Positions 1 through 35,218 of a stretch of 35,218 bases of DNA are shown piece after piece. The position numbers were made by a program, and so were the translations under genes. The DNA is from Candidatus Neoruminococcus faecicola. GTDB taxonomy: Bacteria > Bacillota > Clostridia > Oscillospirales > Ruminococcaceae. The number at the start of each line of letters is the position of its first letter. Positions within the stretch are counted from its first letter, which is position 1. The stretch is from assembly GCA_904398325.1 (NCBI GenBank), contig CAJFPC010000081.1:1-35218 (forward strand). Reading direction: 5' to 3'. The notes under the pieces were generated by a model. That model was not told the origin of the DNA. It saw only the letters and a list, made by a program, of their open reading frames with translations, and did no database searches.

Positions 1-978
1 GCAGTCATATGCGCCGTCGCCCAGGGCCTTTTTGATGGCCAGGGTTTCGATCTTGTCGTTTTGAGGGGTGCTGGTGCCGTGAGCGTTAATGTAAAGGCCT
101 TTGCCTTCCGTGATGCCGGCCTCCTGCAGCGCAAGGCTGATCGCCCGGCCGGAGGCCACCGCCTCCGGATGGGGCGCGGTGATATGATAAGCGTCACAGG
201 TGTTGCCGTAGCCGGTCACTTCCGCATAGATTTTGGCGCCGCGGGCCTTGGCGTGCTCGTATTCCTCCAGCACCATAATGCCCGCGCCCTCCCCAATGAC
301 GAAGCCGCTGCGGCGTTTGTCAAAGGGCACCGAAGCCTGGTCCGGATCATTATTGGTGCACAGCGCCATACAGTTGGTGAAGCCCGCCACCGCAATCGGG
401 GTGATAGAAGCTTCTGCGCCGCCGGCAATAATCGCGTCGGCATAGCCATCCTTAATGGCGCGGTACGCCTCACCGATGGAATTGGTGCCCGTAGCGCAGG
501 CGCTGACCACCGGCAGCGAGGGGCCCATGGCATGATAGCGGATCGCCACCGTGCCCGCCGCCATATTGGAGATAATCATCGGCACAAAGAAGGGAGAAAC
601 CCTGCGGGGGCCGCCGGCCATCATCTTTTCCAGCTCGCGGGAAACGGTGTTAAGCCCCCCGATGCCGGAACCGATATAAACGCCCAGGCGCTCCGGGTCG
701 ATATGGCCTTCCAGGCCGCTGTCCTCCATCGCCTGTGCCGAAGCAGCCACAGCATACTGGTTAAACAGGTCTGTCCGTCTCAGGTCGCTTTTGTCCAGAT
801 AACGCAGCGGGTCAAAATCCTTGACCTCCGCCGCGATTTTCACCTTGAAATCCGCAGTATCGAATTTGGTGATGGGGCCGATGCCGTGGCGTCCTTCCAC
901 CAGGCTGTTCCAAAAGCTCTGCACATCGTTGCCAACCGGAGAAATAACGCCCAATCCGGTGACTGCTACTCTTCTCAC
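1..978 (-). CDS. fabF: Beta-ketoacyl-ACP synthase II (FabF), 3' end cut by window edge
   Basis: Condenses malonyl-ACP with a growing acyl-ACP in the elongation cycle of type II fatty-acid synthesis (cytosol). The 326 visible codons begin VRRVAVTGLGVISPVGND. The nucleophile is Cys161 in VVSACATGTNS, and the first catalytic His is His300 in NAHGTSTP. The second His (KSMTGH region) and roughly 85 C-terminal residues lie beyond the edge, judging from the usual length of about 410. The GTG start at 978 was chosen because AAAGGAG lies 8 nt upstream; an in-frame GTG at 987 overlaps that site. The fabG stop overlaps the same ribosome site, so the two are probably translated together. Last visible gene of the fabT-fabF operon. 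Confidence 0.97.
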   Translation of the reverse strand, partial: MRRVAVTGLGVISPVGNDVQSFWNSLVEGRHGIGPITKFDTADFKVKIAAEVKDFDPLRYLDKSDLRRTDLFNQYAVAASAQAMEDSGLEGHIDPERLGVYIGSGIGGLNTVSRELEKMMAGGPRRVSPFFVPMIISNMAAGTVAIRYHAMGPSLPVVSACATGTNSIGEAYRAIKDGYADAIIAGGAEASITPIAVAGFTNCMALCTNNDPDQASVPFDKRRSGFVIGEGAGIMVLEEYEHAKARGAKIYAEVTGYGNTCDAYHITAPHPEAVASGRAISLALQEAGITEGKGLYINAHGTSTPQNDKIETLAIKKALGDGAYDC

Positions 979-997
979 TCTGTTCACTCCTTTACCT

Positions 998-1738
998 TTA
1001 CATCGCCAATCCGCCGTCAACGCGGAGCACTTCTCCCGTGATATAGCCGGCCTCATCGCTGACTAAAAACGCCACCGCCCTGGCCACGTCCTCCGGGCGG
1101 CCGATCCGCTTGGCAGGGATCTGCGCCATCAGGGCTTCTTTGGCTTTTTCGGGCAGCTGGCCGGTCATATCCGTATCGATATAGCCGGGAGCGACCGCAT
1201 TGCAGGTCACCCCGCGGCCCGCCAGCTCCCGGGCCATGGATTTGGTCAGGCCCACCAGCCCCGCCTTGGCCGCCGCATAGTTGGCCTGCCCGGCGTTGCC
1301 CATCAGCCCCACCACCGAGGTGATGTTGACCACCCTGCCCCAGCGCTTGCGCATCATCTGGGAATAGCAGTGCTTCATCATATGGAACGCGCCCTTCAGG
1401 TTCACATCCAGCACGCGGTCATAATCCTCTTCGCTCATAGTCAGCATCAGGCCGTCGCGGGTGATGCCCGCATTGTTGATCAAAATCTGCACCGGCCCCA
1501 GCTCCTTGGCGACCTCTTCCACACAGCGCTTGGAGGCCTCAAAATCCGAGACGTCGCACTGCCAGGCCTTGGCCTTGACGCCGGTTTCCAACAGCTGGGC
1601 CACCGTCTGCTCGGCTGCGGCCTGATTGCCGGCGTAAAACACCGCCACATCGGCGCCCTGTCGGGCCAGTTCCAGCGCAATCGCGCGGCCGATGCCGCGC
1701 ACACCGCCGGTGACAATGGCGGTTTTACCATTCAGCAT
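998..1738 (-). CDS. fabG: 3-oxoacyl-ACP reductase FabG
   Basis: NADPH-dependent reduction of 3-ketoacyl-ACP to 3-hydroxyacyl-ACP, the first reduction of fatty-acid elongation. It is a classical short-chain dehydrogenase of 246 residues. It shows the nucleotide-binding TGGVRGIG near residues 10-17, NNAG near 88-91, and the catalytic triad Ser141 (ITSVVG), Tyr154 and Lys158 (YAAAK). An in-frame GTG lies at 1744, but AAGGAG is only 3 nt from it and 9 nt from the ATG at 1738, so the ATG is preferred. It lies between fabD and fabF in the usual Firmicute order. Among many SDR paralogues, the context makes FabG the clear choice. Confidence 0.96.
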   Translation of the reverse strand: MLNGKTAIVTGGVRGIGRAIALELARQGADVAVFYAGNQAAAEQTVAQLLETGVKAKAWQCDVSDFEASKRCVEEVAKELGPVQILINNAGITRDGLMLTMSEEDYDRVLDVNLKGAFHMMKHCYSQMMRKRWGRVVNITSVVGLMGNAGQANYAAAKAGLVGLTKSMARELAGRGVTCNAVAPGYIDTDMTGQLPEKAKEALMAQIPAKRIGRPEDVARAVAFLVSDEAGYITGEVLRVDGGLAM

Positions 1739-1751
1739 GTTCACATTCTCC

Positions 1752-2663
1752 TTACTGTAAGGCTTTCAGGGCGGCGGAAAGGGTCTCGCCATCCTGTACT
1801 CGCAGAATCACCGCATCCGGCAGGATCTTTTTGACCAGGCCGCTGAGGGTCTTGCCCGGCCCCACCTCGATAAAGGTGGTATAGCCATCCTCCGACATCT
1901 GCTGGATGGTCCGGCGCCAGCGCACCGGGCTTTTCACCTGGCGGGCCAGCAGGCCTGCCGCATCCTCTCCATAGGGCTGGGCGGTCACATTGGCATAGAC
2001 CGGCAAGCTCATCCGGCCCAGCTGCATGCCGGCCAGCTTTTCCGCCAGCCGGCGGGAGGCATCCTCCATATACGGCGAGTGGAACGCGCCGCTCACCGCC
2101 AGGCGCATGGCCTTTTTGCCCTGTTCCTTGACCTTGGCGATCAGAGGCTGGGCGTTTTCTTCCCGGGTGGCGACCACCACCTGGCCGCCGCTGTTGTAGT
2201 TGACCGGCCACGCCTCGTCAAACTGGCGGCAGAGCGCCTCCACCTCCTCGTCCTCCATCCCCAGGACGGCAACCATGGCGCCGGGATGGGCTTTGGCGGC
2301 GGCGTCCATATATTCCCCGCGGGCGGTGACCAGTTCAAAGCCTGCTTCCAGCCCGAACAGGCCCGCAAAGGTGACCGCAGCCACCTCCCCCAGGGAGAAG
2401 CCCGCCACGCCGTCCGGCCGGATGCCCGCTTCCTGCAGGGCCACCGCCGCAGCCAGGTCCACTGCAAACACGGTGGGCTGGGTATTGACGGTCTGGGTCA
2501 ATTCCTCCTTGGTGCCCTCAAAGCACTGGCGGGAGGTCCCGGGGCGCACCGCATCCGCCGCGGCAAACACCTTGGCCGCCGCCGGGGAGGCCTCGCACAG
2601 CTCCTTGCCCATGCCGGGGTACTGAGCTCCTTGGCCGGCAAACAAAAAAGCTATTTTACCCAT
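1752..2663 (-). CDS. fabD: Malonyl-CoA:ACP malonyltransferase FabD
   Basis: Transfers malonyl from CoA to ACP to supply the extender unit for FabH and FabF. The 303 residues show GQGAQYPGMG at 10-19, the nucleophile Ser90 in AGFSLGEV and the catalytic His195 in GAFHSPYM. The usual GHSLGE motif has Phe in place of His before the serine, a tolerated variation. The ATG at 2663 has GGGGG 7 nt upstream, inside the end of fabK; the two genes overlap by 13 nt, which implies translational coupling. Confidence 0.96.
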   Translation of the reverse strand: MGKIAFLFAGQGAQYPGMGKELCEASPAAAKVFAAADAVRPGTSRQCFEGTKEELTQTVNTQPTVFAVDLAAAVALQEAGIRPDGVAGFSLGEVAAVTFAGLFGLEAGFELVTARGEYMDAAAKAHPGAMVAVLGMEDEEVEALCRQFDEAWPVNYNSGGQVVVATREENAQPLIAKVKEQGKKAMRLAVSGAFHSPYMEDASRRLAEKLAGMQLGRMSLPVYANVTAQPYGEDAAGLLARQVKSPVRWRRTIQQMSEDGYTTFIEVGPGKTLSGLVKKILPDAVILRVQDGETLSAALKALQ

Positions 2664-3598
2664 TTGGTCGCCCCCTTCAGCACTTCCTCCGCCTGGGTGA
2701 ACATCTCCTGGATGATCTCAGCGGCAGGCTGCTCCTTGGTGACCATGGAGGCCACCTGGCCGGCCATCACGCTGCCCTGCTTGACGTCGCCTTCCCGGGC
2801 GGCCAGGCGCAGGCTGCCGGCGCCGAAGCGCTCGATCTCCTCATCGGTGACGCTGGCGCTCTGCTCCAGGCGGGCAAATTCCTTGGTGAAATTGTTGCGC
2901 AGCGCCCGCACGGGATGGCCCAGCCGCTTGCCGGTGACCACCGTATCGATGTCGTGGGCCTTGAGGATTTTATCCTTGTAATTCTGGTGGACGGTGCACT
3001 CCTTCGCCACCAGGAAGCGGGTGCCCACCTGCACGCCGCAGGCGCCCAGCATAAAGGCGGCCGCCACCTGGCGCCCGTCCGCGATGCCGCCGGCAGCCAG
3101 GACGGGGATTTCCACCGCGTCCACCACCTGGGGCACCAGCGCCATGGTGGTCAGATCCCCCACATGGCCGCCGGATTCGCCGCCCTCTGCAATCAGCGCA
3201 GAGGCGCCGCTGCGGGCCAGCAGCTTGGCCATTGCCACCGAAGGCACCACCGGGATCACCTTGATGCCGGCGGCCAGCCATTTTTTCATATATTTGCCCG
3301 GATTGCCGGCGCCGGTCACCACGACCTTGACGCCTTCCTCGATGACCACGTCGGCCACCTCGTCGGCAAAGGGGCTCATCAGCATTATATTAACGCCAAA
3401 AATCCGATCCGTCAGCTGACGGGTTTTGGCGATCTCTTCCCGAAGCCATTGGGCGTTTGCGTTCATCGCGGCGATGATGCCCAAGCCCCCTGCGTTGGAG
3501 ACCGCCGCCGCCAGGGATGCATCGGCAATCCATGCCATGCCGCCCTGAAAAATGGGATACTCGATTCCCAGTAAATCGCAAAGTGGTGTTTTAATCAT
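2651..3598 (-). CDS. fabK: Enoyl-ACP reductase II FabK (FMN-dependent)
   Basis: Reduces trans-2-enoyl-ACP with NAD(P)H, closing each elongation cycle. FabK is the FMN TIM-barrel enzyme that replaces FabI in streptococci and many Clostridia. The 315-residue product matches the family's usual length. It carries PIFQGGMAWIAD near the N-terminus, the FMN-region motifs VTGAGNPGKYM, AEGGESGGHVG and AAGGIADG, and VQVGTRF. The open frame extends to 3646, but ATG 3598 follows AGGGGAG by 7 nt and starts the conserved MIKTPLCDLLGIEYP. Nitronate monooxygenases share the fold, but the operon position settles the role. FabK enzymes are insensitive to the FabI inhibitor triclosan (family knowledge). Confidence 0.95.
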   Translation of the reverse strand: MIKTPLCDLLGIEYPIFQGGMAWIADASLAAAVSNAGGLGIIAAMNANAQWLREEIAKTRQLTDRIFGVNIMLMSPFADEVADVVIEEGVKVVVTGAGNPGKYMKKWLAAGIKVIPVVPSVAMAKLLARSGASALIAEGGESGGHVGDLTTMALVPQVVDAVEIPVLAAGGIADGRQVAAAFMLGACGVQVGTRFLVAKECTVHQNYKDKILKAHDIDTVVTGKRLGHPVRALRNNFTKEFARLEQSASVTDEEIERFGAGSLRLAAREGDVKQGSVMAGQVASMVTKEQPAAEIIQEMFTQAEEVLKGATKWVK

Positions 3599-3685
3599 CT
3601 TCCTACTCCCCTGCGCCGCAAAAGCGGCGGCCGCTGTTTTCGGCAAGCGGCCCGCCCAGCGTTTGGTTTGGCTAAAAAGGATGGT

Positions 3686-3913
3686 TTAAGCGAGGCTCTT
3701 TTCCACCAGAGCAGCGATATCGCCAACGGTAGAGAGCTTCTGATCCTCCATCTCGATGGTGATGCCGAACTCGTTCTCCAGCTCCATGACCAGGTCGACG
3801 GTATCCAGAGAATCCAGCTCCAGCTCCTCAAAGGTGGTGTCGGCGGTGATGGTGGAAGCATCGACTTCCTTGTACTCGGCCAGCACTTTGATGACTTTTT
3901 CCAAAACTTCCAT
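3686..3913 (-). CDS. acpP: Acyl carrier protein
   Basis: Carries growing acyl chains on a 4'-phosphopantetheine arm, which the AcpS encoded at 14917-15294 would attach. It is an acidic 75-residue protein with the invariant ELDSLDTVDL motif; Ser35 is the attachment site. A TAGGAGGA ribosome site precedes the ATG. The 63-nt gap to fabH holds a small hairpin (CCCGC/GCGGG, 3945-3959) without a U-run, so it is more likely a processing or stability element than a terminator. An 87-nt gap separates it from fabK. Confidence 0.97.
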   Translation of the reverse strand: MEVLEKVIKVLAEYKEVDASTITADTTFEELELDSLDTVDLVMELENEFGITIEMEDQKLSTVGDIAALVEKSLA

Positions 3914-3976
3914 GTGATAATCCTCCTAAATTCTTTTTATCTAACCCGCCCAAAGCGGGATAAACACAATGATATG

Positions 3977-4939
3977 TCACCGGCTCCAGCGGATGACGCA
4001 GGCCCCGGTCGTCAGCCCGCCGCCAAAGGCGGCGATGGCCAGGATATCCCCCGGATGCAGCTTCCCCTCCCGGTTCATCTCATCCAGCAGGATCGCCACC
4101 GAGGAAGAAGAGGTGTTGCCATATTTCTGAATGGTGACGCCCACCTTTTCCCGCGGGATTTTCAGCTTCTGCACCGCTGTGTCGATGATGCGCAGATTGG
4201 CCTGGTGCGGCAGCAGGTAATCGACCTGGTCCAGCGTCAGGCCGGCCTCTTCAATCGAGGCCTTCAGCTCCCGGAACATGGAGTTGACCGCAAAGCGGTA
4301 AACCTCCTGCCCGTTCATATAAATATAATCCCCGCATTCCTTGACCGTCTGGTCAAAGGGGCTCTTCCCCCGGAAGGCGGGCACATACAGCACCTGGTCG
4401 TTGCCCGTGGTGGTCAGCCGCAAAGAAAGCAGGTCGTCGCCCTCCCCCAGCACCACGGCGCCGCTGCCGTCGCCGAACAATACGCAGGTGCGCCGGTCGC
4501 TCCAGTCCGTCACGCGGGAAAGCGCCTCCGAAGCCACCACCAGCACCTTTTTCACCCGGCCGCGGGCAAAATAGCCGTCGGCAACATCCAGCGCATAGAC
4601 AAAGCCGGAACAGGCGCCGTTCACGTCAAAGGCCGGGCAGCTGGCGCCCAGCTCCTTCTGGATCAGGCAGGCCTCCGCCGGGCTCAGATAATCCCCCTGG
4701 ATGGTGGCACAGATGATAAGATCCAGCTCCTGCGGGGTGACGCCAGCATTTTCCAGCGCATTTTTCGCCGCGGCCACCGATAAATCTGTCAGGCTCTCCG
4801 TAGTCATCACCCGCCGCTCCCGAATACCGGTGCGGCTGCTGATCCATTCGTCGTTGGTATCTACCATATGAGAAAGCTCATCGTTGGTCACGACCCGCTC
4901 CGGCACCGCATGGCCGGTGCCCAAAATGCTGAAACTCAT
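3977..4939 (-). CDS. fabH: Beta-ketoacyl-ACP synthase III FabH
   Basis: Starts fatty-acid synthesis by condensing acetyl-CoA or branched acyl-CoA with malonyl-ACP. The 320 residues show the catalytic Cys110 in DVNGACSGF, the His in LPHQANLRI and the Asn in KYGNTSSSS, which form the KAS III Cys-His-Asn triad. The ATG at 4939 has GGAGGA about 5 nt upstream. The fabT stop ends one base before the start, giving tight coupling of regulator and first enzyme. Confidence 0.97.
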   Translation of the reverse strand: MSFSILGTGHAVPERVVTNDELSHMVDTNDEWISSRTGIRERRVMTTESLTDLSVAAAKNALENAGVTPQELDLIICATIQGDYLSPAEACLIQKELGASCPAFDVNGACSGFVYALDVADGYFARGRVKKVLVVASEALSRVTDWSDRRTCVLFGDGSGAVVLGEGDDLLSLRLTTTGNDQVLYVPAFRGKSPFDQTVKECGDYIYMNGQEVYRFAVNSMFRELKASIEEAGLTLDQVDYLLPHQANLRIIDTAVQKLKIPREKVGVTIQKYGNTSSSSVAILLDEMNREGKLHPGDILAIAAFGGGLTTGACVIRWSR

Positions 4940-4940
4940 C

Positions 4941-5402
4941 TTATTCCTCCAAACCCGCCAGCTTCTGGCGAAAAAAAGTATTCAATTTGCCGATCCCACT
5001 AACCAGGGTTGCCTTCTCCTGATCATTCAGCTGGGCGGCCACCGCCTTGGCCAGGCGAAGATGAAAGCGCTGATGGATGCGGTCTACCTTCTGGCCCTTG
5101 CGGGTCAGGCTGACCAGCACCTGCCGGCCGTCTGCCTTGTCGCGCTGCTTGACGGCATAGCCCTTGCGCACCAATTTATTGACCGCCACCGTCACGGAAG
5201 AGAGGGTCACGGCAAGCTCCTGCGCAATACCGCTGATGGTACATCCCTGAGCAGGGCCCCTGCCAATCGCCTCAATCAGATGGACCTCGCTGATGGAAAG
5301 GTTGAGCCCGCTTTTCTTCTCGATCAGGGATGCTTCCAGCCGGGAAATGGACCGGTAGGTTTCCACCAGGACATCATTCAGCTGCCTGCAAAAGTTTTCC
5401 AC
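4941..5402 (-). CDS. fabT: MarR-family fatty-acid synthesis repressor (FabT-like)
   Basis: A 153-residue winged-helix MarR protein heading the fab operon, in the position of FabT of streptococci, which represses fab genes and uses acyl-ACP as co-repressor (family knowledge). The helix-turn-helix covers about residues 50-95 (GCTISGIAQELAVTLSSVTVA), followed by the wing (RKGYAVKQRDKADGRQV). The start is GTG 5402, with GGAGG 6 nt upstream. It is transcribed from a near-consensus promoter whose -35 is overlapped by a palindrome, fitting autoregulation. FabT function is inferred from context; other MarR members look similar. Confidence 0.88.
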   Translation of the reverse strand: MENFCRQLNDVLVETYRSISRLEASLIEKKSGLNLSISEVHLIEAIGRGPAQGCTISGIAQELAVTLSSVTVAVNKLVRKGYAVKQRDKADGRQVLVSLTRKGQKVDRIHQRFHLRLAKAVAAQLNDQEKATLVSGIGKLNTFFRQKLAGLEE

Positions 5403-5437
5403 CCTGCGCCTCCAGAAAAAAATACTTAGACCATTTA

Positions 5438-5465
5438 ATTATAGACATATTTGGCCTGTTGTCAA
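5438..5465 (-). promoter_or_regulatory. Housekeeping promoter of the fab operon
   Basis: Reading the minus strand, TTGACA (5465-5460), a 16-nt spacer and TATAAT (5443-5438) match the sigma-A consensus at all 12 positions. It lies 36 nt upstream of the fabT GTG and should drive the whole fabT-to-fabF operon. Confidence 0.88.
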
Positions 5466-5472
5466 TTGATAA
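5459..5472. promoter_or_regulatory. Palindrome over the fab -35 box, candidate FabT operator
   Basis: TTGTCAATTGATAA is an inverted repeat with a single mismatched pair, centred on TCAATTGA, and overlaps the -35 hexamer. Its size and TTGA/TCAA half-sites resemble MarR/FabT operators. Binding is inferred. Confidence 0.55.
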
Positions 5473-5507
5473 TCTGTTAATTTTATCCTGCCTGGGCGCA
5501 GGGCAAA

Positions 5508-5536
5508 TTGCATTTTATCCGCTGCGGTGCTATACT
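5508..5536 (+). promoter_or_regulatory. Likely promoter of the UPF0340 gene
   Basis: TATACT (5531-5536) is a good -10, 17 nt after a weak -35, TTGCAT. It lies 36 nt upstream of the ATG and is divergent from the fab promoter. Confidence 0.5.
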
Positions 5537-5572
5537 TTCACCAGATACCATCAAAAAGGAGCAGACTGTGTT

Positions 5573-6127
5573 ATGGATTATCAAGAAATCACCCGGCAGG
5601 CGCGCCAGGCAGCCGAGGAGCTGTTAGCCGCCGCAAAGCTGCAGAAAGGGGACGTACTGGTAGTGGGCTGTTCTTCCAGTGAAGTGGGCGGGCAGCGCAT
5701 CGGCACCGGCTCCAGTATGGAAATCGCCGCCGCGCTTTACGCAGGCATCGCCCCGGTACTGGAAACGGCGGGCGTCTGCCTGGCCGCCCAATGCTGCGAG
5801 CATCTCAACCGCGCTATTATTCTGGAGGCTGAGACGGCGAAGCGACTCGGCTTAGAGCCGGTCAATGCGGTGCCGCAGCCCAAAGCCGGCGGCTCCTTTG
5901 CCACCACCGTATACCAGCACGCCCGGCGCCCCGTGGCGGTGGAGCATATCCGCGCCGACGCCGGCATGGATATCGGCGGCACGCTGATCGGTATGCATTT
6001 GAAGGAGGTAGCCGTGCCGGTGCGCCTCTCGCTGGACCATATCGGCAGTGCCATCCTGCTCTGTGCCAGGACCCGCCCCAAGTATATCGGGGGCGAGCGC
6101 GCTCATTATGACGAGAGGCTGAAATAA
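5573..6127 (+). CDS. UPF0340 (DUF436, YwlG-like) protein
   Basis: A 184-residue protein that I recognise as the UPF0340/DUF436 family, widespread in Firmicutes and without an established reaction. Visible traits are GDVLVVGCSSSEVGGQRIG near residues 25-44, a CCEHLNRAI segment, repeated small-residue turns and a conserved tail ARTRPKYIGGERA. It has no signal peptide or membrane segment, so it is cytosolic. The frame is open further upstream, but ATG 5573 follows AAGGAG by 11 nt and begins the conserved MDYQEITRQA. It is monocistronic, with its own promoter and terminator. The Cys/Ser-rich first motif could bind a ligand or metal, but that is a guess. Confidence 0.85.
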   Translation: MDYQEITRQARQAAEELLAAAKLQKGDVLVVGCSSSEVGGQRIGTGSSMEIAAALYAGIAPVLETAGVCLAAQCCEHLNRAIILEAETAKRLGLEPVNAVPQPKAGGSFATTVYQHARRPVAVEHIRADAGMDIGGTLIGMHLKEVAVPVRLSLDHIGSAILLCARTRPKYIGGERAHYDERLK

Positions 6128-6134
6128 GGTTTCC

Positions 6135-6166
6135 GGGAGGCGCTGCCGAAGGCGCCTCCCATTTTT
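6135..6166 (+). terminator. Intrinsic terminator after the UPF0340 gene
   Basis: A perfect 9-bp stem GGGAGGCGC/GCGCCTCCC (6135-6143 with 6152-6160) with an 8-nt loop, followed by ATTTTT. Confidence 0.88.
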
Positions 6167-6202
6167 CGCATTTTAGTCATAATTTCCCCTAAAACTTTTC
6201 AC

Positions 6203-6227
6203 AATATTTCGTTAACATGGAAATATT
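6203..6227. repeat. Inverted repeat upstream of the ABC exporter genes
   Basis: AATATTTC (6203-6210) and GAAATATT (6220-6227) are perfect 8-bp arms around a 9-nt centre containing GTTAACATG. TTAACA inside it, with TATGAT 15 nt on, could be a weak promoter. An operator is plausible; no regulator gene is adjacent. Confidence 0.4.
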
Positions 6228-6311
6228 CAGCTTATGATTAGAAAGGGCCTCGACGCTCTCAGCCAGGCAATTTTTTCTTGCGCTAAACAGCGTTTCGGGC
6301 CCGTTTCTTTT

Positions 6312-6358
6312 GCCTGCTGCCAAATAGTTACCTGTCAAATTGATGACAAAAAGCAGGC
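6312..6358. repeat. Nested inverted repeats in the ABC exporter leader
   Basis: Outer arms GCCTGCT (6312-6318) and AGCAGGC (6352-6358) enclose a second palindrome TGTCA-N6-TGACA (6333-6348). The inner element contains TGTCAAATTGAT, which resembles the fabT palindrome at 5459-5472. The rest of 6167-6401 shows no coding signal; CATAAT at 6371-6376 may be a -10. Confidence 0.45.
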
Positions 6359-6401
6359 TGCCCGAAGGGGCATAATATCTAGGAATTTGGGAGGAATGCT
6401 T

Positions 6402-8171
6402 ATGATTAAAACACTGCTGGGCCAAGTAAAACAGTATAAAGGCGCGTCTCTGCTGACCCCCCTGTTCACAGGGCTGGAAGTAGTGATGGAAGTGCTGATC
6501 CCCTTTGTCATTGCTGCCATCATCGACCAAGGGATTGAAGCCGGCGATATCAATAAAGTTTATCTTTACGGCGGTATGATGCTGGTGATGGCTTTTTTCA
6601 GCCTGGCCTTCGGCGCGCTGGCAGGCCGGTATGCGGCCAGAGCCTCTTCGGGCTTTGCCTGCAATCTGCGGGACAGCATGTTTGAAAAAGTACAGGAGTT
6701 CTCTTTCTCCAACATCGATAAGTTCAGCACTGCCGGCCTGGTCACCCGCATGACCACCGACGTGACCAATGTGCAGAACGCCTATCAAATGATCCTGCGC
6801 ATCGCGGTGCGCGCACCGCTGATGCTGATCTGCAGCATGATCATGTGCTTTTTCATCAATGTGAAGCTCAGCATGGTTTTTCTGGCAGCCATGTGCGTGC
6901 TGGGTGTGGCGCTGGCCCTGATTATTACCAAGACCATCCGCATTTTCAACGAGGTATTCCGCCGGTACGATGATCTGAACGCCAGCGTGCAGGAAAACGT
7001 CTCCGCCATTCGCGTGGTGAAAGCCTTTGTGCGGGAGGATTACGAGGACGAAAAATTCAAGCAGGCAGCCGGTCAGCTGTACCGCCTGTTTGTCAAAGCA
7101 GAGCGCCATCTGGTGCTCAACAGCCCGGTGATGATGCTGGTCATCTACGGCAGCATTCTGGGGCTCTCCTGGTTCGGTGCGCAGTATATCGTCATCGGCG
7201 ATCTGACCACCGGGGAGCTGACCAGCATGTTCAGTTATGTCATGGGCATCCTGATGAGTTTGATGATGCTCTCGATGATCTTTGTCATGATCACCATGAG
7301 CGCCGCCAGCGGCCGGCGTATCGTGGAGGTGCTGCAGGAACAGCCCGACCTGGTCAACCCGGAGCAGCCCGATCACAACATCCCCGACGGGCGCATCGAT
7401 TTTAACCACGTCAGCTTTTCCTACAAGCATGGCGGCACCGGCGAAAAGACCCTGCGGGATATCGACCTGCACATCGCCTCCGGCGAGACCATCGGCATCA
7501 TCGGCGGCACCGGCTCCGGCAAATCCAGCCTGGTCAACCTGATCAGCCGGCTGTACGACGTGGATGAAGGCAGCGTCTGCGTGGGCGGCAAGGATGTGCG
7601 CACCTATGATTTGGAAGAGCTGCGCAACCAGGTGGCTGTAGTGCTGCAGAAAAATGTGCTCTTCTCCGGCACGATTCTGGATAACCTGCGCTGGGGCAAG
7701 GAGGATGCCACCGAAGAGGAATGTGCCGAAGCCTGCCGCCAGGCCTGCGCCGACGAGTTTATCGAGCGCTTCCCCGACGGATACCGCACCTGGATTGAAC
7801 GGGGCGGCAACAACGTCTCCGGCGGGCAGAAGCAGCGGCTGTGCATCGCCCGTGCCCTGCTCAAAAAGCCCAAGGTGCTGATTCTGGATGACTCCACCAG
7901 CGCGGTGGATACCGCTACGGATGCCAAGATCCGGGAGGCCTTCGCCAAAAAAATCCCCGGCACCACCAAACTGATTATCTCGCAGCGAATTTCCAGCGTG
8001 CAGGATGCCGACCGCATCCTGGTGCTGGATAACGGCACCGTCAACGGGTTTGACACCCACGAAAACCTGCTGAACAATAACGAAATCTACCGGGAAATCT
8101 ATGAAGCCCAAACCAAGGGCGGCGGCGATTTTGACGAGCCTGCCCCCGATGGAAAGGATGGTGATCAGTAA
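6402..8171 (+). CDS. ABC exporter half-transporter, degenerate-site subunit
   Basis: A type I ABC exporter half (589 residues) with six N-terminal membrane helices (about 15-310) and a C-terminal ATPase. Walker A GGTGSGKSS lies near 368-376, with canonical signature VSGGQKQR. The Walker B end reads LILDDSTSAVD, so the catalytic Glu is Asp, and the H-loop reads IISQRISS, with Gln for the switch His. Such changes mark the degenerate-site subunit of heterodimeric exporters such as TM287/288, BmrCD and LmrCD. ATG 6402 has GGGAGG 7 nt upstream; the longer open frame has none. It ends in TAATG, overlapping the partner's start by one base. The substrate (drug, lipid or peptide) cannot be told. Confidence 0.93.
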   Translation: MIKTLLGQVKQYKGASLLTPLFTGLEVVMEVLIPFVIAAIIDQGIEAGDINKVYLYGGMMLVMAFFSLAFGALAGRYAARASSGFACNLRDSMFEKVQEFSFSNIDKFSTAGLVTRMTTDVTNVQNAYQMILRIAVRAPLMLICSMIMCFFINVKLSMVFLAAMCVLGVALALIITKTIRIFNEVFRRYDDLNASVQENVSAIRVVKAFVREDYEDEKFKQAAGQLYRLFVKAERHLVLNSPVMMLVIYGSILGLSWFGAQYIVIGDLTTGELTSMFSYVMGILMSLMMLSMIFVMITMSAASGRRIVEVLQEQPDLVNPEQPDHNIPDGRIDFNHVSFSYKHGGTGEKTLRDIDLHIASGETIGIIGGTGSGKSSLVNLISRLYDVDEGSVCVGGKDVRTYDLEELRNQVAVVLQKNVLFSGTILDNLRWGKEDATEEECAEACRQACADEFIERFPDGYRTWIERGGNNVSGGQKQRLCIARALLKKPKVLILDDSTSAVDTATDAKIREAFAKKIPGTTKLIISQRISSVQDADRILVLDNGTVNGFDTHENLLNNNEIYREIYEAQTKGGGDFDEPAPDGKDGDQ

Positions 8172-10072
8172 TGCCGATGCGCCGTGCCATGCCGGGCAAG
8201 CGGATGAGCTTCCGCCAGATGGCCCCGATTTTAAAGCGTGTGCTGGGCTACATGCTTCATAATTATAAATTCTCTTTCTTTATGGTGGTGGTGTGCATCC
8301 TGGGTTCTGCGCTGGCCACCCTGCGGGGCACCCTGTTTATGCAGAGCCTGATCGATGATTACATCCAGCCGCTGACCCAGAGCGCCAACCCGGATTTTTC
8401 CGCTCTGGCGGGCGCTCTGCTTTCCGTCGCAGCCACTTATGTGGTCGGAATCCTGTGCGCCTATGCCTATAACCGCATTATGGTCAATGTCAGCCAGGGC
8501 ACCATGCGCAATCTGCGCACCGAGCTGTTCGAGCATATGGAGTCCCTGCCCATCCGCTATTTTGACACCCATGCCCATGGGGATATCATGTCCGTCTATA
8601 CCAACGATGTGGATACCCTGCGCCAGCTGATGAGCCAGAGTATCCCGCAGGTCATCAACTCTTCGGTGACCATCCTCACCTCCTTTATCAGCATGCTGGT
8701 GCTGGATATCCCTCTGACGCTGGTCACCCTGGCCATGATCGGCCTGATGATGCTGGTCACCTCTAAAATCGCATCCAAATCCGCGGTGCATTTCTCCCGC
8801 CAGCAGAAGGATCTGGGCACCGTCAACGGCTATATTGAGGAAATGATGGACGGCCAGAAGGTGGTCAAGGTCTTCTGCCATGAAGAAGAAAGCCTGGAGC
8901 AGTTCCGCAGGCTCAATGACGAATTGCGGGACAGCGCCGACAAAGCCAACACCTTCGCCAACATCAGCATGCCGGTCAACGCCAACCTGGGCAACATCAG
9001 CTATGTGCTGTGCGCCGTGATCGGCGCCATCCTGGCGCTTAACGGCTATCTGGGGCTCACACTGGGCACCCTGGTCTCCTTCCTGACGCTCAACCGCAAT
9101 TCCACCCAGCCGGTCAGCCAGATCAGCCAGCAGCTCAACAGCATCGTCATGGCTATGGCCGGCGCCCAGCGAATTTTCAACCTGATGGATGAATCGCCGG
9201 AAGAGGACGACGGCTTTGTGACGCTGGTAAACGCCAAGGAGGACCGGGACGGCAACCTCACCGAGACCGAAGAACGCACCAACGTATGGGCCTGGAAAAA
9301 GCCGGAACAGGACGGCTCCTTCTCCTACACCAGGCTGGAAGGCGACGTGGTGTTCGACCATGTGGATTTCGGCTATGAGGAGGGCAAAACCGTCCTGCAC
9401 GACATCCAGCTGTTCGCCAAGCCCGGCCAGAAGATCGCCTTTGTCGGCTCCACCGGCGCGGGCAAAACCACCATCACCAACTTAATCAACCGCTTCTATG
9501 ATATCTCCGACGGCAAAATCCGCTACGACGGCATTGATATCAACAAGATCAAAAAAGACGACCTGCGCCGCAGCCTGGGCATCGTGCTGCAGGATACCCA
9601 CCTGTTTACCGGCACCGTTATGGAAAATATCCGCTACGGCCGCCTGGTCGCCACCGACGAAGAATGCATGGCCGCCGCCGAGCTGGCCAATGCGGATGGC
9701 TTTATCCGCCGCCTGCCGGAGGGCTATCAGACGGTGCTCACCGGCGACGGGGGCAACCTTTCCCAGGGGCAGCGCCAGCTGCTGGCTATCGCCCGGGCCG
9801 CTGTGGCCGACCCGCCGGTGCTGATTTTGGATGAGGCCACCTCCTCCATCGACACCCGCACCGAATCCCTGGTGCAGGAGGGCATGGACGCCCTGATGAC
9901 CGGCCGGACCACCTTTGTCATCGCCCACCGGCTCTCGACGGTGAAAAACTCCGACTGCATCATGGTGCTGGAGCAGGGCCGCATCATCGAGCGCGGCACC
10001 CACGACCAGCTGATTGCGGAAAAAGGCCGCTACTATCAGCTGTACACCGGCAACGCCATCGGCGGGGAATAA
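8171..10072 (+). CDS. ABC exporter half-transporter, catalytic-site subunit
   Basis: Partner of the preceding gene (633 residues) with six membrane helices (about 30-325) and an ATPase domain. Between them lies an inserted hydrophilic stretch near 345-395 (about 45 residues, rich in E/D/T/N). Walker A is GSTGAGKTT near 427-435, Walker B ILDEATSSID keeps the catalytic Glu, and the H-loop VIAHRLSTV keeps its His. Its signature is LSQGQRQ rather than LSGGQ, which fits a heterodimer in which this signature faces the partner's degenerate ATP site. Export through the plasma membrane is inferred. A strong terminator follows. Confidence 0.93.
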   Translation: MPMRRAMPGKRMSFRQMAPILKRVLGYMLHNYKFSFFMVVVCILGSALATLRGTLFMQSLIDDYIQPLTQSANPDFSALAGALLSVAATYVVGILCAYAYNRIMVNVSQGTMRNLRTELFEHMESLPIRYFDTHAHGDIMSVYTNDVDTLRQLMSQSIPQVINSSVTILTSFISMLVLDIPLTLVTLAMIGLMMLVTSKIASKSAVHFSRQQKDLGTVNGYIEEMMDGQKVVKVFCHEEESLEQFRRLNDELRDSADKANTFANISMPVNANLGNISYVLCAVIGAILALNGYLGLTLGTLVSFLTLNRNSTQPVSQISQQLNSIVMAMAGAQRIFNLMDESPEEDDGFVTLVNAKEDRDGNLTETEERTNVWAWKKPEQDGSFSYTRLEGDVVFDHVDFGYEEGKTVLHDIQLFAKPGQKIAFVGSTGAGKTTITNLINRFYDISDGKIRYDGIDINKIKKDDLRRSLGIVLQDTHLFTGTVMENIRYGRLVATDEECMAAAELANADGFIRRLPEGYQTVLTGDGGNLSQGQRQLLAIARAAVADPPVLILDEATSSIDTRTESLVQEGMDALMTGRTTFVIAHRLSTVKNSDCIMVLEQGRIIERGTHDQLIAEKGRYYQLYTGNAIGGE

Positions 10073-10088
10073 TCCCGGACACAAAACG

Positions 10089-10127
10089 AAAGCGCAGAGG
10101 AAGCCGATTGCTTCCCCTGCGCTTTTT
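10089..10127 (+). terminator. Terminator between the convergent exporter and reductase genes
   Basis: A 16-bp stem with one mismatch (10089-10104 with 10110-10125; core AGCGCAG/CTGCGCT), a 5-nt loop and a T-run. A weaker A-rich 5' flank may let it serve the minus strand as well. Confidence 0.85.
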
Positions 10128-10160
10128 ATTTGCGATGGCTTTTCGCCTCTCCCCCGCCTG

Positions 10161-11201
10161 TCAGCGGGCCGCCCCGTAGGCAAGCGGGGACTGCTCCAAA
10201 AAGGCGAGATAATCCCGGTAATTTTCCTTCAGCAGGCTGGGCGTATCCAGCTGATAAGGGCAGTGATCCGCACAGTGGCGGCAGCCGATGCACTGGGTGA
10301 TGAGCTTCATCTTCTCCTGCCAGGCGGGAGAAAGATACTCCTGCACCGGGGCCCGCCGCAGCAGCAGGGACATCCGCGCCGCGTTAGGGATTTCAATCCC
10401 CGCCGGGCAGGGCAGGCAGTAGCCGCATCCCCGGCAGAAGTTGCCCTGGAGCTGCTCCTTATCCCGCTGGATGATTTTTAAAATATCGCCGGAAAGCCGG
10501 GGCTGCAGATCAGAAAAGGAGATAAACTGCTCCAGCTCGCTTTCCCGCTGGATGCCCCAGATAGGCACCGCGTGGTCAAAGGCCATCATAAACGCATACG
10601 CCGCCGCCGGGGAGGAAACCAGCCCGCCCGCCAGAGCTTTCATGGCGATGAAGCCCATATTGGCGCGCTTGCAATCCCGCACCAGCTGGATTTCCCGATC
10701 GTCCGCCAGATAGCTGAAGGGGTATTGCAGCGTATCATAAAGGCCGGAGCGGATAATCTCCTGCGCCACGGCCAGGCGGTGGGTGGTGATGCCGATAAAG
10801 CGGATCTTGCCCTGCTGCTTTGCCTCCAGCATGGCCTCGTACAGGCCGGTGCCGTCCCCCGGGCGGGGGCAGAAGGAGACATTGTGGAATTGGTACAAAT
10901 CCACATAATCGGTGCGCAGCATGGTCAGGCTCTCTTCCAGATCCCGGAAAAACTCCTCCCGGTTGGAGGCCTTGGTCTTGGTGGCAATCAGCAGCATATG
11001 GCGCTGGTCGTTGAGGGCGTAGCCGATTTTCTCTTCGCTGTCGGTGTAAATGCGGGAAGTATCGAAAAAATTGAACCCGTTGGCGTAAGCCCTGCGCAGC
11101 AGCCGGCGGGCGGACTGAAAGTCAATCCGCTGAATCGGCAGCGCGCCGAAGCCGTTTTTGTTGACCTTAAGGCCGGTTCTGCCCAAGATAATATGTTCCA
11201 A
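10161..11201 (-). CDS. Aldo/keto reductase with C-terminal 4Fe-4S ferredoxin-like domain
   Basis: 346 residues. The TIM-barrel reductase domain (about 1-250) shows the AKR Asp/Tyr pair in FFDTSRIYTDSEEKIG, a Lys in ATKTKA and LYQFHNVS. The tail (about 255-335) carries two Cys clusters, CRGCGYCLPCP and CIGCRHCADHCP, typical of AKRs with a ferredoxin-type extension. It probably performs electron-linked reduction or oxidation of a carbonyl/alcohol in the cytosol; the substrate is unknown. The frame is open to 11264, but TTG 11201 has GGAGG 9 nt upstream and starts at the conserved LEHIILGRTGLKV. It stands alone between convergent and divergent neighbours. Confidence 0.9.
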   Translation of the reverse strand: MEHIILGRTGLKVNKNGFGALPIQRIDFQSARRLLRRAYANGFNFFDTSRIYTDSEEKIGYALNDQRHMLLIATKTKASNREEFFRDLEESLTMLRTDYVDLYQFHNVSFCPRPGDGTGLYEAMLEAKQQGKIRFIGITTHRLAVAQEIIRSGLYDTLQYPFSYLADDREIQLVRDCKRANMGFIAMKALAGGLVSSPAAAYAFMMAFDHAVPIWGIQRESELEQFISFSDLQPRLSGDILKIIQRDKEQLQGNFCRGCGYCLPCPAGIEIPNAARMSLLLRRAPVQEYLSPAWQEKMKLITQCIGCRHCADHCPYQLDTPSLLKENYRDYLAFLEQSPLAYGAAR

Positions 11202-11225
11202 TCCTGCGTTCCTCCATTTGAATGC

Positions 11226-11312
11226 CAGCCCCCAAGGCGGGCTGTTTTGTGACTTTCTTCTCAAATTTTGCCATAGATATGCAATTTTTTATGCATTTCC
11301 GTCACTATTATA
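11226..11312 (-). promoter_or_regulatory. Extended -10 promoter and leader hairpin for the reductase
   Basis: On the minus strand TGATATAAT (extended -10; TATAAT at 11312-11307) lacks a good -35. A hairpin with 6-bp arms, CAGCCC/GGGCTG (11226-11231 with 11239-11244), lies in the presumed leader, about 10 nt upstream of the ribosome site. Confidence 0.45.
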
Positions 11313-11470
11313 TCATATTTTGCGCCGCCGTAAGGTTTTTTCATAAAGTTTGGAAGATATTACAAAATCCCCTGCCCTGTTTTATGACATCATTCCAAAG
11401 ACAGCTTTCCAGGTATGAGTCGCAGAAAAAGAACCATACTAACAACACGATCATAGAAAGGAGCGATTTG

Positions 11471-11674
11471 ATGGGGCGCAACTATCCCAATTCCAAAGCA
11501 TTTGACCACCAGAGCGCCGACTGGGAGGACACCTTTGAAGTGGCCAGCGCAACGGAATGCACCGGCCTTGTGCCGGCAGCACCTGCCAGCCGCGCCGAGG
11601 ACCGGTCTTACCGTCAGCTGTATCCGCAGCCGCTCTCGGTCAAAAAAGCCAGGAGGAAAAAGGACCCGCAGTAA
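11471..11674 (+). CDS. Small conserved-looking protein of unknown function (67 aa)
   Basis: A hydrophilic 67-residue protein starting MGRNYPNSKAFDHQSADWED, with a middle segment FEVASATECTGLVPA and a Lys/Arg-rich end. AAAGGAG lies 7 nt before ATG 11471, and a hairpin terminator follows. There is no signal peptide or membrane helix. The patterned NSKAF...ADWE...ATECTGL core gives me the impression of a small uncharacterised protein shared among Clostridia, but I cannot name a family. The single Cys in ECTGL could be functional. It does not overlap other supported genes. Confidence 0.72.
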   Translation: MGRNYPNSKAFDHQSADWEDTFEVASATECTGLVPAAPASRAEDRSYRQLYPQPLSVKKARRKKDPQ

Positions 11675-11683
11675 GCTTCCCCA

Positions 11684-11712
11684 ACGCCTGCCGGTGCAGG
11701 CGTACATATTTT
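11684..11712 (+). terminator. Terminator after the 67-aa gene
   Basis: A perfect 8-bp stem ACGCCTGC/GCAGGCGT with loop CGGT (11684-11703), then ACATATTTTT. The T-run starts 5 nt from the stem, so termination may be partial. Confidence 0.65.
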
Positions 11713-11736
11713 TACTGTAGATTTTTTCTGAAAGTA

Positions 11737-11745
11737 TGCTATAAT
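11737..11745 (+). promoter_or_regulatory. Extended -10 promoter of the 115-aa gene
   Basis: TGCTATAAT is a consensus extended -10 (TATAAT 11740-11745) with no clear -35. An 80-nt leader follows, containing a hairpin with CCTGCCG/CGGCAGG arms. Confidence 0.6.
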
Positions 11746-11833
11746 ATGTTTTATGAGCTGCCTGCCGCCGTCTGGCCGGCAGGGCCAGGGATGAAATTTT
11801 GCGACAGCCGCAAATTAAAGGACGTGAAACAAC

Positions 11834-12181
11834 ATGGCTGAAAATAAGCTTTCCATCAACGAAGTATCGGTGATGCTCACCTCGATCAACCTGTTTTTGA
11901 GCAACGGCGTCACCGGCCTGGATGAAAAGACCAAAAAGGTCTGCGATAATATCGCCCGTTCCATCAAGGCCAAAATCGAACAGAAAAACCTGATCTTCAC
12001 CCCCAACGAGGTGCGGGTGCTGTACATCGCGGTCAAGTGCTTCCGCAACCTGATTATCCAGAAGAAAAAGCCGGAAGATTCCCAGCAGACCCAGATGCGC
12101 GCCACCGAGCATATCGCCACCTGCAGCGGGCTGCTCTTCCTCTTTGAACAGCAGCTCAAAGAGGCCGGCCTGCAGATGTAA
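11834..12181 (+). CDS. Hypothetical helical protein (115 aa)
   Basis: I do not recognise this family. The 115-residue product is mostly predicted helix, moderately basic, with no signal peptide or membrane segment. It has a repeated Leu/Ile pattern (INEVSVMLTSINLFL, DNIARSIKAKI, EVRVLYIAVKCFRNLII), then a polar Lys/Gln stretch and a final helix with Cys, CSGLLFLFEQQL. AAAGGA lies 11 nt before ATG 11834. It has its own extended -10 promoter and a strong terminator. Codon use and GC content match its neighbours, so it looks native. Confidence 0.75.
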   Translation: MAENKLSINEVSVMLTSINLFLSNGVTGLDEKTKKVCDNIARSIKAKIEQKNLIFTPNEVRVLYIAVKCFRNLIIQKKKPEDSQQTQMRATEHIATCSGLLFLFEQQLKEAGLQM

Positions 12182-12208
12182 GCGGCCGCCGAAAGCAAAA
12201 AAATGCAA

Positions 12209-12239
12209 AAAAACAGGAGGGGTCTCCCCTCCTGTTTTT
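12209..12239 (+). terminator. Bidirectional terminator between the 115-aa gene and mazF
   Basis: A 14-bp stem (12209-12222 with 12226-12239; core ACAGGAGGGG/CCCCTCCTGT) with loop TCT. It has an A-run on the 5' side and a T-run on the 3' side, so it can end both convergent transcripts. Confidence 0.92.
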
Positions 12240-12252
12240 TGTTGTGCCAGGC

Positions 12253-12615
12253 TTATGTAGCCTGGTGATAGCCGGAATTTAAACCGAAACTGATAGAAAG
12301 CGCCTGATCCACCGCACCCATCTCCCGGCTGCCGAGGGTGCCCATTTTTTCCTTCAGCCGTTTTTTATCAATGGTGCGCACCTGCTCCAGCAGCACGATG
12401 GAATCCCTGGTGAGCCCGCAGCTCTGCGACAGCTCAATGTGGGTGGGCAGCTTGTTTTTATCCTTCTGGCTGGTGATGGCCGCGGCAATCACCGTGGGGC
12501 TGTGGCGGTTGCCCACATCGTTCTGCACGATCAGGACCGGGCGGATACCGCCCTGTTCTGAGCCCACCACCGGGCTTAAGTCAGCATAGTAGATATCTCC
12601 GCGCCGAATGCTCAT
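12253..12615 (-). CDS. mazF: MazF/EndoA-type mRNA endoribonuclease
   Basis: A 120-residue PemK/MazF-family toxin very like Bacillus EndoA (NdoA): [50 protein letters not shown]. The Arg in GGIRPV and the Thr in AAITSQ occupy the catalytic positions. The enzyme cuts single-stranded mRNA at short motifs and is normally held by an antitoxin encoded just upstream. Here the upstream 250 nt contain no antitoxin-sized frame. ATG 12615 aligns with the family start; a GTG at 12624 has its GGAG only 1 nt away. It follows acpS, nnrE and a lipoprotein gene, as ndoA follows acpS and alr in Bacillus. Confidence 0.92.
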
Positions 12616-12867
12616 CTCAATCACGCTCCGTCATATTGTTGTATTCCTAGTTTGGACAAATTCCTCCGTTTTAATCATCAGGCCCCATTGCCATACTATG
12701 AAAAAGCCGCCCCGTTGTTTGGCGGTCCTTGTTCCGGCGGCTCGGCCCCAGGCCTGAAACAGACCCTGCGGGGGAAGTTTACCGCCCGAAAACGCCGCTG
12801 CCGCTGAAGAAAAAATTTTTTCTCCCAAAAGAAAAAGCCGCCGGAAACCGGCGGCAGCCCTGCGGCG
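12616..12867 (-). other. Non-coding gap between the lipoprotein gene and mazF
   Basis: It holds the lipoprotein terminator (next entry). A second weaker hairpin has 7-bp arms AGCCGCC/GGCGGCT and a U-run at 12706-12702. An orphan GGAGG at about 12664 is followed only by 12-15-codon frames. There is no antitoxin or alanine racemase gene and no convincing promoter, so how mazF is transcribed is unclear. Confidence 0.6.
12831..12855 (-). terminator. Terminator after the acpS-nnrE-lipoprotein genes
   Basis: On the minus strand GCCGCCGG-TTT-CCGGCGGC (8-bp perfect stem, 12855-12837) is followed by TTTTTC. It should separate mazF from the upstream genes. Confidence 0.87.
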
Positions 12868-13389
12868 CTAGGAAGACGCCTGCGGGAAAGTAAACTGAAT
12901 CCAGGCCTCCTGCTCCGGGAATTCCAGACGCTGGGGCAGGCAGCTTTCGCTGTCGGCAGTAATGCGGTAATCCCCCCAGGCGCTGGGCCCCTCGCAGAGA
13001 AAGACCCCTGCCTCTTCCCCCCGGCGGGACTGGCCCTCCTCCTCCATGCGGGCGAACACATCCATCATCTGGTAGAGCAGCATCCCCACCGACCGGGTGG
13101 GCAGCGTGGAGCTGCTGCCGGCAATGGAGACCTCCTCCAGCTCGATCACCAGGCCGTCGGGGTTGCCATAGCCCTGCAGCTGGGCGAGCGTCTCCGGCTC
13201 CGTCAAGGTGAAGGTGAAGGTGCCGTCCCCCTGGATCTTGATCTGCCCGGCGGTCTCAAAATCCTCCACCGCCGCCTGAAACCCGGCGGAAAACGCCGAC
13301 ACGGGCGTTTTTTCCACCACGCTGCTGTCCTTTCCACATCCTGAGCACAGGGCCGCCGCCAGGGCAAGCCCGATCACCGCACGCTTCAA
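12868..13389 (-). CDS. Secreted lipoprotein of unknown function
   Basis: 173 residues with a lipoprotein signal: MKR, a hydrophobic core and lipobox LCSGC (Cys18 would be lipidated), so it is anchored outside the membrane. The mature part is acidic, with beta-strand-like GQIKIQGDGTFTFTLTEPE and a closing QRLEFPEQEAWIQFTFP, suggesting a LolA/LppX-like sheet. Its position after acpS and nnrE parallels the YdcC/GerS-type lipoproteins of spore formers, so a sporulation or germination role is possible but unproven. The TTG start has AGGAG 7 nt upstream, overlapping the nnrE stop region. Confidence 0.82.
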   Translation of the reverse strand: MKRAVIGLALAAALCSGCGKDSSVVEKTPVSAFSAGFQAAVEDFETAGQIKIQGDGTFTFTLTEPETLAQLQGYGNPDGLVIELEEVSIAGSSSTLPTRSVGMLLYQMMDVFARMEEEGQSRRGEEAGVFLCEGPSAWGDYRITADSESCLPQRLEFPEQEAWIQFTFPQASS

Positions 13390-13399
13390 CCAGTCACTC

Positions 13400-14920
13400 C
13401 TATCGGTCTAAGGTTAAGAAAATCCTGCACAGATATTCCCCCAGGTCGCTGGGCATCATGCCCCGCACCGAGCGCTCCCGGCAGCAGAGATCAGCCGCCC
13501 AGCCATGCAGGTAGGCCCCGCACACCGCGCTCTCAAAGGGCGGGATGCCCTGGGACAGCAGCGAAGCGATGATGCCGCTGAGCACATCCCCGCTGCCCGC
13601 CTTGGCCAGACCGCTGCCCCCCGTGGGGTTGAGCATCACCCGGCCATCCGGGGCCGCCAGGATGGTGTTGTGCCCCTTGAGCAGCAGCGTCACCTGATAA
13701 TGCTGGCTGAACAGCTGTGCCGCTCCCACAGGGTCGCCGGCGATTTGTCCAGCGGTCAGGCCGCTCAGGCGGGACATTTCCCCCAGGTGGGGGGTCAGCA
13801 CAACCCGTCCGGAAGCACCGGATAATATATTTATATCCGCCGCCAGCAGATTTATTCCATCTGCATCCACCAGGATGGGTTTTTCCGTTTGAAGGATCAA
13901 TTCCCGCACCAGGGACTTTAACTCCTCACTCTGCCCCAGGCCGCACCCCAGCAGCACCGCGTCCGCCCGGGCGGCCTTTTCCAGAATCAGGGGCAGGTTC
14001 TCCCGTGCGATGCGCCCCCGTGCATCCGCCGCCAGCGGGCAGAGGACCGTTTCGTGCTGCGCCGCCACCGCCTGCCGGCAGACCTCCGGGACGGAAGCCA
14101 GCGTCACATAGCCGCATCCCGTCCGCAGGGCCGCGCCGGTGGAAAGCAGAGCGGCGCCGATATACTCCTCGCTGCCCACCACCGCCAGCAGCCGGCCGGA
14201 CTGCCCCTTGTGGGCATGGCTGGGCCGCGGGGCGATCCAGCGGGTGAGAAATTCTTCCCCGGTGCGCACCACTTCGCAGGTCAATCCGCTCTTCCAATCC
14301 ACCGAGATGCCGATGGGCGCGGCCACGCACTCGCCGCAGTATTCGCACCCGGGGCGGAACAAAGCCGCGTTTTTGCAGGTGTCGAACATGACCGTCAAAT
14401 CGGCTCGGATGGAGTTTTCCGACACCTCGCCGGTATCCGCCGTCACCCCGGAGGGGATATCCAGGCTGACCACGTAGGCGCCGCTGGCGTTCACCTCCGC
14501 AAACAGCGTCTGCTGGGCCTGGCTCAGGGTGCCGTGAAAGCCGGTGCCAAACACCCCATCCACAATCACTGCGGCCCTGCCCACCTGTTCCAGCGCCTCT
14601 TCCGGCTCCAGCAGGCGCACCTGCTCCGGCAGCATGCCGCGCATCGCGGCGGCATCCGGGGTCACCGGCTCGCCCAGCGGCAGAAAAACCGACACCTCGG
14701 CGCCCAGCTCGCTGAGCAGCCGCGCCGCCACCAGGGCGTCGCCGCCGTTGTTGCCTTTGCCGGCCAGCACCAGCACCGCCTCCCCGGTCACCTTGCGGCG
14801 GGAAAAAATCTGGCTGACCGCCGCGGCGCCAGCGTTGCCCATCATATCCAGGTAGCTCAGCCCGTGACTGTTGGCATTGCGCTCCGCCTGCTTCATCGAT
14901 GCGGTGGAAATCAGTTTCAT
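13400..14920 (-). CDS. nnr: Bifunctional NAD(P)H-hydrate epimerase/dehydratase
   Basis: Repairs hydrated NADH and NADPH. The N-terminal YjeF_N domain (about 1-210) epimerises R- and S-NAD(P)HX, and the C-terminal ribokinase-like domain (about 225-506) dehydrates the S form using ADP. It shows GKGNNGGDALVAARLL (54-69), DIPSGV, HKGQSGRLLAVVGS at the second domain's start, TPHLGEMSRL and the catalytic Asp in GSGDVLSGI. Its length of 506 suits the fused enzyme. ATG 14920 overlaps the acpS stop in ATGA. Confidence 0.96.
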   Translation of the reverse strand: MKLISTASMKQAERNANSHGLSYLDMMGNAGAAAVSQIFSRRKVTGEAVLVLAGKGNNGGDALVAARLLSELGAEVSVFLPLGEPVTPDAAAMRGMLPEQVRLLEPEEALEQVGRAAVIVDGVFGTGFHGTLSQAQQTLFAEVNASGAYVVSLDIPSGVTADTGEVSENSIRADLTVMFDTCKNAALFRPGCEYCGECVAAPIGISVDWKSGLTCEVVRTGEEFLTRWIAPRPSHAHKGQSGRLLAVVGSEEYIGAALLSTGAALRTGCGYVTLASVPEVCRQAVAAQHETVLCPLAADARGRIARENLPLILEKAARADAVLLGCGLGQSEELKSLVRELILQTEKPILVDADGINLLAADINILSGASGRVVLTPHLGEMSRLSGLTAGQIAGDPVGAAQLFSQHYQVTLLLKGHNTILAAPDGRVMLNPTGGSGLAKAGSGDVLSGIIASLLSQGIPPFESAVCGAYLHGWAADLCCRERSVRGMMPSDLGEYLCRIFLTLDR

Positions 14921-15294
14921 GCCTCATCCTCCTCCCATTGGGCCAGCACTACGGCTACAGCCCGGCCGCGGTCATGGCTCAGGCTCACCCGGTAGCGGCC
15001 CCGGCGCAGCCGCTCATCCGGCCCCAGATAGCGCAGCACCGGCCTGCCGGAGGCCTCGCGCAGCACCTCGATTTCACAGAACTTCACCCGGCCGATCTGC
15101 GGCCCCAGCGTCTTGAGGAACGCCTCCTTGGCGGCAAAATTGGCGGCGGCGCTCTGCTGCTGCCGCCGGTGCGCCAGCCCCGCCAGATAGGCCTGTTCCC
15201 CCAAGCTGAACACCCGCCCCAGGAAGCGCGGGTTTTCCAGGCTGCGGGCGATGCGGTCGATCTCGATCAGATCCACGCCGATCTCGGTATGCAA
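14917..15294 (-). CDS. acpS: Holo-[acyl-carrier-protein] synthase
   Basis: Transfers 4'-phosphopantetheine from CoA to the ACP serine (the acpP product at 3686-3913). The 125 residues include the Mg-binding Asp8 in GVDLIEIDRI and Glu57 in NFAAKEAFLKTLG, with RVSLSHDR near the C-terminus. The start is TTG 15294, with GAGGGG 9 nt upstream. It heads the acpS-nnr-lipoprotein cluster. I see no clear promoter in 15295-15430. Confidence 0.96.
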   Translation of the reverse strand: MHTEIGVDLIEIDRIARSLENPRFLGRVFSLGEQAYLAGLAHRRQQQSAAANFAAKEAFLKTLGPQIGRVKFCEIEVLREASGRPVLRYLGPDERLRRGRYRVSLSHDRGRAVAVVLAQWEEDEA

Positions 15295-15429
15295 GTGTCA
15301 TTTCCCCTCTCTGATCCAGCGCTGCCGGGAGGATACCCTTTTCCCGGCAGGATATCTTTATGATACCACGCAAAGCGCTTCTAAGCCAGTCTGTCAGGAA
15401 GAAAATGCCTGCAAAAGTGCAGAAATTCA

Positions 15430-15458
15430 TTTACTTTGCCCCGGTAAAATGATATAGT
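15430..15458 (+). promoter_or_regulatory. Promoter of the paaK-ACT operon
   Basis: TTTACT (-35, 15430-15435), a 17-nt spacer and TATAGT (-10, 15453-15458) preceded by TG, giving an extended -10. It lies 65 nt before the ATG. Confidence 0.68.
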
Positions 15459-15523
15459 ATCCTTGTAGAGCGGACAACGTGCCGCCGTTTTTGAATTTAC
15501 CGTGGAAAGGAAAGATCCCCTTT

Positions 15524-16825
15524 ATGGAGCGTTATTTTCAGCCAGAAATCGAATGCGCCAGCCGGGAACAGATCAAGGCTTGGCAGGATGAGCGCCTGGT
15601 CCCGACCGTCCGGCGCGTCTATGAGAATGTGCCCTACTACCGTCATCTGATGGAAGAAAAAGGCGTCACGCCGGATGACATCCGCTCAACGGATGATCTG
15701 CACAAGCTGCCCTTTTTGACCAAAGAGGATCTGCGCCAGGCCTATCCTTACGGCCTGCTGGCCGTGCCCCTGCAGGACTGCGTGCGCATCCAGTCCACCA
15801 GCGGCACCACCGGCCGGCGCGTGGTGGCCTTTTATACCCAGCATGACATCGACCTGTGGGAGGAATGCTGCGCCCGCGCCATTGTGGCAGCCGGCGGCAC
15901 CAAGGATGACGTGGTGCATGTCAGCTACGGCTACGGCCTGTTCACCGGCGGACCGGGGCTCAACGGCGGCTCCCACAAGCTGGGCTCGCTGACGCTGCCC
16001 ATGTCCTCCGGCAACACCGACCGGCAGATCCAGTTCATGTGCGACCTGGGCTCCACCATCCTCTGCTGCACCCCCTCCTACGCCGCTTATCTGGCGGAGA
16101 GCATCATCGAGCGCGGCCTGCGGGATCAGATCAAGCTGAAAGCCGGCATCTTCGGCGCTGAAGCCTGGAGCGAGGAGATGCGCCAGGATATCCAGGAAAA
16201 GCTGGGCATCAAAGCCTATGACATCTACGGCCTGACCGAAATTTCCGGCCCCGGCGTCTCCTTTGAGTGCAGCGACCAGCACGGCATGCATATCAACGAG
16301 GATCACTTCATCCCCGAGATCATCGACCCCAACACCGGCGAGGTGCTGCCCGAGGGCAGCGTGGGCGAATTGGTCTTCACCTGCATCACCAAGGACGCCT
16401 TCCCCCTGCTGCGCTACCGCACCCGGGATATCTGTGTGCTCAACTATGAGCTGTGCCCCTGCGGCCGCACCCATGTGCGCATGTCCAAGCCTATGGGCCG
16501 CAGCGACGATATGCTGATCGTCAAGGGCGTCAACGTCTTCCCCTCCCAGATCGAGACGGTGCTGCTCAACAAGGGCTACCCGGCTAACTATCAGATCATC
16601 GTCACCCGGGAGAACAACAGCGACAAGCTGGAGGTCCAGGTGGAGATGACGCCCGAGATGTTCTCGGATAACCTTTCCAAGGTCTCGGTGCGCGAAAAGG
16701 AGCTGGTGGACGCCCTCAAGGCTATGCTGGGCATCTATGCCGTCGTCAAGCTGGTGGCCCCCAAGAGCATCACCCGCAGCGAAGGCAAGGCGGTGCGCGT
16801 CATCGACAAACGCAAGCTGTACTGA
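15524..16825 (+). CDS. paaK: Phenylacetate-CoA ligase (PaaK family)
   Basis: AMP-forming ligase that joins phenylacetate or a related aryl acid to CoA. The 433-residue length is normal for the family. Motifs are the P-loop-like STSGTTGRRVV near 105-115, YGLTEISGPG, YRTRDIC and GRSDDMLIVKGVNVFPSQIE. The frame is open from 15479, but ATG 15524 starts the family's usual ERYFQPEIECASREQ; AAAGGA is 12 nt upstream. In anaerobes this pair (paaK plus ACT protein) often accompanies indolepyruvate ferredoxin oxidoreductase and aromatic amino acid fermentation. No iorAB is seen here. Confidence 0.93.
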   Translation: MERYFQPEIECASREQIKAWQDERLVPTVRRVYENVPYYRHLMEEKGVTPDDIRSTDDLHKLPFLTKEDLRQAYPYGLLAVPLQDCVRIQSTSGTTGRRVVAFYTQHDIDLWEECCARAIVAAGGTKDDVVHVSYGYGLFTGGPGLNGGSHKLGSLTLPMSSGNTDRQIQFMCDLGSTILCCTPSYAAYLAESIIERGLRDQIKLKAGIFGAEAWSEEMRQDIQEKLGIKAYDIYGLTEISGPGVSFECSDQHGMHINEDHFIPEIIDPNTGEVLPEGSVGELVFTCITKDAFPLLRYRTRDICVLNYELCPCGRTHVRMSKPMGRSDDMLIVKGVNVFPSQIETVLLNKGYPANYQIIVTRENNSDKLEVQVEMTPEMFSDNLSKVSVREKELVDALKAMLGIYAVVKLVAPKSITRSEGKAVRVIDKRKLY

Positions 16826-16841
16826 GAAAGGAGTTTTGGCT

Positions 16842-17285
16842 ATGACCATCAATCAGATCTCTGTATTTCTGGAAAATAAACCCGGCCAGCTGGCGGAATT
16901 CACCCGCCTGCTGGAAAAAAACCAGATCGACATGCGCGCCCTTTCCATTGCAGAAACGCAGGATTTCGGCATTCTGCGCCTGATTGTGGATGATCCCTAT
17001 AAGACGGTCAACGTGGTCAAGGAGGCCGGCTATATCTGCTCCATCACGCCGGTGCTGGCGGTGGAGCTTTCTGACAAGCCGGGCAGCCTGGTGAAGATCC
17101 TCACTGCGCTGGAGGAAGGCGGCGTCAATGTGGAATACACCTACGCCTTTATCACCCGCAAAAAAAATGCGGCCTACATGGTCTTCCGGGTCAACGATCC
17201 GGAAAAGGCGGTCAAGCTGCTGATTCAGAACAAGGTGCGCCCTGTGACGCAGGATGATATTTCCTCCCTGTTTTCTGAAAACTGA
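16842..17285 (+). CDS. Double ACT-domain protein, probable regulator of PaaK
   Basis: 147 residues forming two ACT folds (about 1-68 and 70-140): VFLENKPGQLAEFTRLL and VELSDKPGSLVKILTALEEGG are the repeated ligand-binding beta-alpha starts. Such proteins bind amino acids. Coupling to paaK suggests sensing of aromatic amino acids or their products, which is inference. AAAGGAG lies 9 nt before ATG 16842, 16 nt after the paaK stop, and a strong terminator follows. Confidence 0.9.
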   Translation: MTINQISVFLENKPGQLAEFTRLLEKNQIDMRALSIAETQDFGILRLIVDDPYKTVNVVKEAGYICSITPVLAVELSDKPGSLVKILTALEEGGVNVEYTYAFITRKKNAAYMVFRVNDPEKAVKLLIQNKVRPVTQDDISSLFSEN

Positions 17286-17297
17286 TCATGATAAAAG

Positions 17298-17330
17298 AAG
17301 CGGATGGAGTTTTCTCCATCCGCTTTTTTT
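17298..17330 (+). terminator. Terminator of the paaK-ACT operon
   Basis: A perfect 12-bp stem AAGCGGATGGAG/CTCCATCCGCTT with loop TTTT, then a run of T to 17330. Confidence 0.94.
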
Positions 17331-17567
17331 ATCTGCGGAACACCTGACCAGCAGGCAGCAGGACAAATGCCGGCTGCCTTTACACCCGATTGCTGGACGC
17401 GCTTTCCCCGGCCGCTGATGCAGTCCTTTTTTGCTGCATCCAAGGCTTTCTATTTCTGAATCGAACATCCTTTTGCAAAGACGCCCCTATTTTCACCGCC
17501 GAGGGCGCGAAGACATCTCCGGCGGCTAAAATAACCGCCAGTCTGCCGCCCTCTGCAATATGCGCAT
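17331..17567. other. Intergenic stretch with no recognisable gene
   Basis: It lies between two convergent terminators. Short minus-strand frames here run through the downstream terminator, lack ribosome sites and are not credible. Small imperfect hairpins (for example GGCGG/CCGCC around 17521-17539) are the only structure seen. Confidence 0.6.
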
Positions 17568-17597
17568 AAAAAAAGGAGCCTTTCGGCTCCTTTTTTT
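17568..17597 (-). terminator. Terminator of the hydE-to-hydF operon
   Basis: A 13-bp stem (A-run plus GGAGCC, 17568-17580, with GGCTCC plus T-run, 17585-17597) and loop TTTC on the plus strand. It is symmetric, so it works in both directions. Confidence 0.92.
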
Positions 17598-17603
17598 CAA
17601 TCA

Positions 17604-17849
17604 TCAAAGCTTGGAATAAAGCGTCTTGGTGCTCACCCCGGGCAGCATGCCCAGCTTGCCGGATAAGGCGCTGATGACCCCGTTGGGGGCGTCCACCACC
17701 ACGCTGATGATGGAGATGCCGCGCTCCCGGTAGGGCAGGCCCATCCGGCCGATGATATAGGGGCTGTACTCGTGCAGGACACGGTTGAGCTGCTCGACAG
17801 AATCCGGATTTTCCACGATGAGGCCGATCAAGGCAATGCGGGTGTCCAT
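17604..17849 (-). CDS. TM1266-type iron-only hydrogenase system regulator (ACT-like)
   Basis: An 81-residue protein that I recognise as the small putative regulator accompanying [FeFe]-hydrogenase maturation genes (TM1266 family): RIALIGLIVENPDSVEQLN, HEYSPYIIGRMGLPYRERG, SIISVVVDAPN, ALSGKLGMLPGV. It has a ferredoxin-like ACT/NikR-C fold without a DNA-binding part; its ligand and mechanism are unknown. ATG 17849 has GGAGG 10 nt upstream; an earlier ATG (17858) has it only 1 nt away. Last gene of the operon, directly behind hydF. Confidence 0.9.
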   Translation of the reverse strand: MDTRIALIGLIVENPDSVEQLNRVLHEYSPYIIGRMGLPYRERGISIISVVVDAPNGVISALSGKLGMLPGVSTKTLYSKL

Positions 17850-17854
17850 GGTAT

Positions 17855-19075
17855 TCATCCCTCCAATAAACCGGCCGCTTCCGGGAAGATGCCCAGGCTC
17901 CGCCGCAGGATGCCCTGGGTTTGGGCGATGACCATGCCGTAATTGGCGATGGGTACCCCCTGATCCGCCGCGCAGCGGATGCGGTATTTCATCTCCCGGT
18001 CGCCCAGCATGCAGCCGCCGCAGTGCACCACCATGCGGTAGGGAGAAAGATCCTCCGGAAATTCTCCGCCGCTGGTGTGCGCAAAGGCAAGCTCCTTGCC
18101 GGTATACTGCCGGATCCAGGCCGGCAGCTTCACCGTGCCGATATCCCCGCACTGGCGGTGATGGGTGCACCCCTCAGAAATCAAGACGCAGTCGCCGTCC
18201 CTCAGGCGGTCCAGGGCGCTCACCCCTCTCACCTGCTCCTCCAGATCCCCCTTATGGCGGGAAAACAGGATGGAAAAGGAAGTCAGCGGGATCTCTTGCG
18301 GCACTGTCTGCGCCACCTGGTGGAAGGCCTGGCTGTCGGTGATGACCAGCCGCGGCGGGGCCGGCATGGCTGCCAGAACCCCGGCCAGCTCTGTGTTGCG
18401 GCAGACCACCGGCACGGCGCCGCAGTCCAGCAGCTCCCGGATGGTCTGCTGCTGCGGCAGGATCAGCCTGCCCTTGGGGGCCGCCTTGTCGATGGGGATC
18501 ACCAGCACCACAAAGTCCATCGGCTGCACCTTATCCGCAATAATGGGGAACTCATGGGTCTCCTGCGGGGCCAGGGCCGCCAAACGTTCCTTAAGCCTGG
18601 AGATATTTTCCCCGGTTTTGGCGCTGACCCATAGGATATCCTCCCCCTCCGGCAGGCCGTCCGGCTCCCGGGAGGCGGCGGCGTCGCTTTTGTTGACGGC
18701 GATCAGATAGGGGATCTTTTTCTGCCGGATCTTCTCCAGCATGGCTCGGTCCTCCGGCAGAAAGCCGGCTTCGGCATCCACCACCAGAAGCGCCAGGTCG
18801 GATTTATTGAGCATCTGATAGCTGCGCCGCACCCGTTCCCGGCCCAGCGGGCCCTCGTCGTCAATACCCGGCGTGTCGATCAGCACCACCGGCCCCAGCG
18901 GCAGCAATTCCATTGCCTTCTGCACCGGGTCGGTGGTGGTGCCCTTCACCTCGGAAACGATGGAAAGGCTCTGCCCGGTCATGGCATTGATGACGCTGGA
19001 TTTACCCGCGTTGCGCCTCCCGAAAATACCGATATGCACCCGGTCGCCGGAGGGCGTCTGGTTTAGGCTGCTCAT
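17855..19075 (-). CDS. hydF: [FeFe]-hydrogenase H-cluster maturation GTPase HydF
   Basis: Scaffold that receives the 2Fe subcluster precursor and hands it to apo-hydrogenase. The 406 residues contain the GTPase domain (about 12-170) with GRRNAGKS (19-26), DTPGIDD and NKSD; a middle dimerisation part; and the C-terminal cluster-binding domain. The latter shows CTH, then 45 residues, then HCGGC, matching the family CxH...HCxxC pattern for its 4Fe-4S cluster. GGGGG lies 7 nt before the ATG, and the gene starts 12 nt after the ABC ATPase stop. All known key residues are present, so it looks functional. Confidence 0.95.
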   Translation of the reverse strand: MSSLNQTPSGDRVHIGIFGRRNAGKSSVINAMTGQSLSIVSEVKGTTTDPVQKAMELLPLGPVVLIDTPGIDDEGPLGRERVRRSYQMLNKSDLALLVVDAEAGFLPEDRAMLEKIRQKKIPYLIAVNKSDAAASREPDGLPEGEDILWVSAKTGENISRLKERLAALAPQETHEFPIIADKVQPMDFVVLVIPIDKAAPKGRLILPQQQTIRELLDCGAVPVVCRNTELAGVLAAMPAPPRLVITDSQAFHQVAQTVPQEIPLTSFSILFSRHKGDLEEQVRGVSALDRLRDGDCVLISEGCTHHRQCGDIGTVKLPAWIRQYTGKELAFAHTSGGEFPEDLSPYRMVVHCGGCMLGDREMKYRIRCAADQGVPIANYGMVIAQTQGILRRSLGIFPEAAGLLEG

Positions 19076-19087
19076 GCAAATTCCCCC

Positions 19088-19888
19088 TTATTGGTTCTGC
19101 GCGCTGAAGGGCAGCGTCAGCACGCAGGTATAATCCTTTTCCGGCAGATGGATGGTCTGGATGCGCACCGGCACCCCGAAGGCCTGCTGCAGCGTATCCT
19201 CCCGGATGACCTGGGCCGCCCCGCCGAAAAGGGCGCTGCCATCCGGCATCAGGAGCAGGGCCTTGTCCGCCAGCTCCACCGCATGCTCCGGGTAGTGCGT
19301 ATTGAGAATGGCCGCCAGGCCGCGCTCCCGGCACAGCCACGCGATGGTATCCATCACGATGCGCTGGTTTTTAAAATCCAGGTTGGATTCCGGCTCATCC
19401 AGCACCAGCAGCTCCGGATCGGTGACCAGGGCCCGGGCGATCAGCGCCATCTGATATTCCCCGCCGCTGATGCGGCTGCAGAGCTTATCCTTCAGGTGGG
19501 AAATGCCCACCAGCTCCAGGCACTGCTCCACCTTGGCCCAGTCTCTGGGCCCGGGCTGGCTGAATTCCCCCAGATGGGCGCTGCGGCCCAGCACCACCAT
19601 CTCCCCCACCGTATAGACGAAGGAAGGCAGCTTGGCCTGGGGCACATAGCCCACCTGCCGCCAGAATTCCTTGGGGCGCAGGGAGTGTACCTCCCGGCCG
19701 TCCAGATAGGCGGCCCCGGCACTCCAGCGGTACAGGCCCAGCATGCACTTCATCAGCGTGGTTTTGCCCGCGCCGTTGGCCCCCAAAACGGTGAGGATCT
19801 CCCGGTCCGTAAGCTGCAGGGAAATTTCCCGCAGCACCTGCTGGCCGTGCCGGTAAGAAAAGCTGCCGTTTTTCACTTCAAATTTCAT
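19088..19888 (-). CDS. ABC transporter ATPase, FecE/BtuD type
   Basis: 266-residue ATPase that powers uptake with the FecCD-like permease encoded just upstream. Walker A GANGAGKTT (36-44), Q-loop YVPQ, signature ISGGE (140-144), Walker B LLVLDEP (160-166) and the switch His in NTHYPEH are all present. Class II importers of this type carry iron chelates, heme, cobalamin or molybdate. The start at 19888 overlaps the permease stop in ATGA. The C-terminal 30 residues (QTIHLPEKDYTCVLTLPF) extend beyond the core fold. Confidence 0.93.
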   Translation of the reverse strand: MKFEVKNGSFSYRHGQQVLREISLQLTDREILTVLGANGAGKTTLMKCMLGLYRWSAGAAYLDGREVHSLRPKEFWRQVGYVPQAKLPSFVYTVGEMVVLGRSAHLGEFSQPGPRDWAKVEQCLELVGISHLKDKLCSRISGGEYQMALIARALVTDPELLVLDEPESNLDFKNQRIVMDTIAWLCRERGLAAILNTHYPEHAVELADKALLLMPDGSALFGGAAQVIREDTLQQAFGVPVRIQTIHLPEKDYTCVLTLPFSAQNQ

Positions 19889-20889
19889 AGGCGGAACCCT
19901 CCCGTCCGGCGCAGCAGCAGGATGAAGAACGGCGCCCCGATGATAGCCGTCAGGATGGAGACCGGGATTTCTGCGGCGCTGACACAGCGGGCAGCCGTAT
20001 CGATCACCAGAAGGAACACCGCCCCGAACCCGATGCTGGCCGGCACCACCCGCTGGTTGTTGCTGCCGAAAATCATCCTGGCGATATGCGGCACCAGCAG
20101 GCCCACCCAGCCGATCAGTCCGCACATGGAGACCGCCGCCGCCGTAATCATAGCCGCAGCCAGAATCACAGCCGTGCGGATGCGCACCACCGGCACGCCG
20201 AGGGACTGGGCCTCCTCCTGCGGGAGGGAAAGGGCGTTGAGCTTCCAGCGCAGCAGGAAGATCAGCAGAATCCCGGTCAGCAAAAAGGGCGCGCCGGTAT
20301 AAAGGGTCTCGCGGGTCACGCTGGAAAGGCTGCCCATCAGCCAGAAGGTGATGGCCGGCAGCACATCCTGCGGGTCGGCGGAATATTTCACCAGAGAGAC
20401 CAGCGCCGAAAACAGCGAGCTGATGACAATGCCGGATAAAATCAGCATCACCGGCGACGCGCCTCCCCGGCTGTGCCCCACCAGATACACCAGGCCTACG
20501 GCTGCCAGGCCGAACACCAGCGCCGAGGTCTGGATAGCAAGCGACGGCAGCCCGAACAGGATGCCCAGCACCGCCCCGAAGGAGGCCCCGGTGGCCACAC
20601 CCAGGGTATCCGGCGCCGCCAGCGGATTGGAAAACACCGCCTGGAAGGCCGCCCCCGCCGTGGCCAGGCCCGCGCCGGCCAACAGGGAAATCAGAATGCG
20701 CGGCAGCCGGATGTTGAACACCACATTGCCCGCCATGCCGTGATCCGCGCCCGGGTGCAGCAGCGTCTGCATCACCTGGGAAAAGGAAAGCTGATACCGC
20801 CCCAGCATCAGCGCCAGCACCGAAAGGATCAGAATGGCGGCTGCGGTGCCGATGGCCCAGACGGCGCCTTTTGTGCGAAGCTTGTTCAT
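19885..20889 (-). CDS. FecCD-family iron-chelate/tetrapyrrole ABC permease
   Basis: 334-residue integral membrane protein with about ten hydrophobic helices. FecCD/BtuC signatures include GRYQLSFSQV, RLPRILISLLAGAGLATAGAAFQAVFSNPLAAPDTLGV, GASFGAVLGI, and CGLIGWVGLLVPHIAR near the ATPase-contact loop. It dimerises to form the import channel for a metal chelate, heme, corrinoid or similar. It starts 7 nt after the binding-protein stop with a weak ribosome site, suggesting coupling. Confidence 0.93.
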   Translation of the reverse strand: MNKLRTKGAVWAIGTAAAILILSVLALMLGRYQLSFSQVMQTLLHPGADHGMAGNVVFNIRLPRILISLLAGAGLATAGAAFQAVFSNPLAAPDTLGVATGASFGAVLGILFGLPSLAIQTSALVFGLAAVGLVYLVGHSRGGASPVMLILSGIVISSLFSALVSLVKYSADPQDVLPAITFWLMGSLSSVTRETLYTGAPFLLTGILLIFLLRWKLNALSLPQEEAQSLGVPVVRIRTAVILAAAMITAAAVSMCGLIGWVGLLVPHIARMIFGSNNQRVVPASIGFGAVFLLVIDTAARCVSAAEIPVSILTAIIGAPFFILLLRRTGGFRL

Positions 20890-20896
20890 CTTGCCG

Positions 20897-22066
20897 TCAG
20901 TTCACATAGCCGTCGGCCGCGTCGGAAGAAGGGTGATACATCTTCTCGATCTGCTCGTCCGTCAGCTGGATGCCGTAAAGCTGCTGGTAATAATCCCGCA
21001 CCTCCGCGTTGATGTCGATATCCTCAAACAGCTCGGGATAGACCTTCTGCGCCATCCAAAGGAGCGTCACCGGCGTGTCGGTGCTGGGGGTGTAGCTGCG
21101 GTAGGTGCCCAGCGGCAGCTTGTAGACCTGCCGGGTGCTTACCGCCTCCACCTGGCTCCAGTCGTCGCCGCCGATGGCATTGGTATAAAGATCCTCCGGC
21201 TGGGCGGGGGTGAAGTTGGTGATGAAGATCACGTCCGGGTTCCACTGATAGACCTGCTCCATGTTGATGACGGCGTTGGAATTTTCCGCCTGGACCTCTT
21301 CCGCCACGTTGCGGCCGCCCACCGCTTCGGCCCAGAACTGGCCAAAGAAGTTCTTGCCGGAGGTGATCATCTGCTGGTCGCTGTACTGGAACAGGAAGAG
21401 GATATCCTTTTTCTCCTCCTCCGGGATGCCGGCGACGCGCTCCTGCACCATGCTGTAGATTTCCTCGCTGTATTGGCTGACCAGATCCGACGTTTCGGCG
21501 TTTTCGGGGAAGATCTGGGCCAGCAGCGCGATCCACTGGTCATAGGTCTCGATGATATCATAATCCCACTTGGTCGGAGAAACGCCCACCGCCGGGATGC
21601 CGGCGTTTTCCAGGGCGCTTTGCAGCTGGGTATTGCCCGCAGTGTAGAAGACCACGTCCGGCTCCAGGCTCAACAGCTGCTCGATATTCAGGTCGCTGCC
21701 GGTCATGAAGCTGGTATCCGCCTCTAAAATCTCGGGGAAAATCTCCCCCAGCAGGCCGGACTGAGCCGCGCTCATGCTGGTGGGATGGATGCCCACCAGC
21801 TTATCCGCCGAACCCAGGAACACGGTAATCACCGACGGCAGCGGGTAAATATCCGTCACCACGATCCGGTCGATCTGCCGGGGCAGGGTGACCTGGTTAT
21901 CCCCGTGGTCGGTGATGGTGATGGTGTCGCTTTCCTGCTCCGCCTGGGAGGAGACGGAAGCCTCCGGCTGGGACGCCGAAGAGGATTCCTCCCCACCGGA
22001 ACAGGCGGAAAGGGGCACCATGGCTGCGCACAGGAGCAGTGAAAGAATTCTTTTTAGCTTCTTCAT
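20897..22066 (-). CDS. FecB-like substrate-binding lipoprotein of the ABC importer
   Basis: 389 residues. The signal peptide ends in lipobox LSAC (lipidated Cys22), then comes a Ser/Glu linker (about 23-47) and a two-lobed class III binding domain. Visible are TITDHGDNQVTLPRQIDRIVV, LGSADKLVGIH, NIEQLLSLEPDVVF, WNPDVIFI and VYKLPLGTYR. It delivers ligand to the permease encoded next. The family binds siderophores, heme, corrinoids or oxyanions; the ligand cannot be read from sequence. A Trp/Tyr-rich patch around residues 165-180 (SPTKWDYDIIETYDQW) may line the pocket. It starts 4 nt after the second component-1 gene, inside the operon. Confidence 0.9.
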   Translation of the reverse strand: MKKLKRILSLLLCAAMVPLSACSGGEESSSASQPEASVSSQAEQESDTITITDHGDNQVTLPRQIDRIVVTDIYPLPSVITVFLGSADKLVGIHPTSMSAAQSGLLGEIFPEILEADTSFMTGSDLNIEQLLSLEPDVVFYTAGNTQLQSALENAGIPAVGVSPTKWDYDIIETYDQWIALLAQIFPENAETSDLVSQYSEEIYSMVQERVAGIPEEEKKDILFLFQYSDQQMITSGKNFFGQFWAEAVGGRNVAEEVQAENSNAVINMEQVYQWNPDVIFITNFTPAQPEDLYTNAIGGDDWSQVEAVSTRQVYKLPLGTYRSYTPSTDTPVTLLWMAQKVYPELFEDIDINAEVRDYYQQLYGIQLTDEQIEKMYHPSSDAADGYVN

Positions 22067-22070
22067 GTCT

Positions 22071-23258
22071 TTATAACCTCGTTTCTAACCAATTGTTGGC
22101 ACTCTGGCCCACCAGGACCGGGATCTCCCTGCGGTAGATCCGGCCGGTGCAGCCTTCGTGCGGCCATCGAATAAAAGCGGCTTTCCGGTTCCCGCGGAGC
22201 ACCCGCCGGTAGATAGGGTCGCCGATCACCAGCCGGGCCCTTGCCGCCGCCTCGAACAGGTCGTCCTCCTGGGCCTGGAACAGATCCCCCGGGCATGCAA
22301 GCTGCTCCGGGCATTCCAGCGGGGTGACGATCCGCACGCCGGTCAGGCCGAAATCCTCCTGCAGCACGCAGCGCAGCGACGCGGCGCTCACCGGCTCCCC
22401 GATGAGAAGGATCTCCCCGCTCTGCTGGCCGCCTCTCTCCGGCTGCAGCGGGTTGCGGTTTTGGCCATCCCGGGCGGCGCTTGCGAGCTGGCGGGCCAAT
22501 CGCCGGGAAAACTCCCTGCCAAAGGGCGCCCCGGTCACATAGGGGGTGCCGTAGAGCTTCTGCAGCGCATGCGCCAGCGGCAGCCCGCAGGAAGAGACGA
22601 CCAGATTGACATCTGCCCGGCCCGCCTGCATCAGTTCTTCCCACGGGCTCCCCATGGCCCAGCAGCAGCCGAAGGCGAAGCCCTCCTGCTCCAGCCAGGC
22701 GCCCATCGCCTCCACGCTGCCGCCTACGGAAAAATCCAACGGCGTGGCCCCCAGCAGGTTGACCACCGGACGAGCGCCTCCCTCCGGCCGGATGCCGTCA
22801 GGGCAAAAGCGCCCGGCAACCGCCGCCAGCGCCCGCCCCGCCCCCAGCAGGTAGGAATGCATGCCGTTGGTAGCAAAGCCAAAGGCCGGGATGCCGGTGC
22901 GCCGTTCGATCAGCCGCGCCACCCCGGAAAAATCCGTCCCCATCATCATGGGGATCGGCGTCCCCGCCACAGCAATAAAGCGGGGATTCAGCTGGGCGGC
23001 GGTTTCGCAGATGTCGGCGATGAGCTTTTCCTCATCGCCCATCACCGCCTCCAGCTCCGACAGTGCGGAGATATACACCATGCTGGGGGTATCGTACCAC
23101 CGGGGCTCGTCGTGGGTATTATAGGTGGAATTGCAGCCGGAGGCGTCGTGCATGACCGTCATGCCGCCCATCTCATACAAAGCTGAGCACACCCCCGAAA
23201 CATCCGCCGCATAGGTGGAAATCACGCTTTCCGTCTGTCTCAACCGCAGCACCCCCAT
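22071..23258 (-). CDS. Nitrogenase component 1-like subunit (second)
   Basis: 395-residue member of the oxidoreductase/nitrogenase component 1 fold. Cys24 (SGVCSALYEM) and Cys42 (HDASGCNSTYN) align with the first two P-cluster-type ligands of NifD/K. The usual third Cys is missing: the equivalent segment reads AGTPIPMMMGTDF, where TCIPxLIG-D is expected. Later parts show GNAAG-less turns such as NLLGATPLDFSVG and a final WPHEGCTGR. It likely pairs with the preceding subunit and takes electrons from the NifH-like ATPase. It is not a dinitrogenase. ATG 23258 was chosen by overlap (19 nt) with the upstream gene; GTG/TTG codons just downstream are alternatives. Confidence 0.82.
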   Translation of the reverse strand: MGVLRLRQTESVISTYAADVSGVCSALYEMGGMTVMHDASGCNSTYNTHDEPRWYDTPSMVYISALSELEAVMGDEEKLIADICETAAQLNPRFIAVAGTPIPMMMGTDFSGVARLIERRTGIPAFGFATNGMHSYLLGAGRALAAVAGRFCPDGIRPEGGARPVVNLLGATPLDFSVGGSVEAMGAWLEQEGFAFGCCWAMGSPWEELMQAGRADVNLVVSSCGLPLAHALQKLYGTPYVTGAPFGREFSRRLARQLASAARDGQNRNPLQPERGGQQSGEILLIGEPVSAASLRCVLQEDFGLTGVRIVTPLECPEQLACPGDLFQAQEDDLFEAAARARLVIGDPIYRRVLRGNRKAAFIRWPHEGCTGRIYRREIPVLVGQSANNWLETRL

Positions 23259-24562
23259 CCTTTGACCTGAATGATGGATTTGGTATCCTTCTCTTCCCGG
23301 GCGGCCTCGGCGATCAGCCCGCACAGCCGGCAAATGCCCCGGTAGCCGTAAAGTCCGCCGCCTTCCAGCAGATTGACGAAATGGGGCGTCCCGAGAAAAT
23401 AGGCCGCCTTCTGACCGATGGCCAGCACCTGCGGACGGGGCGGCCCGCCCGCCGCCAACAGCCCCATCTTGGGATGGGTGGTGGGGCGGATGGAAAGCCA
23501 GCCGTAATGCTCTTTGAGCAGCTCATAATCCGGCCGGTCTTCGGCGGTGTAGCTGTCGGTATAGACGCTCTCCACCGCAAAGCCGTGTTCCAACAGCAAC
23601 CGGGCCAGCCCCAGGGGGCGGGTGGTCGCCGTATAATCGATGGCCACCGGCATCCCATTCAGAATCCTGGCGGTTTCCGCCAGCGCCTCCTCCGCCCGGC
23701 GGCGCAGCGCGGCAAAATCCGGCAGCGGCAGATCCAGCGCCTGGGCAAGGCGCCTTTCGGCAGCCTCAATCTCCTCATAATCATAGCTCAGCGGCAGGTA
23801 AAAATGCTCCTGGCCCAGCCGCTCCTTGAGCGTCTCCCCCGCAATCACCGCGGCGGGGTTCCAGCTGAGGTTGGCCGCACTTTCGCCCATGCGCTGATAT
23901 TCCTCATAGGTTCTGCACCAGGAGATATCCCGCACCCGCCAGCCGCCCTGGCAGAGCATCTCATACAGCTCGCTGCCCCGGTCAATGGGGGCGATGTTGC
24001 CGATGATGTTGATGCTCCGGGGGTCCTTCTCCCGAGGCTTGAGCAGGCTGTAAAGCTGCTGGCGCATCTTGGCATCGGGAGAAATTTTGGTTTTGCGCAG
24101 AATGGGCGTCATATAGCAGTCGGTGATATCCACATCGGGGAAGCGCTTCCGCAGCTTGCGGTAAACATAATCCAAATCGCAGCCCACAAAATGATGGATG
24201 CAGCTGGTGAAAATCAGCAGCGCCCGCGGCCGGTGCTCCAGCTTTTGCAGGATGTCGGCGGTGCCTTCCAGGATCAGCTGCTCCAGGTCGCCGTCCCTCA
24301 CGTTGTGCTCCTGCAGGGTGATGGTGGAAAACCGGTCCTCCGCGCCCATTTCGGCGGCGGTCAGCACCACGCCCCGCAGGCAGCCCTGGGCGCAGACGAA
24401 GATCTGATGGCTCTCGGGGATCAGCATCCCCACATGGACGATGTTCCACGGCCCGCGGGCGGGGGCGGCATACTCCAGCCCGGCGGCAAAGGGCGCCGGG
24501 AAGGGCGTCTCGGCAATGGGCCGGCAGGTGCCGGCATCCGTCAGCTTGTGCAGGTCAATCAA
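23240..24562 (-). CDS. Nitrogenase component 1-like subunit (first)
   Basis: 440 residues with three Cys sites spaced as in NifD/BchN-type proteins: Cys13, Cys57/Cys61 ([10 protein letters not shown]), and Cys121/Cys128 ([12 protein letters not shown]). Together with Cys24 and Cys42 of its partner they could hold a 4Fe-4S or P-like cluster. No FeMo-cofactor Cys/His pair is evident, and the protein lacks NifD's extra length. The C-terminus is unusual, ending KGWGCCG. TTG 24562 has GGGGG 8 nt upstream and overlaps the NifH-like gene by 8 nt. The substrate may be a tetrapyrrole, a metal chelate or another imported molecule, as the downstream importer suggests (inference). Confidence 0.83.
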
Positions 24563-25325
24563 GGGCTTTTCCCCCTTCCGCGGCGGCCAGCACCTGGTCC
24601 GCCAGGCGCTCATACTCCCGGGCCATTTCACTTTCCGGAAAGAGCTCGATCACCGTCTTCTGCTGCTCCGCCGCCTGCTGGACCAGCTCGCTGAAGGGCA
24701 GCCGCCCCACAATGCGGGAATGGACGTCCTGCGCCAGCTCCTCCACTTTTTCCTCCTCCCGGACGACGCCCCGGCGGTTGAGGATGATCCCCCCCAGGCG
24801 GGCGTAGCCCCGGTCGGCGAAATGCTCCACCGCCGCCGCGATGTTGGCCGCCGCATGGATGGCCATGTTCTCCCCCGAGGTGAGCAGAAAGACCTGCTCG
24901 GCATAACCCTCCCGGATGGGCATGGCAAAGCCGCCGCACACCACGTCGCCCAGCACGTCATACAGCACAATATCCGGCTGGTAATGGTCAAAGGCGTGCT
25001 TCTCGGTCAAGGCCTCCAGGGCGGCGATGATGCCCCTGCCGGCGCAGCCGGTGCCGGGGGTGGGGCCGCCGGCCTCCACGCAGAGCACCCCGGCATACCC
25101 CTCGGTGACCATCTCCTCCAGAGTGACCTGCTTATTTTTCTGCCGGAGCAAATCCAGCACGGTGGCAGCCGGCCGGCCGCCGTGCAGGCAGATGGTGGAA
25201 TCCGCCTTGGGGTCGCAGCCGATCTGCATCACCTTCATACCCCGTCGGGCAAACACCGCCGACAGGTTGGAGACAGTCGTCGATTTGCCGATGCCGCCTT
25301 TCCCATAAACCGCCATTTTAATCAT
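24555..25325 (-). CDS. NifH-like ATP-dependent reductase (Fe protein family)
   Basis: 256 residues. P-loop [10 protein letters not shown] (8-17), [10 protein letters not shown], the two 4Fe-4S ligands Cys94 ([11 protein letters not shown]) and Cys130 ([15 protein letters not shown]), and Arg97 next to the first Cys are all present. It should form a homodimer bridged by one cluster and pass electrons to the component-1-like proteins on ATP hydrolysis, like NifH, BchL or CfbC. It is shorter than NifH (about 275-295). ATG 25325 has GGAGG 9 nt upstream and overlaps the hydE end by 8 nt. The sequence alone does not assign nitrogenase, protochlorophyllide or F430 chemistry. Confidence 0.92.
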
Positions 25326-26376
25326 GAATTTTTTCCTCCTGATAATCCCCGCGGCCCACCACGATTTCATAGCCGATGGCCCGGACCGCCTGCACCACCC
25401 GGTCGCGGCTGCTGACTTCGTCGTCGCCGACGCCGATTTTATTGTCGTATAACAGATAGCTGCCCCGCACCTGGGGCGGCGAAATATTGGGCATAATCAC
25501 ATTGGCCCCGGCCAGAATCCCCTGCTCCCGGCCGCCCGGCGTCAGCGTGCCCAGCGCGGTGGTGGCCGGCAGCAGCACGGATGGGTTCATCAGCCGGGTG
25601 AGACTGAGCATCATCAGCGTATCCCGCAGGGTGCCCGGCTTTTCCCGGCAAAAGGGGGTGTCCTTATGGGGCAGAAAGGGCCCGATGCCCACCATCTGCG
25701 GCCGGAAGGCGCGGGTGAAGAGCAGATCCTCCGCCAGGTGCTCCGCCGTCTGATAGGGGGAGCCTACCATGCAGCCGCAGCCGGTCTGATAGCCGATCCC
25801 GCGCAGATCCTTTAAGCACTGCATCCGGCGCTGCCAGCTCATTTCCGGCGGGTGGAGCCTGGCATAATGCTCCGGGTTGGCCGTCTCATGGCGCAGCAGG
25901 TAGCGGTCGGCCCCGGCGTCGTAATACCGCTGGTAGCTGCCGCGCTCCTTCTCCCCCAGCGAAAGGGTGATGGCGCAGTCGGGAAAACGCTCCCGGATGC
26001 GCCGCACCAGGGAAACGATCCTGCCGTCGTCAAACCAGGGGTCCTCCCCGCCCTGCAGCACAAAGGTCCGATAGCCCAGCTGGTAGCCGCGGTCACAGCA
26101 GCCGAGGATTTCCTCCTCCGAAAGGCGGTAGCGCCCCGCCTGCCGGTTGCCGCGCCGGATGCCGCAGTAGTAGCAGTTGTTTTTGCAGTAGCTGGAAAGC
26201 TCCACAATCCCCCGGAAATAGACCCGCCGGCCGAAGATCCGGTCGGTCATGCTGCGCGCCCGGTCCGCGGCGTAGAGGCGTTCCTCCTCTGTATAGCCGG
26301 CCAGCAGGGCCGTCAGCTCCTCCTTGGGGAGCAGCTCCCCTGCCGCCAGCCTATCAATGCGTTCCCGGTTGTTCAA
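25318..26376 (-). CDS. hydE: [FeFe]-hydrogenase maturase HydE (radical SAM)
   Basis: 352-residue radical SAM enzyme with the cluster motif CKNNCYYC (Cys64, Cys68, Cys71). It resembles Thermotoga HydE along its whole length: [66 protein letters not shown] and [11 protein letters not shown]. HydE acts on the HydG-derived Fe(CO)2CN-cysteine synthon during H-cluster assembly. An ATG at 26382 has GGAGG only 1 nt away, whereas TTG 26376 has it at 7 nt, so TTG is preferred. PylB and BioB are related but lack these blocks. First gene of the operon, directly behind an attenuator-like leader. Confidence 0.95.
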
Positions 26377-26640
26377 TCTCATTCCTCCAAAGAAAAAGCC
26401 CCCTTGCCAAAAGCCGGCAAAGGGGCAGGAAATCAGTGCTGATATCGGTCAAAACAGGCAAAACTCCCCCTCTGGCGGCAGACCGGCTGCCGGGCGCGGA
26501 TAGGGGCCCTGTTTTACTTCCTGCGCCTTACGGTTCTGAGCGGATCATCGCCTGTTCAGTGCGCGAAGCCTATGAAATTTTTCCCGCGGCGAATGGTCAG
26601 GGTGCCCTTCCCACGAGCCGCAAAATTGATTTTTGTTGAC
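26377..26640 (-). promoter_or_regulatory. Structured leader with terminator/antiterminator, possible riboswitch
   Basis: The presumed transcript start near 26640 leaves about 260 nt before hydE with no gene. Minus-strand pairing is nested. AAGGCGCAGGAA (26529-26518) pairs with TTCCTGCCCCTT (26431-26420) with one mismatch. Inside, AAAACAGG pairs with CCTGTTTT (26515-26508 with 26458-26451), CCCCT with AGGGG, and CGGCAG with CTGCCG. The outer stem's 3' arm overlaps the 5' arm of a terminator hairpin, so the two exclude each other. The 5' part (26530-26640) has additional GCGGC/GCCGC pairing. I do not recognise a known riboswitch class; a cobalamin B12 box is absent. Confidence 0.65.
26393..26426 (-). 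terminator. Attenuator terminator just upstream of hydE
   Basis: A hairpin of GGC(A)AAGGGG with CCCCTTGCC (26398-26408 with 26416-26426; about 9 pairs, one bulge), followed on the minus strand by CTTTTTCTTT. It ends 3-5 nt before the hydE ribosome site, so it can control both transcription and translation. Confidence 0.78.
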
Positions 26641-26646
26641 TGATTT

Positions 26647-26675
26647 AGTATACCACAGCAGGGCGGCCCTTGCAA
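26647..26675 (-). promoter_or_regulatory. Promoter of the hydE operon
   Basis: Minus strand TTGCAA (-35, 26675-26670), a 17-nt spacer and TATACT (-10, 26652-26647). No other good promoter is seen inside the nine-gene run. Confidence 0.7.
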
Positions 26676-26727
26676 GCATTTTGACGTTTTTTTCACAAGG
26701 CATGCCGCCGCAGGCGGGCTGCCCCAC

Positions 26728-26756
26728 AAAAAAACCGGGATAAACCCGGTTTTTTC
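26728..26756 (-). terminator. Terminator after mutS2
   Basis: A 7-bp stem AACCGGG/CCCGGTT (26733-26739 with 26745-26751), a 5-nt loop, an A-run on one side and a T-run on the other. It ends the mutS2 transcript on the minus strand. Confidence 0.9.
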
Positions 26757-26760
26757 TGCG

Positions 26761-29148
26761 TTATTTCAGCTCGGCGATGGTGACGCCGCTTTCCCCCTCG
26801 CCATAGACGCCCAGGCGGAAGGAGGCCACGCTCTTGTGCCGGCGCAGATGCTGCTGCACGGCGCTGCGCAGCGCACCGGTACCCTTGCCGTGGATGATGG
26901 TCACCGTCTTCAGGTTGGCCAGCACTGCGTTGTCGATTTCCTTATCCAGCACCATGAGGGCCTCATCCACCGTCATGCCGCGCAGGTCGATTTCCGTCTT
27001 GGCGGAACGCTCCGTCTTGCTGGTGATGCCCCGGCGGGAATAAGGCGCGCCGCCCACGGTGACCTTTTTCTTGGAGGAATCCAAAAGACGCAGCTCGGAT
27101 TTGTGCACCTTGGTCTTCAGGATGCCTGCCTGCACCTGCACATAGCCCTGGCCATCCTCACCGGAAAGGACAGTCCCCTCCCGGCCCATCTGGACGATCT
27201 GCACCCGGTCGCCCCGCTTCAGCGGACGCGGCAGGGTGTAGCCCGCGCCGGATTTTTTGAGGATCGGGTCCGCCACCTCCTCCAGACGGTGCAGGTCGGT
27301 CTTAAAGCTGACCTTGGCCTTTTGGGCCAGATCGGTGAAATTCTGCTGGTTTTTCTCCTTGAGCGCCTCGTTGAGCTGGTCGATCAGCTCCTCCGACTGG
27401 CGGCGCACCTGGGCGATGATGCCCTGGGCCTGATTTTTAGCGCGCTCAATCTCATGCTCCTTATCCTTTTCCAGCTGAAGGCGCTCTTTTTCCGCCTCCT
27501 CCCGGAGCTGCTGGGCCTGGCGGCGCAGCACGGCGGCCTCGGTTTTTTCCTGCTCCAGCTGCTGCCGAAGCTGATCCAGCTCGCCCACCACGTCTTCAAA
27601 GCGCTGGCTGTCGGTGGAAAGATGATCTTCCGCCCGGTCGATGATCTCCTGCGCCAGGCCCAGCCGCTTGGAGATGGCAAAGGCGTTGGACCGCCCCGGG
27701 ATGCCGATCAGCAGCCGGTAGGTGGGGCTTAAGGTGGCCACATCGAACTCACAGCTGGCGTTTTCCACCCCGTCGGTCTTGAGGGCATAGGCCTTGATCT
27801 CCGCATAATGGGTGGTGGCGGCGACGGTGGCGCCGCGCTCCCGCAGGCTCTCGATGATAGAAACAGCCAGCGCCGCGCCTTCCACCGGGTCGGTGCCGGC
27901 GCCCAATTCATCCAGCAGCACCAGCGAGTGCCGGTCCGCCGCCTGGAAGATGGTGACAATATTGGTCATATGCGCCGAAAAGGTGGAAAGGCTCTGCTCG
28001 ATGCTCTGCTCGTCGCCGATATCCGCCAGCACATGGTCAAAGACGGAAAGGCGGGAGCCATCCGCCGCCGGCACAAACAGCCCGCACATGGCCATCAAGG
28101 TGAAAAGCCCCAGCGTCTTGAGGGCGACCGTCTTGCCGCCGGTATTGGGGCCGGTGATGACCAGGGTATCGAAATCGCCGCCCAGCCGGATGTCGATGGG
28201 GACGATTTTATCCCCGGCGATCAGCGGGTGGCGGGCTTTTTTTAGATCGATGACGCCGTCCTGCCCCAGAATGGGCGGCGCGGCGCGCATTTTATCCGCC
28301 AGGCGGGATTTGGCGAAATAGAGATCCAGCTCCACGGCGGCCTCATAGCTGTAGCCGATCTGCTGGGCCACCGCCCCCACCTGGGCGGAAAGCTCCGCCA
28401 GGATGCGGTCGATCTCCTCTTTTTCCTGGCCGCGCAGCACCCGGATTTCGTTGTTGGCCTCCACCACCGCCATCGGCTCAATAAACAGCGTGGCCCCGCT
28501 GGAGGAGGTGTCGTGCACCAGCCCCTTGAGCTCGCTGCGGAATTCGCTTTTCACCGGCACCACAAAGCGCCCGTCGCGGATGGTGATGATCTGCTCCTGC
28601 AGCACCTTCTGATAGCTGGGGGAGCGGATGATCTTTTCCAGGCTGGTGCGGATGGAAGCCTCAGTGCGCTGGATTTTGCGCCGGATGGCGGCCAGGTCCG
28701 GGCTGGCGGAATCGGCCAGCTCCTCCTCAGTGAGGATGGCCCGGTCGATGTCGTCCTCCAGATTGCGGAAGGGCGTCAGGCTCTCGAACAGATCGTCCAG
28801 GCTGGTAGGCTCTTCCCACTGGCGGCGGAAACCGGCCAGATTGCGCACCGCCCGCAGCACAGAGGCCACCGCCAATAATTCCCGGATGGTGAGGCTGGCG
28901 CCCAGCTGGGCGCGCTTAAGCATCCCGGAGGGATTGCCGATGCCCCCCAGCCCCGGCGTGCCAAAGCGGTTGGTCATGGTGTTGGCATCCACGGTGCGCT
29001 GCAGCTGCCGGCTGGCGGATGCAAAATCCGGCTGCGGCTGAAGCTGCAGCGCCATCGCACGCGCGTCCGGGCAGGTAGTCTCCTCTGCCAAAAGGGCAAG
29101 GATTTTATCCAGCTCCAGCATGGTGGAGTGGCGTGATGAAGCTGTCAT
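26761..29148 (-). CDS. mutS2: MutS2 endonuclease/ATPase
   Basis: 795 residues. MutS-type core and ATPase with Walker A GPNTGGKTV and Walker B LVLLDELGAGTDP, a long coiled coil rich in Glu/Gln/Arg, and a C-terminal Smr nuclease domain (last 75 residues: IDLRGMTVDEAL, IIHGKGTGALR). MutS2 acts on branched DNA and on collided ribosomes in Firmicutes rather than in mismatch repair (family knowledge). The frame is open to 29430, but ATG 29148 has GGAGG 5 nt upstream and starts where homologues do (MLELDKILALLAEE shortly after). It lies downstream of recO with a 13-nt gap. Confidence 0.95.
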   Translation of the reverse strand: MTASSRHSTMLELDKILALLAEETTCPDARAMALQLQPQPDFASASRQLQRTVDANTMTNRFGTPGLGGIGNPSGMLKRAQLGASLTIRELLAVASVLRAVRNLAGFRRQWEEPTSLDDLFESLTPFRNLEDDIDRAILTEEELADSASPDLAAIRRKIQRTEASIRTSLEKIIRSPSYQKVLQEQIITIRDGRFVVPVKSEFRSELKGLVHDTSSSGATLFIEPMAVVEANNEIRVLRGQEKEEIDRILAELSAQVGAVAQQIGYSYEAAVELDLYFAKSRLADKMRAAPPILGQDGVIDLKKARHPLIAGDKIVPIDIRLGGDFDTLVITGPNTGGKTVALKTLGLFTLMAMCGLFVPAADGSRLSVFDHVLADIGDEQSIEQSLSTFSAHMTNIVTIFQAADRHSLVLLDELGAGTDPVEGAALAVSIIESLRERGATVAATTHYAEIKAYALKTDGVENASCEFDVATLSPTYRLLIGIPGRSNAFAISKRLGLAQEIIDRAEDHLSTDSQRFEDVVGELDQLRQQLEQEKTEAAVLRRQAQQLREEAEKERLQLEKDKEHEIERAKNQAQGIIAQVRRQSEELIDQLNEALKEKNQQNFTDLAQKAKVSFKTDLHRLEEVADPILKKSGAGYTLPRPLKRGDRVQIVQMGREGTVLSGEDGQGYVQVQAGILKTKVHKSELRLLDSSKKKVTVGGAPYSRRGITSKTERSAKTEIDLRGMTVDEALMVLDKEIDNAVLANLKTVTIIHGKGTGALRSAVQQHLRRHKSVASFRLGVYGEGESGVTIAELK

Positions 29149-29161
29149 AGCTGCCTCCTCA

Positions 29162-29902
29162 TTATGTAGTGATACTGTGGTAAAAATCCAGGGAAGGGAT
29201 GCTGCGGTCCAGCTGGCAGACCAGGTACTGCTCCACCGTCTCCCCCAGCTGGCGGAGCCCCTCCGCCGGAAGTGTAAAGGAAAATAACTTTTCAAACTGG
29301 CTGTAAAGGATATGCCGCATGGCGGCCAGCACCCCGGGGGCGAGCCGCCGGCGGTATTCCCCGTCCTGCCGGCAGTCGCTGCAGAGCAGGTCCCCTTTGG
29401 AAAAGCTGAAGTACATCTCGTCCTTTTCATAGGCGCCGCAGCCGGCGCAGCCCACCAAATCAGGCATGTACCCGGCCATGGTCATCATGCGCAGCTCCAG
29501 AATCGCCTTCAGCTGCCCAGCGGGGCGGCGCCCCTTTTCCAGCAGATACAAGGTGTTGAGCATCAGGCGCAGGTACTCCGCGCCGTCCTCCTCAGCGGGG
29601 GCCAGCTCCCAGCAGAGCTGGGCAAAATAGGTGGCCAGGGCCAGCTTTTCCATATCCTGGCGGATGCCGAAAAAGATGGTGTTGCTGTCCGCCTTGTTGA
29701 TGGAATAGCGCTCCTTATTGTAAAACAGCACAAAATCCGAATAGCTGAGCAGTTCCAGAGCGGCCTGATAGTTCCGCCGGGAGGGGTAGCCCTTGTGATA
29801 GGCGGTGATGACCCCCCGGTCCCGGGTCAGCAGGGTGAGCACCCGGTCTTCCTCATCCAACCGGCGCTCCCGGATGACGATCCCGCTGGTGGTCAGCTGC
29901 AT
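29162..29902 (-). CDS. recO: DNA repair protein RecO
   Basis: 246 residues. The N-terminal OB fold (TTSGIVIRERRLDEEDRVLTLLTRDRGVI) binds DNA. It is followed by a helical domain with a zinc-finger-like CAGC and CSDC pair. RecO loads RecA with RecF and RecR. ATG 29902 has GGAGG 8 nt upstream, within the yqzL gene, and the two overlap by 50 nt. Era-yqzL-recO order is typical of Firmicutes. Confidence 0.95.
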   Translation of the reverse strand: MQLTTSGIVIRERRLDEEDRVLTLLTRDRGVITAYHKGYPSRRNYQAALELLSYSDFVLFYNKERYSINKADSNTIFFGIRQDMEKLALATYFAQLCWELAPAEEDGAEYLRLMLNTLYLLEKGRRPAGQLKAILELRMMTMAGYMPDLVGCAGCGAYEKDEMYFSFSKGDLLCSDCRQDGEYRRRLAPGVLAAMRHILYSQFEKLFSFTLPAEGLRQLGETVEQYLVCQLDRSIPSLDFYHSITT

Positions 29903-30005
29903 CCTCTTCCCCTCCTGCCTTCTCTTCCACCGCCGCCTTATAGCGCAGATAATCCTCAATCTTCCCGCTGGCGGCAAACTGCTGCCAAAGCTCCCAGGCC
30001 TCCAT
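29853..30005 (-). CDS. yqzL: YqzL-like small protein (50 aa)
   Basis: A 50-codon frame between era and recO: MEAWELWQQFAASGKIEDYL, then RYKAAVEEKAGGEE and a basic tail. The pattern W-x2-W/F...TG/SG-x-I-x2-YL-x-YK and the position match the YqzL family of spore formers, whose function is unknown. GGAGG lies 8 nt before ATG 30005, and the last 50 nt overlap recO in another frame. The tail past residue 35 reads through recO code and may be non-functional. Confidence 0.8.
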   Translation of the reverse strand: MEAWELWQQFAASGKIEDYLRYKAAVEEKAGGEEDAADHQRDRHPGAPVG

Positions 30006-30097
30006 GGCAAATCCCTCCTGACGGCAAAATTACACCATTACCTTTGCCAAAAACAGCGGGATTTATCCACACCGCAGCCCGGGACATGCGGAATCTT

Positions 30098-30988
30098 TTA
30101 ACGGAAACCGAAATTTTTCATCATGCTTTCGCTGTTGCGCCAATCCTCCCGCACCTTGACCCAGCACTGCAGGTTGACCCGGATGTCGAGGAAGTTTTCC
30201 AGCTCCTGGCGGGACTGGGTGGCGATTTTTTTGAGCATCTGGCCGCCCTTGCCGATAATCATGCCCTTATGGCTGGCCTTTTCGCAATAAATGGTGGCGT
30301 CGATATCCACAATCTGCCCGTCGTCCCGTTCCCGCATGCGCTCAATTTCCACCGCAGTGCCGTGGGGGATCTCATCCCGCAGGTTCTGCAGCAGCTTCTC
30401 GCGGATCATTTCCGCCGCAATCACCCGTTCGGGCTGATCGGTATAGCTGTCCTCCGAAAAATAGTGAGGTCCCGGCTTGGCAAAGCGGCCCAGCTCGTCC
30501 AGCAGTTCCTCGCAGCCCTCGCCGGTCTTGGCGCTCAGCGGGATCACAGCCTCAAAGGGCAGCAGCTGGGAAAAAGCGGAAATTTTATCCAGTAAAGGTT
30601 CTTTCCTTTCCAGTGTATCCACCTTGTTGATAACCAGAACAGCGGGCAGGCGGCGCTCCGCAATACCGGCGGCCAGCTCCCGCTCCGCGGCGTAGATTTC
30701 GCTGCCGCAGTCGGTGACCAGCACGGCCGCATCCACATCGCCCACCGATTCCTTCACCTGGCGCACCATATATTCGCTCAGCTTGGTGCGGGGGCGGTGC
30801 ATGCCCGGCGTATCGATAAAGACCATCTGGTTTTCCCCCCGGGTCAGCACCCCGGTAATACGGGTGCGGGTGGTCTGGGGCTTTTCGGTGACAATGGCCA
30901 CCTTCTCCCCCACCAGCCGGTTGAGCAGGGAGGATTTCCCCACATTGGGACGGCCCACCAGGGCGATAAATTCCGATGTCGTGTTCAT
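30098..30988 (-). CDS. era: GTPase Era
   Basis: 296 residues. Essential GTPase that helps mature the 30S subunit by binding the 16S rRNA 3' end. G1 GRPNVGKSS (12-20), G3 DTPGMHRP, G4 NKVDT, and a C-terminal KH domain with GMIIGKGGQMLKKI are present. ATG 30988 has GGAGG 7 nt upstream and overlaps the dgkA stop as ATGA. The longer frame to 31426 runs out of frame through dgkA and is not used. Confidence 0.97.
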   Translation of the reverse strand: MNTTSEFIALVGRPNVGKSSLLNRLVGEKVAIVTEKPQTTRTRITGVLTRGENQMVFIDTPGMHRPRTKLSEYMVRQVKESVGDVDAAVLVTDCGSEIYAAERELAAGIAERRLPAVLVINKVDTLERKEPLLDKISAFSQLLPFEAVIPLSAKTGEGCEELLDELGRFAKPGPHYFSEDSYTDQPERVIAAEMIREKLLQNLRDEIPHGTAVEIERMRERDDGQIVDIDATIYCEKASHKGMIIGKGGQMLKKIATQSRQELENFLDIRVNLQCWVKVREDWRNSESMMKNFGFR

Positions 30989-31470
30989 GACGGTTCCTCC
31001 CCATCCTCTGTAATGCCGGGCTTGGCCGGCGTTTTTGCCACCCAGGCAGCGCCCAGGATCAGATATGCCCCCGCCGCGGCGCCCAGCAGGGGGCAATCGC
31101 CTAACAGCGACACCAGCCGCCGAAAGCCCGCCTCCTCCCAGAAGAGGCAGACCCCCACCCCGACGCTGGCCAGGGCTGCCAGCAGCACGGCGGCCGCGGC
31201 GGCATCCTTGGCGGCTTTGGCCAACGGGTTCCGGCCCGGGCAGCATAGGTCCACCGCCGCCTCCACCGCGGTGTTCAGCGCCTCCAGCGCCAGCACCAGC
31301 CCGATGGCCAGCCAGAGCACGGCCGTCTGGCCGCGTCCCAGGCCGTAGGCCCAGCCCAAAAACAGCGCCAGCCCCGCCGCCACCAGGTGAAAGCGGAAAT
31401 TCCGCTCCCAGCGGATGCAGTGGCAAAGGCCCGACGCCGCATAACGGAATCCTGCAAAAAAGCGCTTCAC
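30985..31470 (-). CDS. dgkA: Undecaprenol/diacylglycerol kinase (DgkA family)
   Basis: 161-residue membrane kinase that phosphorylates undecaprenol or diacylglycerol. It has family motifs ERNFRFHL, EALNTAVEAAVDL and AKDAAAAAVLL, with three core helices plus a fourth hydrophobic stretch near residues 120-143 that is longer than in minimal members (about 120-130). GTG 31470 overlaps the ybeY stop (GTGA). In many Firmicutes cdd lies between dgkA and era; here the two overlap directly. Confidence 0.93.
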   Translation of the reverse strand: MKRFFAGFRYAASGLCHCIRWERNFRFHLVAAGLALFLGWAYGLGRGQTAVLWLAIGLVLALEALNTAVEAAVDLCCPGRNPLAKAAKDAAAAAVLLAALASVGVGVCLFWEEAGFRRLVSLLGDCPLLGAAAGAYLILGAAWVAKTPAKPGITEDGEEPS

Positions 31471-31967
31471 TGCCCGGTCACATAGCTTTCATCCCGGCGC
31501 AGCCCCAAAACCGAAAGCACCTGCTCCTCTTTTTCCCGCATGCGCACCTGCTCCAGGCCGCCGTTTTCGTGGTCATAGCCCAGCAGGTGCAGCATGGAGT
31601 GCACGGTCAAGAAGCCGATTTCCCGGTTGAGGGTGTGGCCATACATGCGGGCCTGCTCCAGCGCCCGCGGCAGGGAAATGACAATATCCCCCAGCAGGCA
31701 GGCGCCCGTCTCGGGGTTGACGTCGTAGACGCCGTTCTCTCCCAGGGGGAAGGAGAGGACGTCGGTGGGGGCATCCTTCTGGCGGTATTCGGCGTTCAGC
31801 TGGCGGATCTGCTCGTTATCCAGAAAGCTGACGCTCACCTCCGCGCTGCCCTGAAAATTCTCGTTGACCAGCACCGCAGTGCAGCACCGGCGGATCAGCA
31901 TGCGGATGCCGGTGGGCACCTTGATCTGCTTTTGCCGGTTGACGATTGAAACCTTTACTTTATCCAT
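31467..31967 (-). CDS. ybeY: Endoribonuclease YbeY (rRNA maturation factor)
   Basis: 166 residues with the zinc-binding triad of the family in HSMLHLLGYDH and the DVLSFPL motif. Needed for 16S rRNA 3' processing and ribosome quality control. ATG 31967 has AAGGA 9 nt upstream, overlapping the phoH end by 8 nt. The open frame to 32045 starts inside phoH and lacks a ribosome site. Confidence 0.95.
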   Translation of the reverse strand: MDKVKVSIVNRQKQIKVPTGIRMLIRRCCTAVLVNENFQGSAEVSVSFLDNEQIRQLNAEYRQKDAPTDVLSFPLGENGVYDVNPETGACLLGDIVISLPRALEQARMYGHTLNREIGFLTVHSMLHLLGYDHENGGLEQVRMREKEEQVLSVLGLRRDESYVTGQ

Positions 31968-32934
31968 GGCTGTGTTTCCTTCTTCCTTCGTCGTAGCGTT
32001 CGTAGGCCTTGATGATATCCTGCACCAGCTTGTGGCGGACCACATCCTGCTGCGTCAGATAAATGACGCCGATGCCCTCCACCCCGCGCACAATGCGCAC
32101 CGCCAGCGGCAGGCCGGATTTGCGCTCGTCCGGCAGGTCGATCTGGGTGATATCGCCGGTGATGATCGCCTTGGAATTGAAGCCCAGCCGGGTGAGGAAC
32201 ATTTTCATCTGCTCCGGCGTGGTGTTCTGGGCCTCATCCAGAATGATAAAGGAATCATCCAGCGTGCGCCCGCGCATATAGGCGAGAGGCGCCACCTCGA
32301 TAGTGCCCTTCTCGACATTTTTCTGAAAATTTTCCGCGCCCATCATGTCAAACAGCGCATCATACAGCGGCCGCAGATAAGGGTCCACCTTGTTCTGCAG
32401 ATCGCCGGGCAGAAAGCCCAGCTTCTCCCCCGCTTCCACGGCGGGGCGGGTCAGGATGATGCGGTCCACCTGGTGGGCCCGAAAGGCCTTGACCGCCATC
32501 GCCACCGCCAGATAGGTCTTGCCGGTGCCTGCAGGCCCGATGCCAAAGGTGATGGTGTTTTTCTCGATGAGCTCCACATATTTTTTCTGGCCCAGGGTTT
32601 TTGGCTTGAGGGGGCGCCCCTTGGCCGTGATGCAGATTACATCGTCGGCAAGGCCGGCCAGCTGCCCCTCGGTGCCCTCCCGCACCAGGCTGATTACATA
32701 ACGGATATTCTGCTCGGTGACCTGCTCGCCCCGTTCGATCAGAGCCAGCACGCCTTCCACTGCGCGCACTGCCAGCGCCACGGCTTCTTCCCCGCCGGTG
32801 ATTTTCACCTGGGTATCCCGGCAGAGGATGGAAACGCCAAAGGCCTGCTCAATGGCCTTCACATTCCCGTCGTAGCTGCCGAACAGCATCAGCGCATGTT
32901 CGATGCTTTCGATATCAATAATCTGTTCTGCCAT
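31960..32934 (-). CDS. phoH: PhoH-like ATPase
   Basis: 324 residues. An N-terminal KH-like part precedes the ATPase with Walker A GPAGTGKTYLA and Walker B FIILDEAQN, plus ITGDITQIDLP. It is linked to YbeY in RNA metabolism in most bacteria. ATG 32934 (MAEQIIDIESIEHALMLFG) has GAGGG 11 nt upstream; an upstream ATG (32979) would add 15 atypical residues. It is transcribed from a promoter near 33002-33031. Confidence 0.94.
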   Translation of the reverse strand: MAEQIIDIESIEHALMLFGSYDGNVKAIEQAFGVSILCRDTQVKITGGEEAVALAVRAVEGVLALIERGEQVTEQNIRYVISLVREGTEGQLAGLADDVICITAKGRPLKPKTLGQKKYVELIEKNTITFGIGPAGTGKTYLAVAMAVKAFRAHQVDRIILTRPAVEAGEKLGFLPGDLQNKVDPYLRPLYDALFDMMGAENFQKNVEKGTIEVAPLAYMRGRTLDDSFIILDEAQNTTPEQMKMFLTRLGFNSKAIITGDITQIDLPDERKSGLPLAVRIVRGVEGIGVIYLTQQDVVRHKLVQDIIKAYERYDEGRRKHSHG

Positions 32935-33001
32935 CTGGCGGCAATCCCTCACTTTCTTCCTTCCGGCTGGCTGGTGCATGCCTCTAGCCGCACTTGTGGA
33001 T

Positions 33002-33031
33002 ATTATAGCACGGAAAACGGCTTAAAATCAA
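33002..33031 (-). promoter_or_regulatory. Promoter of the phoH-ybeY-dgkA-era operon
   Basis: Minus strand TTGATT (-35, 33031-33026), an 18-nt spacer and TATAAT (-10, 33007-33002) preceded by TGC (extended -10). Confidence 0.72.
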
Positions 33032-33097
33032 TGAATTTTACGAATAATTTCTGTGGAAATTCACAGGATTCCCCGCGCAGATCCCCGCCTGCGCACT

Positions 33098-33126
33098 TTG
33101 ACTAACCCACCCCGGTATGCTAAAAT
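33098..33126 (+). promoter_or_regulatory. Promoter of the 122-aa lipoprotein gene
   Basis: TTGACT (33098-33103), a 17-nt spacer and TAAAAT (33121-33126) with an upstream TG. It diverges from the phoH promoter. Confidence 0.75.
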
Positions 33127-33162
33127 ATAGGCAGGCAAAATCCGAAAAAAGGAGCGATCTCT

Positions 33163-33531
33163 ATGAAAAAATCCCTGCGTTTTCTCCCATTGGCCCTGGC
33201 CGCTGCGATGGCCCTGATCGGCTGCGGCAGCACACCGCAGCCGGAGGATGCCGTGGCCCAGCTGGAAAAGAGCCTCCAATATGAGACGGGGGAACTCTCT
33301 TTCACCATCCCGGCTGAAAACGGCGAATGGGATATCCTCATCTACGGCCGCACGGAGGCCGAGGGCATGGGCATGAGCCTGCACTATCTGGAAGGGGAAG
33401 ACTGGCAGCCTGGAGGCCTTTACAGCTTTGCTCCCGCTTCGGGATGCACCGAGCTGGGGATGGATGTCTCCTGCACCATCGAGGATGAGACTGCCAGCCG
33501 CACCATCGATCTGCTGCCTCTCCTTCCCTGA
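33163..33531 (+). CDS. Small secreted lipoprotein of unknown function
   Basis: 122 residues. MKKSLRF, a hydrophobic core and lipobox LIGC (Cys21) indicate export and lipidation. The mature part is acidic and beta-rich (GELSFTIPAENGEWDILIYGR, GMSLHYLEGEDW), with two further Cys near residues 94 and 102 that could pair. Strong AAGGAG lies 8 nt before ATG 33163, and it has its own promoter and terminator. I do not recognise a family. It is inserted on the opposite strand within the conserved yqfD-phoH block. Confidence 0.8.
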   Translation: MKKSLRFLPLALAAAMALIGCGSTPQPEDAVAQLEKSLQYETGELSFTIPAENGEWDILIYGRTEAEGMGMSLHYLEGEDWQPGGLYSFAPASGCTELGMDVSCTIEDETASRTIDLLPLLP

Positions 33532-33552
33532 CCGATCAGCCATTCCTGATGC

Positions 33553-33588
33553 AAAAAAGCCCGCCGGCGCTTTTCCGGCGGGCTTTTC
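33553..33588 (+). terminator. Bidirectional terminator between the lipoprotein gene and yqfD
   Basis: A 13-bp stem AAAAGCCCGCCGG/CCGGCGGGCTTTT (33555-33567 with 33575-33587) with a 7-nt loop, flanked by A- and T-runs. It serves both convergent genes. Confidence 0.92.
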
Positions 33589-33591
33589 TGC

Positions 33592-34797
33592 TTACTGCGG
33601 CGCGCCGGTCCCTTCCGGCCAGCGCACCAAAATCGGCGCGGGCTGGGCAATATCCTTTTCGCAGGCCACCTGGCAGATAAAAAGCAGCCCGTCCTCCCGG
33701 GTCTGTACCCGCAGCTGGGAGGAAATCAGCCCCTCCGGGTACTGCTGCCGCAGGATGCGCTCCAATTCCGACCGGCCGTACTGAAGCGCTTCCTCCTCAC
33801 TGCGGCAAAGCGTCTGCTGACGGGCCAGAAGGTAATATTCCCGCACATAGGTGATGGGCAGCTCCACCGGGCCGATGGAAAGCGGGGTTTCCACCACCTC
33901 TTTTTTAAATCGGCCCTCAATTTGCCGGGGCAGCCCCAGCGGGATCTGGATGCCCAGCACACGGGCGGAATATTTTTTCTCCATCTGGCCGCTGTAAACG
34001 GTCTGCACCTCCTCAAAGGGGACAAAAAACCGCACCTCCTCCTCCACCCGGGCGATGATTTTGGCCCGGGCATGCTGCAGGATGGTATTGCCTTTGGCAT
34101 CCGTCATCACCCCGCTGACCAGGATATCCCCCTGGGCAACCCCATCCCCCACCGCCGCCGCAGCTTTGCCGTCATACACCTCCATGGAAATAATCTGCCC
34201 CGCCTGAGCCGCCAGGATATTGCAGGGATTGGCCTGATCGTCGATTTTTTCCGGGGCGGCGGTGCGTTCATCCACCTCCACCCGGGCGGTGCTGCCGTTT
34301 AAATTGATGGCGATCCAGCCCAGGTCATGGTTGAGCAGCATCATCTCATACTCCAGATCCACCGGATCGATGCTGCCGGCGTGCGCGCCGTAATCCAGCC
34401 CCAGAGAGGCCAGCTGCTCCCGCAGCAGCGGCTCGGGGATGGTTTCCAGGCCGCTGATCTCAATATTCCAGATATATTGCCCCATCACCAGCTGAAAGCC
34501 GAAAAACAAAATCAGCGCCGCCGCCAGCCCCAGCCTGCCCCTCAAAGAGCATAAGAGCGGCAGAAAGCCGCTGGGGGCCTCCCGTTCCAGCTTTACCCCG
34601 GTGCGGGAGACGAATTTTTCCATCCGCCGGGCGCCGGCGGGGGTGGTCTCCCCCCACAGGTCCAGCTCGCCCTTCTCCAGCGACCAGAGGGGGATGCCCG
34701 CCGCGATGCAGCGCTCCAAAAAGCGCTCCAAAAACACCCCCGAGGCGTGAAAACGCACCGTGCCGCGGAAAAACCGCAGCCACCTGAGCAAAAACAT
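33592..34797 (-). CDS. yqfD: Sporulation protein YqfD
   Basis: 401 residues. The YqfD family (stage IV sporulation-type) is made in the mother cell under SigE in Bacillus (family knowledge). Features are the N-terminal FLLRWLRFFRGTVRF, a single membrane helix at about residues 86-108, then a long extracellular or intermembrane part with GLDYGAHAGSID, GWIAINLNGSTARVEV and GDGVAQGDILVSGVM. ATG 34797 has GGGGAG 6 nt upstream; the longer frame to 35091 passes through yqfC in another frame. It follows yqfC by 14 nt. Confidence 0.93.
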   Translation of the reverse strand: MFLLRWLRFFRGTVRFHASGVFLERFLERCIAAGIPLWSLEKGELDLWGETTPAGARRMEKFVSRTGVKLEREAPSGFLPLLCSLRGRLGLAAALILFFGFQLVMGQYIWNIEISGLETIPEPLLREQLASLGLDYGAHAGSIDPVDLEYEMMLLNHDLGWIAINLNGSTARVEVDERTAAPEKIDDQANPCNILAAQAGQIISMEVYDGKAAAAVGDGVAQGDILVSGVMTDAKGNTILQHARAKIIARVEEEVRFFVPFEEVQTVYSGQMEKKYSARVLGIQIPLGLPRQIEGRFKKEVVETPLSIGPVELPITYVREYYLLARQQTLCRSEEEALQYGRSELERILRQQYPEGLISSQLRVQTREDGLLFICQVACEKDIAQPAPILVRWPEGTGAPQ

Positions 34798-34811
34798 CCC
34801 GTTCTCCCCTT

Positions 34812-35096
34812 TTATTCCACTAGATTCAGCCCGGTGATCCGCCCTTCCAGGATCATGCTCTCCCCGGTCATGCACTTCATGGTCAGGCTCTCCCCCTGCA
34901 CCTGCAGCATCCGGCCGGGCAGCGCCAGGCGGATCTGGTCGGGCTGGTATTCCAAAATGCCGCGGTATCCTTCCACCACCAGCTGCCCCGGTCCCAGCAG
35001 CTGCAGCTGGAACTGCGGCTGCAAAGCCTCTGTCAGGCCGGCAAGCTTCTGCGGCCCTCCGCGCTTGCGGCGGGTTTCGCCTCTTTTCCATCCCAT
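34812..35096 (-). CDS. yqfC: Sporulation protein YqfC
   Basis: 94 residues of the YqfC/YabP-like sporulation family: QLVVEGYRGILEYQPDQIRLALPGRMLQVQG and ESMILEGRITGL at the end. It is co-transcribed with yqfD. GGAGG lies 9 nt before ATG 35096. It has no membrane helix. Its presence supports a spore-forming lineage. Confidence 0.9.
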   Translation of the reverse strand: MGWKRGETRRKRGGPQKLAGLTEALQPQFQLQLLGPGQLVVEGYRGILEYQPDQIRLALPGRMLQVQGESLTMKCMTGESMILEGRITGLNLVE

Positions 35097-35132
35097 ACGG
35101 ATCTTCCTCCCTGGTCTAAGAAAACTAGAAAA

Positions 35133-35161
35133 AATATATGATAGACTATCCAGTTTTATCC
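35133..35161 (-). promoter_or_regulatory. Possible SigE-type promoter of yqfC-yqfD
   Basis: Minus strand CATATATT (35140-35133) resembles the SigE -10 CATACAnT, and GGATAAAA (35161-35154), 13 nt upstream, may be the -35. GATAG-A-CTATC (35140-35150) is a small palindrome between the boxes. Confidence 0.42.
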
Positions 35162-35194
35162 CGCCGGGCTGCCGGCGCCAAGGAGGTGCCCGAT

Positions 35195-35218
35195 TTGCCG
35201 AAACGAATGCTGTCCCCC
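35195..35218 (+). CDS. Start of an unidentified gene cut by the right edge
   Basis: AAGGAGG (35180-35186) lies 8 nt before TTG 35195, giving (M)PKRMLSP before the window ends. An in-frame ATG follows at codon 5. Eight codons are too few to name the product; the near-perfect ribosome site is the only evidence. It is divergent from yqfC. Confidence 0.45.

Follow-up and report, generated by a model that had tools for sequence, protein, structure and literature searches.

Nitrogenase-like genes as a predicted substitute for HydG in the maturation of clostridial [FeFe]-hydrogenases

A nine-gene operon and its leader

The window, the whole stretch of 35,218 nucleotides analysed here, is contig CAJFPC010000081.1 of Candidatus Neoruminococcus faecicola. 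It carries nine genes, in the order and on the minus strand given by an earlier sequence-only reading, each with family support from profile matches. The genes and their signals, in the direction of transcription, are:

26647..26675, minus strand: sigma-70-type promoter-like site, TTGCAA-17-TATACT with TG before the second hexamer (consensus match only)
26510..26569, minus strand: predicted, conserved RNA element of the leader, with a GA/GA internal loop flanked by short helices
26398..26426, minus strand: intrinsic terminator in the leader, ~15 nt before hydE
25318..26382, minus strand: hydE, radical SAM maturase (TIGR03956, 537 bits, cut-off 254.6)
24555..25325, minus strand: nifH-like ATP-dependent reductase (PF00142, 308 bits; P-loop)
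23240..24562, minus strand: nfD, component-1-like subunit (PF00148; component-1 fold in the model)
22071..23258, minus strand: nfE, component-1-like subunit (PF00148)
20897..22066, minus strand: fecB-like substrate-binding lipoprotein (PF01497, Peripla_BP_2)
19885..20889, minus strand: fecC/D-like permease (PF01032, FecCD, 298 bits)
19088..19888, minus strand: fecE-like ATPase (PF00005, ABC_tran)
17855..19075, minus strand: hydF, GTPase scaffold with dimer and tetramer domains (TIGR03918, 555 bits, cut-off 325.6; PF18128, PF18133)
17604..17858, minus strand: TM1266-type small regulator (TIGR03959, 115 bits, cut-off 60.8)
17298..17325, minus strand: intrinsic terminator after TM1266

With the chosen starts the junctions are -8, -8, -19, +4, +7, -4, +12 and -4 nt, in agreement with the spacing read earlier; the second of these holds if nfD starts at TTG 24562, which is assumed. 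HydE keeps its CxxxCxxC motif. The single promoter of the sequence-only reading corresponds to the site at 26675-26647, but a weak second site (9 of 12) lies inside fecB (21018-20990). Similarly, its single terminator is present at 17325-17298, while the additional one in the 5' leader (26426-26398) was overlooked. Binding protein, permease and ATPase all match their families (Peripla_BP_2, FecCD, ABC ATPase), as in a FecBCD importer. The arrangement is not peculiar to this genome, since the identical nine-gene order recurs in five other loci (L027, L041, L043, L049 and L052). Judged by gene order, the nitrogenase-like and importer genes occupy the usual place of hydG among the genes predicted to build the H-cluster.

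A covarying leader RNA with no counterpart in Rfam is predicted to precede the operon and is a candidate riboswitch or attenuator sensor. Two of the measures applied do not stand out, namely pairs changed on both sides (four, reached in 27 of 500 shuffles) and further pair types (seven, reached in 499 of 500), and the case for the element rests on conservation, on the other three of five measures and on slid controls. The leader terminator hairpin forms in the fold, with similar hairpins in relatives as judged by eye; the whole window leader does not fold more stably than shuffles (z -0.44). Rfam 15 gave nothing over the gathering score in the window or leader, and in seven relatives just a T-box and tRNA located elsewhere. 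The leader pattern scan had no match in viral contigs, nor did the strict pattern in the fetched loci. A covariance model was used in its place, and a set of 49 other loci, including HydG-positive operons, gave it no match with E under 0.05.

The nitrogenase-like proteins and the importer

The two component-1-like proteins of the window match PF00148 (88 and 109 bits), which, together with the component-1 fold (for NfD only), places the set in the nitrogenase superfamily. Among the NCBIfam equivalogs shown, the NifH-like and both component-1 proteins are below every cut-off: the NifH-like protein reaches 326 against 394 for NifH, NfE 62 against 505 for its best equivalog match, NifE, and NfD has no Nif equivalog match at E<=0.001. 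In alignment numbering, Cys103 and Cys139 of the NifH-like protein are invariant, and Cys52, Cys56 and Cys116 of NfD (57, 61 and 121 from the assumed start) and Cys40 of NfE (C42 in the full protein) are conserved, as is a C-terminal Cys region of NfD. The Cys of NifE that holds the cofactor precursor, corresponding to the FeMo-co/L-cluster ligand, is not conserved, being W in the window NfD, S in NfE and N in the second NfD (NfD2) of locus L028 (profile alignment with one NifE; the NifE and NifN references come from one Cupriavidus plasmid). A nitrogenase-type CO2-reducing cofactor is thus unlikely. A plasmid search for NfD matched Treponema saccharophilum only.

The best matches of the NfD model are NifEN, AnfK, VnfK and methylthio-alkane reductase (Mar). 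Identity in the listed fold matches is 12-19%, and the NifE cofactor Cys is not conserved; the comparison with Mar draws on the fold matches 9fmg and 9d9u and on that NifE-type Cys. DPOR (BchLNB), COR (BchXYZ) and CfbCD consist of a NifH-like reductase and a heterodimer without nitrogenase-type cofactor, and the window set resembles them in composition. However, their equivalogs all score below cut-off, and the partners here are HydE and HydF rather than tetrapyrrole genes. Group IV-A of the superfamily, which lies near mlp clusters and is linked to methyltransferases and sulfur genes (PMC10418091), similarly comprises uncharacterised or Mar-like sets in anaerobic bacteria, whereas the genes described here are linked to hydrogenase maturases.

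The FecB model (pLDDT 89) has 4ovk and MolA (3psa) as nearest solved folds and appears close to CeuE-like proteins, consistent with an importer of the MolABC/FecBCD kind. The descriptions of the structures closest to it name molybdate, nickel or siderophores as ligands, which counts against the pathway proposed below. Unlike in MolABC/FecBCD, the ATPase is often fused in relatives: the FecE frame continues into a TM1266-like domain in 32 loci (two cut by a contig end). The fusion is absent from the window, where TM1266 is separate.

Absence of HydG and exchange of partner genes

The CO and CN ligands of the H-cluster are described as products of HydG. Profile searches of the window genome (92% complete) found HydA, HydE and HydF, with five HydA matches over the cut-off and, in a separate search, four at E<=1e-15; the best HydG match (E 2.2e-50) is below the cut-off. 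The same holds for most of the 49 genomes that carry the nitrogenase-like genes. HydE is present in all 49, HydF is found in all at E<=1e-50 (one split) and over its cut-off in 48, and HydA in 48, the single exception being a 1.2 Mb MAG. HydG is over its cut-off in only five, C. drakei, two Intestinibacter bartlettii records, Clostridium sp. 1001270J and MAG L041 (counted as positive; its genome, G322, holds further HydG fragments and may be mixed), and is fragmented in one more, so that the nitrogenase-like system does not stand in for HydG in every case. The HydG test covered 40 of 80 genome-contig loci, selected by the author and non-random, and one contig (L028/G210, again as L075/G304) counts once among the 49 genomes and twice among the 90 loci. 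The sequence-only reading had proposed scoring the extra genes for co-occurrence with hydE/hydF and with hydA/hydG; the maturases and HydA are kept and HydG is mostly missing, which suggests a second, unrecognised route to the CO/CN-bearing iron cofactor.

Among 291 sampled genomes of the class, 183 have HydG over the cut-off (312 bits), but it is below in 10/10 of those with NfD beside hydE, hydF, TM1266 or hyp genes (judged from E-values, 6.6e-66 or weaker). In the HydE-positive, well-assembled genomes, such carriers make up 10 of the 14 HydG-negative vs 0 of the 150 HydG-positive ones (Fisher 3e-13, kinship ignored and type C, described below, not counted as carriers; the HydE-positive, HydG-negative genomes were chosen by eye from match tables). 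With type C counted, an NfD relative occurs in 4 of 176 HydE- and HydG-positive genomes. Two genomes count against the association: G160 has hydE and hydF, and G283 these plus HypD, with neither HydG nor a nitrogenase-like protein over cut-off. Two other candidate exceptions, G065 and G215, were rejected for want of a HydF match at E<=1e-50.

The alternation extends to close relatives. Four families (f1, f5, f44, f46) contain HydG-negative carriers alongside HydG-positive genomes without NfD. HydG is present, with no NfD match at E<=1e-10, in two genomes of the window's family (G246, G265), in six of its order (G035, G092, G165, G186, G207, G282) and in two of genus g63 (G085, G241), to which some carriers also belong. 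In that genus, two HydG-positive loci (L122, L123) have the operon tm1266-hydE-hydG-hydF, and four HydG-negative carriers (L032-L035) have tm1266-nfD-nfE-hydF with hypFDE and nifH2-nfD2-nfE2 upstream. The system resembles HydEFG maturation in HydE, HydF and TM1266 over curated cut-offs, in HydA and in operon context, and differs in having, instead of HydG, NifH/NfD/NfE with either FecBCD or HypFCDE and a second nitrogenase-like set.

These two accompaniments exclude each other. A FecBCD importer (type A) is found in 58 of 90 loci, HypFCDE and/or a second nitrogenase-like set (type B) in 25 and neither in 7; no locus combines them. A point against the pathway proposed below is that 20 of the 90 have no hydE, hydF or TM1266 within the stretch covered. 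In a tree, types A and B are separated by at least four changes, two of them forced by supported branches (13 rows that were near-copies or of unclear type, and the second nitrogenase-like rows, were removed by hand; three ungrouped rows were not counted, and row L040 sits on a very long branch). Type B shares HypF, HypC, HypD and HypE with [NiFe]-hydrogenase maturation, all four being over curated cut-offs in L031. However, the type-B Hyp genes are linked to nitrogenase-like genes, 13 of the 18 genomes of type B lack any match to a [NiFe] large subunit (5 have one), and HypB, the nickel-insertion protein, is below cut-off in 11 and over it in 7. Given those 7 and 5 genomes, HypFCDE may have other clients in type B. 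Of the 29 FecBCD-type carriers, 26 lack HypD and 3 have it. A sister group, type C, joins nitrogenase-like and fec genes with no hyd genes nearby; it occurs in four HydG-positive genomes (G072, G148, G179, G269) and in G141, where both HydG and HydE are missing. This suggests that the module has a use outside hydrogenase maturation as well.

A possible HydG-free route and its alternatives

From these genomic patterns we infer a reaction, a substrate and a sensing role for TM1266. NifH with NfD/NfE would replace the HydG step, supplying the Fe(CO)2(CN) unit consumed by HydE, after which HydE and HydF would complete the [2Fe] cofactor as usual. In type A FecBCD would import the starting unit, for which an iron-cyanide/carbonyl species or a source of its ligands is the most likely candidate, and in type B the unit would be made inside the cell by HypF-C-D-E and the second nitrogenase-like set. 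NifH, using ATP, would drive electrons into the iron-sulfur cluster of NfD/NfE, which would reduce or remodel the unit, and TM1266, free or fused to FecE, would likely be a sensor that closes import once the pathway is full. This explanation as a whole is given a probability of about two in three. Its firmest part is the replacement of HydG by the nitrogenase-like system, which is likely and has good genomic support. Since HypCDEF makes Fe(CN)2CO (PMC9431212), the importer may bring in an equivalent unit or its ligands, a substrate proposed tentatively.

The alternative that survives best, itself unlikely, is that the nitrogenase-like enzyme only reduces CO2 to CO, with CN supplied by HypF/E in type B and by uptake of a cyanide donor in type A, and Fe(CO)2CN being assembled by HydE/HydF or on NfD/NfE. 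Reduction of CO2 to CO is a side activity of nitrogenases and their Fe proteins. Extra CO would indeed be needed, as each iron of the HydG product binds two CO and one CN (PMC12752695) and the Hyp product has one CO. The first nitrogenase-like set is common to both architectures, and the parts that swap may be CN-related. The missing NifE-type Cys in NfD, NfE and the L028 NfD2 argues against such chemistry, and acetogens already have CO from CODH.

Less probable still is a unit that imports an iron, cobalt or sulfur chelate, releases its content reductively and is merely co-regulated with hydrogenase maturation, HydG-less cells having another source of CO and CN. Type C modules, the five HydG-positive carriers and the resemblance of FecB to metal and siderophore binders would fit it, as would the ~1% activation by HydE and HydF from stray diatomics without HydG (PMC9431212, section 17). 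However, a generic iron unit would not predict the absence of HydG in carriers of the four mixed families, the exchange of FecBCD with Hyp genes, or the FecE-TM1266 fusion.

The sequence-only reading had left open whether an imported metal complex is reduced for the H-cluster or HydE/HydF chemistry serves a new cofactor of the nitrogenase-like enzyme. The carrier counts for HydA, HydE, HydF and HydG fit the former and speak against the latter, which is now very improbable: the tight operon linkage and the conserved NfD C-terminal Cys region would suit it, but nearly all carriers retain HydA, and the HydE core (91 positions conserved at 97% or more in 76 rows, mostly from carriers, several being the same gene twice and Clostridium acetogen HydEs excluded) is common to HydG-positive genomes, which supply only six rows. 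Equally improbable is that HydG was lost in assembly or is too diverged to score; many genomes are MAGs, and atypical candidates have been proposed in acetogens (PMC9431212, Table S8), but HydG is below cut-off also in G121, a genome of one contig, in C. carboxidivorans P7, whose chromosome is complete, and in the isolates C. ljungdahlii, C. luticellarii and L. rennini, and most class genomes do score.

Four observations go beyond the sequence-only reading, namely the absence of HydG, the leader RNA, the fusion of FecE to TM1266 and the exchange of FecBCD with HypFCDE and the second set, and a search of open-licence literature found no paper linking nitrogenase-like genes to H-cluster maturation. 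A more far-reaching picture is doubtful. In it, an iron-carbonyl/cyanide unit is traded or salvaged, FecBCD being the first importer of an organometallic hydrogenase precursor, nitrogenase-like reduction prepares it for HydE, its level is sensed by the leader RNA and by TM1266, and cells that lack the importer make the same unit by diverting HypFCDE from [NiFe]-hydrogenase assembly. For C. ljungdahlii and C. carboxidivorans, a published survey of acetogens reported no typical HydG and offered no straightforward explanation (PMC9431212). If true, a widespread HydG-free route would explain acetogens of this kind, in which [FeFe]-hydrogenases are predicted and HydE and HydF occur. It would also assign a role to a group of nitrogenase-like enzymes that have none so far, and would revise the account of [FeFe]-hydrogenase maturation in gut Clostridia and industrial acetogens.

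The window operon and its leader

All nine genes that the sequence-only reading had placed in one operon, joining HydE and HydF to a nitrogenase-like reductase and a FecBCD-like importer, are present as described. They lie on the minus strand of the window, from 26382 down to 17604; neighbouring genes overlap by up to 19 nt or are separated by up to 12 nt. In profile searches, HydE, HydF and TM1266 exceed curated cut-offs, and the importer consists of Peripla_BP_2, FecCD and ABC ATPase proteins. NifH and both component-1 proteins (NfD and NfE) are members of their Pfam families and fall below every listed NCBIfam equivalog cut-off for Nif, Bch and Cfb. A separate pair of ABC transporters in the window (6234-10072, plus strand), with fused membrane and ATPase domains, is ordinary.

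The window NifH retains the P-loop and the two cluster cysteines. Cys52, Cys56 and Cys116 of NfD and Cys40 of NfE (alignment numbering) are invariant over 85 rows each from loci with a FecBCD importer (type A) or with HypFCDE and/or a second Nif-like set (type B). NifE has one cysteine that we take to hold the cofactor precursor; the aligned site is non-cysteine in NfD, NfE and NfD2 (the NfD of the second set). The NfD model (pLDDT 91.5) has a component-1 fold; the nearest structures are NifEN, AnfK, VnfK and Mar, at 12-19% identity. Given the kept cysteines, the absence of the NifE-type cysteine and the fold, the likely design is a reductase driven by ATP that has an iron-sulfur cluster at an interface and no FeMo-co-type cofactor bound in the usual manner. 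In locus L028 (9709-11805, minus strand), the NifH-like protein and NfD share one continuous 698-aa frame, a possible natural fusion.

The FecE frame runs on into a TM1266-like domain in 32 loci; the window FecE has no such extension. Since ABC importers with ACT-like C-terminal domains, such as MetNI, are inhibited by their own substrate, a comparable brake on import would, by analogy, be a fair guess for this domain.

The leader ahead of hydE carries this element:

26510-26569, minus strand: conserved leader RNA whose helices covary, followed by a terminator and without a match in Rfam 15

This 60-nt element precedes hydE or nifH in 17 of the 95 sources searched (the window, L027, L042-L049, L051-L054, L056, L063 and L087); 15 of them built the covariance model, which found the other two. 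The nine pairs of the proposed structure hold in 97% of cells, and in 21-44% in slid controls. Both-side changes occur at four pairs, in a structure proposed from sequences also used for the test, and two of five measures do not exceed shuffles. A terminator-like hairpin, read by eye, lies between the element and the first gene in most such loci.

Nitrogenase-like genes and the absence of HydG

The window genome (94 contigs totalling 1.6 Mb; completeness 92%) contains five HydA-domain matches, and its best HydG match (2.2e-50) is below the cut-off. NfD relatives occur in 15 of 291 genomes of the class. In ten they are grouped with hydE, hydF, TM1266 and/or hyp genes, and none of these ten has HydG over the cut-off, judged from best E-values. 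The remaining five are type C, with no hyd genes near; four have HydG, and in the fifth (G141) neither HydG nor HydE was found. HydE is present at E<=1e-60 in 195 class genomes (194 above the cut-off), and HydG is missing from 19 of these, tallies drawn by eye from search tables. Hyd- or hyp-linked carriers make up 10 of these 19 versus 0 of the 176 HydG-positive genomes, of which 4 have an NfD relative if type C is counted. At completeness >=90% and contamination <=5%, the figures are 10/14 and 0/150 (Fisher 3e-13, which ignores kinship). The ten linked carriers span five families, four of which also include HydG-positive genomes without NfD. Genus g63 has four carriers without HydG; G085 and G241 retain it, the latter with two other PF00148 proteins. 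Replacement of HydG by the Nif-like system is likely.

Four well-assembled HydG-minus genomes are non-carriers. Two (G065 and G215) are also without HydF, and the others (G160 and G283) have no Nif-like protein over the cut-off. In G160, tm1266, hydE and hydF are adjacent with no intervening gene (L135, 10047-12544); hydG and Nif-like genes both stay below the cut-off in this HydG-less exception.

In a species-genome scan with the NfE alignment, the best 80 loci among the matches listed include Clostridium ljungdahlii, C. carboxidivorans, C. drakei, C. luticellarii, C. citroniae, Intestinibacter bartlettii, Loigolactobacillus rennini, Mesosutterella, Treponema and an Atopobiaceae MAG. A profile scan of these locus stretches found no hydG, and 5 of the 40 genomes tested from them have HydG over the cut-off (fragmented in one more). 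Pooling these 40 with the ten class-sample carriers, minus one duplicate, gives 49 carriers. Among them, HydE and HydF are in all 49 (one HydF in two pieces), HydA in 48, and HydG in 5 plus one fragmented. In the lactobacillus L. rennini (L145, 5380-10811), nifH-nfD-nfE-fecB-hydF is succeeded by a regulator, ModE-like as judged by eye, and by another transporter of the FecBCD type; HydA and HydE lie together on a different contig.

An acetogen survey reports HydE and HydF in 8/8 species and found no typical HydG in five, among them C. ljungdahlii and C. carboxidivorans (PMC9431212). Its possible answers are atypical HydG candidates or free diatomics, and mechanisms still unidentified may exist in acetogens (PMC9431212). 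According to the survey, C. autoethanogenum has yielded a purified [FeFe]-hydrogenase, but this species is assigned a HydG by motif; in its main text "nitrogenase" appears once, within a reference title (PMC9431212). The open-licence literature searched yielded no link of nitrogenase-like genes to H-cluster maturation.

Importer, Hyp genes and the proposed entry point at HydE

Architectures were compared over 90 loci (the window, L027-L035 and L041-L120, with one contig twice), using thresholds set in this analysis. The type A importer genes (FecBCD) occur in 58 and the type B genes (Hyp, a second Nif-like set or the two together) in 25; no locus combines the two types, and 7 show neither. In L031 (1574-9321), L032-L035, L057 and L064, HypF-HypC-HypD-HypE genes lie beside or between two Nif-like sets, and all four L031 proteins exceed curated cut-offs. 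HypD is above the cut-off in 18/18 type-B versus only 3/29 FecBCD-type genomes; Treponema G311, with no fec genes at its locus, has it as well, and G327, with a short locus of neither architecture, does not. No [NiFe] large-subunit match was found in 13 of the 18 type-B genomes, those with one being four Clostridium species and G321 (a weak partial match). HypB is above the cut-off in 7 and below it in 11. A tree of 74 NfD+NfE rows separates type C (SH-aLRT 100) and requires at least four changes between types A and B, two of them forced by supported branches. The type C sister modules (L036-L040 and L148) combine Nif-like and fec genes with no hyd genes nearby.

In the acetogen survey, HypCDEF occurs without HypA/B in five species, and one [NiFe]-hydrogenase is assigned to each species (PMC9431212). 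Because HypCDEF makes Fe(CN)2CO (PMC9431212), the importer and the Hyp set plausibly supply one kind of unit by two routes, which is the central inference here.

HydG produces [Fe(II)(cys)(CN)(CO)2]-; HydE reduces this product and is believed to dimerise it (PMC12752695). Across 76 HydE rows, of which only 6 come from genomes marked HydG-positive and some are duplicates, acetogen HydEs being absent, 91 positions are conserved at >=97%. On the simplest reading, the Nif-like system and HydG converge on one substrate of HydE. The earlier proposal that an imported iron or metal complex may be reductively processed for H-cluster building is supported and sharpened, with HydG likely replaced.
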